IMG/VR virus record: IMGVR_UViG_3300029258_001254 | Location: 1-46,321 of that record | DNA: 46,321 nt | Source of the DNA: a virus | Reading direction: 5' to 3' (one strand) | Shown here: positions 1-46,321 of the stretch, one piece after another | Position numbering within the stretch: the stretch's first letter is position 1 | Layout: the number at the start of each line of letters is the position of its first letter | The notes under the pieces: generated by a model | Told to the model about the DNA's origin: nothing | Databases searched by the model: none | What the model saw: only the letters and a program-made list of their open reading frames with translations | Position numbers and translations under genes: made by a program

Positions 1-144
1 GCTTGCCCTTCGCCTTCGGCTTGTCCTCCGGCTCGGGCGTGGTCTTCTCCGGCTCCGCCCTCGGCTCGGCCTTCGGTCCCGGCTTGTTCGCATAGGCGGC
101 GACGCCGGCCTTCACGAGCTTCCCCGCGAGGACCGGATCGAAGC
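1..144. repeat. Terminal direct repeat, left copy
   Basis: These 144 bases are identical to the last 144 bases of the window. No mismatch was found on base-by-base reading. It shows that the contig closes on itself, either as an assembly of a circular or circularly permuted genome or as a short true terminal redundancy. A coding frame (the small gene at the join) runs through it without interruption, which favours an assembly overlap over a packaging-end repeat. Confidence 0.95.
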
Positions 145-217
145 CGGCGACCTCGCCGGAGTTGTAGGAGCGGTGCCCCTTCAGGAACCGCACGGACGTC
201 AGCTTCGCGCGTGCCAT
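1..217 (-). CDS. Small head-region protein, 5' part (gene crosses the contig join)
   Basis: The ATG at 217 follows the stop of the preceding gene by one base. The frame is open to base 1 and continues from 46177 to a TGA at 46143, giving 83 residues in all. The N-terminal 45 residues look like a compact basic domain (MARAKLTSVRFLKGHR...). The rest is a Lys/Pro/Glu-rich low-complexity tail ending in a basic patch. It lies between the capsid genes and the head-tail connector, so a head-completion or connector-accessory role is inferred. I do not recognise the family. The protein at 43972-44235 has a similar plan: a short basic N-terminus and a Pro/Glu tail. Confidence 0.75.
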   Translation of the reverse strand, partial: MARAKLTSVRFLKGHRSYNSGEVAGFDPVLAGKLVKAGVAAYANKPGPKAEPRAEPEKTTPEPEDKPKAKGK

Positions 218-218
218 C

Positions 219-704
219 TTAGCTGGTGGCCTGCGCGGCCGGCAGAACGTCGAAGCCCATCAGGTCGCAGGCAGCGGCCCAAACCGCGGTGTCGGTCCCG
301 CTCGCGGACATCGCCGGGGTGATGTTGAAGCGCACGTACTTCTTCAGCGGCTTCAGCATGAGGGGCAGCTCGACCGCAAAGCCCTCCGTGCTGCCGCCGG
401 TGTCGCCGGTGGCCGCCACGGTGGAAGCCTGGAGCGCGACCGCGGTATCCCAGGTGGAGCCGTCGTCGCTCTCCTGGTACTCCGCCGCGAAGCTGATCGT
501 CTCCGTGGCCTGGAGGACGGCTTTGCCCACGATGGACAGGACGCACGACAGCGCGTCGCGTCGGTTGATAGTCTCGCCGTCGATCTTCACGCCGTCCTCG
601 GTGGCGCCAGCGGTCAGAATAACGGGATCGCCGCTCGCGTCCTGCTGCCAGTTGGCCAGCACGGGAACGGCGTGCGCGCCTGCGTCGGTTCGGGGGTGCA
701 ACAT
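219..704 (-). CDS. Virion protein after the major capsid gene, function unknown
   Basis: 161 residues. I chose the ATG at 704 because an AAAGGAG ribosome-binding site lies about seven bases upstream. A longer frame to 746 has no such site. The protein starts MLHPRTDAG and is rich in Thr, Ala and Asp. It has a beta-rich pattern, including a stretch like SDDGSTWDTA that is typical of small phage structural proteins carrying an error- or contrast-type beta sandwich. It follows the major capsid gene across a strong hairpin and precedes the connector genes, so a head decoration or head-completion protein is a reasonable inference. The family is not recognised. Confidence 0.75.
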   Translation of the reverse strand: MLHPRTDAGAHAVPVLANWQQDASGDPVILTAGATEDGVKIDGETINRRDALSCVLSIVGKAVLQATETISFAAEYQESDDGSTWDTAVALQASTVAATGDTGGSTEGFAVELPLMLKPLKKYVRFNITPAMSASGTDTAVWAAACDLMGFDVLPAAQATS

Positions 705-745
705 GGTCTGGTCTCCTTTGGTGCGGTTCGTGCCGCCTATGATCA

Positions 746-780
746 CCGAAGGGGGACCGTCGGCCCCCCTCCGGCTTTTT
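746..780. terminator. Hairpin between major capsid gene and next gene
   Basis: CCGAAGGGGG (746-755) can pair with CCCCCTCCGG (765-774), ten pairs including one wobble, with extra pairing possible inside the loop. On the plus strand the hairpin is followed by CTTTTT, the form of an intrinsic terminator. On the coding minus strand the run is A-rich and comes before the hairpin, so for the phage mRNA it is more likely a partial terminator or a 3' end stabiliser after the capsid gene. Confidence 0.55.
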
Positions 781-802
781 ACCGGCTAGGTCAGGGCGTG
801 GA

Positions 803-2026
803 TCAGGCGGTCCACTGGACCCCGGTGATCACCGCGACCTCTTGGCCGCGCTGCTGGCAGCCGAAGTCGTGGAGCGCGATGGCGCGGATCGGGGTTTCGT
901 CGCGGCTGATGCCCGACTGGACGGCGCTCCCGTCGTAGTAGGCGCCGCCGGGGAACGCCTCCAGCATCAGGTTCTCGTTCTCCGCGATCACGCACAGGGG
1001 CGCGTTGAAAAAGTAGATCTCCGACTCGTCGGAGCCGGTGCCCAGGTTCTTCGGGATCTGCGTGGTCACGCCGAGCGGGTAGCCCAGCAGCTCGCCGCGC
1101 GCGATCTCGTCGCGGTAGATGTAGTTGTTGTTGCCGTCCAGCAGCGACGCCAGGAGATACTTCGTCCGCGGCGCCATCGCCCACGCGCAGCCCTGGAGCG
1201 GCACGTTCAGATCCTCTAGGCTTTGCATGGCCTGGTAGAGATCGGCGGCGACCTGCGCGGCCGTCGGGCTCGCGCCGCCGCTGGCGCCGAACGTGGTCTG
1301 CGCCCAATAGCGAAGCCCCTTCGGCTTGCCGCTGGTGCCGTCGTACCGGATGAACGCCACGTCCTCGACCAGGCGCAGTTCGCGCACCATGTTGTCGCGG
1401 ACGATGCGATCGGCGGCCGGGCCACCGTTGCGCAGGAGATCGTTGGACATCGGCACCAGCGCGGCGAGCTTCTTATCGCTCAACTGGAGCTGCCCGGTCC
1501 CCAGCTCGGATTTGCTGATGTTGTCGCCTTCCTGGCCGACGTAGGCGGCGGAAGCGCCCGTGCTGATGAACGGCATGGTCAGCGAGCCGGTGTTCATCGG
1601 CATCACGGTCACGCCCAGCGAGCGCATCACGGCGGTTGCGTACAGCTTGTCGATAATCCCGGCCGCGAACTCCGGCGGGACTAGGGCGCCGCCAGACGCG
1701 AACACGTCGGACGTCATCGCCTTCTCCCACGCCTCCACGATCGACTTGTCGCCGTGCGCCTTCGCCATGGCGATCGCGCTCTCCAGGTTGCCCTGGCAGC
1801 TCGCGACGTAGCGGACGCAGCGACCGGCGAGCAGCCCGCGCTCGTCGTTCGTCAGTTCGTCCAGCGCCTTCGCGCTCAACTGGTCGACGGGGAACCGCTT
1901 GTTCCCTCGGGGGATGAAGGTCGGCGCTTGCTTCGTGTCCTGCGCGTCCTTCAGCTTGGAATCGATCACGTCGCCAACAGTCGACGCCACCGTCTCGCGG
2001 ATCAGATCCTTCATCTTCGGATCCAT
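803..2026 (-). CDS. Major capsid protein, HK97 fold
   Basis: 407 residues, a normal length for HK97-type capsid proteins. The first 110 residues are helical and charged (MDPKMKDLIRETVAS...), as expected for a delta-like or N-arm region. They are followed by the phage_capsid core, with the pattern of a Ser/Gly-rich loop, VPPEFAAGIIDKLYATAVMR, the E-loop region and KPKGLRYW near residue 225. ATG at 2026 has an AGGAGAGGTGA site just upstream. It lies 14 bases after the protease gene and before a strong hairpin, the usual protease-capsid order. It forms the icosahedral shell after proteolytic maturation. The exact cleavage site was not determined. Confidence 0.93.
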   Translation of the reverse strand: MDPKMKDLIRETVASTVGDVIDSKLKDAQDTKQAPTFIPRGNKRFPVDQLSAKALDELTNDERGLLAGRCVRYVASCQGNLESAIAMAKAHGDKSIVEAWEKAMTSDVFASGGALVPPEFAAGIIDKLYATAVMRSLGVTVMPMNTGSLTMPFISTGASAAYVGQEGDNISKSELGTGQLQLSDKKLAALVPMSNDLLRNGGPAADRIVRDNMVRELRLVEDVAFIRYDGTSGKPKGLRYWAQTTFGASGGASPTAAQVAADLYQAMQSLEDLNVPLQGCAWAMAPRTKYLLASLLDGNNNYIYRDEIARGELLGYPLGVTTQIPKNLGTGSDESEIYFFNAPLCVIAENENLMLEAFPGGAYYDGSAVQSGISRDETPIRAIALHDFGCQQRGQEVAVITGVQWTA

Positions 2027-2040
2027 GGTCTCACCTCTCC

Positions 2041-3399
2041 TTACGGCAATGCGCCGCTGTGTTTACGGATCGCCTTTTCGGCGGCCTCGATCGCTACCTC
2101 GCGAATGAGCGCAACGATCTCCTCCTCGCTGGTGTCGCTTCCGGTGGTGGTGGTTTCGTCCCCGGCCGCCTTGTGGGCGATCTCCGCGGCGGCCCGCACG
2201 ATGCGATCGACGCGGTCGAGCGGGAGCGGGTCGCCGGCCGCCAGGTCCTCGAGGACGGCTTCGATCGACTTCGGTTCGTCGGCGTCGTCGTCCTCCGCCT
2301 GCTGCTGAACCTGGGCAATCACGCCGTCGACCAGATCGCGCGCGGCCTTCAGGTCGCTTTCGTTCTTCGCCGACAGGACCCGGCCGCGCTTCGCCCGCGG
2401 CTTCGCCGCCTTGTCCTCGTCGTCGTCGCAGGCGGCGTCCTCGTCCTCGTCGTCCATCCCGTCGCCGTCGGTTTCCTCGTCCTCCGGCTCGTCGGGCATC
2501 GGCTCGTCGTCGGCGGGCTCGGCGGGCTCGGCGGGCTCGGGCTCCGGCTCCGGCTCGCCCTCGGGGGCTGGCTCGTCGTCGGCGGGCGGCTCGTCGTCCG
2601 CCGGCTCGTCCGCGGGCTCGTCCTCGTCCTCGTCCTCCGGCTCGTCCTCGTCCTCCGGTTGCTTCGACGCGGCGCCGAAGTCCAGGACCTTCTGACCCTT
2701 GCCGTACAGCTCGGCCAGCCCTTCGCGGGCGTCCTCGACCAGCCGGCGCGGCACGACGAGCTCACCGGCGCCGCCGTCCAGGCAGCGGGTCGCCCACTCG
2801 TAGACGCCCGACAGGTCCATCCCCTTCGCGGCCAGTTCGACCAGGGCTTCCCGGTTCGCTGGCACGGGGACGGCGCTGAACTCCAGCAGCTCCCACCGCT
2901 TGAAGTCGATCCCGGTGGCGAAGCCGTCGTCGCTCGCGCGTTCCTCCGACCAGCTCCACTCCTCCGGGATGAAGCCGATCGAAACGGACTTCATGAGCCG
3001 TTCGACGTACATCCGGCGCACGGTCTCGCCGAAGCCCATGCCCAGGGGGTGATCCAGGTCGGCCGGGGCGAACTCAGCGATCGCCTTGATCGCGTTGTCC
3101 TCCGTCCACGCCTTCACCGGGCGGGCGATCGGCGGCAGCCGCGAGTCGTGCGCCCAAAGCACGACGCCGGTATCGGGGAACCCGTCCAGGTTCGTCGCGC
3201 CCTTCGGGTTCACGGTGTCGTTGTCGCGGTCGACGGCGCCGGTGGTGATCCGGAACTGGAGCCGGCGATCTCCGCCGTCCTCGCCTTCAGCCTTCGCGAC
3301 CTCGCAGGCGAAGCCCTTGGGGATCGCCACTCGCCCGACGTCTCCGCCGTCTCGAATCGTTTTCTTGAAGGCTTTGGGGTCGAGCCGCCGGAGATCCAT
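2041..3399 (-). CDS. HK97-type prohead protease (S78 family) fused to a long acidic scaffold-like tail
   Basis: 452 residues from ATG 3399, which has AAGGTG six bases upstream. A GTG at 3408 would add three residues. Residues 1-190 match the prohead serine protease plan: FRITTGAVDRDNDTVNPKGA, a VLWAHDS motif with the candidate catalytic His, LMKSVSIGF with the candidate Ser, and a core ending near FSAVPVPANREA. Residues about 225-340 are an extreme Glu/Asp/Pro tract. The last 110 residues are predicted helical. Stand-alone S78 proteases are usually near 200 residues, so the C-terminal half probably serves as the internal scaffold. No separate scaffold gene is visible. Confidence 0.9.
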   Translation of the reverse strand: MDLRRLDPKAFKKTIRDGGDVGRVAIPKGFACEVAKAEGEDGGDRRLQFRITTGAVDRDNDTVNPKGATNLDGFPDTGVVLWAHDSRLPPIARPVKAWTEDNAIKAIAEFAPADLDHPLGMGFGETVRRMYVERLMKSVSIGFIPEEWSWSEERASDDGFATGIDFKRWELLEFSAVPVPANREALVELAAKGMDLSGVYEWATRCLDGGAGELVVPRRLVEDAREGLAELYGKGQKVLDFGAASKQPEDEDEPEDEDEDEPADEPADDEPPADDEPAPEGEPEPEPEPAEPAEPADDEPMPDEPEDEETDGDGMDDEDEDAACDDDEDKAAKPRAKRGRVLSAKNESDLKAARDLVDGVIAQVQQQAEDDDADEPKSIEAVLEDLAAGDPLPLDRVDRIVRAAAEIAHKAAGDETTTTGSDTSEEEIVALIREVAIEAAEKAIRKHSGALP

Positions 3400-3459
3400 A
3401 GGTGTCACCTTGTCGGCGACTTCAGGGCTCGTGTCGCGGCGGCCTCGCGGGGATGTTCA

Positions 3460-3489
3460 GTTGTAGGGGACGGGGAATGATCTTGTCAA
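3460..3489 (-). promoter_or_regulatory. Candidate sigma70-type promoter before the protease-capsid genes
   Basis: On the minus strand a perfect TTGACA (3489-3484) is followed after 18 bases by TACAAC (3465-3460), four of six matches to the -10 consensus. Transcription would start near 3453, about 50 bases before the protease ATG. In such GC-rich DNA an exact -35 box in a gap before strongly expressed capsid genes is unlikely to be noise, but the -10 is imperfect. Confidence 0.5.
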
Positions 3490-3701
3490 GGCGAGCGGTT
3501 CAGGTGGCCGCATCGGGGGCAGACCCACGACCACGGCCGGGTCAACTCCGCGCGCAGCAGCTTACCGCATCGGCCCGGGGGATGCTGCCGGATCCCCTGG
3601 CAGCGCGGGTTCAGGTCGCGACGCGCTCCAGCGCCTTCAGGGCGTCGGCCGCCTGGCGCTGGAACGCTCGCCGAAACGCTTCCGTTGCGCTCGCTTCCCA
3701 T
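3486..3701 (-). CDS. Com-like small zinc-finger protein
   Basis: The C-terminal half carries the pattern CQGIRQHPPGRCGKLL...CPRCGHLN, which resembles the phage Mu Com family (an RNA-binding zinc finger ending in CPRC-x-x-x-N). Com activates translation of the mom DNA-modification gene in Mu. Com-like proteins elsewhere often lie next to terminase or portal genes without mom. The first half overlaps the 3' end of the portal gene in another frame. ATG at 3701 has GGAG eight bases upstream, giving 71 residues. A shorter product starting after the portal stop at 3611 is also possible. No mom-like gene was seen. Confidence 0.55.
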   Translation of the reverse strand: MGSERNGSVSASVPAPGGRRPEGAGARRDLNPRCQGIRQHPPGRCGKLLRAELTRPWSWVCPRCGHLNRSP

Positions 3702-5719
3702 GGCAATCGCTCCGACTCGTTCACCTTCCATAGCTGATCCCGTGCCTCCAGGGTTCGCGGCTCGGCGTTGGCATCGACCACCGGCGCGACCGCGCACCGG
3801 CAGTTGATGTCCATCGATGCGATCCCGAACTCGCCGGGATAGGGCGCGGTCATGCCGTCGATCTCGAAGTCGTCGCGCAGCGGGATCGGCGGCTGGCCGC
3901 CGAGCTGTTCATGCTCCGGCCTTACCTTTTCGTCCGGGGTGTGTAGCCATTCCTTCGCTTCGACGATGCCGCTTTGCCCGTAGGCTTCGAACGACCCGAA
4001 CGAGCTGGAGCGGACCGACTCCGTCCGCGCGATCGTCTGCGCTCGGGTCTCGCCCATCCACGCGAATTCGTCGGTCAGCCGCTCGGCCAGCTCGCGCACG
4101 CCTTCGCCGCGTTGCATCCCCTCGACCAGGGTGATCCGGATCCGGATCCGACTCTCGAGGTTGATTCCCTCCATCCGGTCGGCGCCGAACTCCAGAAGGT
4201 GGCTGACCACCTTCGGGTTCCGCATATCGAAGCGGACCCCGACGTTCAGATCGCCCAGCACGCGATCGCCCCATGCCTGCAGCTCGTCGTTCCACACCGG
4301 CAGGGCTTCGTCGGCCAGCGTCTCCGGCCGCATCGATTCGAGGACGACCTGGATCCCGTTGGGGTCGATCGCCTTCGCCCGCGGCGCCTCCAGTTCCTTC
4401 GGCCGCGGCTGCGCCGGCAGCTCGCGAATGTTAGACGAGCCGGTGGCGTCGGGCTCGGGCGCCGTCACGGTCGTCAGGTTCAACGGCTGCAGGTGGACGT
4501 CGTCGCCCTCGCCGCGGTTCTCGAACTCCGCCAGCTCGCGCCAGTCGGCGCGCGTGAACATATACGGGGCGGCCTTCATCACCTCCAGGGCGAAGGTCCG
4601 ATCGGACGGGACTGGGCTGACGTAGTCCAGGATCAGCCGCCCGTCGTAGCGCGGTACTAGCTCCTCCTGGAGCTGTTCGCGGAACGGCTCCAGCCGCGGG
4701 ACCAGCACGGACGTCGCCATGATGTTCTCCGACTCGTGAGCCGTGGCGCGGTTCGAGCTGGTGACGATCCCGAGCTGTTCGGGCGGGACGCCGAACACGT
4801 TGATCACGGTGTCGCGCTCCGACTCGCGGAGTTGCTGCAACTCCATATCCGTGAATTTCTGCGTCAGCTCCTTCACGTCGATCTTGGTGTTGTGCCACCA
4901 CGATCGGTGCGCGCGTCCGAAGCCCTGGTGCTGGTTCTCGAATCGCTGTTTCGCCTCCTTCAGTTGCTCGCCGTCCAGACCTTCGATCGAGATCAGCAGC
5001 TCGGGCTTCGCGCGGTTCCGGAAGAACGTTTTGACGAACTGCGCGGCGTATTCGTCGGTCTCGATCTCGTCGGTCAGCGACTCCGCCGTGCCGGCGCCGC
5101 GGCCGTAGGGGTCGGCCGGGTCAGGGTCGCGGAACCAAATGACGTCGTCCTTCGGCAGCGTGAACCGCTGGCCGGCGATCTGGAGCTGGTAGACGCCGTC
5201 CTCCCCCACCGGCAGATCGGTCACCCACGACGGCGGTAGCGGCCAGAACTCCGACGGCACGCCCAGCGGGTTCATCCCCAGCGCCCAGAACGACTCGCCG
5301 ACGATGTCCCGATATAGCTGCGTCAGCAGCCGGCCGGCGCTGCCGGTCATGAAAGGGTTGGCGGTGTTCAGCAGGATCAGGAGCGGGTGGATCTCGATCT
5401 GCGTCACCTCGCCCGCTTGCTTCAGTCGCCGGATCTCCGCGTGGCGATCGTACGGGCCCATATCCTTCAGCGTCCCCGCGTCGCGGAAGCCGCGCTCCTC
5501 GTTCCCGACGGCGTAGAGCTGCCAGGACACGGCGGCGAATCGCTGGCTGATTTTCTTCGTCACCGCCTGAAGCCACGGGCTGACCCGGTACATTTGGATC
5601 AGCTCGGCCGTGTTGCGACGCGCGGCCGGTTGCATCGTGGTCATATGGATCGCCTGCTGCAGGCTTTCGTTCAGGTCCTTCCCCAGCAGCCAGGCGCCGA
5701 AACGCTGGATCACGTTCAT
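3611..5719 (-). CDS. Portal protein fused to a MuF/SPP1 gp7-type minor head domain
   Basis: 702 residues. I chose ATG 5719 because GGGAG lies eight bases upstream and the ATGA overlaps the previous stop. Residues 1 to about 430 are an HK97/SPP1-class portal, with YRVSPWLQAVTKKIS, DVIWFRDPDPADPYGRG and FGVPPEQLGI. Residues about 480-650 match phage MuF/head-morphogenesis domains: RIRITLVEGMQRGEGVRELA, ARTESVRSSSFGSFEAYGQ, then a W-x-H-x-P-D-x-x-V-R-x-E-H segment and DINCRCAV. The two activities are usually separate adjacent genes. The dodecameric portal forms the DNA channel, and the MuF part probably lies inside the prohead. Confidence 0.9.
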   Translation of the reverse strand: MNVIQRFGAWLLGKDLNESLQQAIHMTTMQPAARRNTAELIQMYRVSPWLQAVTKKISQRFAAVSWQLYAVGNEERGFRDAGTLKDMGPYDRHAEIRRLKQAGEVTQIEIHPLLILLNTANPFMTGSAGRLLTQLYRDIVGESFWALGMNPLGVPSEFWPLPPSWVTDLPVGEDGVYQLQIAGQRFTLPKDDVIWFRDPDPADPYGRGAGTAESLTDEIETDEYAAQFVKTFFRNRAKPELLISIEGLDGEQLKEAKQRFENQHQGFGRAHRSWWHNTKIDVKELTQKFTDMELQQLRESERDTVINVFGVPPEQLGIVTSSNRATAHESENIMATSVLVPRLEPFREQLQEELVPRYDGRLILDYVSPVPSDRTFALEVMKAAPYMFTRADWRELAEFENRGEGDDVHLQPLNLTTVTAPEPDATGSSNIRELPAQPRPKELEAPRAKAIDPNGIQVVLESMRPETLADEALPVWNDELQAWGDRVLGDLNVGVRFDMRNPKVVSHLLEFGADRMEGINLESRIRIRITLVEGMQRGEGVRELAERLTDEFAWMGETRAQTIARTESVRSSSFGSFEAYGQSGIVEAKEWLHTPDEKVRPEHEQLGGQPPIPLRDDFEIDGMTAPYPGEFGIASMDINCRCAVAPVVDANAEPRTLEARDQLWKVNESERLPWEASATEAFRRAFQRQAADALKALERVAT

Positions 5720-5988
5720 CGGATCAACTCCCATCCGAACAGGAAACACTCGTAGGCGACGGCCGCCACGGCGCCGCCGAAGATCGACGCCGGCCCGACC
5801 AGCACGGCGAGCACGACCAGGGCGGCGAGCGCGCGGGCCGGCCGGCGCCGTCCTCGAGGATTGCTTGCCGTCGCCTGCGGCGGCGCAGCCTTTGGCGGTT
5901 GGCTACTGCTGGCCGACGCGCCACCGCAGGCGGGGCAAATGAAGTCACCACACCGGGGACAGTTCACGGCTTCGGTGTCGTCGCTCAT
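5716..5988 (-). CDS. Small zinc-ribbon membrane protein
   Basis: 90 residues. The N-terminus has two CxxC pairs, CPRCGDFICPACGG (residues 10-23), a zinc ribbon. Then comes a Ser/Pro/Arg-rich linker and one or two hydrophobic segments in residues 49-85 (ALAALVVLAVLVGPASIF and following), so the protein is probably anchored in the membrane. ATG at 5988 has AAGGTG six bases upstream. It overlaps the next gene (portal) and the previous one by ATGA. Function unknown. Confidence 0.7.
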   Translation of the reverse strand: MSDDTEAVNCPRCGDFICPACGGASASSSQPPKAAPPQATASNPRGRRRPARALAALVVLAVLVGPASIFGGAVAAVAYECFLFGWELIR

Positions 5989-6122
5989 TTCGACACCTTC
6001 GATCGCTCGCGCTCGGGCTTCGTGACCTTCGCGCCCTTGCGCCGCCGCAGTTCGCGCCGCAGTTCGGCTTCGTCCTTCGCGTTGCCGCGCCGCTTCGTGG
6101 TGGTGTCCTTCGGTTCCGCCAT
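5985..6122 (-). CDS. Very small basic protein, unknown
   Basis: 45 residues from ATG 6122 with AGGAG six bases upstream. It begins MAEPKDTTTKRRGN and is made almost wholly of Lys, Arg, Glu and Asp, and probably forms a charged helix. It ends in an ATGA overlap with the zinc-ribbon membrane protein. A good ribosome-binding site and tight coupling on both sides support it as a real gene. Function unknown. Confidence 0.6.
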   Translation of the reverse strand: MAEPKDTTTKRRGNAKDEAELRRELRRRKGAKVTKPERERSKVSK

Positions 6123-6131
6123 CGCTTGCTC

Positions 6132-6314
6132 CTACTCGCCCGGGCAGCCATTGTCGACCGTCCCCGTCAGGTCCTCGACCTCGACCACGACGCCGGCAAG
6201 GTCCTCCGGGTCGGGCACGACGCCCACCAAGTCCTCCACGTTGGTCGTCGTGTCGCCGGCCAGGTTCAGCGTCACGAGCTGCGACCGGATCGCCTGTCCA
6301 GCCAGGAACGTCAC
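6132..6314 (-). CDS. Small acidic protein, tandem paralogue 2
   Basis: 60 residues from GTG 6314, with GAGGTG five bases upstream and a GTGA overlap with the previous gene. It starts VTFLAGQAIRSQLVTLNL and continues with an acidic Val-rich repeat pattern (VEDLVGVVPDPEDLAGVV). It aligns along its length with the gene just upstream (6311-6487), so the pair arose by tandem duplication. A beta-solenoid or adhesive virion peptide is possible. No known family recognised. Confidence 0.6.
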   Translation of the reverse strand: MTFLAGQAIRSQLVTLNLAGDTTTNVEDLVGVVPDPEDLAGVVVEVEDLTGTVDNGCPGE

Positions 6315-6487
6315 GGGGCCACCTCGCACAGCTCGCCGATCATCGTGTCGACCTCGACCAGCTCCCCGGTCAGGACGTCCTCCTCCTCCAGGGTTCCGGT
6401 GACCGCTTCAACGATCACGACCTCGCCGGCCTCCAGCTCCAGGCTGACGATCTGCGTGGCGGGGTCGTTTGTCAGAAGGAACGGCAC
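6311..6487 (-). CDS. Small acidic protein, tandem paralogue 1
   Basis: 58 residues from GTG 6487, with GGGGTGA upstream that overlaps the stop of the repeat-rich fibre-like gene. The pattern is VPFLLTNDPATQIVSLELEA followed by Glu/Val-rich repeats (VTGTLEEEDVLTGELVEV). It is similar in length and pattern to the next gene, with hydrophobic residues alternating with acidic turns about every ten residues. Function unknown. The position inside the fibre-like cassette suggests a virion accessory role. Confidence 0.6.
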   Translation of the reverse strand: MPFLLTNDPATQIVSLELEAGEVVIVEAVTGTLEEEDVLTGELVEVDTMIGELCEVAP

Positions 6488-6490
6488 GCA

Positions 6491-8155
6491 TCACCCCGCA
6501 GTCGGCACGCCGCGCGTGGTGGTGACGGTGCCGGTCCCGTCCGTGATCGTCACCTGGCAGTAGTCCGCCCGCTTCGACGTCAGGGCGAAGTCGCCCGCCG
6601 CGGTGATCAGGGTGAACACGCCGCGGGCGTCGGGCCCGGTCAGTTCTGGATCGGCCAGCGACTTCGTGAACAGCAGAGCGCCGCCCTCGCTGTACCAGGC
6701 GATCGTGCAATCCGTCGGGGCCGTCACGGTCTGATCCGAGCGGTCCAGCCACGCGGACACGCGCACGCGCTCGGCGCCACCGCTGTCGACGTAGGCGGCC
6801 GACAGGTGGCATTCCGCGGTGGCCGTCGCCGTCGCCGTCGTCCACGCCCCGGCGCCGTGGTTCGCCGTCAGCTCGGCGTCGACCGCGGCCGGGCTGGTGC
6901 CTTCCCACGACCCGGCCCCGTGGCTGCCGGAGAGCTGTGCGTCCACGTCGGCGGCGCTGTGCGAACTGCGCGAACTGATCGCCGCGTCGATGTCGGCGCC
7001 GCTGAACCGGGTGGCGTCGTCCAGGATCTCGTCGCGGATCTCCTGGGCGCCGCTGGTGGCGACGGCGTCCGCGTCGACCGCGTCCGTCACCAGGTCCATT
7101 GCGTCGCCAGGTGTGGCGAACCCGGTGGCGGTCTGGTAGCTGCCCGCGCCGTGCGAGCCGGTGATCGCCGTGTCGACGTCCGCGGCGCTGTGCGAACTCC
7201 GTGAGCTCACAGCCGCGTCCAGGTTCGCTGTCGCCAGCGGCTCAATCGCTGCGGTGTCCGCTTCGATGTCGTCCAGGTGTTGATCGACCGAACCGGCCGC
7301 CGGTGCTCCGCCGGTCGGGGCCAGCTTCATCGCGTCGCGGACCTGCTGGCTTGTCAGGCTGGACCCTTGCCAGCTCCCCGCGCCGTGCTGCGTGGTCAGT
7401 TCCGCGTCGATGTCCGCCACCAGCTCGGCGGCGCTGGTGCCCGCGGCGCCGCCGCTGTCCAGCAGTTCCACCGGGTCGGTCGCTTCATCGAAGTCGGAGC
7501 GGCTGGAGATCGCCGCGTCGATGTTGCCGCCGGGGAACGGCGTGGCGTCCGACAGGATCTCCGCCTGCGTCGCGCGCGAGCTGACCGCGGCGTCCAGGTC
7601 ATCCAGGTTCGACGCCCGCCCGCTGGTGTAGCCCTGCGCGGTCATGGCGGCCTGGACGTCGGCCTGGCTCAGATCGTTCAGCGCAGCGACGTCCGCCTGC
7701 GTCTGCGCGTGCGCCGCGAGCTGGATCGACTCGTCGGCCGGGTCGCTCGGGAGGCGCGCGTCGATCGCCGCGGTGTCCTCCAGGATCGCCGCCGGCCACT
7801 GGTCGATCTTGATCTCGCCGACCTGCGGCACGTTCACCGCCGTCCCGCTCGTGTCGTCCAGGTGAACCATGTAGGTGTCGTCGGCCGCGGCGTTCGTGAT
7901 CGCGCTGGTGTCGAAGTCGTGCCGGTACTCACCAGGCGCGAGCGTCGCCGACACCTCCGTCATGGTCTGCTGCCGGGTCGTCCAGCCGCTCGCCTTGAAG
8001 GTGTCGTCGTTCCAGTCCAGCCATTGCCCGTCGCTGACGCGCTGAACCGCGACGACGACGGTGGCCGAGCCGGTGACGGCCGCCAGGCTTCCGTCCTTCA
8101 GCGGGGCGGACTGGATCCGCTCCGTGTCGCCGTCCAGGATCCGCACGGTCGTCAC
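6491..8155 (-). CDS. Repeat-rich fibre-like virion protein
   Basis: 554 residues from GTG 8155 (GTGA overlap with the previous stop). The longer open frame above 8155 is a shadow of other genes. Residues 1-115 form a beta-rich N-terminal domain with ILDGDTERIQSAPLKDGSLA and TLAPGEYRHDFD. From about residue 130 to 450 there are degenerate repeats built on a DAAISSRSS-H-S-A-A-D-V-D core followed by SGSHGAGSW. The last 100 residues are a beta sandwich. Such repeats occur in phage structural proteins, probably as a shaft, and an adsorption or fibre function is inferred. Its place between terminase and portal is unusual. Confidence 0.75.
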   Translation of the reverse strand: MTTVRILDGDTERIQSAPLKDGSLAAVTGSATVVVAVQRVSDGQWLDWNDDTFKASGWTTRQQTMTEVSATLAPGEYRHDFDTSAITNAAADDTYMVHLDDTSGTAVNVPQVGEIKIDQWPAAILEDTAAIDARLPSDPADESIQLAAHAQTQADVAALNDLSQADVQAAMTAQGYTSGRASNLDDLDAAVSSRATQAEILSDATPFPGGNIDAAISSRSDFDEATDPVELLDSGGAAGTSAAELVADIDAELTTQHGAGSWQGSSLTSQQVRDAMKLAPTGGAPAAGSVDQHLDDIEADTAAIEPLATANLDAAVSSRSSHSAADVDTAITGSHGAGSYQTATGFATPGDAMDLVTDAVDADAVATSGAQEIRDEILDDATRFSGADIDAAISSRSSHSAADVDAQLSGSHGAGSWEGTSPAAVDAELTANHGAGAWTTATATATAECHLSAAYVDSGGAERVRVSAWLDRSDQTVTAPTDCTIAWYSEGGALLFTKSLADPELTGPDARGVFTLITAAGDFALTSKRADYCQVTITDGTGTVTTTRGVPTAG

Positions 8156-8619
8156 GGCGTGAACTCCCCGGGGATGATCGTCCGCGGCTCGCCGGTGATC
8201 AGGTCCGGGACGCGGTCCGTCGTCGCGAGCTGGTAGATCCCGCAGATCATCCCCACGCAACAGGTCTGCCTGTCGCCCGGCGCCGTGCCCACTAGGCGGC
8301 TGAAGGCGTCGTACGGTGCGGGTCGTCCCTCGCACGGGCACGGGTCGGCGGTCTCGCTGAAGCGCCCGCAGTCGGGGCAGACGAACAGCGCGCGGCCCGG
8401 GGCGAGCGGGTGGACCCCGTCCTCGAAGTGGATCTCCACGGGCTGGGCGATGTTGCCGCTGGTCGGCTCGCGCCATTCCACGAACTCGCCGCCAACCTGG
8501 TAGCCGTAGGTCGCCCACGCCTTGATCCAGTGTTCGATGTTGTCCTCCATCTTTATCGCCACGATCTTCGCGTGCGTGATCTTCGGCGGCGGGTCGATTG
8601 GGGCGGGAAGGGTGATCAT
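8152..8619 (-). CDS. Zinc-ribbon protein of the fibre cassette, unknown
   Basis: 155 residues from ATG 8619, with AAGGAG six bases upstream. The N-terminal half is neutral (MITLPAPIDPPPKITHAKI, HWIKAWATYGYQVGG). The middle has a metal-binding pattern, CPDCGRF...CPCEG near residues 80-95, and a later CCVGMIC. It is coupled by ATGA to the glycosyltransferase before it and by GTGA to the fibre-like gene after it. I do not recognise the family. Confidence 0.7.
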   Translation of the reverse strand: MITLPAPIDPPPKITHAKIVAIKMEDNIEHWIKAWATYGYQVGGEFVEWREPTSGNIAQPVEIHFEDGVHPLAPGRALFVCPDCGRFSETADPCPCEGRPAPYDAFSRLVGTAPGDRQTCCVGMICGIYQLATTDRVPDLITGEPRTIIPGEFTP

Positions 8620-9854
8620 GTTCGGCTCCTTCTGTTGGTCGCCTGGTGGTAGACGTCGACCGTGGCATCGGCCGCGGTCTGCCAGGAATAGTCGCGGGCC
8701 CGGCGCCGGCCGAGCTGTCGCAGCTCGTCGCGCTTCGCCGGGTCCTTCAGTTCGTCCAGCGCCGCAATGATCGCCGCTGGCGAGCGCGGCGGGATGATCA
8801 TGGCGTATTCGTCGCCGCCCTCCGGCGCCACGATCTCGCCCAGGCCGTCGACCTCCGTGGAGATCAGCGGGGCGCCCATGGCCATAGCTTCGAGCGCGAC
8901 GATCCCGAACGGCTCGTGAGTCGACGGCATGATCACCACGTCGGCGGCGGCGTACAGGTCGCGGAGCCGCTGGCCGTGCCGGAAGCCCAGCCACCGGAAC
9001 CGCTCGGGGTGTTCGCGCTCGGCCGCGCGTAGCCGCTGCGTCAGTTCCCACCCTTCGCGTTCTTCCTCGTTGTTCGCGTTCACCTCGCCGGCAGCCGCGA
9101 TCTGCCAGCCGGTGTCCGTGCTCTCCACGACCTCGAGGACGTGTTGGATCCCCTTCATCGTCGCGATCCGCCCGACGTACAGCGCGACGGGCCGGTCGCG
9201 GTCCAGCACGTTCGCAGCTCGCCCGCGGTCGCGGTCGCCGGCACCAGGGTTCCACTCGTCCAGGTCGATCCCGTTGGGGATCATCGTCACCGGGCGATCC
9301 GTCAGGAACGTCCGCCGCACGGTGTCGACGTAGGAGCCCGAGCACAAGATCAGATCGTCCACCTCGCAGACCAAGGCTCCCTCCTGGTTCATCATGTAGA
9401 GATCGGCCTCGCGCAGGCTGCCATAGTCGATCGCCGGGTTCTCCTGCTGCGCCAGCGCCGTCAGGCAAAGGTGCATCGTCCCGACCATCGGCACGCCCAG
9501 CGCGTCGCGCGCGGTCTTGGCAACCTGTAGGCTGTTCCACTCGTGAACGTGGACGAGATCCCAGCGGTGGCCTTCCGCGAACAGCCGTAGCAGCGTCCGA
9601 AGCATTTGGATGTCCAGCAGGGACAGGCACGCGAAGTCGGGGCGCCGCGGTTTCCAGCAGGCCAGCTTGTCGCTGTAGTGTTTTCGGAAGCCCAGGTAGT
9701 CGACCGACCCCTCGCGCTCGCCGTCGGTCAGTAGGTCGATCGCCACGTCGTCGCGCTTCGACATCGCCCGGTACAGCTCGCGGACGTGCATCCCCATACC
9801 GCCCAGGATGCGCTCCGGGTCCTCGTAGCAAATGGCCAGGACCTTCAGCGTCAT
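8616..9854 (-). CDS. GT4-family glycosyltransferase (GT-B fold)
   Basis: 412 residues, the normal length for the family. The N-terminus has the glycogen-synthase-like start MTLKVLAICYEDPERILGGMG with the Gly-Gly-x-x-x-H pattern of nucleotide-sugar enzymes. Further features are VHVHEWNS near residue 120, ALYVGRIATMKGIQ starting the C-terminal Rossmann domain, and the donor-binding motif HEPFGIVALEAMAMG (E-x7-E). It transfers a sugar from a nucleotide-sugar donor to an unknown acceptor, and the sequence does not identify either one. It is ATGA-coupled to a fibre-like paralogue before it and a zinc-ribbon protein after it. Glycosylation of virion proteins is therefore more likely than of host envelope or DNA, but this is inference. 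Confidence 0.9.
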   Translation of the reverse strand: MTLKVLAICYEDPERILGGMGMHVRELYRAMSKRDDVAIDLLTDGEREGSVDYLGFRKHYSDKLACWKPRRPDFACLSLLDIQMLRTLLRLFAEGHRWDLVHVHEWNSLQVAKTARDALGVPMVGTMHLCLTALAQQENPAIDYGSLREADLYMMNQEGALVCEVDDLILCSGSYVDTVRRTFLTDRPVTMIPNGIDLDEWNPGAGDRDRGRAANVLDRDRPVALYVGRIATMKGIQHVLEVVESTDTGWQIAAAGEVNANNEEEREGWELTQRLRAAEREHPERFRWLGFRHGQRLRDLYAAADVVIMPSTHEPFGIVALEAMAMGAPLISTEVDGLGEIVAPEGGDEYAMIIPPRSPAAIIAALDELKDPAKRDELRQLGRRRARDYSWQTAADATVDVYHQATNRRSRT

Positions 9855-10366
9855 AGCAAGCCGGCCTCCCCATAGACCGACAGGGTCTGGTTGCTGGCGC
9901 TGTAGTTCGTGAACTCCAGCCGGAGGACGCGCGTGCTCGGGCCGGTGGCGACCAGGCAGGCATTGGTCAGCGACACGGACAGGGTGGAGTCGAACACCTT
10001 GTGCGACAGGTTCAGCGCCGCGCCTGCGCGCGAGTAGATCGCGTTGTAGCTCGCCGACACCAGGGTGCCGTGGCCGCCAATGGACACGGTCGACGTGTTC
10101 AGGCTGTTCCGGTCGGCGATCCCTGTGACGCCCGCGCAGCCGCCCGCGCCCTCCGTGACGTGCGGCGATCGTAGGCTGAAGATCACCGCCTGCGTGTCGA
10201 AGGGCACGGCGACGTCCAGCACATAGGGGCCGCCGGGGAGCGGCGGGATTACGGCCGTCGTGTTGCTGAAGCTGATCACCTGCGGCGCGGGGTGGTGCTG
10301 GTCGGCCGTCACGTTCGTCAGCGCTGCGTGCGTCGTCGGCTGCGCGTCTGGAGCTGTCGCCCTCAT
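9851..10366 (-). CDS. Fibre-like paralogue 3 (HH-motif family)
   Basis: 171 residues from ATG 10366, which overlaps the previous stop by ATGA. It has NVTADQHHPAPQVISFSNTT near residue 18, then a beta-rich body, NLSHKVFDSTLSVSLTNA and a C-terminal LRLEFTNYSASNQTLSVYG. The same order (a His-His-x-Pro collar, LxLP-type strand, LTHKVFDS, then a final strand pair ending near GEA) occurs in the next two upstream genes. The family is not recognised. Short beta-rich tandem paralogues beside a glycosyltransferase suggest receptor-binding or fibre-tip proteins. Confidence 0.7.
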   Translation of the reverse strand: MRATAPDAQPTTHAALTNVTADQHHPAPQVISFSNTTAVIPPLPGGPYVLDVAVPFDTQAVIFSLRSPHVTEGAGGCAGVTGIADRNSLNTSTVSIGGHGTLVSASYNAIYSRAGAALNLSHKVFDSTLSVSLTNACLVATGPSTRVLRLEFTNYSASNQTLSVYGEAGLL

Positions 10367-10848
10367 TTCGCCACCACCGATCCGTAGGTAGTCAGGTTTT
10401 GGCTTAGCACGCTGGCATTCTGGAACACGAAGCGGGCGTCGCTCCCGCTGATGTATGCGTCCAGTAGCCGGATCCCCGTGCCGAACATCCCGCTGCCTGA
10501 CAGGTAGCCGTCGCCGTGAAGGCGCGAGTAGCCGCCCATGTATGACTGCGTGCCGCTGGGGTACGGCTCGATCCCGATGCTGCCCGATTGCAGCGCCGTC
10601 GCCGTCCCGACCACGAAGCAGCCGCCGTGCCCTTGAATGTCGACGGACCGCGAGCCGCGCAGCACGGCGCGAATGACCTGGCAGCCCGACCGCCCGAGCG
10701 GGACGGCCAGCACGTAGGACGACGACCCGGCGATCGGCTGGCTGTTCACCACGAACCGCGCGGACGCCACCGGGGCGTGGTGGTCGGCCGGGCTGACGTC
10801 GCGGACCTGGTCGTGGTCCGTGACCGTGGCGATCGCTGCCGGTCTCAC
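10363..10848 (-). CDS. Fibre-like paralogue 2 (HH-motif family)
   Basis: 161 residues from GTG 10848, GTGA-coupled to the gene before it. It carries DVSPADHHAPVASARFVV, then LAVPLGRSGCQVIRAVLRG, a Gly/Ser/Tyr-rich central part (SGTQSYMGGYSRLHGDGYLS) and ARFVFQNASVLSQNLTTYG. The LGRSG-x-x-x-x-R strand is shared with paralogue 1. It is the most divergent of the three in the centre, as expected if the middle part is the variable binding surface. Function inferred only from context. Confidence 0.7.
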   Translation of the reverse strand: MRPAAIATVTDHDQVRDVSPADHHAPVASARFVVNSQPIAGSSSYVLAVPLGRSGCQVIRAVLRGSRSVDIQGHGGCFVVGTATALQSGSIGIEPYPSGTQSYMGGYSRLHGDGYLSGSGMFGTGIRLLDAYISGSDARFVFQNASVLSQNLTTYGSVVAK

Positions 10849-11354
10849 CAGATCACCGCCTCGCCCTTGACCCACAAGGTCTGCGGGCCGGCGTCGTAGT
10901 TATGGAAGGTCAGGCGCAGGGTGGAGCCGATGATCTGCGCGTCCTTCAGGGCGATGTAGCGGTTCGATCCGCCGGTGTTGCTGTCGAATACCTTGTGGGT
11001 CAGGTTCGTCGCGCCCACGGCCTTCGCATAGGTCACGCCGTAGACCTTGTAGGTGGATCCGGAGTCGCGGACGCTGTGACCGATCGCGTCCGCCAGCGTC
11101 GCGGTGACGTGAACGTCGGCGCATTCGCGCCATTGCGCCGAGCTGAAGCCGCTGGACTTCGGCCCGGTGATCATCACCCGGGCGAAAGTGTAGCCCGAGC
11201 GGCCCAGGGACAGGTCCAGGTTGAAGGCGGCGCCACCGGCGATCACCTGCGACGTGTTCGAGATCGAAACGTGCCGCGGCTGCGGGTGGTGGTCGTGCGC
11301 TCCAATGGCGAGCGCGTCGTGGGACACGCCAACGAACGGGTCGCCCAGGCGCAT
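10845..11354 (-). CDS. Fibre-like paralogue 1 (HH-motif family)
   Basis: 169 residues from ATG 11354 in a TGATG overlap. The longer open frame upstream is a shadow. It shows LAIGAHDHHPQPRHVSISNT, then LSLGRSGYTFARVMITG, NLTHKVFDSNTGGSNRYIAL and a final LRLTFHNYDAGPQTLWVKGE. The Asp-His-His-x-Pro start recurs in all three paralogues and could bind a metal or form a collar. Probably virion surface proteins. No database family assigned. Confidence 0.7.
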   Translation of the reverse strand: MRLGDPFVGVSHDALAIGAHDHHPQPRHVSISNTSQVIAGGAAFNLDLSLGRSGYTFARVMITGPKSSGFSSAQWRECADVHVTATLADAIGHSVRDSGSTYKVYGVTYAKAVGATNLTHKVFDSNTGGSNRYIALKDAQIIGSTLRLTFHNYDAGPQTLWVKGEAVIW

Positions 11355-11707
11355 CAGGCCACGCCCTTCGCCAGCAGCGGAAGATCGTCGCGGACGATGG
11401 TGAACACTTCGCCGCCGTCGGTCGTGACCTTCGTGAAACGGACGTAGGTGCCTGGCTCCAGGCTGGCCGTGTCGCCGGGCTCGTAGTGGATCAGCCACAG
11501 GTTCCCGTCGGGGTTCGGGCTGGCCGGCTCGATCTGCGACGGGTCGGCGCTGGACTTCGTGATCAGTTGGGCCGCGTCGTCGTCGTCGGCCTTCACCGCG
11601 TGTTCGACCGTCCAGGCGGTGGTCCCGCCCGTCGGGGGGTTGCCGGCGCTGTCCGTGATGGTCAGCCGGTAGGTTCGGTTGTCGCCGATGTAGAGGGGAT
11701 CCGCCAT
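11354..11707 (-). CDS. Small beta-rich virion protein, unknown
   Basis: 117 residues from ATG 11707 (MADPLYIGDNRTYRLTITD). It is beta-rich, with SAGNPPTGGTTAWTVEHA, NLWLIHYEPGDTA and VRFTKVTTDGGEVFTI. The pattern resembles BppU-type N-terminal domains that attach fibres to baseplates, but the match is weak. Coupled to paralogue 1 by TGATG. There is no strong ribosome-binding site, so the start is less certain. Confidence 0.65.
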   Translation of the reverse strand: MADPLYIGDNRTYRLTITDSAGNPPTGGTTAWTVEHAVKADDDDAAQLITKSSADPSQIEPASPNPDGNLWLIHYEPGDTASLEPGTYVRFTKVTTDGGEVFTIVRDDLPLLAKGVA

Positions 11708-11739
11708 GGCCGAAGGTAACCCGGCGGGCGCACGGATGT

Positions 11740-12075
11740 CTACCTGGGCCGCCGCCAGTTCCGGCAGCCGGTCGCCGTCGACCGCTGCGTCGGCGTGCGG
11801 CGCGCTGGCGGCTCGCTGGGCGCCTGGACGTGGAGCTCGCGGGCGTGGAGCTGCGCGCGCCACGCGGCGCCGTCCAGCGAGCCCGCACGGCTTCGCAGGC
11901 GCTTCAGCTCGTCGGGGTCCAGCAGCTCGACCGGCTGCGGCTTCGGCAGCTCGGCCAGCAGCTCCACGCAGTTCGCCGGGTCGTGGGCCAGGGCGTCGGC
12001 CCCCGAGCTGTCGGCCGTGCCGTCGTAGGCGTGCCAGGTCCACGTCCCGATCGCGGTTGTGGTGGTCGCGATCAT
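11740..12075 (-). CDS. Small protein after large terminase, unknown
   Basis: 111 residues from ATG 12075, which overlaps the large terminase stop as TGATG. It starts MIATTTTAIGTWTWHAYDG and then has a helical region with CVELLAELPKPQPVELLDPD and an Arg-rich tail. No known motif seen. The start-stop coupling supports it as real. Confidence 0.65.
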   Translation of the reverse strand: MIATTTTAIGTWTWHAYDGTADSSGADALAHDPANCVELLAELPKPQPVELLDPDELKRLRSRAGSLDGAAWRAQLHARELHVQAPSEPPARRTPTQRSTATGCRNWRRPR

Positions 12076-13424
12076 CAGACGAACGCCGGGGCGGGCCCGG
12101 TGTCCTCCTCCTCCGGCGGCTCCCAATACGCCATGATCACCGCGTCGGCCGCGTCGGTCGAGCGGTGGATCCGGCGGCGCAGGCGATCCTTGCTCTCTAC
12201 CGTGATCACCTTGTCGCCGCTGACGCTGTAGTGCGGCGCCGTCAGGTCCTCGAACAGCCGGGGATCGTCCACGGCGATCGGCGCCTGGCCGAGCCGCAAC
12301 AGCTCGCGATACTCCCACCATGCCTGGCTGCGCGCGTTCGCGAAGCGGTAGAAGGTCGAGCCGTCGCCGTCGTCGCCGGTCCGCTCGGCGGCCTTCGCGC
12401 CAGCCACGAACGGCACCACGTCGAAGCCGTCGCGGACCAGGTTGTCGGCGACGCCGGCCCCGACGCCCACGACGTCGACCTTCACCCGGGCCGGGTCGCA
12501 CGGCGACCGTCCGTCCTGGCCGTTGATCTTCGCCGCCACCAGCTCCGACGTCCGGTCGGTCGGGATCCCGTGATGGTACTCCAGGCCGGCGAGCGTCAGG
12601 CCGTCCAGGTCGGCGATCGTCGTGTCGTCGGCGGTCGGGCTGTTGGAGCGCGCGACGTCCACGCCGAGCGATCGATTCCCGCGCTCGGGCTCCAGGTTCA
12701 TCGCCTGCGTGATCCACTCGTAGGCGATCAACTGGTCGGGGTCGTCCGCCCGATCCCAATCGCCCTCCACGAACCGGGCGAAGTCGGCGGGCGGCAAGTT
12801 GTTCAGGCTTTCGACGTAGGCCGGCGGGTTGTGCGGGTTGTCCGTGATCTTGCTGGGCAGGTAGTAGTACGGCGCCGCGAGCGTGCCGGCTTTCCACGGG
12901 TCGTAGAACCTGCGCTTCACGAAGCCGCGCGCCGGGTTGCACGTCCCGACGACGAGCGGCGGCGGCTGGTCGCGGCCGGCGACAGTCCACGACCCCGCGC
13001 GCTGGATCGCCATGTTGAAGCCGCCCTCCGTCAACTCGTTCATCTCCTCCAGCGCGAAGCCGTTGACCTCCAGCCCCTTCCACCTGTCGAAGTCGGGGTC
13101 TTCCTTCGCCGACTCCGCGAAGAACAGGATCTGGCTGCCATTGCTGCAGGTGGCCGTCCACGTCGACTTGTTCAGCTCGCCGACGAAGGGGCGCGGGGCG
13201 GTCCGGTTGAAGCTGGGGATCGTGTTCCGCTTCAGCGTCGGCAGATCCTTCCGCACGATCGCCCAGCGCGACCCGGGGAACACGCGGCAAAGGATGAACA
13301 GCAGCGACAGCGCGCAGACGGTTTTCCCGCCACGGATGGCGCCGCCGAACAGCAGGTACAGGAACCGGCCCGACAGGGCGGCCTCCACAAACGTCGCCTG
13401 CTTGGGGGTCAGGTCAAGGATCAC
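12075..13424 (-). CDS. terL: Large terminase subunit (TerL)
   Basis: 449 residues from GTG 13424, which overlaps the previous stop as GTGA. Walker A is GGAIRGGKT (residues 27-35), followed by WAIVRKDLPTLKR. A Walker B-like stretch ends in FALEEMNEL. The coupling region contains VVGTCNPARGFVKRRFYD. The C-terminal RNase H-type nuclease has GVDVARSNSPTADDTTIAD with acidic residues for metal binding, and a last Asp in TDAADAVIMAYW. The motor packages DNA through the portal and cuts it. The length matches terminases of the Terminase_6/Terminase_3 groups. Confidence 0.93.
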   Translation of the reverse strand: MILDLTPKQATFVEAALSGRFLYLLFGGAIRGGKTVCALSLLFILCRVFPGSRWAIVRKDLPTLKRNTIPSFNRTAPRPFVGELNKSTWTATCSNGSQILFFAESAKEDPDFDRWKGLEVNGFALEEMNELTEGGFNMAIQRAGSWTVAGRDQPPPLVVGTCNPARGFVKRRFYDPWKAGTLAAPYYYLPSKITDNPHNPPAYVESLNNLPPADFARFVEGDWDRADDPDQLIAYEWITQAMNLEPERGNRSLGVDVARSNSPTADDTTIADLDGLTLAGLEYHHGIPTDRTSELVAAKINGQDGRSPCDPARVKVDVVGVGAGVADNLVRDGFDVVPFVAGAKAAERTGDDGDGSTFYRFANARSQAWWEYRELLRLGQAPIAVDDPRLFEDLTAPHYSVSGDKVITVESKDRLRRRIHRSTDAADAVIMAYWEPPEEEDTGPAPAFV

Positions 13425-13675
13425 GCGGCGGGCTCCGGGTCGGGCAGCTCGTCGCCCTTCGCCCAGAACGGCGGCCGGGACCAGGCATCGGTGGGCGTGG
13501 TGGAGTAGGTCACGAGCTGGAACCGGCGGACCGGCACCACCTTCGGCGGCGCCACCCACTCGCCGCCCACCAGGTCGCCACCGCCTAGCCCGGCGTTCGT
13601 CACGGTCGGCAGCGCCGTCCACTTGCCGCCGACCTTCACCTGCAGCCCGGTCAGCTTGCCGGTCACCACCGCCAT
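13421..13675 (-). CDS. Small protein before large terminase, unknown
   Basis: 84 residues from ATG 13675 (MAVVTGKLTGLQVKVGGKWT) in a TGATG overlap. It is beta-rich at the N-terminus and Pro/Trp-rich at the C-terminus (VTYSTTPTDAWSRPPFWAKG). A short protein here could be a terminase accessory or structural peptide. Family not recognised. Confidence 0.65.
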   Translation of the reverse strand: MAVVTGKLTGLQVKVGGKWTALPTVTNAGLGGGDLVGGEWVAPPKVVPVRRFQLVTYSTTPTDAWSRPPFWAKGDELPDPEPAA

Positions 13676-14217
13676 CAGAGCACCACCAGGAACCAGCCGG
13701 AGCCGTCGCGGTCCTCGATCAGCGCGGCCACCGGCACGCCCATCCGTCGCAGGGACATCGACCGCTCCGGCAGGCGGGCGTCCGACTCGACCACCAGCGC
13801 GGGCCACCCCGTGTCGACCTCCAGCGCCGGGGTCAGCCCGCGGTGGACGTCGGGCGACAGTGCCACGCTGTCGAACGGCGGCACCTTCACGCCGTCGATC
13901 TCCACGCAGCCGCACGCGGCCAGCTCGCGGACCCGGGCCAGCTCCTCCAGCGACAGCGTCCTCGAGGGTTCGGTCGGCTCCCCGAACTCGCCCAGGTAGA
14001 GCCTGTCGACTTCGTCCGCCATCGCGGCCACGGTCTCGCGGTCCGCACAATGCACGCAGCCGGCAGCCGCGCACGGGTCCGACGGCGAGCACAGCGGGCC
14101 GGCCCACGGCTTCAGCGCCGGGGCAGTCGCCACGCCGATCCGGTCTGACTCGCAGACGCCGCACCGTCCATCGGTGTGAATCGACGTGCAGCCGCAAGCC
14201 AGGCAGGCGCGGGTCAT
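13675..14217 (-). CDS. Cysteine-rich zinc-ribbon protein, unknown
   Basis: 180 residues from ATG 14217 (ATGA overlap). The N-terminus is strongly metal-binding: CLACGCTSIHTDGRCGVCES in residues 5-24, then CSPSDPCAAAGCVHC. The central part is helical (LSLEELARVRELAACGCVEI) and the C-terminus beta-rich, ending DRDGSGWFLVVL. It belongs to a run of small Cys-rich genes between the two terminase genes. Function unknown. Confidence 0.7.
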   Translation of the reverse strand: MTRACLACGCTSIHTDGRCGVCESDRIGVATAPALKPWAGPLCSPSDPCAAAGCVHCADRETVAAMADEVDRLYLGEFGEPTEPSRTLSLEELARVRELAACGCVEIDGVKVPPFDSVALSPDVHRGLTPALEVDTGWPALVVESDARLPERSMSLRRMGVPVAALIEDRDGSGWFLVVL

Positions 14218-14468
14218 GGCATCACCTCGCGGTAGAGCTGCGCGCCGTCGTTCTCCCGGCCGATGAACTCGAACCGGCGCGTGTCCTCGACCGGCGCGGT
14301 CACGTCCGACGACGAGCCGGCGAAGTCGGCCGGGGCGTGGCGGATCAGCGGCATCACGATGTAGGGCACGGGATCGCGCTGCCGAACGTACTGCCAGCAG
14401 CCGCACCGGGTCTCCAGCCGCGCCCAGCTCGCGCGCTCGGGCGGTGGTCGTCCTGTCAGGGTCGGCAT
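14214..14468 (-). CDS. Small protein, unknown
   Basis: 84 residues from ATG 14468, with GGGGGAG upstream inside the previous gene and a TGATG overlap. It has CGCWQYVRQRDPVPYIVMPL and FEFIGRENDGAQLYREV. No family recognised. Confidence 0.65.
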   Translation of the reverse strand: MPTLTGRPPPERASWARLETRCGCWQYVRQRDPVPYIVMPLIRHAPADFAGSSSDVTAPVEDTRRFEFIGRENDGAQLYREVMP

Positions 14469-15028
14469 CACTCTCCCCCTTCGAACAGGTCGCCGGTACG
14501 GCACGCGGCGCAGTCGCAGCCCGGAGGGCAGTCCTCGCCCGGCGTGTCGCCCTCGCGCGGATCCTGGTGCAACAGCTCACCGGTGGTCGCGTCGCGGTAC
14601 TCGCCCCCCCCCGCGAGCCCGAAGCCGCGCGGCGTCCCCACCTCGCGCTCGCAGTCGGCGCAGCCAGCGCGGCCCGGCAGCAGCGGGCCACGGCCGCACG
14701 GGCACGGCTGATCGCTGGTCGGCTCGTCGGGCGTCGGGCTGAACGGATCACGCGGCAGCGTCGCCGGGTCGTGCCCAGGGACGAGCGCGGCGGGCGGCGC
14801 CGTGGTGCGGTCGGCGCCGGCCTCCAGTTCGCGCACACGCGCGCGCGCTTTCGTCAGGGCGACCTGCTGCCCGTGGACGAGCGCGGCCAGACTGATCTGC
14901 GCTTGCTCCAGGCCGGTGATCTTCGCGTCCGCTTCCGCGAGTTGGGCGCGCAGCTTGTCGCGCTCCAGTTCCAGCCGTTCGATCTTCGTCAGCGCCGCCT
15001 CGAACGTGTCGGGGTCCACGCCGGTCAC
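14468..15028 (-). CDS. Coiled-coil and zinc-binding protein, unknown
   Basis: 186 residues from GTG 15028, GTGA-coupled to the previous gene. Residues 8-75 form a clear coiled coil (heptads in LTKIERLELERDKLRAQLAE). Residues 105-185 hold several Cys pairs, CPCGRGPLLPGRAGCADC and CPPGCDCAAC. A DNA- or RNA-binding accessory of the packaging genes is possible. Not recognised. Confidence 0.65.
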   Translation of the reverse strand: MTGVDPDTFEAALTKIERLELERDKLRAQLAEADAKITGLEQAQISLAALVHGQQVALTKARARVRELEAGADRTTAPPAALVPGHDPATLPRDPFSPTPDEPTSDQPCPCGRGPLLPGRAGCADCEREVGTPRGFGLAGGGEYRDATTGELLHQDPREGDTPGEDCPPGCDCAACRTGDLFEGGE

Positions 15029-15240
15029 GTCGTCACCCCGTTCAGCTCGGCGAGCTTTTCGGCCGTCAGCGGCTCGGCGGTGATCGTGGAACCGAGCGCG
15101 GCCCCGATGCGCTGCGCCGTCAGGGCGTGCGTCGCGCACATTGGCTGCGGGCCTTCGCCAGGCCAGAACACGCGGTGCGTGGGCTCGGCGTCGCAATTCT
15201 TCTGGCAGCAGGTCGCCGCCTTCTCCTTCGTCGTCGTCAT
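15025..15240 (-). CDS. Small Cys/His protein, unknown
   Basis: 71 residues from ATG 15240, with GGAG about ten bases upstream. It contains CCQKNCDAEPTHRVFWPGEG and CATHALTAQ, a C-x4-C...C-x2-H arrangement that could bind zinc. Similar short treble-clef-like proteins are common in GC-rich phages. It ends in a GTGA overlap. Confidence 0.65.
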   Translation of the reverse strand: MTTTKEKAATCCQKNCDAEPTHRVFWPGEGPQPMCATHALTAQRIGAALGSTITAEPLTAEKLAELNGVTT

Positions 15241-15272
15241 GGTCGCTTGCTCCGTGGTGGTGGTGTGGTGGT

Positions 15273-15300
15273 GGGCCGGCAAAGTACCACGCGCCGGCCC
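15273..15300. terminator. GC hairpin after small terminase gene
   Basis: GGGCCGGC (15273-15280) pairs perfectly with GCCGGCCC (15293-15300) around a 12-base loop, just downstream of the small terminase stop. There is no T-run on the minus strand, so termination efficiency is doubtful. It may act as a stabiliser or partial terminator. Confidence 0.4.
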
Positions 15301-15307
15301 CGTCTAT

Positions 15308-15850
15308 CTAGAACTTGATCGCCTTGCCCCCGACCGTGATCACCTGGACGGCGCCCTCGACCTTGGCGTAGGTCTCCGGCTCGCCGCGGTTCAGCCGCTC
15401 CAGCCGCGTCCCCAGGTCGGCCAGCTCCTTCAGGTCCTTCGCCGACAGGCGGCCTTCCTTCTGGTTCGCGCGCGCCGCCTTCAGCTTGCGTTGCAGCTCC
15501 AGCGCCGCGAGCTGTTGAAGCCCCTGCGCGATCTGAATGTGCCGGCGTTGCATTTCTTCGATCTCGTCCAGCTTCGCCGCGCGCGCCCTGTCGTCGGCCT
15601 CGCGGTCCCACGCCTCGACCCGTTCGCGCCACCGATATTTGATCGAGTAGGTGGACACGAGCTGCCGCGATTTACCTAGCGCCTTGCTCACGTTCTGCTG
15701 ACTGCGCTCGGGGTCGTCGCGGTAACAGACGAACGCCCGCCATGCCGGGTCGGTCTCCTTCGGCTGCCGCTCGTAGGGCATCCGGTCAGCCGCGAGCGGT
15801 GGTGAGTCCTTCAGCTTGCGGCTACGTCGGCCGCTGTTCTTGCCGCCCAT
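15308..15850 (-). CDS. Small terminase subunit (TerS)-like
   Basis: 180 residues from ATG 15850. Residues 28-75 form a helix-turn-helix of the terminase-small type: ETDPAWRAFVCYRDDPERSQ followed by VSKALGKSRQLVSTYSIKYR and WRERVEAWDRE. Then a long helical stretch suits ring oligomerisation, and a C-terminal beta tail (VQVITVGGKAIKF) could contact TerL. It lies upstream of TerL, separated by five small genes. It recognises phage DNA for packaging. I am fairly sure from pattern and context, without alignment. Confidence 0.75.
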   Translation of the reverse strand: MGGKNSGRRSRKLKDSPPLAADRMPYERQPKETDPAWRAFVCYRDDPERSQQNVSKALGKSRQLVSTYSIKYRWRERVEAWDREADDRARAAKLDEIEEMQRRHIQIAQGLQQLAALELQRKLKAARANQKEGRLSAKDLKELADLGTRLERLNRGEPETYAKVEGAVQVITVGGKAIKF

Positions 15851-15867
15851 GGTTCGAGCCTACACCG

Positions 15868-17085
15868 TCACGACTTCCGCCGTCGACCCTTGGCCTTCGT
15901 CCGTCCTCGAGGACGCTTGGCCGTCGTCGCCCCCACGCGCTTCGCCTTCCCGCCGCTGACGTTTTGCCACCGCTCCACGATCACGTCGGCGAACTTCGGA
16001 TCCAGCTCCATCACGCGGCACGGTCGATCCAGTTGCTCGGCGGCGATCAGGGTCGAGCCCGATCCGCCGAACGGTTCGAACACGATCCCACCTGGCGCCG
16101 CGCTGTTCCGGATCCCGCGGGCCGGCAACTCGACCGGCTTTTGCGTGGGGTGGAGGTATTCGCGATCCCTGTCGACGGTCCACAGGTCCGATTGCTTTCG
16201 GTCGCTGTACCAATACGCGTCACCACCGCCCCGGCCCTTCCACCCGAAATAGATAAACTCGAACTGGCTGTGATAGTTCCGCCGCCGCAGCACGAAGGCA
16301 TCTTTGGCCCACACCAGGATCCGCGGCTGGAGCTGTAGATGGTGATCGAACAGCTTGGCGTACATTTCAAAATTCGTGGAGCCGCCGCAGAGGTAGAGCC
16401 GGGCGTTGTCGTCCAGCGCGTGATCGACGGCGACCGCGAACGAGATCGGGATCACCGCCTGCGTCAGGTCGCCGCTGATCGCGTTCTTCTTTGCGCCTCC
16501 GAAGATCACGCCGTAGGGGGGATCGGTGAACATCAGCGCGGCGCGTGACTTGCCCATCAGCTTCGCCACGTCCTCGCGCTTCGTGGAGTCGCCGCACAGC
16601 AGGACGTGACGCCCGAGCCGCCAGACGTCGCCGGGCTTCGTGGTCGCACGCTTCGGCAGCTCGGGCGCGTCGTCCTCGTCCACCTGCGAGTCCATCCCCG
16701 CGACGAACGCCACGAACTCGCGATCGCTCCAGCCCAGGCCGTCGATCACCTGCTGGTCCCCGATCCGCTTCAGGTCCTCGTAGACCCCACGGTCGTCCCA
16801 CTCGGCCAGTTCGGCGGATCGATTGTCGACCAGCCCGAGATCGCGCAGGTCGTCGGGCGTCAGGTCGTCGGCCGGCGTCACCTCGCACGACTCCCAACCG
16901 AGCTCACGCATCACCTGAAGCCGCCCGTTGCCGACGTGGACGACGTTGCCACGGACGATCAGGGGGAGCCGCTGGCCGAACCGCTCCAGCGAGTAGCGGA
17001 TCGCTGCCAGGTTCCGTTTCGTCCGCTTGCGCCGGTTGTTGGGGTCGAACACGAGATCGGCCACCTTCGCCTTCTTGATCTTCAT
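15868..17085 (-). CDS. ParB-like nuclease domain fused to a beta-class DNA adenine/cytosine-N4 methyltransferase
   Basis: 405 residues. Residues 1-130 match ParB/Sulfiredoxin-like domains: a VADLVFDPNNRR start, LIVRGNVVHVGNGRLQVMRE containing the GNGR motif (52-55), and LVDNRSAELAEWD. Residues 150-380 are an amino-methyltransferase: catalytic DPPYG (188-192), HPTQKPVELPARG, then the SAM-binding EPFGGSGST near 340. DPPY before FxGxG is the beta-class order. The tail is Lys/Arg-rich. It would methylate the exocyclic amino group of A or C, with the ParB part perhaps giving DNA contact. It lies next to the putative origin and small terminase. Confidence 0.9.
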   Translation of the reverse strand: MKIKKAKVADLVFDPNNRRKRTKRNLAAIRYSLERFGQRLPLIVRGNVVHVGNGRLQVMRELGWESCEVTPADDLTPDDLRDLGLVDNRSAELAEWDDRGVYEDLKRIGDQQVIDGLGWSDREFVAFVAGMDSQVDEDDAPELPKRATTKPGDVWRLGRHVLLCGDSTKREDVAKLMGKSRAALMFTDPPYGVIFGGAKKNAISGDLTQAVIPISFAVAVDHALDDNARLYLCGGSTNFEMYAKLFDHHLQLQPRILVWAKDAFVLRRRNYHSQFEFIYFGWKGRGGGDAYWYSDRKQSDLWTVDRDREYLHPTQKPVELPARGIRNSAAPGGIVFEPFGGSGSTLIAAEQLDRPCRVMELDPKFADVIVERWQNVSGGKAKRVGATTAKRPRGRTKAKGRRRKS

Positions 17086-17153
17086 CGCTTGCCCTTTCCA
17101 TTGGGATCACCATGGCGATCCCTTGGCGTCGATCGCTTCTGCTGTCGCTGCCA

Positions 17154-17187
17154 CGTGCGGGGTGTCGCAGATCGGACACCCCGCACG
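17154..17187. repeat. Perfect 13-bp inverted repeat at the candidate origin
   Basis: CGTGCGGGGTGTC (17154-17166) pairs exactly with GACACCCCGCACG (17175-17187) around an 8-base spacer. The arms contain the iteron TGCGGGGTGT in opposite orientations. It could bind a dimeric initiator or ParB-like protein, or form a hairpin in single-stranded DNA or in the leader of the ParB-methyltransferase mRNA. Confidence 0.85.
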
Positions 17188-17443
17188 CAAGCGCCCGACC
17201 TTTCAAGCGAATCGGCCCGTGCGGGGTGTTGCGGGGTCAATTCCCGACTCCCCGGGCGTTTTTGTCACCCTGCGACTTTTTCAGCTTCAACATAGGGATC
17301 TACACCCCGCACACCCCGCAGCAGGGATCAAACCCTTGCGGCTGTAGTGCCAAGACTGCGGGGTGTCACGCGTGTCACACCCCGCAACACCCCGCAGACG
17401 TCCCGCGCAGGCGCGCGGGAGTAGTGCCAGCGGTGCGGGGTGT
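17156..17443. repeat. Iteron array, core TGCGGGGTGT
   Basis: Core copies on the plus strand start at 17156, 17220, 17357 and 17434. Reverse-complement copies (ACACCCCGCA) occur at 17176-17185, 17302-17311, 17311-17320, 17377-17386 and 17387-17396. A partial TGCGGGGT is at 17230. Two of the reverse copies form tight tandem pairs with 9- or 10-base period, about one helical turn, which suits cooperative protein binding on one DNA face. Confidence 0.85.
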
Positions 17444-17522
17444 CGATCATTTCCACGTCCCCCAACAGCCAGCCGTGTCATAGTGGGGATCCTTCCTACA
17501 GCCGCGTGGGTTTGCGTGTTCG

Positions 17523-20093
17523 TCACGGGATGATCTCCGATTCGACGCGCCAGACGGCGACGCCATTGCGGTCCGTGAACGCCACGAACTGCAACAGCTC
17601 GCGCCGGCCATGGTTCTCCACCTGGCGACGCCGGCCGCGGAACTTGCGCAGGACGGTCCCGAGCCGGCGGGGCGTCGGCAGGTCGCCCTTGCGCGTGCCG
17701 CACAGCTCGATCAACACCTCGCGCAGGGTTTCGCCGCCCGTGCGCTCCGCGGCGATCAGCGCGTCCTTCGCGCTCAGTCCCGACGCCAGCCCTTCGGCTT
17801 CGGCCCAGGCCAGCAGGAGCCGGCGGTGAAGCGACGCATCGGGATCGGCGTCGGGGTCGCGCGCTGCCAGCGCCTCCACCGGATCGGTGAAGCCCAGCCA
17901 GACGACGCAGCAGCGGACGAGATCGGACCAGCCCTCGAACGAACCGAGCGGCGCGAGCCCTTGCGTCGGGGCGCCGGCCTCGAAAAACGCGCGCAGGATC
18001 GTCAGCGACGCGGACAGCAGCTCGGGCCGCTTCGCGCGGACCCACTCCAACAGGGGATCGTGGCGGAAGCCGGTGCGTTCCTCCGGCCGCTCCAGGTTCG
18101 TCTCCAGTCGGATCCGCATCACGCGCCGGGCGGCGTCGGCCCGCACGCCGACGTTGTTGCCCGTGGCGTACCATGTCAGGTTCAGCGGCATCCGGACATT
18201 CTCCGACTTCCCGAGCACGCGATCCACCCACGCGGTCGCCGTCAGCGCCATGTCCAGGCACGGCCAGCCGATGAAGCCGCCCGATGGCACGTTGTCAATC
18301 AGCGCCAGCGTGTCGCCTGCGATCGCGTGACTCGTGATCCGCTTGCGCAGCTCGTCGTCCTCCTTCACGTAGGGCGAGCGCGGCATCCGCTGGCCGCTCG
18401 CGACCATCCCCACCACGTCGGCGCAAAGGGTCTTGCCCGTGCCCGGGGTCGACGCATCGAACACGAACATCGGGGCGCCGCCGCGGTAGGCGGTGAACGC
18501 GAGCGGCGACAGGAACGCGGCCAGCCAGCCGGCGCGGCAAGCGTCGGACGCGAAGGGGAAGTCGTGGGCGCATTCCATCACCAGCGACAGGGCGCGCTGC
18601 GCGTCGTCGCGCGACGGCTTCGCCGGCAGTTCGGGCAGGCGGAGCTGGCGCACGTAGACGAGCCCGGTGGCCTGGTCGTAGCCGGGCCGGTCGTGGATCG
18701 TCCCGTCTGGGCGCAGGACCGGAACGGTCACGACTCCGGTTATCTCGCGGATCCCGGGGTAGTCGCCGCGCTCGTGAAGCGCGGTGATCACCGGCGACGG
18801 CGGCTCGCGTCTCACCTCCTCGCGCTTTCGCGCATCCCACCGGAGCCAATCGGCCTCGCGGCTCATGATCTCCCAAAGCATGGGGCGGGGGATGTTCACC
18901 ACCACCGGCGCCCCGGTGTCGCGCGTGACGCCCGCGCCGTCCTCTGGCGTGTCGACGCGCGCGACGCGCGCGAGCTTGCGGGCCCGGTGGTAGACGTTGT
19001 CCACGTCGGCGAGCACGCCGAGCGCGAACTGGACGGCGCGATCGCCCTCGCCGGTGACGTACTGCCACGACGGCCGGCCTTCGTCCGGCGGCTCTCCGTG
19101 CGGCGGGGCGCCGTCGTCGGGCGGGGGCGGGACGACGCGCAGATCGGGCGGCGGCGGGGGCGGTGGTGTCGACGGCGTGCCCAGGTAGCCGCCCCGCCGC
19201 AACAGCTCGGCGTGGTCGACGCCCTCCGCGTGCGCGTCCACGTCCAGGGCGTCGCCGTGGTAGCAGCCGGGCCCCTCGATCCCCGCGCCGCCGTGGTTCG
19301 TGCTGAAGCAAGCCCAGCGGCTCGGGTCCTTCGGCAGCGGGCCGAAGCAGCCCTTGTGACCGCAGACGGGGCAGACCCGCTTCGGCCCGCCGACGGCCCG
19401 CCAGTCGCGCGCGTGGTCGGCGTTGTACCGTTCGCACGCTTCGCGGAACGTCACCGCGGCCGGCGAGTCGGGCCGGGCCGGCGGTAGGTCCTCGATCGCG
19501 TCCTCGAGGGGGCGTTCATCGAACGCGCGGGCGGCCTCCAACAGCACGTCGCGTTCCGACTCGTCCAGCAGCGGGACGGCGGACAACGGGATCGGGCTGG
19601 TCGGATCGTAGGTGCGGCCGGCGGGGTGACAGCCCGGCGGGCTCGGCCGCGTCAGCACGTAGCCGCCTTCGCCGCGGGTCTCGATCAGGACCCGGAATTT
19701 TCCCGGCACGCCGGTCGGCGTCATGGCCAGCTTCTGGTTCCCCGCCGGGTTGTCGCTTCGGATGAATACGTGGTCGCCGCCGCTCGGCGTTCGGACGCGC
19801 GGAAGCCTGGCCAGTAAGGCGGGCGCTTCGCGGTCGACGCGCTCCGCCCACCTCTCGATCAGGCCGGGTTCGTCAAAGTCCAGGATCTCCAGCCCGCCAC
19901 TGACGTGACCGCCGAGCACGGCGATCCCGCGTTCGGTCCCGTTGCCGAACCATGCCTGCAGCTCGTCGGCCGTCGCGATCCGTTCCTGGTACTCCTTCCA
20001 CGGACAGGCTGGCGCCTTCGAGCCGTCGACCTTGATCGGGATCACGCTGATCCCCGCTGCGGTGTATGCCTTCGCGGCCTCCAGGATCTTCAC
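17523..20093 (-). CDS. Bifunctional DNA primase/polymerase (PrimPol) - helicase replication protein
   Basis: 856 residues from GTG 20093 (GTGA overlap). The N-terminal PrimPol domain has the catalytic acidic pair in LEILDFDEP (about 72-74), SGGDHVFIR (about 107-115) and ETRGEGGYVLTRPSP. Near residue 240 a zinc finger reads CPVCGHKGCFGPLP. A Pro-rich linker follows (about 310-345). The C-terminal half is a P-loop ATPase with STPGTGKT near 550, LALIDNVP and NLTWYATGNN as Walker B and sensor 1 candidates, and an R-finger region. It would prime and unwind DNA at the origin. No separate DNA polymerase is seen, so the host enzyme is probably used. Confidence 0.9.
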   Translation of the reverse strand: MKILEAAKAYTAAGISVIPIKVDGSKAPACPWKEYQERIATADELQAWFGNGTERGIAVLGGHVSGGLEILDFDEPGLIERWAERVDREAPALLARLPRVRTPSGGDHVFIRSDNPAGNQKLAMTPTGVPGKFRVLIETRGEGGYVLTRPSPPGCHPAGRTYDPTSPIPLSAVPLLDESERDVLLEAARAFDERPLEDAIEDLPPARPDSPAAVTFREACERYNADHARDWRAVGGPKRVCPVCGHKGCFGPLPKDPSRWACFSTNHGGAGIEGPGCYHGDALDVDAHAEGVDHAELLRRGGYLGTPSTPPPPPPPDLRVVPPPPDDGAPPHGEPPDEGRPSWQYVTGEGDRAVQFALGVLADVDNVYHRARKLARVARVDTPEDGAGVTRDTGAPVVVNIPRPMLWEIMSREADWLRWDARKREEVRREPPSPVITALHERGDYPGIREITGVVTVPVLRPDGTIHDRPGYDQATGLVYVRQLRLPELPAKPSRDDAQRALSLVMECAHDFPFASDACRAGWLAAFLSPLAFTAYRGGAPMFVFDASTPGTGKTLCADVVGMVASGQRMPRSPYVKEDDELRKRITSHAIAGDTLALIDNVPSGGFIGWPCLDMALTATAWVDRVLGKSENVRMPLNLTWYATGNNVGVRADAARRVMRIRLETNLERPEERTGFRHDPLLEWVRAKRPELLSASLTILRAFFEAGAPTQGLAPLGSFEGWSDLVRCCVVWLGFTDPVEALAARDPDADPDASLHRRLLLAWAEAEGLASGLSAKDALIAAERTGGETLREVLIELCGTRKGDLPTPRRLGTVLRKFRGRRRQVENHGRRELLQFVAFTDRNGVAVWRVESEIIP

Positions 20094-20398
20094 GATCGCC
20101 TCCCGTTCCCGTTGCCGTTGCCGCTGCACTGACACGCGCCGGCCTGGCAGAGCTGCCCGCGCTTCGCGTTGCATTCGCGGCAAGCCGGCACGATGTTGTC
20201 GCGCGTGTAGCGCCCGCCCGCGTGCCCGCAGATCGGCCAGCGGTCGACCTCCCAATCGGTCACGCGGCGCAGGCACCAGAAACACTGGACGGCGCCGCCG
20301 CCCAGGTCGTAGAGCCGCGCGAGGTAAGCGCGGCGCGCGCGCCGGTCATAGCTGCTGCCGCGGTCGTTCGTGTTGCTCGTCCCGCGCGTGGTGGTCAT
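20090..20398 (-). CDS. HNH endonuclease
   Basis: 102 residues, ATG 20398 in an ATGA overlap. It has CFWCLRRV (first zinc pair), then WPICGHAGGRYTRDNIVPAC and RECNAKRG, the HNH pattern of His, Asn and a second CxxC. A further Cys group follows in a Gly/Asn-rich tail. It nicks or cuts DNA. HNH proteins often assist packaging or recombination, but here it lies beside the PrimPol gene. A free-standing homing type is possible. Confidence 0.85.
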   Translation of the reverse strand: MTTTRGTSNTNDRGSSYDRRARRAYLARLYDLGGGAVQCFWCLRRVTDWEVDRWPICGHAGGRYTRDNIVPACRECNAKRGQLCQAGACQCSGNGNGNGRRS

Positions 20399-20577
20399 GG
20401 CTTCGCCAGGTCGGCGACCGCCCGGTCGAGCTGCGCCTGGTAGAGTCCGTGGGCCAGGTCGCGCGCGACCTCGGCTTGCGGCGTGAAGCCCAGGACGTCC
20501 AGGTCGTGGGCAAGTCGTTCGGCCAGTTCCTTCGCGCGGCGCATTCGATCGCGGCGCGTCAGTTGTGGGCGTGGCAT
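20395..20577 (-). CDS. Small helical protein, unknown
   Basis: 60 residues from ATG 20577, with AGGGGG five bases upstream. It is highly charged and helical: MPRPQLTRRDRMRRAKELAE then LDVLGFTPQAEVARDLAHGL. It may bind DNA or another early protein. It is ATGA-coupled to the HNH gene. No family recognised. Confidence 0.65.
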   Translation of the reverse strand: MPRPQLTRRDRMRRAKELAERLAHDLDVLGFTPQAEVARDLAHGLYQAQLDRAVADLAKP

Positions 20578-20590
20578 CGGGCCCCCTGTT

Positions 20591-20663
20591 GGCGCGGCGG
20601 CTGCCAGGGGGTGGACAGCCGCCGCGCCTCCTTTTTGGAACCTTGGGAGCTACCCAGGGTTCC
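20591..20663. terminator. Two strong hairpins in the gap before the HNH gene pair
   Basis: GGCGCGGCGGCTG (20591-20603) pairs perfectly with CAGCCGCCGCGCC (20616-20628). GGAACCTTGGG (20637-20647) pairs with CCCAGGGTTCC (20653-20663) with one wobble. The T-run CCTTTTT lies between them on the plus strand, so the first would be an intrinsic terminator for plus-strand (antisense) transcripts. For the coding strand they may punctuate or stabilise mRNA. Confidence 0.55.
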
Positions 20664-20672
20664 CGGTTGTTA

Positions 20673-21071
20673 TCAGGCCCCGGCCGCTTCGGCCAGCGCC
20701 TTGTTCAGCTCGAACGCGCGCGCCAACCCGGCGTGCCCGTCGATCTCGTCGCTCGGGATCCAGACCATCCGGTAGCCGTCGGGGTAGTGTTCGCGGTAAA
20801 TCTCGTGACGCTTCGGCGCCGTCCCCTCCAGGATCCCAAGGTCGCACGGCATGTATCCTTCCGCGCTGCAAACGTGCGAGCCGAGCCCTGTCCCGTCCTC
20901 CGCGATCGCGACGGCCTGAAACCAACCGGGGCTGCCACCGTTGTTGAACCCGAAGATCGCCGGCAGTTCCGCCGCCGGCCGGTCCTTCGGGTTGTGGACG
21001 GCTGCGGGTCTCCCCGCCACCGCGGCTTCGTGTTCGGCGAGATAGCGCGCCGCCGCTTCTGGTGTGGTCAT
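20673..21071 (-). CDS. Early protein, unknown
   Basis: 132 residues from ATG 21071, with AGGAG seven bases upstream. The longer frame to 21260 is a shadow. It starts MTTPEAAARYLAEHEAAVAG, then LPAIFGFNNGGSPGWFQAVA, a single Cys pair (CSAEGYMPC) and a helical end. A well-folded soluble protein of unknown role. The region between 21072 and 21106 is only the leader. Confidence 0.7.
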   Translation of the reverse strand: MTTPEAAARYLAEHEAAVAGRPAAVHNPKDRPAAELPAIFGFNNGGSPGWFQAVAIAEDGTGLGSHVCSAEGYMPCDLGILEGTAPKRHEIYREHYPDGYRMVWIPSDEIDGHAGLARAFELNKALAEAAGA

Positions 21072-21106
21072 GGTGTTCTCCTGTTGTGATGGTTCGCCCG
21101 TTGCCG

Positions 21107-21292
21107 CTATCGCGGTTCCGGGATTGGAAGGTCGAAGTTGTGCCGGTCGAACCGCTCGACCTCCGCGTCCAGCTCGGCCGGCGTCGGCGTCGGCCTGCGC
21201 TCGCACGGACCAAGGCACCAGCCGAGCACGAACGCGGAGACCAGGGCGGCGATCGGCCACTTCAGATCGCGCAGCAGGGATCGATCGTTCAC
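21107..21292 (-). CDS. Small single-pass membrane protein, unknown
   Basis: 61 residues from GTG 21292 (GTGA overlap). Basic N-terminus, one transmembrane helix at residues 12-29 (WPIAALVSAFVLGWCLGP), then a charged tail with Pro and Asp/Glu. The arrangement is N-in, short periplasmic tail. Role in early infection unknown. Too short and distant from the lysis genes to call a lysis protein. Confidence 0.6.
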   Translation of the reverse strand: MNDRSLLRDLKWPIAALVSAFVLGWCLGPCERRPTPTPAELDAEVERFDRHNFDLPIPEPR

Positions 21293-21639
21293 TCGGCCAG
21301 CCACGACGCCACCTCCGTCAGTGCCCGCGGCTCGCCCATGTAGAACACGGGCAGCCCGAGCGCGGTCGCGATGTCCAGCTCTGCCAGCGATCCGGCGCTG
21401 GAGCGGAAGCGGGGCGCGAGCGCGATCGCGTCGCTGCGGCGCAAAAGCGCCGCCGTCCCGTCCAGCCAGAAGCGATCGGACAGCGTCCGATCCCAAAAGC
21501 GGTACATGCTGTGCGGGACGAGCGGCACGGCGCCGAGCTGCGCCAGCTCGAACCCGATCCGCTCCGCCTCGCGCACGTTCAGCTCGACGCGCCAGGAATC
21601 GCCGGCACGGTAGGGGCCGGCCACGTAGATCACTTTCAT
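21289..21639 (-). CDS. Nucleoside 2-deoxyribosyltransferase-like protein (DUF4406/DUF1937 type)
   Basis: 116 residues from ATG 21639 (ATGA overlap with the methyltransferase). It starts MKVIYVAGPYRAGD, the typical first strand and loop of the deoxyribosyltransferase fold. It goes on with NVREAERIGFELAQLGAVPL, VPHSMYRFWD, a DAIALAPRF strand, SAGSLAELDIATALGLPVFY with the candidate catalytic Glu, and a final helix. The family exchanges or cleaves bases on deoxynucleosides, and many phage members are uncharacterised. Coupling to a DNA methyltransferase hints at nucleotide or base metabolism for modified DNA. Confidence 0.8.
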   Translation of the reverse strand: MKVIYVAGPYRAGDSWRVELNVREAERIGFELAQLGAVPLVPHSMYRFWDRTLSDRFWLDGTAALLRRSDAIALAPRFRSSAGSLAELDIATALGLPVFYMGEPRALTEVASWLAE

Positions 21640-22385
21640 CCGAACAACTCCAGGGTGTGGGGTTTGGCCAGGCGGTCGACCGCCTTGGCGTAGGTGGTGG
21701 GGTCGATCTCCGCGCCGACGCAGTTGCGTCCCTCCGCGCGGCAGGCCAGCAGCGTCGTCCCGGTCCCGGCAAACGGGTCCAGGATCAGATCGCCCGGCTT
21801 CGAGTAGAGCCGCACCAGCGCGCGGATCAAGTCCAGCGGCTTCTGGCCGGGGTGTGCCTTCTGGCCGTCGGTTCCCCTGGTCGAGCTGGTGCGGTGAATG
21901 AAGTATCCCGGCACGCTTCCGAGCATCCCGGCTTTCGACTTCGTGCGCGCCACCGTCAGCCACTCCACGGGCAGCTCGTCGGGCTCCGCCCTCGCCGCCA
22001 GGGTTATGTGTTCGGCCGCGGACGCCGGGCCGTCGCCAGACATCCGTGGTGCGGCGTCTGGCTTCACCCACGGGACAGGCTGGAACACGTAGAGCCCGTT
22101 GCGCTCGCAGTCGGAGCGATACCAGGACGCGGTGACGTGGTCCCCGAACAAAACCAGCCACCGGCGGATCCGCGGTGCAAAGAAGTCCACGATCTCCTGC
22201 GCCTGGCAGCGCGTGATCGAGCCGTAGGAGATCGAGGACTGGCGAACTTCGGATCCGGTGCGCCGGCCTTCGTGGGTCTTACGGCTGAAGGGCGGGTCCG
22301 TGATCACGGCGTCGATCTCGTCGTAGTCCTCGAGGACGGTTCGCCAGTCGCCGAGCCGCAGATCGATCAGGGGTGGGCGCTTCAT
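21636..22385 (-). CDS. DNA amino-methyltransferase, beta class (N4-cytosine or N6-adenine)
   Basis: 249 residues from ATG 22385 with AAAGGCG upstream. The order is catalytic DPPF (residues 30-33) after DAVIT, then FAPRIRRWLVLFGDHVTASW, a PGQKPLDLIRALVRLYSKPG motif and the SAM-binding DPFAGTGTT near 205 followed by AEIDPTTYAKAV. This is a complete amino-methyltransferase of normal length. No restriction enzyme is next to it, so self-protection or regulation of phage DNA is more likely than a full restriction system. The target base and site are unknown. Confidence 0.9.
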   Translation of the reverse strand: MKRPPLIDLRLGDWRTVLEDYDEIDAVITDPPFSRKTHEGRRTGSEVRQSSISYGSITRCQAQEIVDFFAPRIRRWLVLFGDHVTASWYRSDCERNGLYVFQPVPWVKPDAAPRMSGDGPASAAEHITLAARAEPDELPVEWLTVARTKSKAGMLGSVPGYFIHRTSSTRGTDGQKAHPGQKPLDLIRALVRLYSKPGDLILDPFAGTGTTLLACRAEGRNCVGAEIDPTTYAKAVDRLAKPHTLELFG

Positions 22386-22567
22386 CGCTTCGCCTTTCGC
22401 TTCAGGTGGGGCGCGTACTGAGCCGGCCGCCGGCATAGCCGGTGGTGTCTCCGCGGGACGACCAGGCACGCGGCGCAAAGGTAGTAGCCGTCGGGGCAGC
22501 TCGCGCAATGCAACACGGTCGGCGCCCGGCAGCTCGCGCACGGGGTCAGGCGGACGGCGGCGGTCAC
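22382..22567 (-). CDS. Small B-box-like zinc protein, unknown
   Basis: 61 residues from GTG 22567 (GTGA overlap). It has Cys/His pairs CASCRAPTVLHCASC, YYLCAACLVVPRRHHRLC, then a basic tail. The CxxC-x8-CxxC-x7-CxxC...H-H-x-x-C spacing resembles a cross-brace zinc finger. Possible protein-protein contact module. Function unknown. Confidence 0.65.
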   Translation of the reverse strand: MTAAVRLTPCASCRAPTVLHCASCPDGYYLCAACLVVPRRHHRLCRRPAQYAPHLKRKAKR

Positions 22568-23301
22568 CACGGCCTCGCGTGGTAGACGACGCCGCCCAGA
22601 TCGCCGCGGCCGTCGCTGTCCTTTTTGAAAAAGAACGGGACTCCAGCCCGGTCGCAGACCCGGCGCGCGTCGTGGAACCAATCGGGGTCAGCCCGCCGCG
22701 CCTTCTGCCCGGTCTCCGCCCCGGCGATCAGCCAGCCGAGCCGGCCGCCGCCGAACGTCGCCGCCATCGGTCCAGGCAGCCACGGGCGGAAGTCGACGGC
22801 GCCGAGCGCGGGCTCGTAGCTGACGAAGTGACCGGCGGCCGGTACGGTCAGCAGTACGGGGATCCGCTCGTCGGCGCGCGCCTGGTTCTCCACGCTGACG
22901 CCCAGCCAGACGTTCGGCAGCGGGTCGCGGTTCTCCAGGTACTTCCGCATCGACCCCGGCCGCTTCGTCAGGACCAGGAACCGATGCCGCTCGGCGGCTG
23001 CCATCACGCGCCAGACGTGATCGCGCCAGACGTGCAGGACGCCGTCGCCGAAAAGGTCCGCCATCGAACAGACGAAGATCGCGGCCGGCTTGCGCCACCG
23101 GCCGGGCTCGTCCAGCCGCTTCGCCACCAGCTCGGCGCGGCCGTCCCACTCCTTCACGCGCTCGTAGCCCTGGACGCCGGCACCAGCCAGCCGCCGGGCG
23201 AAGGGTCGCGCGTAGCAACGGGCGCAGCCTTCAGAGATCGGCGCGCAGCCGATCACCGGGTTCCAGACCTTGTCGGCCCACTCGATCGCTGTCGTGGTCA
23301 T
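22564..23301 (-). CDS. Phage Gp37/Gp68-like protein (DUF5131 type)
   Basis: 245 residues from ATG 23301, with GGAAGG upstream. The N-terminus MTTTAIEWADKVWNPVIGCA followed by SEGCARCYARPFARR is the hallmark of this family: W-N-P-x-x-G-C...G-C-x-x-C-Y. Later features are IFVCSMADLFGD, FLVLTKRPGSM, PNVWLGVSVENQ, FVSYEPALG and WLIAGAETG. The conserved cysteines suggest an iron-sulphur or zinc site and the strand pattern a TIM barrel. The biochemical role is not established to my knowledge. It is widespread in phages and sometimes near DNA-modification genes. Confidence 0.85.
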   Translation of the reverse strand: MTTTAIEWADKVWNPVIGCAPISEGCARCYARPFARRLAGAGVQGYERVKEWDGRAELVAKRLDEPGRWRKPAAIFVCSMADLFGDGVLHVWRDHVWRVMAAAERHRFLVLTKRPGSMRKYLENRDPLPNVWLGVSVENQARADERIPVLLTVPAAGHFVSYEPALGAVDFRPWLPGPMAATFGGGRLGWLIAGAETGQKARRADPDWFHDARRVCDRAGVPFFFKKDSDGRGDLGGVVYHARPW

Positions 23302-23489
23302 GGTCGCCTTCCTTTCGACGCCGCGACGCGGGCGCACGTTCGGCACGTCCCGATCCGCGTCCCTGTCGGCTCGTAGTACGCCACGACCTTCCCGCAGAGC
23401 GCGACGTCGTGGGGTGGTTCGGTCAGGTGGACGACGCCACGCCACGACCTCCACCGCTTGAATCGGTTGGACAGCCGGCGCAGTTCCAT
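23298..23489 (-). CDS. Small basic zinc protein, unknown
   Basis: 63 residues from ATG 23489 (TGATG overlap). It has LCGKVV...CRTCARV and a W-R-S-W-R-G segment: a single split zinc site in a basic protein. Such DUF-type proteins often follow early replication genes. Unknown. Confidence 0.65.
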   Translation of the reverse strand: MELRRLSNRFKRWRSWRGVVHLTEPPHDVALCGKVVAYYEPTGTRIGTCRTCARVAASKGRRP

Positions 23490-23887
23490 CACCGCGCCAG
23501 CCTGTCCGCCGGCAGTTCGACCCAATCCGGCGCGCTGGGGTCCAGCTCGCCCGCCAGAACGCCGCGTGCGTCCTCCAGGCAGTCCACCGCGGCCCCGATG
23601 CCACCGGACCGCCGCACGCGCTTCAGGAACGCCACCTGGGACGCCCAGCGCGCTTTGTCCTTCGCGTTGCGTGGTCGCCACCCAGGCCGCTTCACCTCCA
23701 GCGCAGCGAAGCGGCCGGAGCCGCGGAGTTGACCCACCAGGTCGGAGCCGCCGGGGCCGCCCAGCCCGTAGGTGACCTTGTGCGTCCCGAAGTCGGCGAC
23801 GCCGACGGCGTTGACCATCAGATCCGCCAGCTCACAGCAGCCGAGCCGAATGGCGCGGACGACGTCCCGCTCTGTCACCGGCGGCAC
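23489..23887 (-). CDS. VRR-NUC type PD-(D/E)xK nuclease
   Basis: 132 residues from GTG 23887 (TAGTG overlap). The catalytic core is seen as GGPGGSDLVGQL (Asp49) and FAALEVKRPG (Glu64-x-Lys66), followed by a helix and WASQVAFLKRVRRSGGIGAA, the V-R-R-type strand of the family. VRR-NUC proteins resolve branched DNA, and phage copies may serve as Holliday-junction resolvases. Here it lies among recombination genes. Confidence 0.85.
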   Translation of the reverse strand: MPPVTERDVVRAIRLGCCELADLMVNAVGVADFGTHKVTYGLGGPGGSDLVGQLRGSGRFAALEVKRPGWRPRNAKDKARWASQVAFLKRVRRSGGIGAAVDCLEDARGVLAGELDPSAPDWVELPADRLAR

Positions 23888-24102
23888 TACCGATCCCCCG
23901 TCATCCGGTCGTCGCGGTCACGCTGCGCGCGTTCCTCCGCGGCGGCCTCGCCGATGCACTTGCGGCACCAGATCGTGATCGGTCCGCGCCGCGCTCGGCG
24001 GTCGCGGTGGACCTTGTGGCATTCAGGGCAGCGGGTCGCGCCGCACGCGGCGCAGGTATCGCCGTCGAATTGATCATCGAGGCAAAGGGGGCACGTCTCC
24101 AT
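23887..24102 (-). CDS. Zinc-ribbon protein, unknown
   Basis: 71 residues from ATG 24102, with GGAG seven bases upstream. It has three Cys pairs, CPLCLDDQFDGDTCAACG, CPECHKVHRDR and IWCRKCIGEAA, then a charged helix. Probably two linked zinc ribbons. It may bind DNA or a partner of the adjacent nuclease or helicase. Confidence 0.7.
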   Translation of the reverse strand: METCPLCLDDQFDGDTCAACGATRCPECHKVHRDRRARRGPITIWCRKCIGEAAAEERAQRDRDDRMTGDR

Positions 24103-24111
24103 GGTGGTCTC

Positions 24112-25344
24112 CTACTCTTTCCAAATGTAAGGGGGAAAAACTCCGAACTTCGCGCGGTAGACGTGGTCCGCCCATCCAGGCTTTTTGCCGGTGGCATTCG
24201 CCTGCGCGCGCAGGGCTTCATAGGCGGCCCGCCGCTCGGCGTCAGTCGCGCGGGCGTTCCTCTCCTGGCGCTCGATGCGTCTCCGCTCGATCTGGAGCTG
24301 TTCGGGCTCGGGGAGCTGCGCGCCGCAGCTCGGGCACGTCCGATCGGCCGGCGTCCCCGGGGCGACCCAGCCGCATTCGCGGCATTGCCAGATCGGATCC
24401 GGCTTCGCGCGGCTGATCGCCCGTCCCTCCAGCGAGTAGATCCGATCTTCCGTGGGGTGGCCGTGGTGGTGGTAGCTGCCGACCAGGTCCACGACGACGG
24501 CCGGCGGCTTGTCCTTCGCCGCGCGCAGGACGCGCCCGACCATTTGAAGGTAGGTCGACGCGTGCGACGCGCCGCGGGCCAGCACGCACAGGGAAGCGTT
24601 CGGCGCGTCGAACCCTTCGGTCAACGTGTAGACGTTCCATAGCGTTCGCGTCGTACCGTTCAGGAACCGCCCGATCTCCAGGTCGCGGTCGTAGGTGGGC
24701 GTTCGTTCCGTGATCGCCGCGCCGCCTTCGGTCGCCGCGCCCGTGATCGCGGCCTTCACGGTGTCCGTGAACACGATCGCCTGCCGCTTCCGGCCGTAGG
24801 CGCGCAGGGCTTCGCCGGGCGTGGCTGCGAGCGATCGCCGCTTCGCCGGGGCGAACACGTCGCAATCCACGATGTAGCCGCCGGCCAGGAGCTCGCTGTA
24901 GTGCGCGGCCACGACCAGCGAATCGAACAGGTCCCCGAGCGCCCGGCCGTCGCTGCGCTCGGGCGTCGCCGTCAGGCCGATCTTGATCGCGTCGGCGTAG
25001 TGGTCGGCCACCTCGCGCCAGCGGTCGGCGACGTAATGGTGGGCTTCATCGAACACGACGACGCCGGCCGGCGGGCGATCTCCGCTCGCGACCAGCTCCT
25101 GCACGGTCGCCACCCGGATCCCCGGCGGCAGCTTGCGCCGCGCCTGCGCCACCAGCTCGCGGCGGTGGGCCAGCCAAAGGACGTCACGCAGACGCGCGGC
25201 GTTCGTCGCGATCTCCACACCGATCCGGGTCTTACCGGCGCCGGTGGGCGCGACCATACAGATCGCGCGGCTGCCCTCGCGGTAGCGGTCGCGGGCGCGC
25301 TCGATCGCGCGGCGCTGGTGCGGCCAAAGCGGCGGCGTTGCCAT
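24112..25344 (-). CDS. SF2 DEAH-type helicase
   Basis: 410 residues, ATG 25344 with AAGGAG upstream. Motif Q-like LWPHQRRAIERA, Walker A APTGAGKT (32-39), motif II DEAH (99-102), motif III LTATPER, motif IV-like AIVFTDTVKA, and motifs V-VI TLTEGFDAPN and YLQMVGRVLRAAKDK. It then has a C-terminal zinc ribbon CRECGWVAPG...CPSCGAQ and a charged tail. Resembles RadD/UvsW-type phage helicases. It probably remodels branched recombination or replication intermediates. Confidence 0.92.
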   Translation of the reverse strand: MATPPLWPHQRRAIERARDRYREGSRAICMVAPTGAGKTRIGVEIATNAARLRDVLWLAHRRELVAQARRKLPPGIRVATVQELVASGDRPPAGVVVFDEAHHYVADRWREVADHYADAIKIGLTATPERSDGRALGDLFDSLVVAAHYSELLAGGYIVDCDVFAPAKRRSLAATPGEALRAYGRKRQAIVFTDTVKAAITGAATEGGAAITERTPTYDRDLEIGRFLNGTTRTLWNVYTLTEGFDAPNASLCVLARGASHASTYLQMVGRVLRAAKDKPPAVVVDLVGSYHHHGHPTEDRIYSLEGRAISRAKPDPIWQCRECGWVAPGTPADRTCPSCGAQLPEPEQLQIERRRIERQERNARATDAERRAAYEALRAQANATGKKPGWADHVYRAKFGVFPPYIWKE

Positions 25345-25364
25345 GATCAGCTCCTTCGATTGGT

Positions 25365-25429
25365 GCCCGGGGCCCGCCCCACGCAGGCCCCGGGCGAGCC
25401 GCCACCACCACGGAGGGGGCGGTGGCGGC
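25365..25429. terminator. Double GC hairpin between recombinase and helicase genes
   Basis: GCCCGGGGCC (25365-25374) pairs with GGCCCCGGGC (25386-25395), and GCCGCCACC (25398-25406) pairs with GGTGGCGGC (25421-25429), both perfect. There is no T-run on either side. They occupy most of the 93-base gap and may reduce read-through or protect mRNA ends. Confidence 0.45.
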
Positions 25430-25437
25430 CGGTTGTG

Positions 25438-26421
25438 CTACGCCGACAGGGCGGCGTGGCGGGCTTTGAACTCCGCGCGCGCGCGCGACAGTTCGTGACC
25501 CTTCAGGCTGCCACCCTTCAGCTTCGCGGCGACCTTCTCCAGTTCGGCATTCGACTTCGCCGATCCGATCGCCTTCAGCGCCTTCGCCAGCTCGGCGGAC
25601 GCCGCGGGCTCCTTCCCCTTCGCCCACTCCGCCAGCGCCTTCCCGGTCTCGATCGTGATCACCTCGCCAGACGGAAGCGCCGCGCGCTGGTCCTCGCGCG
25701 TGTACTTCGTGCCGTGGAAGCGGTGATCGTGATCGATCCACCCGTGGATCAGCAGCTCGAACAGGATGTCGTCCGATTGCTTTGGCGACAGCTCGCCCGA
25801 GCGGTGCCACTCCACCTTGCCCTTGTTCTCCGGGTTGGGTCCCTCGACCATCGGGTAGCGCGCCCGCATACAGACGATCACCAGGTCGATCGGTGTTTGC
25901 ATCAGGCGCAGCATGAAATGCTTGGCGTGGTCGATCTTCGGCTGCTGCCAGACGAGGACCCCCTTGCGCGCCCAGCGGAAGCGCGTGCCCTTGCACCCCG
26001 GGTTCCCGCAGACGTCCACGCGGTCGCCCTTGTCAGCCAGCCAGCCGCAGGCCAGGCACTCGGTTCGGCTGTTGCGGTCGGCCATGTCCAGGACGCCGCC
26101 CAGCCCTTCCCACTCGTGAGAGGCGGAATCGATGATCAGCGCCTTCGCACCGGACTTCTCCGCGAGCGCGATCGCCTCGCCGTAGGTCTGCGGGCTGAAG
26201 TTGTCCCGGATCGGGATCACCTCGTAGCCGCCCGGCAGCTCGTCGGCGAAAACTTCGCCGCGGCCCGACTCCGTCTCCACCATCACGATCTTCCCCTTGC
26301 CACCCACGAAGCCGCGGGCCAGCAGAAGGGCGGATTTGGTTTTGCCGCAGCCGCTCTCAGAGTAGAGCCCGATCAGCGGCTTCGCCTCCGACCGCTTGGC
26401 CGGTCTGATGGTGAGCGTCAT
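25438..26421 (-). CDS. Sak4-like RecA/RAD51-type ATPase (single-strand annealing or recombinase)
   Basis: 327 residues from ATG 26421 (ATGA overlap with the exonuclease). Walker A is SESGCGKT (21-28), followed by IVMVETESGRGE. Walker B is ALIIDSAS (Asp98). An unusual zinc insertion holds Cys122, Cys125, Cys138 and Cys143. After that comes LMQTPIDLVIVCMRARYPM, then a helical C-terminus. The RecA core without an N-terminal domain fits Sak4 proteins of phages. Together with the exonuclease it forms a two-gene recombination module. Confidence 0.85.
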   Translation of the reverse strand: MTLTIRPAKRSEAKPLIGLYSESGCGKTKSALLLARGFVGGKGKIVMVETESGRGEVFADELPGGYEVIPIRDNFSPQTYGEAIALAEKSGAKALIIDSASHEWEGLGGVLDMADRNSRTECLACGWLADKGDRVDVCGNPGCKGTRFRWARKGVLVWQQPKIDHAKHFMLRLMQTPIDLVIVCMRARYPMVEGPNPENKGKVEWHRSGELSPKQSDDILFELLIHGWIDHDHRFHGTKYTREDQRAALPSGEVITIETGKALAEWAKGKEPAASAELAKALKAIGSAKSNAELEKVAAKLKGGSLKGHELSRARAEFKARHAALSA

Positions 26422-27323
26422 TGTGCGGCCCCCTGGATCGCGGTGCGCGCCTCGAAGTCGAAGCGGGCGTAGTTGGGGATCTCCGCCCAGGCGATCTCGT
26501 AGCCATAGCGCGGCCACTCGTCGCGCTCCAGGCACGTCCGCCACCGCTCCTTCGCCAGCTCGATCTTCTGCGTGGCGAACTCGATCGCGGAGTTGCCGGC
26601 GCCGATGGAGTTGACCGCGTAGGGCTCGTCGGTCTCCTGGGCCAGGAACACGAATTCCCAATCCTCGCCGGTCACCGCCTTCAGCCCGCGCAGGATCAGC
26701 GCCGCCTTGATGTCGTAGCCGCCAGGGATGGCGCTGGTTTTCCACCAGCTCACGGCGTCGGCGTTCGTCGCCGTTTTGTATTCCCGGACCTGGCGGATCT
26801 CCGGCAGGAGATAGTCGGGCCGCACGCGGAACCAGACGCCATACTCCTCCCAAACAATCGTGCGCTCGGGCTCGCCGTTCACGATGCCGGCGGCCTCGCG
26901 GTAATAGGCTAGCTCCGCCATCATATCGTCCAGCTTCGCCCGCTCCTTCGCAAGGATCGGGATCTTGCCGGCGGCCTCGATCTCCGCGCGCGCCGCCTTC
27001 GCGTCGTTCGTGCGGAAGTCGTCGGCCGGCACGAGCGCAGCGCCGGCCGCCGGCTTTTTACCCTTCTCCCGCTGCGGGATCATCACGGTCACCACGTCCT
27101 CGCCGCCGAGCCAGCAGGCGTGCGCGGCGCTGCCGAAGTCGGCCGCCCGCGACGGCTTGCGCGTGCGACCGCCGAGCCGCGGGTGGTCCCGGTAGGCGTG
27201 CGTCGGCGTGCGCTCGACCAGCAGTTGGACGATCCGCGTCGACAGCGACGGCGCGGGGCAAGGGTCGGCGATGTAGTCGCCGATCGGGAAGTCGGCATAG
27301 ATGCCGGTGGTCAGGGTTGTCAT
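26418..27323 (-). CDS. RecE/DUF3799-like PD-(D/E)xK exonuclease
   Basis: 301 residues from ATG 27323. The N-terminus has YIADPCPAPSLSTRIVQLL (the S-x-S motif) and RAADFGSAAHACWLG with His68. The catalytic core is RVRPDYLL (Asp170) and REYKTATNAD (Glu181-x-Lys183), then a helical region with a Gln/Tyr-containing motif typical of 5'-3' exonucleases. It would resect double-stranded ends to load the recombinase, as RecE does for RecT. Residues were judged by eye. Confidence 0.85.
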   Translation of the reverse strand: MTTLTTGIYADFPIGDYIADPCPAPSLSTRIVQLLVERTPTHAYRDHPRLGGRTRKPSRAADFGSAAHACWLGGEDVVTVMIPQREKGKKPAAGAALVPADDFRTNDAKAARAEIEAAGKIPILAKERAKLDDMMAELAYYREAAGIVNGEPERTIVWEEYGVWFRVRPDYLLPEIRQVREYKTATNADAVSWWKTSAIPGGYDIKAALILRGLKAVTGEDWEFVFLAQETDEPYAVNSIGAGNSAIEFATQKIELAKERWRTCLERDEWPRYGYEIAWAEIPNYARFDFEARTAIQGAAQ

Positions 27324-27520
27324 TGGCTTCGCTTTCTGCCCGCAGCGCGGGCGGTGTGGTGTGTTTGGATCTCGATCTCGATCGACCAGGTTGACGCGCA
27401 CGGGCAGTCGCGCAGCTCGCGCAGCCCGCCGACGAAGTCCAGCATGTAGCCGACCAGTCGGAGCGCGCGCCACGCCTTCAGCGTGTACTCGCGCCCGCAG
27501 GAACAGCGCGCGACAATCAC
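27320..27520 (-). CDS. Small zinc-binding early protein, unknown
   Basis: 66 residues from GTG 27520 (GTGA overlap), starting VIVARCSCGREYTLKAWRAL, with a second Cys pair CPCAST. A likely zinc site. ATGA-coupled to the exonuclease. Unknown. Confidence 0.6.
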   Translation of the reverse strand: MIVARCSCGREYTLKAWRALRLVGYMLDFVGGLRELRDCPCASTWSIEIEIQTHHTARAAGRKRSQ

Positions 27521-27996
27521 GACGCCACCGCCTTCAGGGTGTGGAAGCTGAACCCCTCCGGCGGGTGGTCGGCGTAGCTGTAGCCGCCCGCGTGGAGCGT
27601 CGCCGCCATCGTGGTCACGTCGCACAGCTCGCCGTGCCACACGACCGCGCCCTTGGTGGTGACGCGCAGGATCTTCCCGTAGACGATCCGCCGCCCGCGG
27701 TGGATAAGGTACATCCCCGGCGCGGGCTTCACGCCCTCGAGGACCGCTTCGCCCTGATAGTCGCGCCAGTCGGCGCCGCCGGTCGCGCGCCTCGCCGCGT
27801 CCTGGTCGGCCCAGCGCACGCGCTTCAGCGTGCGCAGCGCCGACCACCGGCCGCCGCCGCCGGCCAGTTCCAGCCAGACCTTGCCGCGGTAGCTGCGCGA
27901 GCGCGCGCGGTAGATCACGATAGCGAGTCGCCGGAGTTGGCGATCGCCGACTTGTTCATCGACCCACGCGAAGGCGGGGAGCTGTGGGGCCTTCAC
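27517..27996 (-). CDS. Early protein, unknown
   Basis: 159 residues from GTG 27996 (GTGA overlap). A basic, Trp-rich protein: VKAPQLPAFAWVDEQVGD, RARSRSYRGKVWLELAGG and GMYLIHRGRRIVYGKILRV. The pattern suggests a beta barrel of unknown family, possibly nucleic-acid binding because of the basic strands. No catalytic motif seen. Confidence 0.65.
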   Translation of the reverse strand: MKAPQLPAFAWVDEQVGDRQLRRLAIVIYRARSRSYRGKVWLELAGGGGRWSALRTLKRVRWADQDAARRATGGADWRDYQGEAVLEGVKPAPGMYLIHRGRRIVYGKILRVTTKGAVVWHGELCDVTTMAATLHAGGYSYADHPPEGFSFHTLKAVAS

Positions 27997-28241
27997 TGTT
28001 GCCCGCCCTTGGCCCCGGGCATCACGCCCCAGACCTTGTCGAAACAGATCTCCGCGATTGCGTCGAAGCTGTCCAGCTTCCCATCGAAGGTGTAGAGGGT
28101 GTTGCGCTTCCGGTGCCCGTCGCGAATGGTCGACCCGGCGCCGTACCACTCGGCTAGAACGGCCGCGGCCTCCGGTTCGTGACACGCTGCCTGGTACTTC
28201 CCTTGGGGGTCGTAGACTTTGAATCTAGGCGCGGCCGCCAT
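27993..28241 (-). CDS. Small early protein, unknown
   Basis: 82 residues from ATG 28241, with GGAGG six bases upstream. It begins MAAAPRFKVYDPQGKYQAAC and is a compact alpha/beta protein: AAAVLAEWYGAGSTIRDGHR, then LYTFDGKLDSFDAIAEIC. The fold cannot be assigned. The start lies inside the end of the previous gene (17-base overlap). Confidence 0.65.
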   Translation of the reverse strand: MAAAPRFKVYDPQGKYQAACHEPEAAAVLAEWYGAGSTIRDGHRKRNTLYTFDGKLDSFDAIAEICFDKVWGVMPGAKGGQQ

Positions 28242-28680
28242 GATGTCCTCCGTTGTTGTGGGTGTGGGGATCGCGAACGTAGCTTGCCGCCCCGACAATG
28301 CGAAACAGAATCGGCGCGTTCGTGGAGTGTTCAACCTTGCCGGCGTAGACCAGATCCCAGAGCGCGAGATCGGGCGCCTTCCCGAACACGGTGGAAGCGT
28401 TCGCGTCGGCCAGCTCGACCGCGATCCGGTTCAGCGTGCGCGGCACGCCGTCGGCCAGGTGGGCGATGATCCGATCGCGCCACGCGGCGCGCGTGCTGAT
28501 CTTGAAGTCGCGCCGCCACGCGGTCTCCTTCCCGCGCCGAGCTTCGCGCGGCTGGCGCTCGGGGTCGTCGGCAGATCGGATCAGGTGGGTGTACGCGGCG
28601 AGGCCGGCGCGGTCGGCCTTCACGTCCTCGCCGGTCAGCCACTCGGGCAACGGCTCTATGATGGTGTGTTCGTCTGCCAT
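28225..28680 (-). CDS. Putative winged-helix DNA-binding protein
   Basis: 151 residues from ATG 28680 (TGATG overlap). Residues 60-130 look like a winged helix: WRDRIIAHLADGVPRTLNRI, AVELADANASTVFGK, ALWDLVYAGKVEHSTNAPIL. The N-terminal part is charged. It could regulate early genes or bind DNA in replication. It ends His/Gly-rich. Family not identified. Confidence 0.6.
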   Translation of the reverse strand: MADEHTIIEPLPEWLTGEDVKADRAGLAAYTHLIRSADDPERQPREARRGKETAWRRDFKISTRAAWRDRIIAHLADGVPRTLNRIAVELADANASTVFGKAPDLALWDLVYAGKVEHSTNAPILFRIVGAASYVRDPHTHNNGGHHGGRA

Positions 28681-28916
28681 CAGTCGCCCACCTTCCGGAG
28701 CTGGACGCCGTGGCCAAGGTCGATCGGGCCGGCGCCCAGGCGCTTCACGCAGACCTGGCAGAGCGCGTGCCCTTGTTCGGACAGGACGACGTTGCGCCCG
28801 CGGTTCAGGAGGACGTCGACCATTCGCTCCCCGCCGTGCGTGTAGCGGCTCAGGTCGATCGCCCGGTTGTCGCAGACGAAGCAGGGGTGCTTGGCGTTGT
28901 GGGTTTCGTCGTTCAC
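28680..28916 (-). CDS. Small zinc-binding protein coupled to C5 methyltransferase
   Basis: 78 residues from GTG 28916 (GTGA overlap). It has CFVCDNRAIDLSRYTHGGER then LCQVCVKRLG: C-x2-C...C-x2-C, a zinc ribbon with a Tyr-Thr-His segment between. Translationally coupled to the C5-methyltransferase. Function unknown. Confidence 0.65.
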   Translation of the reverse strand: MNDETHNAKHPCFVCDNRAIDLSRYTHGGERMVDVLLNRGRNVVLSEQGHALCQVCVKRLGAGPIDLGHGVQLRKVGD

Positions 28917-29821
28917 GCTGCCACCTCCGCGATCAGCCGGCGCGCGACCGGCGGACAGACGGCGTTGCCCAGCCCGCGGATCTTGTCCGTGCGCGTGGCG
29001 TCGTCCGGCCAGGTGTAGTTGTCGGGGAAGCCCATGGCGCGGGCGTTCTCGCGGACGGTCAGCGGCCGATACCGGCCGCGCCCAGCGTCGATCACCGCCC
29101 ATTGGTCGCCGGTGGTGATGGTGCGGATCGGGTCAGACAGCGGGATCCCCTTGTGCCCGGTGACGTGCTGAACCAGGCAGCGCGGCCCGTGCCGCTCGAT
29201 CGCCGCGTCGATCCGCTTGCGCGCGTTCCCGGTCGCCTGGCCGATCGGCCGCCACCGGCCGTCGGTCCAGTCGATGCACGGGCCGAAGGCGGGCTCGGTC
29301 GCGTCCGCCTCGAACGTGAGCTCACGCGGCGCGCGTTGGCCGACGACGAACAGCCGCCGCCGACGCTGCGGCACGCCGAAGTGGCTGGCCGTCAGGACGT
29401 GTTCGGTCAGCGTGTAGCCCAGCCGCTCCAGCGCCTCGCGCCAGACGGGGTAGAGCCGCCACCGGCGGAAGTCGGGGACGTTCTCCACGATGATCGCGGC
29501 GGGCTCCGTCACGTCGGCGCAGTCGACCACGGCCCAGGCGGTCGCGCGCAGGGCGTCGTGGTAGAGCCGGCGACGCGGCTGGCTGGCCTGGCTGTGACCC
29601 TGACACGCGGGCGACGCGAGGAGGAGATCGTAGGCCGGCAGCGCCGTCCAATCGGCCTGCCGGAGATCCTGGCAGACGTGCCGCGCCCGCGGGTGGTTCG
29701 CCGCGTGCGCCTGGACGGCGAGCGGCCAATGGTTGCCGGCCCACACGACATCGAGCCCGGCTTGCTCGGCGCCCAGGCTGAAGCCTCCCCACCCTGCGAA
29801 AAGATCGATCGCGCGCATCAT
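28913..29821 (-). CDS. DNA C5-cytosine methyltransferase
   Basis: 302 residues. Motif I is IDLFAGWGGFSLGAEQAG, motif IV is SPACQGHS with nucleophile Cys73, motif VI is IIVENV (110-115), motif VIII PQRRRRLFVV, motif IX-X RPLTVRENARAMGFPDNY and GLGNAVCPPVA. The usual Pro-Pro-Cys is Pro-Ala-Cys, a variant also known in phage enzymes, and the key Cys is intact. It transfers methyl from SAM to C5 of cytosine. Target recognition would lie between residues 165 and 235. The start may be 29821 or 29818, which only drops one Met. Confidence 0.92.
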   Translation of the reverse strand: MMRAIDLFAGWGGFSLGAEQAGLDVVWAGNHWPLAVQAHAANHPRARHVCQDLRQADWTALPAYDLLLASPACQGHSQASQPRRRLYHDALRATAWAVVDCADVTEPAAIIVENVPDFRRWRLYPVWREALERLGYTLTEHVLTASHFGVPQRRRRLFVVGQRAPRELTFEADATEPAFGPCIDWTDGRWRPIGQATGNARKRIDAAIERHGPRCLVQHVTGHKGIPLSDPIRTITTGDQWAVIDAGRGRYRPLTVRENARAMGFPDNYTWPDDATRTDKIRGLGNAVCPPVARRLIAEVAA

Positions 29822-30888
29822 GCCGCCACCGCCTTCCCGTCGAAGTCGTCCTCGAGGGCGGCGTCGTCCTCGACCAGCTCCGGATCGAACCAGCCGGCCG
29901 CCATCGACTCGGCCAGCAGCCGGCGGCCTTCGGCGATGAAGTGACCCTGCACGGTGCGGAACTTCACCTCGGCCGCGTTACCCTCCAGGTCGGGGCGGGC
30001 GGCCAGCAGCTCCAGCCGGCGGCGCGTCAGGTCGCGCGGGCCGCCGTTCGGCCCGTTGCGCAGGCCGACAAGGGCGGTGATCCGCACGCTGTCGCAGGTC
30101 ACGTCGGCGGCCCAGCGCGGGATCGAGCCGCGGACCTTGTCGAAGTCGGGCGAGTAGGGCCCAACCCCCAGCAGGTGGAAGCGGATCGCCAGCTCGTCCA
30201 CGTCGCGATCCCAGAGCAGATCGTCGCAATACTCCGCGAGCTGCGCGGCCGGCATGGCGCCCTTCTGCGACGGGATCCCCCGGATGAAGTCGACGCCCGG
30301 CAGCAGCTTCCGCACGGCGACGTCGAAGGCGATCATCGGCATCGGGCCGCGTTGCATCGGCACGATCACGTTGACCCGGTGGTCGCGTTGCATCGCGGCG
30401 ATCCGGTCGGCGTAACGGCGCAGACGGTTCAGCGTCTCCACCTGGTCGCCCACCTTGTCGGGCGCCACGACGTAGAGCTGGGTGCGAAGCGACGCGGCCA
30501 GCCGCTCGTAGACGGCGAGCCGCTGATCCCAATCGGCGTCGCTGATCGGCTTCACGTCGACCCACGACCAGGCCGGCGCGTCGGGGAACGGCAGGGTGCC
30601 GTTGCCGGCGCAGGTCCCCGCCTTACACTTCGCGCCGCGCCCGCAGACGTGCGGCCGGTTGAAGGCGACCTCGCCGAAGGCGCCGGAGTCGACAAACACG
30701 CGCATCGGGCCGCCCGCGTACAGCTCCAGCTCGCGCAGGGCGTCGCCCGACTTGTCGATCGCGTCGACTGCGATCCCGACGTCGTAGCCCGACAGGGCGA
30801 GCCCACGGATCTCGCCCGCGTGGTTCGACCCGCTGACGAAGTAGCCCTCGTGGGCTTCGTGGGGGAAGGTGTGGGGGTTTCCGGTCAT
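29818..30888 (-). CDS. DpdA-like protein (tRNA-guanine transglycosylase fold, possible 7-deazaguanine DNA insertion)
   Basis: 356 residues from ATG 30888. Motifs in TGT order: VFVDSGAFGEV (DSGAF 67-71), VAPDKVGDQVETL (142-153), VIVPMQRG (174-181), FIRGIPSQKG, FHLLGVG (237-243) and DVTCDSVRI with Asp266 as candidate nucleophile. These resemble the DpdA family, which exchanges guanine for preQ0-type bases in DNA and includes phage members. A Cys-rich insert (CGRGAKCKAGTC, 82-93) could bind zinc. No folE, queC, queD or queE genes are visible, so preQ0 would have to come from the host. It overlaps the C5-methyltransferase by ATGA. Seen: motifs and coupling. Inferred: DNA rather than tRNA substrate. 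Confidence 0.65.
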   Translation of the reverse strand: MTGNPHTFPHEAHEGYFVSGSNHAGEIRGLALSGYDVGIAVDAIDKSGDALRELELYAGGPMRVFVDSGAFGEVAFNRPHVCGRGAKCKAGTCAGNGTLPFPDAPAWSWVDVKPISDADWDQRLAVYERLAASLRTQLYVVAPDKVGDQVETLNRLRRYADRIAAMQRDHRVNVIVPMQRGPMPMIAFDVAVRKLLPGVDFIRGIPSQKGAMPAAQLAEYCDDLLWDRDVDELAIRFHLLGVGPYSPDFDKVRGSIPRWAADVTCDSVRITALVGLRNGPNGGPRDLTRRRLELLAARPDLEGNAAEVKFRTVQGHFIAEGRRLLAESMAAGWFDPELVEDDAALEDDFDGKAVAA

Positions 30889-30932
30889 GCTGTCCTCCGG
30901 CCGCTGTTGTGGGGTGCGGCTCCACTGACGTT

Positions 30933-30953
30933 AGGGACGCCGTCGGCGTCCCT
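30933..30953. terminator. Perfect hairpin before the DpdA-like gene
   Basis: AGGGACGCC (30933-30941) pairs with GGCGTCCCT (30945-30953) around a 3-base loop, inside the 99-base gap between two early genes. No T-run follows on either strand. It may be a partial terminator, an mRNA processing site or an attenuator controlling the DpdA-like and methyltransferase genes. Confidence 0.4.
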
Positions 30954-30987
30954 CGCGTCATGGCGCTTGTTCGATCTCGCTGCGGTC

Positions 30988-31740
30988 CTACTTCGTGACG
31001 TGGTAGCCGTCACCACCGGCGCGGACGTGGATGCTCACCAGCTCGCGGCCTTCGTCGCGGCGGATCGTACAGGCGGCGCTGGCGAAGCCATTGACGCCGC
31101 GGGCGCTCCAGCCCTGCGCTTCGGCGTAGCCCTCGGCGTGCGAAGCGCAGCGGTCGACGTCGCTGACGCTGATCGCGATGCTGTGCTCGCCGGCCACGCC
31201 GCCGCTGAAGTGGATCCGGCCGTCCCGGATAAACACGTAGAGCTGGCGCGGGCGGCTGTCGATCATCTCGCCGCAGTTCCGACAGGTGTGCCCGTTCTCG
31301 CCGATCTCGTCGCAATGCCGGCACGGCCAGGACTTCGGCAGCATCCCGGGGTTCGCGGCCGGGACGGCGTTGCCGGGGCGCAGGTGGCGATCGCGCAGGG
31401 CGCGGAGGACGCGGCCCATCCCGTCGGCGCTGACGGACCAATCGGGGATCCCGCCGTCCAGGTTCAGGCCGGTCCGCGCAAGGTCGCCGCTCGACCACTG
31501 GCCGCGACCGTCCAGGATCTCCTCGTTGTAGCGCGTGACGAACTGCCCGATCGTGTCGAAGCCGCCGCCCTTGTGCCGCTCGTCGTAGAACTCCACGAGG
31601 GCGCCGTCGCCGTCGTTCGTCAGGCAGTCGTTCCGACCGTACCGCTGGCCGGGCTCGATCACACGGACGGCGAAGGTCACGCCGCGGGTGGTGCCGGGGA
31701 TGCTGGTGATCAGGGCGGGGGTGTTGCTGGTGGTGGTCAT
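30988..31740 (-). CDS. Early zinc-ribbon protein, unknown
   Basis: 250 residues from ATG 31740, with GGAG about eight bases upstream. The first 120 residues are alpha/beta (GTTRGVTFAVRVIEPGQRYG, NDGDGALVEFYDERH). Near residues 140-160 a zinc ribbon reads CRHCDEIGENGHTCRNCGE. The C-terminus resembles a beta domain with RQLYVFIRDGRIHFSGG. Similar conserved early proteins occur in GC-rich phages without known role. It lies directly downstream of a TATAAT box. Confidence 0.7.
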   Translation of the reverse strand: MTTTSNTPALITSIPGTTRGVTFAVRVIEPGQRYGRNDCLTNDGDGALVEFYDERHKGGGFDTIGQFVTRYNEEILDGRGQWSSGDLARTGLNLDGGIPDWSVSADGMGRVLRALRDRHLRPGNAVPAANPGMLPKSWPCRHCDEIGENGHTCRNCGEMIDSRPRQLYVFIRDGRIHFSGGVAGEHSIAISVSDVDRCASHAEGYAEAQGWSARGVNGFASAACTIRRDEGRELVSIHVRAGGDGYHVTK

Positions 31741-31830
31741 GCTGTTCTCCGTTGTTGGGGTGGGGTTTCTCACAGCCCAAGTAAGCCATAGCCAGGGGAG
31801 GACCACAACAAAAAAACGCATCCCCGGCCC

Positions 31831-31836
31831 ATTATA
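31831..31836 (-). promoter_or_regulatory. Candidate -10 box upstream of the early zinc-ribbon gene
   Basis: The minus strand reads TATAAT here, a perfect -10 in an A/T-poor genome, with a start near 31824 and a leader of about 85 bases. No good -35 box lies 16-18 bases upstream, so it may be an activator-dependent promoter, perhaps of the Fis-type regulator encoded just upstream, or chance. An imperfect hairpin AAAGGGCG...CGTCCCTTT (about 31845-31877) lies just before it and could end the regulator transcript. Confidence 0.4.
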
Positions 31837-31881
31837 ACCCCGCGGAAAGGGACGGCTTATCGCCCTTTTGTCGTTTCTGGG

Positions 31882-32100
31882 CTACGCCGTGGCCTTCGGG
31901 CGGCCAGATCCGGGGGACCGGCGGGCATACCACTCCGCGAGCCCGTGACGGCGGATCAATGCCTGGAGCGTCGACTTCGCGACGCCCAGGCTGCGCCTGG
32001 CTTTCCCGATCATCCCGTCCGCCTCGACCAGGTGGCGGCGCACCAGCTCGCGCTCCTCCTTTGCGTGGCGGGCTCGCAGTCGCTTCAACGTCTCCGACAT
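31882..32100 (-). CDS. Fis-type helix-turn-helix regulator
   Basis: 72 residues from ATG 32100, with GGAGG upstream. I prefer it over an earlier in-frame start that would lie within the promoter. The core resembles the Fis/NtrC C-terminal HTH: LVEADGMIGKARRSLGVAKS then TLQALIRRHGLAEWYARR, and a basic tail. It is the first gene of the early operon, so it probably acts as an autoregulator or early-late switch. No sensor or AAA domain is present. Confidence 0.75.
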   Translation of the reverse strand: MSETLKRLRARHAKEERELVRRHLVEADGMIGKARRSLGVAKSTLQALIRRHGLAEWYARRSPGSGRPKATA

Positions 32101-32118
32101 GGTGACCTCCAGGCGCCG

Positions 32119-32147
32119 ATTGTACGACACGCCGGCCCGTTTGTCAC
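32119..32147 (-). promoter_or_regulatory. Strong sigma70-like promoter of the early operon
   Basis: On the minus strand GTGACA (32147-32142, five of six) is followed by exactly 17 bases and TACAAT (32124-32119, five of six). Transcription would start near 32112, only about 12 bases before the ATG of the Fis-type gene, with the ribosome-binding site in the leader. It is placed where the one-directional early gene block begins. Confidence 0.7.
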
Positions 32148-32422
32148 CGGCGAAAGGGCCGGCGGGCGCGAAACCGGCAAGGGCAAGGGTTGTGCCACGC
32201 GGGCCGGTTTTGGCTACTTTGGGCCTAAGCGACCCGAACCAGGCCGGGCTCCTGGCCCATTGTGCAAATATGACTCGGCGCGCAGACCCTTGCGCCTGTA
32301 GGGATAGAATCGTGCCAACCGCCCGAAGCGATACGGGCCCCCTTGAGGGCGCTTAATGGGCCGGACCTAGGTACTTACTCCGGCCACCTTCGGCGCGGGC
32401 GTCTGGCGCGATTCTGACGCTA

Positions 32423-32448
32423 CCCCCCGTAGAAGGGGGCGTACCCCC
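32423..32448. repeat. Alternating C5/G5/C5 hairpin
   Basis: On the plus strand CCCCCC (32423-32428), GGGGG (32435-32439) and CCCCC (32444-32448) can form either of two mutually exclusive hairpins. The minus strand gives GGGGG-TACG-CCCCC, a very stable short stem. It could be a terminator without T-run, or a small RNA switch. Confidence 0.5.
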
Positions 32449-32539
32449 GGATTAAACGCCTTGTGTGGGGGTGAATACATTGAAAAGACGGCCGGTGTCC
32501 TGTTTTGCTTCACGCACAGCGTCAAAACATTCAAGCGAT

Positions 32540-32626
32540 CGCGCGTGTTCGTTCGCGCGAATGTAACGCGCAAACCCGCGACAGGAGCGGACCGGAGCGA
32601 TCTACTTGCGCGAACGCGAACGCGCG
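32540..32626. promoter_or_regulatory. Pair of operator-like sites in inverted orientation
   Basis: Site A (32540-32558) reads CGCGCGT-N4-GTTCGCGC on the plus strand. Site B (32626-32608) has the same arms and the same 4-base spacer on the minus strand. Their centres are about 68 bases apart. A related partial copy is near 32643. The equal spacing suggests a bound protein, perhaps the Fis-type regulator. No direct evidence for the binder. Confidence 0.5.
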
Positions 32627-32715
32627 TATTTCGTCCCTAAGCGCGTGCGCGAATCGTTAAGCGGGGTGGGTGGGTGTAGGTGGGGCCGGCCGGCCACCAC
32701 AACCGGCCGACCCCA

Positions 32716-32745
32716 GGCGGGCTGGCAAGCGACAGGCAGCCCGCC
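32716..32745. terminator. Hairpin after the last lysis gene
   Basis: GGCGGGCTG (32716-32724) pairs perfectly with CAGCCCGCC (32737-32745), immediately after the stop at 32748 in the minus direction. A second stem of GGCCGG/CCGGCC type follows near 32684-32710. Likely end of the late transcript. The T-run is absent, so it may need Rho. Confidence 0.5.
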
Positions 32746-32747
32746 GA

Positions 32748-33215
32748 TCACAACCCGGCGGCGATCCCGAGCACGATCCCGGCGACGACTCCGACGGCGA
32801 CGCCGCCCGCGGTCCACGCGATCACTTCCCACCAGGCGAAGCGGCCGGCGGCGTCTGCCGCTTGCTCCGCCATCCGGGTTCGGCAGACGGCTTCGGCGTT
32901 CCTGGTAGCGGCCTTCAGGTCAGCGGTTCCGATGTCGGCGAGCCCGCGCAGCTTCACGCCGCACAGCCCGGGGATCTGGTCGAGGTAGATCAGGCGGTCG
33001 CGGACGTGGTCCGCCAGCGCCTTCGGCAGCAGCGTCCCCGCGGGTACGTCGATCGCCGTGAGCTCGGGGTCGGCGGGGTGGAGCCGGCCGGCCGGGACGG
33101 GGACCTGTGCCGGCAAGTCGGCGGGCCACTCCAGGGCGGGCGGCGGCTCCAGGGGGTCAGTCGCCGCCGCCGGTGTGGCGGTCCAGATAATCGCCCAGAT
33201 CACCGCTCGTATCAT
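32748..33215 (-). CDS. Putative spanin-like or secreted membrane protein
   Basis: 155 residues from ATG 33215, which lies inside the end of the previous gene (59-base overlap in another frame). It has a signal-peptide-like start (MIRAVIWAIIWTATPAAA), a Pro-rich periplasmic part, a helical region with two Cys, and a C-terminal membrane segment (about 130-155, ending IVLGIAAGL). Overlap with an Rz-like gene recalls Rz/Rz1, but no lipobox Cys follows the signal. A unimolecular spanin-like or other envelope protein is possible. Last gene of the late block. Confidence 0.55.
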   Translation of the reverse strand: MIRAVIWAIIWTATPAAATDPLEPPPALEWPADLPAQVPVPAGRLHPADPELTAIDVPAGTLLPKALADHVRDRLIYLDQIPGLCGVKLRGLADIGTADLKAATRNAEAVCRTRMAEQAADAAGRFAWWEVIAWTAGGVAVGVVAGIVLGIAAGL

Positions 33216-33450
33216 CGCGTTCCGCCTTCGCTTTTTCGCTAGCCTCTACAAAGCGCCGTATGGCCTTTTTACGGGCCGCCGTGGTCTCCGCCTCGCCCAA
33301 TTCCCGCGCGTCGTCCTGGGCGTCCCTGGCGGCCTCCACGTCGCCCTCAGAGCGCCCCCGGGACCGGCCGGCCAGGAACAGCCCGACCCCGGCCGCGATG
33401 GCAGCCAGGACGGTCAGCAGGGCGCCCCACCACCGCTTCAGGAACGTCAC
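33157..33450 (-). CDS. Rz-like inner-membrane spanin candidate
   Basis: 97 residues from GTG 33450 (GTGA overlap with the holin-like gene). One N-terminal membrane helix (LLTVLAAIAAGVGLFLAG) followed by a charged coiled coil (RSEGDVEAARDAQDDARELG), the design of i-spanins. The order amidase, holin-like, Rz-like agrees with a lysis cassette of a phage with a Gram-negative host. The sequence alone is not specific. Confidence 0.6.
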   Translation of the reverse strand: MTFLKRWWGALLTVLAAIAAGVGLFLAGRSRGRSEGDVEAARDAQDDARELGEAETTAARKKAIRRFVEASEKAKAERDDTSGDLGDYLDRHTGGGD

Positions 33451-33764
33451 CGCCGGCCCAGCGCCTTCGTCGCGACGTCCACGCCCAGGAACGCCCCGAT
33501 CGTCGCCCACAACTCCCACGGGACGGACCCCCACCGGCTGGGGATCTGGCCGCCGGCCTTCGCGATCTCCACCGCCTGGTCGTCGGTCAGCCACGTCCCG
33601 CCGAACAGCAGCAGCCCGAGCGCGACCAGCACGAACACGGATCCCCAGACCTTGTGGTGAGAGACCACCCGCTCGGGCGTCCCATTTGTGCCCTTGTCGC
33701 GCCCGAACATCGCCCCGAAGAATCGCCAGCCGCGGCCCGGCTTGCTTGCTTGGTCCTCCGCCAT
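33447..33764 (-). CDS. Holin-like membrane protein
   Basis: 105 residues from ATG 33764, with GGAGG six bases upstream in the end of the amidase gene. Two hydrophobic segments, VWGSVFVLVALGLLLFGG and ATIGAFLGVDVATKAL, with a charged N-terminus (MAEDQASKPGRGWRFFG). Size, topology and adjacency to the endolysin support a holin that times lysis. Holins have poor sequence conservation, so this is by context. Confidence 0.65.
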   Translation of the reverse strand: MAEDQASKPGRGWRFFGAMFGRDKGTNGTPERVVSHHKVWGSVFVLVALGLLLFGGTWLTDDQAVEIAKAGGQIPSRWGSVPWELWATIGAFLGVDVATKALGRR

Positions 33765-33765
33765 C

Positions 33766-34347
33766 TCAGCCTCCGAAAATTTTGGCGCCCCGCACGCAGG
33801 CGGCGCGCAGTCCATTCACGATCTCGTCCAGCGCGTAAGGCTGGCCCAGGTATTCGACGTCGCCCGGGTTCGTCAGGTAACCGCATTCGACCAGCGCGCA
33901 CGGCTTTTCGCGGAACGCGCCGAGCACGACGCGCGGGCGCTGCAGCCAATCGTCCTCGGGGCCGGGCTCGTCGGTCGCGGCGATCACCTTCGAGGACATC
34001 AGTTCGAGCGGCATCGCCGCCACGGCGGCCAGGCAGATCCGCCGGGTCCGATCGTTGCCCGGCCAATGGTAGCCTTCGGCGTTCGCCTGCGTCGTGTTCC
34101 GCGCGGCGTTGAAGTGGATCGACACGACGAACGCAGCCTGCGCCACCGCCTCGTAGCGCGCGCGCCAACTCGGATCGAAGTCGGCCCGCCGGGTCAGCAC
34201 GGGGACGATCGGCGTCCCCATCAAGGCGGCCTCGAGCCGGAGCGCGCAGGCCAGGTTCAAGTCCTTCTCCACGAAGCCGCCGTACTCGGCGCCGTGGTCC
34301 GCGGCCCCGTGACCGGGATCGATCCCGACGACGACGCCGGCCGTCAC
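33766..34347 (-). CDS. N-acetylmuramoyl-L-alanine amidase (Amidase_3), endolysin
   Basis: 193 residues from GTG 34347 (GTGA overlap). Zinc ligands and catalytic residue: GIDPGHG (His13), GGFVEKDL (Glu27), VSIHFNA (His78) and VECGYLTNPGD (Glu153). It cleaves the amide bond between muramic acid and the stem peptide. There is no wall-binding domain and no signal peptide, so it would be released by the holin. The length equals the catalytic domain alone, as in many phages of Gram-negative hosts. Confidence 0.92.
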   Translation of the reverse strand: MTAGVVVGIDPGHGAADHGAEYGGFVEKDLNLACALRLEAALMGTPIVPVLTRRADFDPSWRARYEAVAQAAFVVSIHFNAARNTTQANAEGYHWPGNDRTRRICLAAVAAMPLELMSSKVIAATDEPGPEDDWLQRPRVVLGAFREKPCALVECGYLTNPGDVEYLGQPYALDEIVNGLRAACVRGAKIFGG

Positions 34348-34748
34348 TTCGGTTCCCCGTTTTCCGGGTCCAGCGCCGGCCGGCGTGGCAGTTCGGGTAC
34401 TTCCACGCCGAACTTGTCCCCCAAAGCCTTCACGCCGCCATAGGTCGCGCGCTGGACTTCGTCCTGGTAGAGGATCGCCCGGTCGTGGACCTTGTCGCGT
34501 TTCTCGCGCGCCTGGATCCGTTCCTCCAGCCCGTCGCCGCGTGATCGGGTGGTGACCAGGTGGTCCCCGGCGAACGTCCACACCGCGACAGCGACGCCGC
34601 CGATCGCGATCATCGCCGCCACCAGCGGCTGACCCCACCGCCGCCACCAGCCGATCGCGGGCGGGTATCGCTGCGTGATCGTTTTTTCGCGCTTCGCGTC
34701 GCGCTCCTCCAGCCGCTTCAAAAGGGCGTCGAGCTGTTCGTCAGTCAT
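34344..34748 (-). CDS. Single-pass membrane protein with coiled coil, unknown
   Basis: 134 residues. The ATG at 34748 lies nine bases after GGAGG. An ATG at 34754 is too close to the site. It begins MTDEQLDALLKRLEERDAKR (helical), has one membrane helix near residues 47-65 (AAMIAIGGVAVAVWTFAG), then a charged helical region. GTGA-coupled to the amidase, so a lysis accessory role (antiholin or second holin) is possible. Confidence 0.6.
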   Translation of the reverse strand: MTDEQLDALLKRLEERDAKREKTITQRYPPAIGWWRRWGQPLVAAMIAIGGVAVAVWTFAGDHLVTTRSRGDGLEERIQAREKRDKVHDRAILYQDEVQRATYGGVKALGDKFGVEVPELPRRPALDPENGEPK

Positions 34749-35037
34749 CGGCATTGTCCTCCAATTCAGGGAAGGCGGCGAACAGAGGCGCCGCGGCTTT
34801 GGCGTCGTAGGTGATCCCTCCTTCATCGTCGAACCGCGCCACCGTCCGACCGTCGGGGGATTTAACGATCGTCTCCCCGGGCTTGACCCTAACGCCGTCG
34901 ATGTCGGCGGTAATCTCGCCGCCGTTCGTGTGGAAGGTGAAGCCTTCGAGCTGGTGCGACCTCGCTTCGCCGGCACGCAGATCGGATCGTTCCCGGATGG
35001 TTTTCGAGAAACCACGGTACCGCCTTTCGCCGCGCAT
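34741..35037 (-). CDS. Small protein between tail tip and lysis genes, unknown
   Basis: 98 residues from ATG 35037, with GGGGAG upstream in the end of the tail-tip gene. It is basic at the start (MRGERRYRGFSKTIRERS) and beta-rich later (VKPGETIVKSPDGRTVARFD), ending acidic. Possibly a tail accessory. Family not recognised. Confidence 0.65.
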   Translation of the reverse strand: MRGERRYRGFSKTIRERSDLRAGEARSHQLEGFTFHTNGGEITADIDGVRVKPGETIVKSPDGRTVARFDDEGGITYDAKAAAPLFAAFPELEDNADD

Positions 35038-35039
35038 CG

Positions 35040-38000
35040 TCAGCCGCTCCCCTCGACCGGACCGACTTGGAAGTTGGTGCGCAGCAGCCCGCCGATCGTG
35101 GACAGATTAGATCCTCTGTCGTGCCAGACGTAGTGATTCAGGACGTCGCCCTTCACCATATCCACGATCGTCGCCGCCATGATCTGGTGGTCGCCCGTGC
35201 TGCCGACCTTCAACACGGTCGACGTGTTCGTCTGCGAGCCGTTCAACTGAAACCCGGTTTCGATCGTGGTCCCCGCGGGGACGCTGGCCAGGGCGACGGA
35301 CGCGTATGCGTAGTATTTGCCGGGAGTCAGGCAACGGAACGGCGAGCCGCCCGAGCCGCCTGCGTCGTGGCCGTAGATCGTCCCGCCGATGTTGATCCCG
35401 CCGTCCTCGTAGTCCCGGGACGAGTGATTCACGTTCGTCACGGTCCCTGTGGCGACGATCTGCGCGCTTGCCCGATAGCCGCGGAACTGATGGAACGCGC
35501 GGGTCATCAGCAGGTAGTCGGCGAAAGCGTCCACGCTGTTCGTGATGTTGAAAACGCGGATCCGAACGTATCGGCAGGCCGAGCTGATCGCGTCGGGATA
35601 GAAGAAACCGCTGACCTTGTCCCACGTCGAAGCGCCGATCCCGGTGGACACGACAACCCCGGTGGTGGTGGTGATGAACGACTTGGCCGCGGTGTAACCC
35701 TCGACCAGGACGCCGAGCCGAGCGGACAACGGGTTCACGCTTTGCCAGTTCAGTTCCAGCCGGTAAAGCTGGCCGATGCTGACGGGGATGAAGTCGGACA
35801 GCAGCCGGCCGGCTCCGGAAGCGGCCCACTTGATCGATCGCGTCCCCGTCTCCTGCGTCGTCCCGTCTGCCAGGCAGTCGGTTCCCCAGGCCCCGGTCGT
35901 CTGCGTCCAGCCATCGGGCGGAGTCGTGGCGACATCAAGCGTGGCCTGCCCGAAGTCGCCGTTCAGGATCATGTTCCGGCGCAGGTCGTCGGGATTGACG
36001 TGGTAGGCGGCGACCTGCTGCGTGGCCTGCGTGATCTGCGACGTCAGCGAAGCGACGACGCCGGCGGAGTCAATGATCGCGATCTTCAGGTAGTAGGTTT
36101 GGCCTGGCGTCAGCCCGCCGATCTCAAATCGCGTTGTGCGTCCGACGGCCACCTGGTTCGATGCGTCGGCGGTGAAGCCCGGCGTCTCCGACAGGTGGAC
36201 GCGCGTGAACGCCCAATCGTTGATCGGTGGCGACATCCCCCGCGGGTCGTCGTACTGGACGACGATCAGGCCGACGCCGGGCGTGGAGCTGACGCCCTCC
36301 GCGCTGTCGTGCTGGTAGAATTGGTTTTGCCCGGCGATGCCGGCACGCGCGTCCAGCTCCAGCCACCGCTTGAATCCGCCCGACGGCTTGCCGCGCAGGG
36401 TCAGCTCCGTCCGCGATTGCTGCGCCGTCAGGTTGTGGCGGTAGCTGACGACGGCGAGCTCCTGATCGGTGTCGAAGTGAAAGCCGTTGGCCTCGAAGGT
36501 GAACACGTCGCCCACCAGCTCCACCGGCCAGAAGAACGGGACAGGGATCCCCAGGTCCACGTCGGGCTGGCTCAGGTCGTCCAGGATCGCCTGCGCCATG
36601 TATCGGCCTTCGGCCTCCGTGTCGATCTGCGAGCTGCCCGCCTCTGCCACCTCCATATACCGGCGGCCGTACTTCGTGATCGATCCCGGGTCGTTCACCT
36701 CGACCGTTGTTCGGTCGAGCTGCGACACGCCGAACTTCACGCGGACGACGTTGCGGATCCCGGAGCGCGCAAGCGCCAGCCGCGTCGGCGCGTAGTAGCG
36801 ATCGGGTCCGAAGGTGTAGACCGAACCGGCGACGTCGGCGCCGGCCCGCGTGCCCCCAAGGGTTCCACCACCGTCAGAAAGCCAAAGGGACATCGCTTCC
36901 GTGAACGTGATGGAATTGCCCGCCGCGCCCTTCGTCCCCCATTCCACCTGGACAGCGGCCTCCCACCCCACCTGAGTACCGCCGAGCGTTCCGGCGCCGT
37001 CAGCAGTAACGCCCCCCATTGCCTCCGTGAACGTGATGAAGTTGCCGGCAGTCCCCGCCACACCCCATTCGACACGGACGAACACGCCGCCGGCCCCGTC
37101 GATCACGCGGTCGCCATTCGCCCCGGTCCATAGGCCGATCGCCGTCGCGAGGTAGGCGGCGGTGTCCTCCTTCGACGCACCTTGTTGGAATTGATTGGTC
37201 CCCGGTGTTCCCGCCACGCAGGTCAGCGTGACGGTTCCCACGGTCAGGGTTTGGCCAACCGACGGGTTCCCGGTGAACGTCAGCGAGCCGACGGCCGGCC
37301 GCGGCGGGACGATCCACGCGCTCGCGATGTTCGCGGACTGGCTTGAGTTGAACTTCAGAAGGTCCACGATCGCCGCCGCGTCGTCCACCGCAACACCCGT
37401 CGGGACCCATTGGTTCAAACCGGGCGAGCTGGCGACGGCGGTGTGGGTCGTGCCGTTCAGGCTGAAGGTTTCGCCGACGGATACAACCCCGAACGCCGAC
37501 AGCGTGCCGCGCGCGGCCTTCGCTCGCGGCGGCTCGTAGAGCGTCAGCACGAACGCGCCGACGCTGTCGTTCCAGACCTGGCGGACGTACCACCCGATCT
37601 GATCCGACAGGACGCGGATCGCCTGGAGCACCGGCTGTTTCTTTTGGATGTAGGCCGGAACGAACCACTCCGGCGAGTCGGCCGCGGCGAACGGCGTGGC
37701 CAGGGTGCCGTTCGTGGAGTAGAGCACGACGCGGCCGGCGCCGGTGCCGAACTCGTTATCCAGGATCTCCTGGATCACTTCTTCGACGGGCGCGAAGTCA
37801 CGCGACGCCGGGATCCGACGCTGGAATTCAATGAAGCGATCGAGTTGACCGGAGTTGTCGCGACAGCGGACGGACATCGGTGAAGCCTGCCAGTCGATCG
37901 CGTCGATCTCGCCGCGGAACACTTCCACCCAATCGGCCGGCAGGGGTGCGTCGTCCTCCGGGGTGACCGCGACCTCGAGGTAGATCGGGTTCCCCAGGTC

Positions 38001-38267
38001 GATCAACGTGCCGGCGTCGTTCAGCTTCGACCCGTCCACCAGCGGCGCCAGGCTAAGATCCTCGACCCGCTGGTGAAGCCCGAGCTGGAGCGTCTGAACC
38101 GATGCGTCCTGGCTGTCGCCCCATTGGGCGGATTGGATCCAGTCGCGTCCCTCCAGGTCCGACAGGTTCACCCAATCCCCGCCGCCGCGGTCCACGAACG
38201 CCCGGATGCTGACCCGGCGGTGGTTCTTCGCCAGGACGACGTCCTGCCCTGTTGTTGTTGTTCGCAT
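35040..38267 (-). CDS. Large tail-tip / receptor-contact protein with hub-like N-terminus
   Basis: 1075 residues from ATG 38267. The first 240 residues look like a tail hub: IRAFVDRGGGDWVNLSDLEG, LEVAVTPEDDAPLPADWVEV, FRGEIDAIDWQ. Residues about 390-480 hold two tandem copies of a V-x-V-E-W-G...AGN-x-ITFTEAM...GTLGGT unit. Around 680-770 there is a fibronectin-III-like part (FEIGGLTPGQTYYLKI). Residues about 790-930 begin NMILNGDFGQATLD, typical of carbohydrate-binding sandwiches. The last 130 residues form a jelly-roll-like end. It closes the tail tube and probably meets the cell surface. Confidence 0.8.
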   Translation of the reverse strand: MRTTTTGQDVVLAKNHRRVSIRAFVDRGGGDWVNLSDLEGRDWIQSAQWGDSQDASVQTLQLGLHQRVEDLSLAPLVDGSKLNDAGTLIDLGNPIYLEVAVTPEDDAPLPADWVEVFRGEIDAIDWQASPMSVRCRDNSGQLDRFIEFQRRIPASRDFAPVEEVIQEILDNEFGTGAGRVVLYSTNGTLATPFAAADSPEWFVPAYIQKKQPVLQAIRVLSDQIGWYVRQVWNDSVGAFVLTLYEPPRAKAARGTLSAFGVVSVGETFSLNGTTHTAVASSPGLNQWVPTGVAVDDAAAIVDLLKFNSSQSANIASAWIVPPRPAVGSLTFTGNPSVGQTLTVGTVTLTCVAGTPGTNQFQQGASKEDTAAYLATAIGLWTGANGDRVIDGAGGVFVRVEWGVAGTAGNFITFTEAMGGVTADGAGTLGGTQVGWEAAVQVEWGTKGAAGNSITFTEAMSLWLSDGGGTLGGTRAGADVAGSVYTFGPDRYYAPTRLALARSGIRNVVRVKFGVSQLDRTTVEVNDPGSITKYGRRYMEVAEAGSSQIDTEAEGRYMAQAILDDLSQPDVDLGIPVPFFWPVELVGDVFTFEANGFHFDTDQELAVVSYRHNLTAQQSRTELTLRGKPSGGFKRWLELDARAGIAGQNQFYQHDSAEGVSSTPGVGLIVVQYDDPRGMSPPINDWAFTRVHLSETPGFTADASNQVAVGRTTRFEIGGLTPGQTYYLKIAIIDSAGVVASLTSQITQATQQVAAYHVNPDDLRRNMILNGDFGQATLDVATTPPDGWTQTTGAWGTDCLADGTTQETGTRSIKWAASGAGRLLSDFIPVSIGQLYRLELNWQSVNPLSARLGVLVEGYTAAKSFITTTTGVVVSTGIGASTWDKVSGFFYPDAISSACRYVRIRVFNITNSVDAFADYLLMTRAFHQFRGYRASAQIVATGTVTNVNHSSRDYEDGGINIGGTIYGHDAGGSGGSPFRCLTPGKYYAYASVALASVPAGTTIETGFQLNGSQTNTSTVLKVGSTGDHQIMAATIVDMVKGDVLNHYVWHDRGSNLSTIGGLLRTNFQVGPVEGSG

Positions 38268-38271
38268 CGGA

Positions 38272-39831
38272 TCAGCTCTCCAGTTCGAACTGGATCCGCT
38301 GCGCGTTATCTTGCCACCCACCGTCCAGGTAGATCGGGTTGTAGATCCGGTTCACGACCCGACCTTCGACGTGCCGGAACCCCGGCGCGCGGTGCATCGT
38401 GGATCCTTCGGCCAGCAGCTTCGGCAATGCGGGCGGCTGTTCGGTCTGCTGCGACGCGAGCCCGGCGATCATGTTCGCCGACGCCGCGAACGGAAGCACG
38501 ATCACCTCGTCCATCATTGCCCCGCCGCCGAGCCGAAGCGAAGCGCCCGCCGTCCCGTAGTTACCGATCGCCAGCCGTGTCATGATCTCCAGGTTTGGTA
38601 TCTGGAACCCGAACGCCGCGGCCACCTGCCCGCCGTCGTAGTACCCCACCATCAGCGTGTTCCCGGCGAACTGCCCGTAGATGGTCCGCCCGACCGTCAT
38701 GGCGACGTGGTGCCAATCGTTATCCCACGCCCCGGTGATCCCCTGGTTCACCACGGTCGAGCCGCCAGACGAAACCAGGAACGACAGGTTATCGGTCCCG
38801 GCGCCGCGGGCCGCGCGGATCGCCTCGCTGTTGCTAGTGTCGTGAAGGTTGAAGATCCCCTTTGACAAGCTGAAACCGGAGTAGCTGTCCATCTTGATCC
38901 ACGCCGCGAACGTGAAGCCGTCGGCGCCTTCGAACATGCTGGTGTCGTATTCCAGGTTTTTCGAGCTGCGCGACGTGTCGAACCAAGTGGTCGCCACGTC
39001 GTCCGACGGTTCGATCTGTAGCGCGTCGATATAGATGTCGCCGGCTGCGGCGCCGCCGGTCACAGTGACACTGATCGAGATTGTGGAAGCGGCGGGGTCC
39101 GTCGTCCCGTAGACCTGAACCCGCTGCCACACCCCGGACTGTAGTGACGCGGGCGCCCCGTCGATGTTGTCCACGTCGTCGTCCAGATCAACCGTGACCG
39201 TGATCCCAGTGTCGAGCGTCATAAGGTAGACGCTTCCAACGTATCGGGTCGATGCACCGCACGATTGCCCGTTCGTCTGGACGCCCTGGCCCAGCGCGGT
39301 CCGCGTGTGTTTGACCGCAGACAGGGTGCCCTCGAAGGTTTCGATCGCGTAGTAGGTCGTGTCCAGCGCAAGCGAGCCGCCGCCCACGGTGGAGAATCCC
39401 GACGCGCTAGACGCTCGTGCCGTCGCGGACGGTAGGATGTTCGTCGCCGCGGCTTCCACCGCGAGCGACCCATTGCTCGCGAAGAACGATTCAGGTTGAC
39501 CACCCACCGCGCCGATAATGTCCGAAACCGGCGACATCGACTTCGCGGGGACGATCGTGCCGCTGGTCGAGCCGGGCCCTAGCCCCTTCCCGCTGTAAAG
39601 ATCGGCGTCATACGGCCACGAATGCCCACGACCCTGAAGGAGCCCGACCAGGGCTTCAGCGTCGTCGGCGCGTAGCTCCGTCGTCTCAAACATCCATTTG
39701 TCGAACAGCTCGCGGCGGTCGACGTTCCATGTCCCATTGAACGACCGCGCGCGCTCGCCGATGATCACAGGCTGCCGCTGCCCGCCCTTCCGGATCGGGA
39801 TCTGCCAGCCGTTCAGGTTCAGGAATGCCAT
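38272..39831 (-). CDS. Tail protein with LamG/concanavalin-like domain
   Basis: 519 residues from ATG 39831, with AGGTGAGACC upstream. The N-terminal 90 residues (MAFLNLNGWQIPIRKGGQRQ) look like a distal-tail-type contact domain, including FETTELRADDAEALVGLLQG. Residues about 285-440 form a LamG-like sandwich: FTFAAWIKMDSYSGFS, DNDWHHVAMTVGRTIYG, DEVIVLPFA. It sits between tape measure and tail tip, the usual position of the distal tail protein. Sugar binding is plausible. Confidence 0.8.
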   Translation of the reverse strand: MAFLNLNGWQIPIRKGGQRQPVIIGERARSFNGTWNVDRRELFDKWMFETTELRADDAEALVGLLQGRGHSWPYDADLYSGKGLGPGSTSGTIVPAKSMSPVSDIIGAVGGQPESFFASNGSLAVEAAATNILPSATARASSASGFSTVGGGSLALDTTYYAIETFEGTLSAVKHTRTALGQGVQTNGQSCGASTRYVGSVYLMTLDTGITVTVDLDDDVDNIDGAPASLQSGVWQRVQVYGTTDPAASTISISVTVTGGAAAGDIYIDALQIEPSDDVATTWFDTSRSSKNLEYDTSMFEGADGFTFAAWIKMDSYSGFSLSKGIFNLHDTSNSEAIRAARGAGTDNLSFLVSSGGSTVVNQGITGAWDNDWHHVAMTVGRTIYGQFAGNTLMVGYYDGGQVAAAFGFQIPNLEIMTRLAIGNYGTAGASLRLGGGAMMDEVIVLPFAASANMIAGLASQQTEQPPALPKLLAEGSTMHRAPGFRHVEGRVVNRIYNPIYLDGGWQDNAQRIQFELES

Positions 39832-39835
39832 GGTC

Positions 39836-42484
39836 TCACCTGTTGTTCGGATTGGGCGGGATGTCGAGCGGCGTCCCGTTGGCAGCGAAGTTGCGCCAGT
39901 CGGCGGCGTTCGTCAGCCGGTCCAGGAACTGTTCCGGGTCCTCCGCCATCAGGATCAGCGTGTCGATCGTCGTGGTCTGCCCGGTGCCGGCTGCGGCGCC
40001 CAGGATCCCGGCGCCACCGCCGGCAAGGTTCCCGAGCCCGGCGCCGATGGCGGCGAAGCGGGACGCGGCGACCTTGAACCCTTCGGGCACGTTCGTCATG
40101 GACGCGGCGACTTCTTTGAAGCTGTCGGCGGTTTCGTCCGCGGCCTGGCCCATTTCCTCCACGGCCACGGTGTTTTCCTCCACCGCCTCCGTGTGGTCCT
40201 CGACCACCTCCGCGTTCTCCTCCGTGCCTTCCACCAGGTCGGCCAGTCCTTCGGCCATACCGTCGATGTCGACGCGCGCGTCGCGGATCGTGTCAGCGAA
40301 GTCCCTGACCTCGCCGCCCGCTCCAAATATGTCAGCGACCGCGGCGACGACCTCCAGGATCCCGGTGATCACGTCGATCACGGCGTTCACGACCCACGCG
40401 ATCGCGATCGCTATGGCGCCGACGACGATCGCAAAGCCCTTCATCACGAAGGCGAGGACTTCAAACACCGGCATCAGCGCGACCAGGATCACCTCGACAA
40501 TCGGCAGCAGGGCTTCGACCAGCAGACCAACCGCGTCAAACAGCGGCTCCAAGCCGGTCACCAGGACGTCGATCACCTCGCCGAGCTGTACGATGATCGG
40601 CGTCAGTGACTCCGCGACCGTTTCCACCAGGGGCGCCACGGCCTCGACCAGCGGCTCCACGGCCTCGACCGCGAGCTCGAACAGCGGCACCAGCGATTCC
40701 ACGATCGCGGTGAAGGCTTCGGTTTTGGTCGCCAGGTCAGCGAGCACGGCGGCCACGGCGGCATACGGGCCGCCGGCCTGCGCGGCCTGGATTCCGGTTT
40801 GGATCGTGCTGCCGATGTCGCCGAGCTGCGACAGGAGCCCTTCCGCCGTCGATCCGAGCTGATCGAAGATCGCCTGGTCCGTCATCGCCGCCTGGACCTT
40901 GGCTGCCTCACCGGTCCCGGCGCCGGCTCCGGTTTCGGTTGCCGGTGGAACCGGGGCCGCTTGCTTCGGCGCGGACTTCGCCTCGATCATTTCCAGCAAA
41001 CCGAGCGATTCCAAAATCTCGTCGCCCAGCTCGCCGAACGCATCACCCACGAACGACGCGGCGTCGCCGCCGGCCGCCTTGATCGCCTCGAAGGCTTCGC
41101 CGGCAAGGTCCCCCGCATTGTCCATCACGTCGGCGATCGTGTCGCCTGCGCCTTCGGTCGAGCCGGCGACCCATTCCATAGCGTCGCTCGCCGCTTCGGC
41201 TGCGCTCTCGTAAGAATCCGAAACGAAGTCGGCCGCGTCGCTGAACCCGCGGAACGATTCCACGGCGTCGGCGGCTTCCGGCGAGATCAGCCGAAGGGCT
41301 GACACGGCCGCGTCGCTGATCTGGTCGAATAGGTCGGCGATGAAGTCCACCACGTCGGCGAAGGCGTCGGCGAAGAACGTGGTGACCGTCTCCCACTCCT
41401 TCGCGATGTCCTCCGTGAACCCTTCCCAAGCGTCCGACAAAAAGTCGGTCAGTTCGTCCCATCGCGTCCCGATCCAGTCGGTCACCGCGTCGAACTTGCC
41501 CTGGATGCCGCCCAGGTCCTCGTCCCATGCCTTGCGCACGATCTTCATAATCCCGGCAATCGCCAGGACGGTCGCGGCCAGCGACAGGACCGCGGCGACG
41601 GCGATCGCGATCGGCGCGAGGATCGCAGCTCCGGCAGCGGTGAAGGCGATCGCCACCGTCGCCGCCGCTGCCGCGATCCCCAGCGTCGCGGTGACCGCGA
41701 GCGCAGCCAGCCCGAGGTATGCCTTCGCCTTCGGCGACAGGCTGTCGAACGCCTCGACAAGGCGGCCCAGCGCCATCGTGATTGTCTGGAATACCTTGGT
41801 CAGGGGTACTTCGACCATTTCGCCGAACTGTTCCAACAGGTCGCCGCTCGCGTTCGTCGCTTGCTTGAACGCGCCGGTCACGGTCTGCGCCATCGTCTCC
41901 GCGGCGTTGCCCACGTTCGCGTCCACGATCTCCGCGACCAGGGCGACGCGCTCCATTTGGTTCCCGGCGTCGAACGCGGCCTTTTGCACGTCGGTCAGGA
42001 TGATCCCAGCACGCGACAGCGCCGACGCGCTGGTGGTGACGGACTTGCCCAGCAGCAGCGCGGCGGAGTTGAGATCCGTCCCGGTGAACGCCGCCAGGTT
42101 TTGCATTCGCGGGATCAGGGTTCGGAGCTGGTCCTCCGTTAGAGCGAAGGACTGGAGCATCGCCGCGCCGCTGATCGTCGCTTCGTCTCCGAAGGTCGTG
42201 ACCTTTTGCAGTTCGGCGGCGTACTCCTTCACCGCCTCCGTGTTCGTCCCGTAGATCGACGCCACGGCCTCGAGCCGGCGTTCCGCCTCCTGCTGTCGGC
42301 CGAGCGCAGCGGTCGCGAGCCCGATCGCGCTGGCCATGCCGGCGAACGCGATCGTGGACTTGTTTCGGATGTCGGAGATCGCCGCGCTGTTGTCGCGAAC
42401 GGCCTTCGTGGCCTTCGCCATCCCCTTTTCGAATTCAGCGGTCAGCGCCTCCAGCTTGACCCCGAGCGTTCCCAGCAGCGCCAT
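39836..42484 (-). CDS. Tape measure protein
   Basis: 882 residues, the longest structural helical protein. N-terminus MALLGTLGVKLEALTAEFEK, then the TP901-type region with ISGAAMLQSFALTEDQLRTL and LLLGKSVTTSASALSRAG. There are hydrophobic segments near 265-320, alternating acidic coiled regions, and long VEPLVEAVAPLVETVAESL-type heptads. It sets tail length and may pass the inner membrane during DNA entry. By the usual 1.5 angstrom per residue rule the tail would be about 130 nm. Confidence 0.93.
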   Translation of the reverse strand: MALLGTLGVKLEALTAEFEKGMAKATKAVRDNSAAISDIRNKSTIAFAGMASAIGLATAALGRQQEAERRLEAVASIYGTNTEAVKEYAAELQKVTTFGDEATISGAAMLQSFALTEDQLRTLIPRMQNLAAFTGTDLNSAALLLGKSVTTSASALSRAGIILTDVQKAAFDAGNQMERVALVAEIVDANVGNAAETMAQTVTGAFKQATNASGDLLEQFGEMVEVPLTKVFQTITMALGRLVEAFDSLSPKAKAYLGLAALAVTATLGIAAAAATVAIAFTAAGAAILAPIAIAVAAVLSLAATVLAIAGIMKIVRKAWDEDLGGIQGKFDAVTDWIGTRWDELTDFLSDAWEGFTEDIAKEWETVTTFFADAFADVVDFIADLFDQISDAAVSALRLISPEAADAVESFRGFSDAADFVSDSYESAAEAASDAMEWVAGSTEGAGDTIADVMDNAGDLAGEAFEAIKAAGGDAASFVGDAFGELGDEILESLGLLEMIEAKSAPKQAAPVPPATETGAGAGTGEAAKVQAAMTDQAIFDQLGSTAEGLLSQLGDIGSTIQTGIQAAQAGGPYAAVAAVLADLATKTEAFTAIVESLVPLFELAVEAVEPLVEAVAPLVETVAESLTPIIVQLGEVIDVLVTGLEPLFDAVGLLVEALLPIVEVILVALMPVFEVLAFVMKGFAIVVGAIAIAIAWVVNAVIDVITGILEVVAAVADIFGAGGEVRDFADTIRDARVDIDGMAEGLADLVEGTEENAEVVEDHTEAVEENTVAVEEMGQAADETADSFKEVAASMTNVPEGFKVAASRFAAIGAGLGNLAGGGAGILGAAAGTGQTTTIDTLILMAEDPEQFLDRLTNAADWRNFAANGTPLDIPPNPNNR

Positions 42485-42757
42485 CTATGTCGACTCCTTC
42501 CGCTTCGCCCGGTTGCGTTCGATGAACGCCTCCAGCTCGGCGCGGTTCCTGAACTGGCTGGCGCTGACGGTCCCCGGCTTCGGGCCCAGCAGCTTCCGCG
42601 GGGTGATCCGGCGCTTCGTCCAACAGTTCATCAGGTTCGCCGTCGCAAAGGCGGCGACCTGGTAGCTGGCCCACAGGCGATCGTCGTAGCCGCGAAGGAC
42701 GATCGACAGCTCGAACGGGGTGGAATCCCAGAACTGGCCAAGGGACATCCCCGCCAT
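42485..42757 (-). CDS. Tail assembly protein, second chaperone-like gene
   Basis: 90 residues from ATG 42757, with AAGGCG upstream. It starts MAGMSLGQFWDSTPFELSIV and has LMNCWTKRRITPRKLLGPKP. F-W-x-x-T-P-x-E-L is common in small proteins placed just before tape measure genes. It lies 14 bases after the previous tail chaperone gene. A programmed frameshift joining them is not obvious from the sequence. Confidence 0.7.
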   Translation of the reverse strand: MAGMSLGQFWDSTPFELSIVLRGYDDRLWASYQVAAFATANLMNCWTKRRITPRKLLGPKPGTVSASQFRNRAELEAFIERNRAKRKEST

Positions 42758-42771
42758 GGTCGCCTTCCGTG

Positions 42772-43155
42772 CTAGGTCTGCGTCGCTGAATCCCGCGGGC
42801 TCGTCGTCGTAGGGTCCGCGGACGGATCCCGCTTCGGCGTCTCCGTGCTGCCGGTGTTCGCTGCGTTGAACGCCGCCGTCAGGGCTTCCGCGTAGTGCGG
42901 CATCTCCTGGAGGATCATCATTTCTTCGACGTCCTCCACGGTGGCATCGGGCAGCGATCCGCGGCGAAGCCCCGACCAGAACAGGAACGCGATATCATCA
43001 GGTCCCCACTGGTCGGACGCCTTGAAAATGTCGGCGACGCTGCCCGCCCCGAACCGCTCCTTCAGTTCGCGCAGGGCGCCGAGCGTGAAGCGAAGCCGGT
43101 GGCGTTCGCCGCAGATGGTGATCTCCACTTCGCCGCGGAGTGAATTGGTAGCCAT
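42772..43155 (-). CDS. Tail assembly chaperone-like protein
   Basis: 127 residues from ATG 43155. It has EVEITICGERHRLRFTLGAL, RELKERFGAGSVADIF and DDIAFLFWSGLRRGSLPDAT, a pattern of gene-transfer-agent gp-type tail chaperones. The C-terminus is Thr/Ser/Pro-rich and disordered. It lies between tail tube and tape measure, the classic site. It coats the tape measure during assembly. Confidence 0.75.
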   Translation of the reverse strand: MATNSLRGEVEITICGERHRLRFTLGALRELKERFGAGSVADIFKASDQWGPDDIAFLFWSGLRRGSLPDATVEDVEEMMILQEMPHYAEALTAAFNAANTGSTETPKRDPSADPTTTSPRDSATQT

Positions 43156-43178
43156 GGTGTCGCTTGCCTTTCTTTGGA

Positions 43179-43598
43179 TCAGGTTTGGGTGGCGATGGTG
43201 ATCGCGCCGCTGCTGTCGGCGGTGATGCTGATCTCCTCCACCTCGCCGGTGGACATATCGATCGACACGTCCGACAGCGTGGCCAGGAACTTCCATTCCC
43301 GCTCGCCCGCGCTCTCCTCCGGCCGGATCCGGAAGTAGAGCTTGGATCGGTTCGTGTAGAACTCGTCCAGGATTTGCCCCTGCGCGGTGTTGCTGCTGTC
43401 GTACTTCGCGGTGACGTCCACGCTGGCCTGCTGGTCAGCGTATTCGCCTTCCTTAAAGCCGCCGCTGTCGTTCGTGGTGGCGTCGGCGATGTCGATCGTC
43501 GTGCCCATGCTGCCCGACGTGATCTTGCCGATGTCGTTGTAGGTGATGTCGTCCGTCGAAACGGCGATCTTGCTGTTGCGTCCAATGATGATAGCCAT
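43179..43598 (-). CDS. Major tail tube protein
   Basis: 139 residues from ATG 43598, with AAGGAG six bases upstream. It starts MAIIIGRNSKIAVSTDDITY, then ITSGSMGTTIDIADATTNDS, VTAKYDSSNTAQGQILDEFY and WKFLATLSDVSIDMSTGEVE. This is the tail-tube (gpV/TP901 MTP) beta-sandwich pattern with the typical DxATTNDSG segment. Tail genes surround it. Confidence 0.88.
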   Translation of the reverse strand: MAIIIGRNSKIAVSTDDITYNDIGKITSGSMGTTIDIADATTNDSGGFKEGEYADQQASVDVTAKYDSSNTAQGQILDEFYTNRSKLYFRIRPEESAGEREWKFLATLSDVSIDMSTGEVEEISITADSSGAITIATQT

Positions 43599-43608
43599 CG
43601 GGGTCTCC

Positions 43609-43968
43609 TTAGTTCGACGGCGCCGCCCGAACGACGGCAAAGCCCATGGTGGGGGTTGTGGACAGGTCCAGGTGGACGACGCCGCCACCCTGGTCGTAGC
43701 CGACGTCCGGAACGCCGACCACGGACAGCTCGCCCGCCGCCGTGGTGATCGTCACGTCCGTCGCTCGGTTGAAGGTGCGCCGGCTCGCGGTGCCCAACAG
43801 CGACACGGCGACGCCGCCGCCGGAGCCGTTGTTCATCAGGACCAGCACGGTCCCGCCGGGATGGACGAACGACAGCTCGCCGGAGCCGTCGTCGTTCGTG
43901 TAGCCGATGTCCTCGATCTTACCGCCGAAGGCGGCGGCGGTCTGGACGGGGATCGCAACTCGGGCCAT
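43609..43968 (-). CDS. Structural protein of the tail region, unknown
   Basis: 119 residues from ATG 43968. It starts MARVAIPVQTAAAFGGKIED and has GELSFVHPGGTVLVLMNNGS, a compact beta domain that looks like a small decoration or neck protein. It lies between a short connector-like gene and the tail tube. No family named with confidence. Confidence 0.7.
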   Translation of the reverse strand: MARVAIPVQTAAAFGGKIEDIGYTNDDGSGELSFVHPGGTVLVLMNNGSGGGVAVSLLGTASRRTFNRATDVTITTAAGELSVVGVPDVGYDQGGGVVHLDLSTTPTMGFAVVRAAPSN

Positions 43969-43971
43969 GGT

Positions 43972-44235
43972 CTACTCCTCCAGCTCGGCCGGCTCGGCCG
44001 GCTCGGGGTTCGCGTCCAGCTCGAAGGCCGGCTCTTCTGGTTTCGGCGCATCGGGATCCGGCGCCTCCGGGTCCTTCGCGTCGGGGTCGACGGCGATCGG
44101 ATCGTCGCCAGCGGTGACCGCCGCCGCCACGTCGTCGGGGACGTCGTAGAGCTGGCCGCCAGCGTAGGTGATGGTTCCACCCTTGTCGCCGCGGTCGTGG
44201 TCGTAAGGTCGCTTGAAGCGCAGGCGCATCGGCAT
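43972..44235 (-). CDS. Small protein with Pro/Glu tail, unknown
   Basis: 87 residues from ATG 44235, with GGAG about eight bases upstream. It has a basic start (MPMRLRFKRPYDHDRGDKGG), YDVPDDVAAAVTAGDDPIAV, then a Pro/Asp/Glu tail. The layout resembles the gene crossing the contig join. Probably a small virion or assembly protein. Confidence 0.65.
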   Translation of the reverse strand: MPMRLRFKRPYDHDRGDKGGTITYAGGQLYDVPDDVAAAVTAGDDPIAVDPDAKDPEAPDPDAPKPEEPAFELDANPEPAEPAELEE

Positions 44236-44238
44236 CGG

Positions 44239-44649
44239 TCACTCCTCCGTGATCAGTTCGAGATTGGACGACCAGCGGTGCCGGCCGTCCTCGTCCTCGC
44301 CCAGGTAAAGCGGTTCGGTCTCCGCGACCGCGGCGTCCGTGTAGCCGCTGATCGGTGCGTGGTGGACAGCGTCGCGGACCGATCGCGCGAGCGTCTGGCC
44401 GGTGGCGAACTCGCGCGGATTGCTCCGCGTGATCAACTGGACGCCGGGGTATCGCAGCTCGGGGCCGGCGCCGCCGAGCAGGTAGGCTTCGGGCCGCGGG
44501 CCGCCGGCAGCCAGGACGAACACCGCCTCGTGCGGGATCACCCCGTCACGCTGCGCGCGCTCCTTCCCTTGGAATAGGTTGGTCCCGAGCGTCAGCGCCG
44601 CCAGGTTCGTGTCGAGGTAGCCCGCCACGTCTGCGTCAGGGGTGCCCAT
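44239..44649 (-). CDS. Tail terminator / minor capsid-type protein
   Basis: 136 residues from ATG 44649. A TTG at 44655 overlapping the previous stop is the alternative. It has VAGYLDTNLAALTLGTNLFQ, HEAVFVLAAGGPRPEAYLLG and VQLITRSNPREFATGQTLAR. This is the pattern of the small proteins that cap the tail tube at the head end (phage minor capsid / tail-completion group). The position between HK97 gp10-like and tail tube genes agrees. Confidence 0.78.
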   Translation of the reverse strand: MGTPDADVAGYLDTNLAALTLGTNLFQGKERAQRDGVIPHEAVFVLAAGGPRPEAYLLGGAGPELRYPGVQLITRSNPREFATGQTLARSVRDAVHHAPISGYTDAAVAETEPLYLGEDEDGRHRWSSNLELITEE

Positions 44650-44651
44650 GG

Positions 44652-45083
44652 TCAAGCCCGTTGGCTTTCCTCGCTGGGCTTCGCCGGTGCGGTTTTGGGC
44701 AGCGCGTCGATCCCCGTGCCGCGCTTCACGAACTTCGCCGTCAACTCCAGGATCCGGCGGACGTATCCGCTCCGCCGCTGGTTCAGCGGGTCCGTGATGA
44801 ACTTCGCCTTCCCGACAGGGTGGCGCGCGGCGGTGTTCTCGTGAACGAAGATCGCGTAGCGCGTCCCGACGCCGACCTCAACGATCGGGTTCTTCGGTCC
44901 CACCGGCGGCGCGACGTACCAGGACCGGCGCAGGATCCCGAACTCCACCGGCGTCTGCTTCTGGCCGTCGCGCTGGAGCGCGTAGCCTTCAGACATCAGG
45001 GCAGCCGCCACCGCTTCCGGGTAGTCCTTCAGCGCCTTCCGGAGACCCTTGCGGATCTGTTTCTCGCCGATCACGCGCGCCAT
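44652..45083 (-). CDS. HK97 gp10-like head-tail protein
   Basis: 143 residues from ATG 45083 (TGATG overlap). It has MARVIGEKQIRKGLRKALKD, YALQRDGQKQTPVEFGILRR, a SWYVAPP segment, YAIFVHENTAARHPVGKAKF, then a helical C-terminus. The TPVEFG-x-L-R-R...Y-A-x-x-V-H-E motif is distinctive for gp10-like tail-completion proteins. It joins the tail to the connector. Confidence 0.87.
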   Translation of the reverse strand: MARVIGEKQIRKGLRKALKDYPEAVAAALMSEGYALQRDGQKQTPVEFGILRRSWYVAPPVGPKNPIVEVGVGTRYAIFVHENTAARHPVGKAKFITDPLNQRRSGYVRRILELTAKFVKRGTGIDALPKTAPAKPSEESQRA

Positions 45084-45397
45084 CAGAACGCCGCCTCGTA
45101 ATGGCCGCCGCCGCTCGGGCGCCGGGCGTGTTTGACCGTCACGGGGCGCCGGCCTGCGCTCGACAGGTCGTCCCCCGGCAGCCAGACGCGATCGGTCGTG
45201 CGGATCTCCGTCTCCGTCGCGACCATCCAATCGACTTGGATCCGGCTGTCATTGATCCCGGGGATGAACTTCGTGATCGCCTCCACCCTGGCCTTCGCGG
45301 TGAACGCCGAGCCGAACGACGGATCGCCGCTCGCGTCCACGCCGGCCTCCCGTGCGATCGTGATCGTGTCGACCATGTAGCGCCCGATCGCCGTCAT
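45083..45397 (-). CDS. Head closure / stopper-like protein
   Basis: 104 residues from ATG 45397 (ATGA overlap). It has MTAIGRYMVDTITIAREAGV, GDPSFGSAFTAKARVEAITK and RVWLPGDDLSSAGRRPVTVK, a small beta barrel typical of phage head-tail joining (stopper) proteins. Order after the connector gene supports it. Confidence 0.8.
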   Translation of the reverse strand: MTAIGRYMVDTITIAREAGVDASGDPSFGSAFTAKARVEAITKFIPGINDSRIQVDWMVATETEIRTTDRVWLPGDDLSSAGRRPVTVKHARRPSGGGHYEAAF

Positions 45398-46035
45398 GCC
45401 TGGCCCAGCTTTCGATAGGGCTTCAGGGTCGCCGCGATGGTGGTGGGGATCCCGTCCTCGCTGTCCTTCGTGCTCGGCCCGCCGTAGCTGACCTGGTGCG
45501 ACATTAGCCGCTCCGACTTGATCCGCGGGTTGTTGCCGGTCTCCAGGTAGCGCATCGCGACGAGCTGGATCACGGCGTCCTCGAGATCGTAGGGCAGCGT
45601 GCGGGGGATCCCCAGCTCGCCGGCCTGGGCCGGCGTGACGTAGCCGGCCGCAAAGGTGAGCTCATAGAGCGCCTTTTCGCTCCCGGCCTTCGGGTAGCGG
45701 CTCACGAAGTCGCGCGCCGTGCCGGCGGTGGACGTGAAGCCGGAGTCGGAACGGATCCGCCAGTCGTCGGCGATCTCGTATTCGTCGGAGTCGATCAGGG
45801 CGCCGTCGTAGGTCAGGGACGCGACCGACAGGATCGGCCCCTTCTCCACGGTCAGATAGAAGTCGGCGAACCCGGGGAGCTGTTCGACGCGCGCGGGCTC
45901 GTAGTAGAACGAGCGCTGGCAGAAGCGTTCAACGCGGTCGCTCGCCGCGTTGATCAGGCGGTCCACGTTCCCCGTGATCCCCAGCTCGGCTCGGATCTCC
46001 TTCGGAGTCGTCAGCGCGTTCGGGGCCAGGGTCAC
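45394..46035 (-). CDS. Head-tail connector (adaptor, gp6-like)
   Basis: 213 residues from GTG 46035, with a weak AGGCG site. It has LTTPKEIRAELGITGNVDRL, INAASDRVERFCQRSFYY, then a beta part (VEKGPILSVASLTYDGALID) and LEDAVIQLVAMRYLETGNNP. This is the gp6/gp15-type adaptor design: helices around a beta insertion. It binds beneath the portal. Confidence 0.87.
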   Translation of the reverse strand: MTLAPNALTTPKEIRAELGITGNVDRLINAASDRVERFCQRSFYYEPARVEQLPGFADFYLTVEKGPILSVASLTYDGALIDSDEYEIADDWRIRSDSGFTSTAGTARDFVSRYPKAGSEKALYELTFAAGYVTPAQAGELGIPRTLPYDLEDAVIQLVAMRYLETGNNPRIKSERLMSHQVSYGGPSTKDSEDGIPTTIAATLKPYRKLGQA

Positions 46036-46159
46036 GTTCTTCGCTCGCCTTCGGTTTGGTTTGGGCGACGATGATCCTGGCTGTGAACAGGTCCATCGCC
46101 GCCCCGGTTCTCACGAGCTGGTGGGCTTCCGCCTCCAGATCGTCAGGCAGTCGCGGCAC
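45929..46159 (-). CDS. Possible small overlapping gene
   Basis: From GTG 46159, 76 residues, starting VPRLPDDLEAEAHQLVRTGA then MDLFTARIIVAQTKPKASEE. It fills the 107-base gap between the gene crossing the join and the connector, then overlaps the connector by 107 bases in another frame. The part before the overlap looks like real coding sequence. The overlapping part is Arg/Pro/Asp-rich and may be chance. Low certainty. Confidence 0.35.
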   Translation of the reverse strand: MPRLPDDLEAEAHQLVRTGAAMDLFTARIIVAQTKPKASEERDPGPERADDSEGDPSRAGDHGERGPPDQRGERPR

Positions 46160-46321
46160 GACCGCGCCTGCCCTTGGGCTTGCCCTTCGCCTTCGGCTTG
46201 TCCTCCGGCTCGGGCGTGGTCTTCTCCGGCTCCGCCCTCGGCTCGGCCTTCGGTCCCGGCTTGTTCGCATAGGCGGCGACGCCGGCCTTCACGAGCTTCC
46301 CCGCGAGGACCGGATCGAAGC
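46143..46321 (-). CDS. Small head-region protein, 3' part and repeat copy (gene crosses the join)
   Basis: The unique part is 46143-46177, which ends the 83-residue protein that starts at base 217. The stretch 46178-46321 repeats its middle because of the contig overlap. The final residues are basic (KGRRGRAATA). See the entry at the window start. The stop is TGA at 46145-46143. Confidence 0.75.
   Translation of the reverse strand, partial: FDPVLAGKLVKAGVAAYANKPGPKAEPRAEPEKTTPEPEDKPKAKGKPKGRRGRAATA
46178..46321. repeat. Terminal direct repeat, right copy
   Basis: Exact copy of bases 1-144. Because the frame of the small head gene is kept when the ends are joined, the repeat is best explained as overlap of a circular assembly. 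Physical ends are therefore not shown by this window. Confidence 0.95.

Follow-up and report, generated by a model that had tools for sequence, protein, structure and literature searches.

In SaPI origins, opposed groups of iterons flank an AT-rich region, and we know of no PrimPol domain in SaPI Rep. This protein reads iterons located directly downstream of its own gene via its C-terminal domain, and the origins of SaPI Rep and SCCmec Cch2 have in common that short iterons directly follow the gene of a self-loading helicase (PMC7581432). On the Streptomyces plasmid pWTY27, replication requires repA, repB and, in cis, a 300-bp non-coding region, which the helicase polypeptide, RepA, binds alone, leaving footprints at 405–447 and 462–509 (PMC3583192). 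The authors described repeats and a long inverted repeat in this plasmid and raised a stem-loop as a possibility, they found that a 149-bp fragment (382–530) failed to restore replication, and the available text of their paper makes no mention of a common spacing ruler (PMC3583192). For the crenarchaeal plasmid pRN1, the origin has been described as a required, iteron-free 100-bp stem-loop directly 3′ of the PrimPol-helicase gene; according to the accessible parts of the report, the replication protein could not be shown to bind it specifically, and one stem mutation was rescued once symmetry was restored (PMC4234260). The same report proposes a stem-loop origin for phage BIP-1, a near-identical relative of Bordetella phage BPP-1, and its accessible text reports no origin iterons for BIP-1 (PMC4234260). 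Lastly, initiation by the PrimPol of phage NrS-1 takes place at defined words, TTTGGTTA or GTG/GTGG (PMC8718748).

Here, we compare these systems with a locus in the genome of an uncultivated phage, for which we arrive at a concrete predicted origin. The analysed stretch of 46,321 bp, referred to as the window in the following, contains an iteron array that the first-pass annotation had put forward as a candidate replication origin. Comparative evidence and the published experiments on the homologous plasmid locus of pWTY27 make this the best-supported reading, and in our judgment the array very probably serves this phage as its origin of replication and is read by the protein that the preceding gene encodes. 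It is best understood as an iteron origin belonging to a self-loading primase-helicase, of a kind already known from SaPI Rep and pWTY27. The basis for this functional assignment in the phage, which we infer by analogy, comprises the array itself, the geometry of its core, the recurrence of such arrays 3′ of related helicase genes and the agreement with the published pWTY27 footprint.

The array consists of short iterons in both orientations, nine of them exact copies of TGCGGGGTGT and one degenerate. As the annotation had estimated, there are nine exact copies, four on the plus and five on the minus strand, and a count over the window finds every one of them within 17156–17443. After dinucleotide shuffling of the whole 46 kb, 0.12 copies are expected and none of 100 shuffles reached nine, so that chance was rejected as the source of the repeats, and their density exceeds what base composition provides. 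The control word, TGCGGGGTGT reversed but not complemented, has no occurrence in the window, and allowing one mismatch in TGCGGGGTGT adds just five sites in 46 kb, none close to the array. Low-complexity GC repeats were also considered as the nature of the array and discarded. Cumulative GC skew, which had been suggested as a further check, falls along the whole contig without a turn near 17 kb; for a linear record that may be incomplete, this counts neither for nor against an origin.

Written in gene direction, with > for TGCGGGGTGT, < for its reverse complement and numbers for start-to-start distances, the array reads < 47 > 10 > 20 < 46 > 9 > 72 < 10 < 44 > 20 <. The two tandem pairs with near-helical period noted previously are present at 17302/17311 (step 9) and 17377/17387 (step 10), but a third pair had been overlooked, formed by the copy at 17220 and the degenerate iteron TGCGGGGTCA at 17230–17239. 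In classical DnaA-assisted iteron plasmid origins of the RepE/RepA type, direct iterons of ~17–22 bp share a single orientation; with its steps of 9–10 bp and its copies in both orientations, the window does not conform to this type, and we rejected it. An exact 20-nt tandem word was absent from the viral contigs searched.

Two of the tandem pairs face each other and form the predicted origin core (17220–17320), which corresponds to the core that is protected from DNase I in pWTY27; with words of length 7, the 46-kb window contains no other facing-pair core. Pair A consists of exact copies at 17302–17311 and 17311–17320, both on the minus strand and 9 bp apart, while pair B, on the plus strand, consists of an exact copy at 17220–17229 and, 10 bp further on, of TGCGGGGTCA at 17230–17239 with two mismatches. 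The 62-nt spacer between them (17240–17301) is AT-richer and a candidate unwinding region: the 64-nt stretch 17238–17301 has a GC content of 0.516, and only 0.4% of the 64-nt segments of the contig are equally low or lower. The opposed iteron groups thus bracket an AT-richer stretch. Around this core lie satellites. On the side of the PrimPol-helicase gene, these are exact copies at 17357–17366 (plus), 17377–17386 (minus) and 17387–17396 (minus), and an outermost exact copy at 17434–17443 (plus); on the side of the methyltransferase gene, they form an inverted pair, 17156–17165 (plus) and 17176–17185 (minus), within 17154–17187. The latter stretch is the perfect 13-bp inverted repeat of the first-pass annotation, with arms at 17154–17166 and 17175–17187, exactly as claimed. 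The satellite spacing of 20 and 44–46 nt is repeated with other letters at five related loci (L122, L143, L221, L237 and L311). The functional unit is probably the facing-pair core together with its flanking satellite pairs, and not simply the copy number.

The comparison with pWTY27 extends to each of these elements. Its helicase is homologous to that of the window (31% over 441 aa), the array follows directly 3′, and iterons of 8–10 bp in both orientations are arranged in the same order, namely satellites, facing tandem pairs and spacer, followed by the mirror image. By contrast, the letters differ (GTGGGAAC versus TGCGGGGTGT), the satellite spacing is 16/40 instead of 20/44–46, and primase and helicase are encoded by separate genes. 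When we convert the published footprints to the coordinates of our pWTY27 locus, L098, they correspond to 13842–13884 and 13780–13827 and, by this conversion of ours, fall on the two arms of the facing core (13787–13884), with the spacer centre unprotected. By the same conversion, the fragment 382–530 includes the core and excludes the satellites; since this core-only fragment restored no replication, satellites or flanks probably matter for the replication of pWTY27.

The array fills a 437-nt gap between two genes on the minus strand. Upstream of it, at 17523–20285, lies the gene of the predicted initiator, a PrimPol-helicase with an N-terminal AEP/PrimPol domain, an AAA+ helicase and a predicted C-terminal winged-helix-like domain, whose true start is uncertain; the ORF matches the Pfam Prim-Pol family (PF09250, E 1.8e-18) and phage primase/helicase PHROGs (phrog_29234/19930), and its end is separated from the first iteron by 79 nt in gene direction, so that the array does stand directly behind a PrimPol-helicase gene. 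Downstream, at 15868–17085, follows a fusion of a ParB-like domain with a DNA methyltransferase (phrog_498, E 1.4e-104; PF01555), and then the genes of the small and large terminase subunits. Megablast of the 11.5–25.4 kb region of the window against named phages gave no match. Two genes upstream of the PrimPol gene, at 21636–22541 and 22564–23604, encode another DNA methyltransferase and a DUF5131 protein.

These neighbours suggest two other uses for the array. It could be an operator of the downstream ParB-methyltransferase and terminase genes, as its last iteron precedes the start of the methyltransferase gene by ~70 nt, on the same strand, and the promoter of this gene could overlap the array. 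We nevertheless consider this improbable, because arrays keep their place behind the helicase gene whatever comes next, including in plasmids without an adjacent terminase, and because among 55 ParB-methyltransferase loci examined (80 were fetched), only one, L073, had an 8-mer with at least six copies in the 800 nt upstream. The array may still have a regulatory side role. At L073, a virus contig with different neighbours, the ACAGAAGT array upstream of the ParB-methyltransferase gene occupies 1425–1673. Alternatively, the adjacent small terminase subunit and ParB-like domain might point to a packaging (pac/cos) or a parS-like partition site, which appears highly improbable to us, given that plasmids with neither a terminase nor a ParB-methyltransferase gene annotated alongside carry arrays of this layout too.

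To place the array in its evolutionary context, we turn to the relatives of the helicase. Distant named relatives of its helicase part are found in phages and plasmids, and in eight of 17 that were fetched, an array of a different 8–10 bp word begins at most ~120 nt from the helicase stop codon; the other nine, lacking a clear array next to the gene, do not enter the geometry set described below. Further relatives were collected by searching viral and genomic contigs with a degenerate DNA pattern for the helicase motif; this yielded 239 ORFs, every one of which matches the helicase profile. Protein-pattern searches, with the full PrimPol or with a two-sequence alignment, had found no relatives, as poorly conserved words were chosen. 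After removal of 24 ORFs that lacked a stop or had less than 250 nt downstream, 215 were usable. Within 400 nt downstream, an 8-mer occurs at least four times in 58 of the 215, compared with 86 of 8518 control windows taken from these loci, while 157 relatives have no such cluster of exact 8-mers. Over the same distance, a motif-free search detects facing-pair cores at 45 of the 215 loci against 5 of 2150 control windows when the word length is 7, and at 60 of the 215 against 5 of 2150 when it is 6. The 215 loci are not independent: at 80% identity they collapse into 116 clusters, 39 of them with a core, and at 60% single linkage into 53, 14 of them with a core. Judged from this recurrence in sequence downstream of relatives, the array of the window is a member of a class.

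Within this class, letters differ between families and the spacing stays. The iteron words include TGCGGGGACT, TGCGGAGATG, GCGGGGATAG, GCGAGGTTA, AGGGGTTT, GCGGGTATT and others, and TGCGGGGT itself was found in contigs of Planctomycetota and Opitutaceae. Two of the closest relatives (L161 and L241, 41% identity) have no array near the gene, and the sole array of L286 is one-directional and located ~2.5 kb upstream. In a Sandaracinaceae contig (L258, 3634–4015 in gene orientation), ten copies of TGCGGGTTC start just past the end of the helicase homology, and the reading frame continues through them without a stop. Strong clusters also occurred among the control windows, namely GTCCGACAA at L190, ~1 kb from the helicase gene, and GCCCGTGGCC at L211, ~5 kb from it.

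We then described the geometry of 92 arrays, comprising the 83 loci with an array score above 2 (the 132 of 215 with a score of 2 or less were left out), the eight named relatives and the window. Adjacent same-orientation pairs at most 30 bp apart number 332, and 58, 169 and 46 of them have steps of 8, 9 and 10 bp, respectively. In 66 arrays, a tandem group faces an inverted copy over 45–145 nt, compared with an average of 15.9 and a maximum of 29 facing cores in 2000 trials of orientation shuffling; four arrays are divergent. Spacers have a GC content of 0.522 versus 0.595 in the remaining downstream stretch and are GC-poorer than it in 54 of the 66 cases. The helical phasing of the spacer gave a weak signal near 9.5–10 bp and nothing convincing at 10.5.

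Such symmetry raises the question of whether the long inverted repeat is recognized as an extruded stem-loop or cruciform instead of as separate duplex iterons, as has been proposed in print for pRN1 and BIP-1 (PMC4234260) and considered for pWTY27 (PMC3583192). Several observations are in keeping with a hairpin: the step sizes are mirrored between the arms in 43 of 53 cores, the symmetry extends a little way into the spacer (a match of 0.41, compared with 0.30 in shuffled sequences and a shuffle maximum of 0.365), the core of the window is foldable as single-stranded DNA (z −4.4), and in pRN1 there is the single case of symmetry-restoring rescue (PMC4234260). However, the arms are out of register in 10 of the 53 cores, among them that of the window (9 versus 10), and their iteron numbers are unequal in 18. 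Moreover, a hairpin needs neither tandem repeats within its arms nor satellites outside, yet both recur. We therefore regard the stem-loop as unlikely and prefer duplex iterons as the recognized element, although the long inverted repeat may still have a structural role.

Three published systems can be examined in this light; they were chosen from papers and are supporting cases, not a random sample. In pRN1, the PrimPol-helicase gene is followed by an inverted repeat that holds tandem words, as in the window, with TGTCCA/TGGACA appearing twice per arm at a distance of 9 bp; unlike the window, it lacks satellites and was published as a stem-loop. In BPP-1 (L349), ACGAGGCAA occurs four times in the fetched 7 kb, two and two opposed around a spacer with a step of 9, at 467–570 nt after the primase stop. 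Its letters differ from those of the window and the array is displaced by an opposing ORF, but we consider it a candidate origin of this phage. In NrS-1 (L345, 7168–7483), 12 copies of AAAGTGTAAC with up to two mismatches follow the primase gene, the first 11 nt after its stop; here, both the letters and an irregular order differ from the window, and the array overlaps an annotated hypothetical gene. NrS-1 and pRN2 fail the strict facing-pair scan.

Which part of the initiator reads the iterons can be approached from its structure. The AlphaFold model of the helicase part (residues 401–920, pLDDT 94) is similar in fold to vaccinia D5 (Z 14.1 over 313 residues, rmsd 5.1), SaPI5 Rep (Z 13.7 over 322 residues, rmsd 5.3), PriRep1 with duplex DNA (Z 12.2 over 364 residues, rmsd 6.2) and the C-terminal region of NrS-1 (Z 11.7 over 357 residues, rmsd 6.0). 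For SaPI5 Rep, this resemblance in fold comes with low sequence similarity, and a PDB profile search with the helicase gave weak AAA+ and NrS-1 matches only. The isolated C-terminal domain is predicted to consist of four helices and three strands (HHHH-EEE) in a winged-helix-like arrangement (pLDDT 88). Its structural matches are weak, with a best Z of 5.9 and with regulators and ORC winged helices among them, and a fold search with this domain returned no match at E 0.001 or better. Among the 45 of 90 rows of the helicase alignment that had a usable motif, motif similarity follows the identity of the C-terminal domain (partial r 0.17, p 0.002) more than that of the ATPase (0.09, p 0.08), a weak effect at 45 loci.

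A different line of evidence comes from the 18-nt tandem word TGCGGGGTGTGCGGGGTG, which is present in 13 viral contigs. In eight of them, the end of a long ORF lies close to the array, either 13 to 87 nt ahead of it or with an overlap of 13, and these eight, the only ones scanned for domains, all match DUF5906, five of them also carrying a Toprim domain. The helicase profile detects none of these eight ORFs, and the C-terminal profile gives nothing significant on them. At L350, L352, L354, L356, L358, L360, L361 and L362, identical iteron letters, often in identical geometry, stand directly behind Toprim-DUF5906 primase-helicase genes. The letters are thus seemingly independent of the PrimPol domain. 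Since, in addition, RepA of pWTY27, which is homologous to the helicase part of the initiator, binds alone (PMC3583192), the helicase polypeptide with its C-terminal domain is the more likely reader of the iterons, rather than the PrimPol domain.

The same findings bear on the idea that the repeats are template start sites of the PrimPol domain, in the manner of TTTGGTTA for NrS-1 PrimPol. The iterons of the window do contain GTG, one of the published start words (PMC8718748). But all ten copies are TGCGGGGTGT or TGCGGGGTCA and none is TTTGGTTA, the array of NrS-1 itself is built of AAAGTGTAAC, with TTTGGTTA occurring once in the fetched 10 kb, and the Toprim-DUF5906 genes that precede the same letters and geometry have no detected PrimPol domain. 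Together with the autonomous binding of the pWTY27 helicase, this renders start sites distinctly improbable.

Returning to an origin read by the helicase polypeptide, we propose the following mechanism. The C-terminal domain of the PrimPol-helicase would bind the 9–10 bp iterons, and two assemblies, probably hexamers, would form on the facing tandem pairs at 17220–17239 and 17302–17320. The AT-richer 62-nt spacer would then melt and each ring would load, whereupon the PrimPol domain would prime the opened strands and forks would depart, presumably in both directions. The satellites (17156–17185, 17357–17396 and 17434–17443) may strengthen or regulate the assembly.

More broadly, we lean towards the view that one origin architecture, set by a ruler and not by letters, serves the primase-helicase replicons of phages and of bacterial and archaeal plasmids. 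Its ruler would be two tandem pairs of 8–10 bp iterons that face each other over ~50–130 bp immediately after the initiator gene, in many cases flanked by satellite pairs ~38–47 bp outside. It would span initiators of the PrimPol and the Toprim-DUF5906 type that have no detectable similarity in helicase or C-terminal domain, even where they share the same letters, and would count the published pRN1 ‘stem-loop’ and the BPP-1 origin among its instances. In the open-licence PMC literature, a search for a general description of this ruler yielded only the SCCmec paper (PMC7581432). The ruler amounts to a simple sequence-only rule for locating the origins of primase-helicase replicons, and it makes testable whether ‘stem-loop’ origins of the pRN1 type are hairpins or duplex iteron pairs on which two helicase rings are placed head to head.

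As a minor observation, two stretches of the window, 17338–17367 and 17415–17444, constitute a 30-nt repeat with 80% identity in which GTAGTGCCA is linked with an iteron. Read on the minus strand, this repeat contains TGGCACTAC, which resembles half of a sigma-54 promoter.

Follow-up and report, generated by a model that had tools for sequence, protein, structure and literature searches.

Gene layout of the block

The window, meaning the whole 46,321-nt stretch of DNA analysed (IMG/VR record IMGVR_UViG_3300029258_001254, from a virus of bacteria), carries on its minus strand a block of genes combining a DpdA-like gene, a C5-cytosine DNA methyltransferase (C5-MTase) gene and two genes for zinc-ribbon proteins, ZR1 and ZR2 (Table 1). 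Re-reading of the sequence confirmed the genes reported by the first-pass annotation with their coordinates, lengths and junctions, and a single terminal stop in each. The fifth gene had been overlooked, and ZR1 lies outside the chain of overlapping genes. The 4-base stop/start overlaps proposed to join the DpdA-like, C5-MTase and ZR2 genes are indeed present (ATGA and GTGA), and the TGATG junction extends the chain to four genes by adding the fifth one. ZR1 is separated from the downstream DpdA-like gene by a 99-nt gap and has a ribosome-binding-site-like GGAG of its own; it is therefore not counted as a chain member. A scan for sigma-70-like promoters between positions 26000 and 34000 returned a single match, at 32147-32119, against a chance expectation of 0.4.

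Table 1. Genes, junctions and loop of the block (window positions)
Feature	Position	Strand	Remarks
ZR1	30988-31740	minus	250 aa, re-read from sequence
DpdA-like (TGT-fold) gene	29818-30888	minus	356 aa; predicted DNA guanine transglycosylase
C5-cytosine DNA methyltransferase (C5-MTase)	28913-29821	minus	302 aa
ZR2	28680-28916	minus	78 aa, GTG start, two CxxC pairs
Fifth gene	28225-28680	minus	151 aa, no function assigned
ATGA stop/start overlap, DpdA-like to C5-MTase	29818-29821	minus	4 bases
GTGA stop/start overlap, C5-MTase to ZR2	28913-28916	minus	4 bases
TGATG junction, ZR2 to fifth gene	base 28680 common to both	minus	fifth-gene start inside ZR2 stop codon
Cys-rich loop in DpdA-like protein, H80-x-C82-x5-C88-x4-C93	30610-30651	minus	from sequence

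The C5-MTase and the small proteins

The C5-MTase matches Pfam PF00145 (E 1.8e-47), the DNA methyltransferase family phrog_116 (E 1.1e-73) and the dcm family TIGR00675. Besides this DNA_methylase domain, it displays in order the DLFAG, SPAC (with the catalytic Cys, residue 70), ENV, QRRRR and GNAV motifs expected of a C5-cytosine DNA methyltransferase, which we take to be motifs I, IV, VI, VIII and X. It matches 503 phage records, the two best at 43-46% identity. All catalytic motifs are common to the phage C5-MTases of phrog_116, from which the window enzyme differs in being chained to a DpdA-like gene, a partner missing from 47 of the 48 records of its relatives.

A cytosine enzyme of this type could also transfer a group larger than methyl, as CmoX, a phage C5-MTase homologue described in passages of PMC12783734, works with carboxy-SAM. 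For the window enzyme this is extremely improbable: the same passages have CmoX candidates gathered via an SPPC motif and Arg350, whereas SPAC is read here at residue 70, and none of the window genes run through the family scans was named CmoA. The CmoX-type reading was set aside because of SPAC in place of SPPC.

As the first-pass annotation had it, the first gene encodes a 250-residue zinc-ribbon protein, ZR1, with a C-terminal C-x2-C-x9-C-x2-C ribbon. The N-terminal part of ZR1 (residues 1-117) matches 16 phage records by tblastn (best E 2e-13), and the phages sharing this half infect Roseobacter-group bacteria and Streptomyces; a single-sequence model of the protein (pLDDT 33) is of no use. 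ZR2 is an orphan for which the searches found no relatives, its zinc-finger matches in Pfam being weak and below the cut-off. The fifth gene has a distant relative (tblastn E 8e-11) at L009:5996-6307, directly after the MTase of that locus at 5001-5894, and its product matches a long frame of L091 that overlaps the DpdA-like ORF there (phmmer E 4e-15). Searches for ZR1, for ZR2 and for the fifth gene as partners met with no success. The suggestion that the zinc-ribbon proteins serve as accessory factors is not supported: no relative of ZR2 was found, one of 47 checkable MTase relatives is immediately followed by a small protein with two CxxC pairs, and the ZR1 half occurs in other phages. As partners, the zinc-ribbon proteins show no conservation.

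A DpdA-like family with a predicted TGT fold

The window DpdA-like protein falls into no named family in Pfam, PHROGs or NCBIfam scans, and no match was obtained by tblastn against 50,697 phage records including the 9g group. A single-sequence viral scan and PDB sequence searches likewise returned no relative. Its AlphaFold2 model (pLDDT 86, pTM 0.85) has a TGT-type TIM barrel. Foldseek alone against the PDB ranked aldolases and epimerases, general TIM barrels, first, and the DpdA match arises from re-aligning the Foldseek candidates with VIA-align. The top chain is then 7ui4, the DNA preQ0 insertase DpdA of bacterial Dpd systems (Z 14.5, rmsd 3.4), yet with 16% identity over the 194 aligned residues. 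Archaeosine and queuine TGTs rank next, and the best 50 rows are all DpdA and TGT entries (Z 12.3-14.5).

Relatives emerged only after a C5-MTase scan had led to one locus (L008), followed by alignment-based searches, by which 57 viral and 8 genome loci were recovered. These 57 are what remained after removal by eye of 14 loci (copies, same-contig repeats and the window itself). Alignment A3 excludes L069, L071, L088, L096, L102, L117 and L118, in which the domain is cut, split or a near-duplicate; the remaining 50 loci and the window make up the 51 rows of A3 and of the family tree. Record searches for C5-MTase, Mom, QueC and DUF6884 covered 49 viral records plus the window, with the 8 genome loci excluded.

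In A3, D67 (DSGAF), D144 (PDxVG), H238 (HLLG) and D266 (CDS) are identical in all 51 rows, and Q179 and G181 are kept in 50. D67 formed part of a family scan pattern; the five other residues lie outside it. Two predicted catalytic aspartates and a predicted substrate-binding one stand at the motif positions in every row (D67, D144, D266). They presumably correspond to D102, D156 and D280 of the Z. mobilis TGT, an equivalence assumed rather than computed residue by residue. The Cys-rich loop is unique to the window member, five relatives (L054, L058, L077, L079, L111) having loops of similar length without those cysteines. Model confidence is low at this loop, whose H80, C82, C88 and C93 are a possible metal site.

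The motif order DSGAF ... D-x-[IV]-G ... H-x2-G ... DS is common to this family and to the phage DpdA of the 9g group (PMC6884629), and both occur in phages. The two differ otherwise, as no tblastn match links them and a profile comparison by hhalign (prob 93.7, E 2e-7) covers 89 columns only. The PHROG family 'queuine tRNA-ribosyltransferase' (phrog_887) matches 10 of the 51 family members (best 9.9e-8), the window protein not being among them. The association of phage DpdA with preQ0 genes is matched by one relative with all four of them, L089, where genes for PTPS/QueD, QueC, FolE and radical SAM/QueE overlap in a five-gene queD-queC-folE-queE operon ended by the DpdA-like member, which has the strongest tie to preQ0 in the family. 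QueC occurs in 2 of the 50 family records, and neither QueC nor QueD was found in the window.

In contrast to phage DpdA, the relatives are often part of large polypeptides that also contain MTase, Mom, PAPS-reductase-like or DUF6884 domains. DUF6884 shares a frame with the DpdA-like domain in 4 of 50 records (L058, L069, L079, L088) and is found in none of 48 records comprising the window and 47 with MTase relatives. In L069 this stretch has a weak, below-cut-off match (E 8e-4) to PF03883, given in passages of PMC12839542 as the family of DpdC, and DUF6884 resembles that family. Of the other Dpd island genes, a DpdC-like DUF6884 was sought in the window and is absent. Several relatives form part of long frames that also encode InPase, LPD1 or LPD22 domains, and others adjoin frames with ART-PolyVal-like or ddrB-ParB domains. 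Several thus share with polyvalent proteins (PMC5512222) long frames of many disparate domains, whereas the 356-residue protein of the window has one domain and a gene to itself. A word search of the main text of that paper returned neither 'TGT' nor 'queuine', 'Mom' or 'PAPS'.

Despite the lack of a named family, the label "DpdA-like" given at first pass is upheld by the fold, the active-site residues, the preQ0 operon in one relative and the fusion to a DpdC-like domain. The protein belongs to a TGT/DpdA family not yet described, and most likely acts as a DNA 7-deazaguanine transglycosylase using a host-made base. It could instead act on tRNA or another RNA, of host or phage, during infection, the MTase being unrelated; in the model comparison tRNA TGTs score nearly as high as DpdA (Z 12-13 versus 14.5). 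Action on RNA is nonetheless improbable: the top fold match is a DNA enzyme, family members are fused or adjacent to DNA-modifying domains (C5-MTase, Mom), and the DUF6884 fusion resembles DpdC, which acts on dPreQ0 according to passages of PMC12839542.

Recurrent pairing and possible multi-base modification

A C5-MTase is present in 15 of the 50 DpdA-like records and absent from 35, many records being fragments. In 7 of these 15 it lies at most 2.5 kb from the DpdA-like domain, with 1.9 expected (P 0.001 under uniform placement). It was the gene pair itself that had led to the window and to L008; without these two, the count is 5 of 13 (P 0.017). In L076, L087, L111 and partially L093, both domains belong to one polypeptide, in differing orders. 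That of L087 (1178 residues) includes C5-MTase, DpdA-like and Mom domains, Mom being under Pfam's cut-off. Among the 48 viral records with MTase relatives, 47 have no DpdA-like partner anywhere in the record, L008 being the sole carrier. From the MTase side the gene pair is not conserved, an outcome that the first-pass annotation itself had named as refuting. Because C5-MTases recur beside or fused with the DpdA-like family in distant relatives, the earlier proposal of a G-modifying and a C-modifying enzyme working as a pair is nonetheless supported in part. Related viruses seem to have assembled the combination repeatedly, sometimes as a single fused protein.

Both could also be genuine DNA-modification genes, each working alone and brought together only by gene traffic where accessory genes collect. 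This would agree with the 47 partnerless MTase records and with the family tree, on which C5-near members are scattered (8 rows need 8 changes, clustering not exceeding that of shuffles), so that pairings come and go. Such chance neighbourhood is rather unlikely in view of the distances shorter than under uniform placement, the four polypeptides that carry both domains, in differing arrangements, and the 4-base stop/start overlap in the window.

The block is probably a phage DNA-protection cassette coupling DpdA-like guanine exchange to cytosine methylation. At a guanine of the phage DNA, the DpdA-like protein would cut the glycosidic bond; by analogy with TGT, Asp266 would be the nucleophile and Asp67 the acid/base. 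A 7-deazaguanine base, most likely preQ0 or preQ1, would be inserted in guanine's place; it would come from the host queuosine pathway, since searches of the window gave neither QueC nor QueD. The C5-MTase, made from the same chain of overlapping genes, would methylate cytosines within its target sequence, and DNA with both altered bases may withstand more kinds of host nuclease than DNA with one of them. According to passages of PMC6884629, DpdA is essential for the modified base, which protects from restriction. Passages of PMC5567051 report that dG+ DNA of phage 9g is still cut by roughly 29% of more than 200 enzymes and that it accepts added 5mC, methyltransferase treatment in vitro giving a double modification of G and C.

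DpdA-type guanine exchange is already known in phages. The present family, however, had no counterpart, as far as the searches reached, among named families or in the large isolated-phage set, and it recurs fused with or beside enzymes for other bases. Neither natural C5-MTase/DpdA fusions nor the family itself came up in the titles and abstracts searched, a scope that leaves out a 2023 phage 7-deazaguanine paper. Tentatively, it may be an undescribed family of phage DNA guanine transglycosylases repeatedly combined with C5-MTases, and sometimes with Mom acyltransferase domains, as multi-base modification modules, the window cassette being the separated-gene form. The L087 polypeptide could then alter C, G and A. 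Polyvalent proteins are thought to enter the cell along with the DNA, and a DpdA-like domain within them could modify incoming DNA before phage gene expression. If natural phages double-modify their DNA, a direct test of combined base protection becomes possible, and DNA with two or three kinds of modified base could be made with the fusions as compact enzymes.

The five-gene block and its phage

The record is a single virus of 46,321 bases whose genes include those for portal, major head, terminase, tape-measure, helicase and primase. When the sequence was re-read, the gene coordinates and stop/start overlaps of the first-pass annotation were correct. The four genes that it joined in a block are present, with a fifth gene overlooked and ZR1 lying outside the overlapping chain.

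Genes of the block in the window (ZR, zinc-ribbon protein; MTase, methyltransferase)
Feature	Position	Strand	Remark
Block of five genes	28225-31740	minus	sequence re-read
ZR1	30988-31740	minus	99 nt upstream of the DpdA-like gene
DpdA-like gene	29818-30888	minus	re-read
C5-MTase	28913-29821	minus	ATGA overlap with the DpdA-like gene
ZR2	28680-28916	minus	GTGA overlap with the C5-MTase
Fifth gene	28225-28680	minus	TGATG junction with ZR2

A similar leader (CCCCA..ACAAC..GGAGNACANCATG) occurs at three gene starts (31740, 30888 and 28241) and may be a shared translation or expression signal; the ZR1 start is also preceded by a GGAG of its own. The proposal that the zinc proteins are accessory factors is unsupported: searches detected no relative of ZR2, only one of 47 checkable MTase relatives (L045) has a small two-CxxC protein after the MTase, and the first part of ZR1 is common to 16 phage records. 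Elsewhere, the structural region includes a glycosyltransferase gene (8616-9854; phrog_2170, E 1.7e-15), whose product could target either the virion or modified bases, and a ParB-like and DNA methyltransferase gene (15868-17085; phrog_498, E 1.4e-104) encodes a further modification enzyme of the same phage.

The DpdA-like family

Family scans with the DpdA-like protein yielded nothing beyond a PHROG without a name (E 0.0057) and a Pfam match under threshold, and tblastn against 50,697 phage records gave no match. The family was reached through a viral scan with the C5-MTase, yielding 48 loci of which one, L008, encodes a DpdA-like relative; alignment-based searches then recovered 57 viral and 8 genome loci. 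Residues D67, D144, H238 and D266 are invariant throughout the 51-row alignment, D266 being presumably the nucleophile and D67 the acid/base, by analogy with TGT. A Cys loop (H80, C82, C88, C93) in the window protein is absent from every other row. A PHROG named queuine tRNA-ribosyltransferase is matched by 10 of the 51 members, and hhalign against nine known phage DpdA-type sequences gave a probability of 93.7% (E 2e-7) over 89 columns only.

In Foldseek's own ranking of the AlphaFold2 model built with this alignment (pLDDT 86, pTM 0.85), aldolases and epimerases came on top. After re-alignment of the candidates, the best was 7ui4, the DNA preQ0 insertase DpdA (Z 14.5, rmsd 3.4, 194 residues), with TGTs next (Z 12-13). 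The best viral model match was a polyvalent-type protein (26% identity).

Pairing with other modification enzymes

The C5-MTase domain PF00145 is present in 15 of 50 family records and lies within 2.5 kb of the DpdA-like domain in seven of these, against 1.9 expected under uniform placement (P 0.001). With the window and L008 omitted, since the family was discovered through both, the count is 5/13 against 1.7 (P 0.017). The MTase gene stands downstream (window, L069, L100), upstream (L052) or divergent (L008), or its domain is part of the DpdA-like polypeptide, N-terminally in L087 and L111, C-terminally in L076 and partially in L093. The window MTase shares merely 24-28% identity over aligned parts with those of L076, L052 and L111. 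On a quick tree, the eight pair-bearing rows require eight changes, at least three forced by well-supported branches, and their clustering does not exceed that of shuffles. The history of the pair is thus read as repeated assembly, or repeated loss, and not as one inherited cassette. In L052 (2443-5852), PAPS-reductase-like, C5-MTase and DpdA-like genes are consecutive, the MTase having an N-terminal SymE-like stretch (PF08845, E 1.4e-8).

The suggested pairing of G- and C-modifying enzymes recurs in some relatives of the DpdA-like protein, whereas among 48 records with relatives of the window MTase only L008 carries a DpdA-like gene. The lack of conservation that the first-pass annotation named as refuting its idea therefore holds on the MTase side and does not hold on the DpdA side. 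The fusions and a preQ0 operon (L089) are weighed above this absence because both are independent of any one lineage.

A third base may be involved in some relatives. Mom (PF25680, E 4.9e-26) adjoins the MTase in L008, and a 1178-residue frame (L087:4546-8082) combines the DpdA-like domain with a C5-MTase (52-427) and a Mom-like stretch (1004-1090) and so might act on C, G and A; the PF25680 matches within the L087 and L080 polypeptides are under Pfam's cut-off. L077, L079, L080, L081, L087 and L111 contain a distant Mom-like stretch that was detected with the domain of L051; a Mom search of the window gave no match. Twelve of 50 family records carry PAPS-reductase-like domains. The DpdA-like domain sits within long frames of polyvalent type that also have InPase, LPD1 or LPD22 domains in L051:2589-8315, L111:361-4965, L076:1940-11356 and L093:3-8825, and in L050 it adjoins a frame with a ddrB-ParB domain.

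Probable precursor supply and proposed double modification

In the phage record L089 (42% G+C), five overlapping genes (3841-6774) encode PTPS (QueD), QueC, GTP cyclohydrolase I (FolE), a radical SAM protein (QueE) and a family member, hence the preQ0 pathway with its likely insertase at the end. DUF6884 shares the reading frame of the DpdA-like domain in 4/50 records (L058, L069, L079, L088) and was found in none of 48 comprising the window and 47 with MTase relatives. The L069 stretch also matches PF03883 below cut-off (E 8e-4), and PMC12839542 assigns DpdC to PF03883. As QueC occurs in 2/50 family records and neither QueC nor PTPS was found in the window, most members would depend on a host-made base. 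Phages with dpdA only are known, most of their hosts making the precursor (PMC6884629).

What the analysis shows of the DpdA-like protein is its predicted fold and its conserved residues; if active, the enzyme would probably work on DNA. By analogy with TGT, D266 would attack the sugar, guanine would leave and a host-supplied base, which we infer to be a 7-deazaguanine, would take its place, D67 serving as acid/base. The MTase would methylate its own target cytosines, and both modifications would protect the phage DNA. One phage with DpdA and an adenine MTase gene is recorded in PMC8306585. According to PMC5567051, deoxyarchaeosine DNA is still cut by about 29% of >200 restriction enzymes and can also receive 5mC in vitro, which makes a double modification of G and C reasonable.

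Follow-up and report, generated by a model that had tools for sequence, protein, structure and literature searches.

P0002, a 356-residue protein encoded in the IMG/VR record IMGVR_UViG_3300029258_001254, belongs, within the tRNA-guanine transglycosylase (TGT) superfamily, to a divergent DpdA-like branch that is so far unnamed, and this family is linked to C5-cytosine DNA methyltransferases. The window, that is, the whole stretch of DNA analyzed, comprises the 46321 bases of the record. The gene, its fold class, the conserved catalytic positions, the DpdA-like ancestry, the missing synthesis genes and the methyltransferase linkage were all computed here. The DpdA-like assignment made in the initial annotation stood, while the separate clade, the presence of relatives on plasmids and within polyvalent proteins, and the methyltransferase link had escaped it. 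What looks new is the family and this setting (plasmids, polyvalent proteins, C5-methyltransferase) and not the absence of synthesis genes.

The gene and its conserved motifs

The phage genome of about 46.2 kb is probably complete, because an identical 144 bp sequence is shared by the start and the end of the record. It encodes a major head protein, a head protease, a terminase, a primase-polymerase and an exonuclease. A single 712-residue ORF (3611-5749, minus strand) has portal (residues 45-446) and head-morphogenesis or minor head (about 507-703) family matches and is predicted to combine a portal with a MuF-like domain. A glycosyltransferase-like protein (8616-9854, minus strand; phrog_2170, E 1.7e-15) lies amid the head genes. 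PADLOC returned weak, scattered matches, no DpdC (PF03883) was found in the window, and little synteny with the relatives was seen beyond the DpdA-like and methyltransferase genes.

The P0002 ORF is a real gene, because its GC content at the three codon positions (0.73/0.47/0.94) is strongly coding, above all at the third, its ATG start is preceded by GGAGG, and the following gene has an ATG that shares bases with the P0002 stop codon (ATGA). All five motifs named in the initial annotation were present (Table 1). Thirteen positions were invariant in the 47-row alignment (D67, S68, G69, A70, P143, D144, G147, G181, P206, H238, L240, G241 and D266), which argues that the motifs did not arise by chance.

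Table 1. Positions in the window of the DpdA-like gene, its motifs and the adjacent methyltransferase gene
Feature	Position	Strand	Evidence
C5-cytosine DNA methyltransferase, 302 aa	28913..29821	-	PF00145 E 1.8e-47; intact catalytic motifs; ATG overlaps P0002 stop
DpdA-like DNA (guanine) transglycosylase gene, P0002, 356 aa	29818..30888	-	ORF, coding signature, AlphaFold2 model, TGT fold, DpdA profile
DSGAF, residues 67-71	30676..30690	-	D, S, G and A invariant in 47/47; hhalign to phage DpdA DSGAF
Cys-rich insert, residues 82-93 (C82, C88, C93)	30610..30645	-	low-confidence loop; in 0/46 aligned relatives
APDKVGDQ, residues 142-149	30442..30465	-	P143, D144, G147 invariant; hhalign to DpdA LDxIGDP
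VPMQRG, residues 176-181	30346..30363	-	Q179 in 43/47, G181 in 47/47; hhalign
HLLGVG, residues 238-243	30160..30177	-	H238, L240, G241 invariant; hhalign to VHGFG, H196 of 9g DpdA
TCDS, residues 264-267	30088..30099	-	D266 invariant in 47/47; modelled strand 262-268

The profile alignment paired DSGA with DSGA, PDxVGD with LDxIGD, PxQxG with FHxGE, GIPS with GGxV and HxLG with HGFG of phage DpdA. The two aspartates expected of a TGT, the acid/base in DSG(G/A) and the nucleophile after the HxxG strand, have D67 and D266 at their positions, and the histidine at position 196 of the 9g enzyme is retained as H238. TGT has DSGG at the place of DSGAF, and known phage DpdA proteins have H141 where P0002 has Q179. 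D266 is the candidate nucleophile; its counterparts would be D280 of the Zymomonas TGT and the aspartate of CDSSS in DpdA, the latter matched by order and motif outside the hhalign pairing. By analogy, D67, D144, H238 and D266 would have putative roles that follow TGT chemistry.

The cysteine-rich insert reported earlier was confirmed, with C82, C88 and C93 in a loop of pLDDT near 51-57 in the AlphaFold2 model. Its proposed use as a subfamily mark was rejected, since P0002 alone among the aligned sequences has it; the loop could bind a metal.

Relatives, fold and profile evidence

Searches with the single P0002 sequence gave no Pfam or NCBIfam family, no useful PDB sequence match and no close viral relative, and tblastn against 50,697 INPHARED phage records gave no match. 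A match to PF22435 (E 0.012, below cut-off) was taken as chance. A plasmid search, in contrast to these, yielded 18 weak relatives, among them a 2174-residue LPD1 polyvalent protein, and alignments built from the plasmid relatives led to 26 viral and 26 bacterial contigs with relatives. The nearest to P0002 were L034 (42%), L035 (38%) and L036 (36%). In 19 of the 26 viral relatives the domain sits in an ORF of 1602 residues or more, and the polyvalent relatives carry LPD1, LPD38, InPase and methyltransferase domains. The text on polyvalent proteins in PMC5512222 does not contain the terms TGT, queuine, archaeosine or deazaguanine; in the open papers searched, "polyvalent protein" and "DpdA" occurred together in one paper, on another system, and priority is thus not proven. 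On an Alteromonas plasmid (L002, 1796-3433) and a Pseudomonas aeruginosa megaplasmid (L005, 8599-10336), a PAPS reductase family gene lies near the DpdA-like gene.

P0002 and the Myxococcales contig L035 form a pair in the tree (100/93). Nine known phage DpdA proteins lie apart from the family (100/99), which falls outside the 9g-type clade. The deep branching order is unsure because long branches join the family and DpdA sides, and L012 and one DpdA form long end branches.

The AlphaFold2 model of P0002 (47 rows; pLDDT 86.1, pTM 0.85) had TGT as its top match in a PDB fold search (E 5.7e-5), with aldolases, epimerases and other TIM barrels close behind; by itself, this predicted structure sets TGT apart from other TIM barrels weakly. 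Among viral structures it matched a polyvalent protein (26% identity), the Mufasa8 queuine tRNA-ribosyltransferase and a Vibrio phage nt-1 protein. For the model of a plasmid relative (44 rows; pLDDT 96.3, pTM 0.92), 49 of the 50 top PDB matches were TGT, so that the TIM barrel of the family matched TGT structures in both models.

Profile comparison by hhalign gave 95.8% for the family against phage DpdA (E 7e-9 over 133 columns) versus 5.7% against 15 bacterial tRNA-TGTs, where similarity was confined to the DSG motif, and 0.1% against class II aldolase, a weak control of two sequences. The PHROG phrog_887, annotated as queuine tRNA-ribosyltransferase, was matched by 24 of the 47 family members (best E 1.4e-9), P0002 itself not being among them, and Pfam TGT (PF01702) by none of the 47. 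P0002 also has no Cys cluster of a C-terminal CxCxxC...H zinc site after D266. Fold, profile and motifs together place P0002 in the TGT superfamily nearest DpdA, and its DpdA-like ancestry and fold are held with high confidence. P0002 and relatives (29 of 47 members, best E 7.7e-9) matched phrog_15826, of unknown function, which possibly belongs to this family too.

Methyltransferase linkage and the source of the base

The C5-methyltransferase gene lies directly downstream of the P0002 gene, and in the closest relative, L034, one 1531-residue protein comprises InPase, C5-methyltransferase and DpdA-like domains. PF00145 matches were found in 14 of 27 viral records, 11 of them no more than 2.5 kb from the DpdA-like domain, versus 1.6 close placements expected at random; a number as high as 11 never came up in 20,000 random draws. 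The count of 11 overstates the number of independent events, because several records are related and some of the matches lie near or under the cut-off (three under the curated cut-off, four barely above it). The arrangement varies, with separate genes in the window and in L012 and the methyltransferase fused before or after the domain elsewhere.

The window methyltransferase was considered as a carboxymethyltransferase of the CmoX kind, for which an SPPC motif and an Arg in place of HhaI Asn-304 are the described marks (PMC12783734). It reads SPAC and GNAV, the equivalence of the latter to Asn-304 being set by motif only, so that it looks like an ordinary C5-methyltransferase. The phage has three methyltransferase genes in total: one ORF combines a ParB-like domain with a DNA methyltransferase (15868-17085, minus strand; phrog_498, E 1.4e-104), and another DNA methyltransferase is found at 21636-22541 (minus strand; phrog_67, E 5.6e-40).

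As the initial annotation had stated, preQ0 synthesis genes are lacking: Pfam models for QueC, QueD, FolE and Radical_SAM had no match on the window, with controls detected for all four, and the FolE, QueD, QueE and QueC pathway of preQ0-producing phages is thus not encoded there. In the 26 other viral records, several of which are fragments, there was no QueD and no QueC above cut-off (one weak partial match). A DUF5131 protein (22564-23604, minus strand; E 9.1e-72) has a Cys cluster, CAPISEGCARC; its reading as QueE is unsupported, the Radical_SAM match being absent.

Of 18 bacterial genomes that harbor relatives, 17 had a QueC match above cut-off (15 full-length, E below 1e-66), a count to be read against a high base rate, since most bacteria of these groups would carry QueC anyway. 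Of two metagenome bins, that of L034 had a weak partial QueC match and that of L036 none. The earlier suggestion that the phage uses host preQ0 agrees with these counts, which point to host preQ0 as the likeliest donor. This reading is not new, because phages with DpdA only, and the use of host intermediates, have been described and suggested, respectively (PMC6884629). In E. coli, 9g DpdA alone puts host preQ0 into plasmid DNA, and dPreQ0 gave no EcoRI resistance (PMC6884629); the former speaks for the mechanism proposed below, the latter against it.

Proposed mechanism and comparison with known systems

P0002 would act as a DNA-guanine transglycosylase of the divergent DpdA-like family. D266 would attack the deoxyguanosine sugar in phage DNA with release of guanine, D67 would serve as acid/base, and preQ0 or another 7-deazaguanine would be held at D144/Q179 and then inserted. 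As the phage makes none, preQ0 would be supplied by the host queuosine pathway. The co-translated C5-cytosine methyltransferase and P0002 would form an anti-restriction set that modifies both bases, G and C, in DNA that arrives or replicates. We infer DNA as the substrate, preQ0 as the donor and protection as the purpose, and the whole chain appears reasonably probable. Relatives in phages and plasmids probably help incoming DNA to resist restriction with a host-made base.

P0002 has Q179 where DpdA has His, and GIPS where it has GG; both probably lie in the base-binding wall, so the base bound by P0002 may differ from that of DpdA. An enzyme of DpdA fold with a changed specificity pocket could exchange a base other than preQ0, or insert another host-made or modified purine. 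Q179, GIPSN for GGxVG, the absence of QueC and QueD from the viral records of the whole family and the long branch that separates it from DpdA would fit such an enzyme. It is nonetheless unlikely, given that the Asp/Asp/His positions are as in DpdA and the hosts mostly carry the preQ0 pathway; Gln at this site is, moreover, what tRNA-TGT has, as Q203 of the Zymomonas enzyme.

A tRNA-modifying TGT that serves host takeover, and not DNA modification, would share the fold and accord with the PHROGs name for the related family, but the profile result (5.7% versus 95.8% for DpdA), the absence of a Pfam TGT match and of a Cys/His zinc site past the catalytic Asp, and the linkage and fusion to DNA methyltransferases make it improbable. 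More improbable still is an aldolase- or isomerase-like TIM barrel whose motifs are alike by chance: aldolases and epimerases did follow closely behind TGT in the search with the P0002 model, but the sharper family model returned TGT almost throughout its best matches, and the profile matched DpdA and not class II aldolase (two rows only).

With DNA-guanine exchange retained as the preferred reading, a broader and tentative one is that of a distinct base-exchange family of phages and plasmids, often housed in giant proteins that may enter the cell with the DNA, acting together with C5-cytosine methylation on the arriving DNA and using a base that is never self-made and possibly not preQ0. Phage DpdA surveys have dealt mostly with deposited phage genomes and with genes that neighbor preQ0 genes. 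The P0002 branch has no match in 50,697 phage records and is unnamed in Pfam and NCBIfam, yet is found in phages from metagenomes, on plasmids and within polyvalent proteins, which suggests that shielding of incoming DNA, plasmids included, by a host-supplied 7-deazaguanine is more widespread. P0002 and its methyltransferase would pair G exchange with C methylation.

P0002 shares with 9g-type phage DpdA (PMC6884629) the fold class, the motif order (DSGA / D..GD / x.G / HxxG / D) and His196, kept as H238, and some known DpdA phages also are without preQ0 genes. The family differs from this type in its separate clade, in Gln for His in the P.Q.G motif, and in having no INPHARED tblastn match and no preQ0 genes in the viral records examined. 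The candidate for DpdA2 of Vibrio phage nt-1, R9TGF0 (464 aa), was among the best viral fold matches of P0002; DpdA2, however, is without the conserved His196 that the P0002 family has, and the DpdA2 phages described so far in that study encode preQ0 or G+ genes (PMC6884629). Bacterial tRNA-guanine transglycosylase (Tgt, PF01702) shares the fold, the DSG motif and the position of the catalytic Asp with P0002, and differs in its Pfam match, its zinc site and a profile likeness limited to the DSG motif. Many relatives of P0002 are domains of polyvalent proteins (PMC5512222), while P0002 stands alone.
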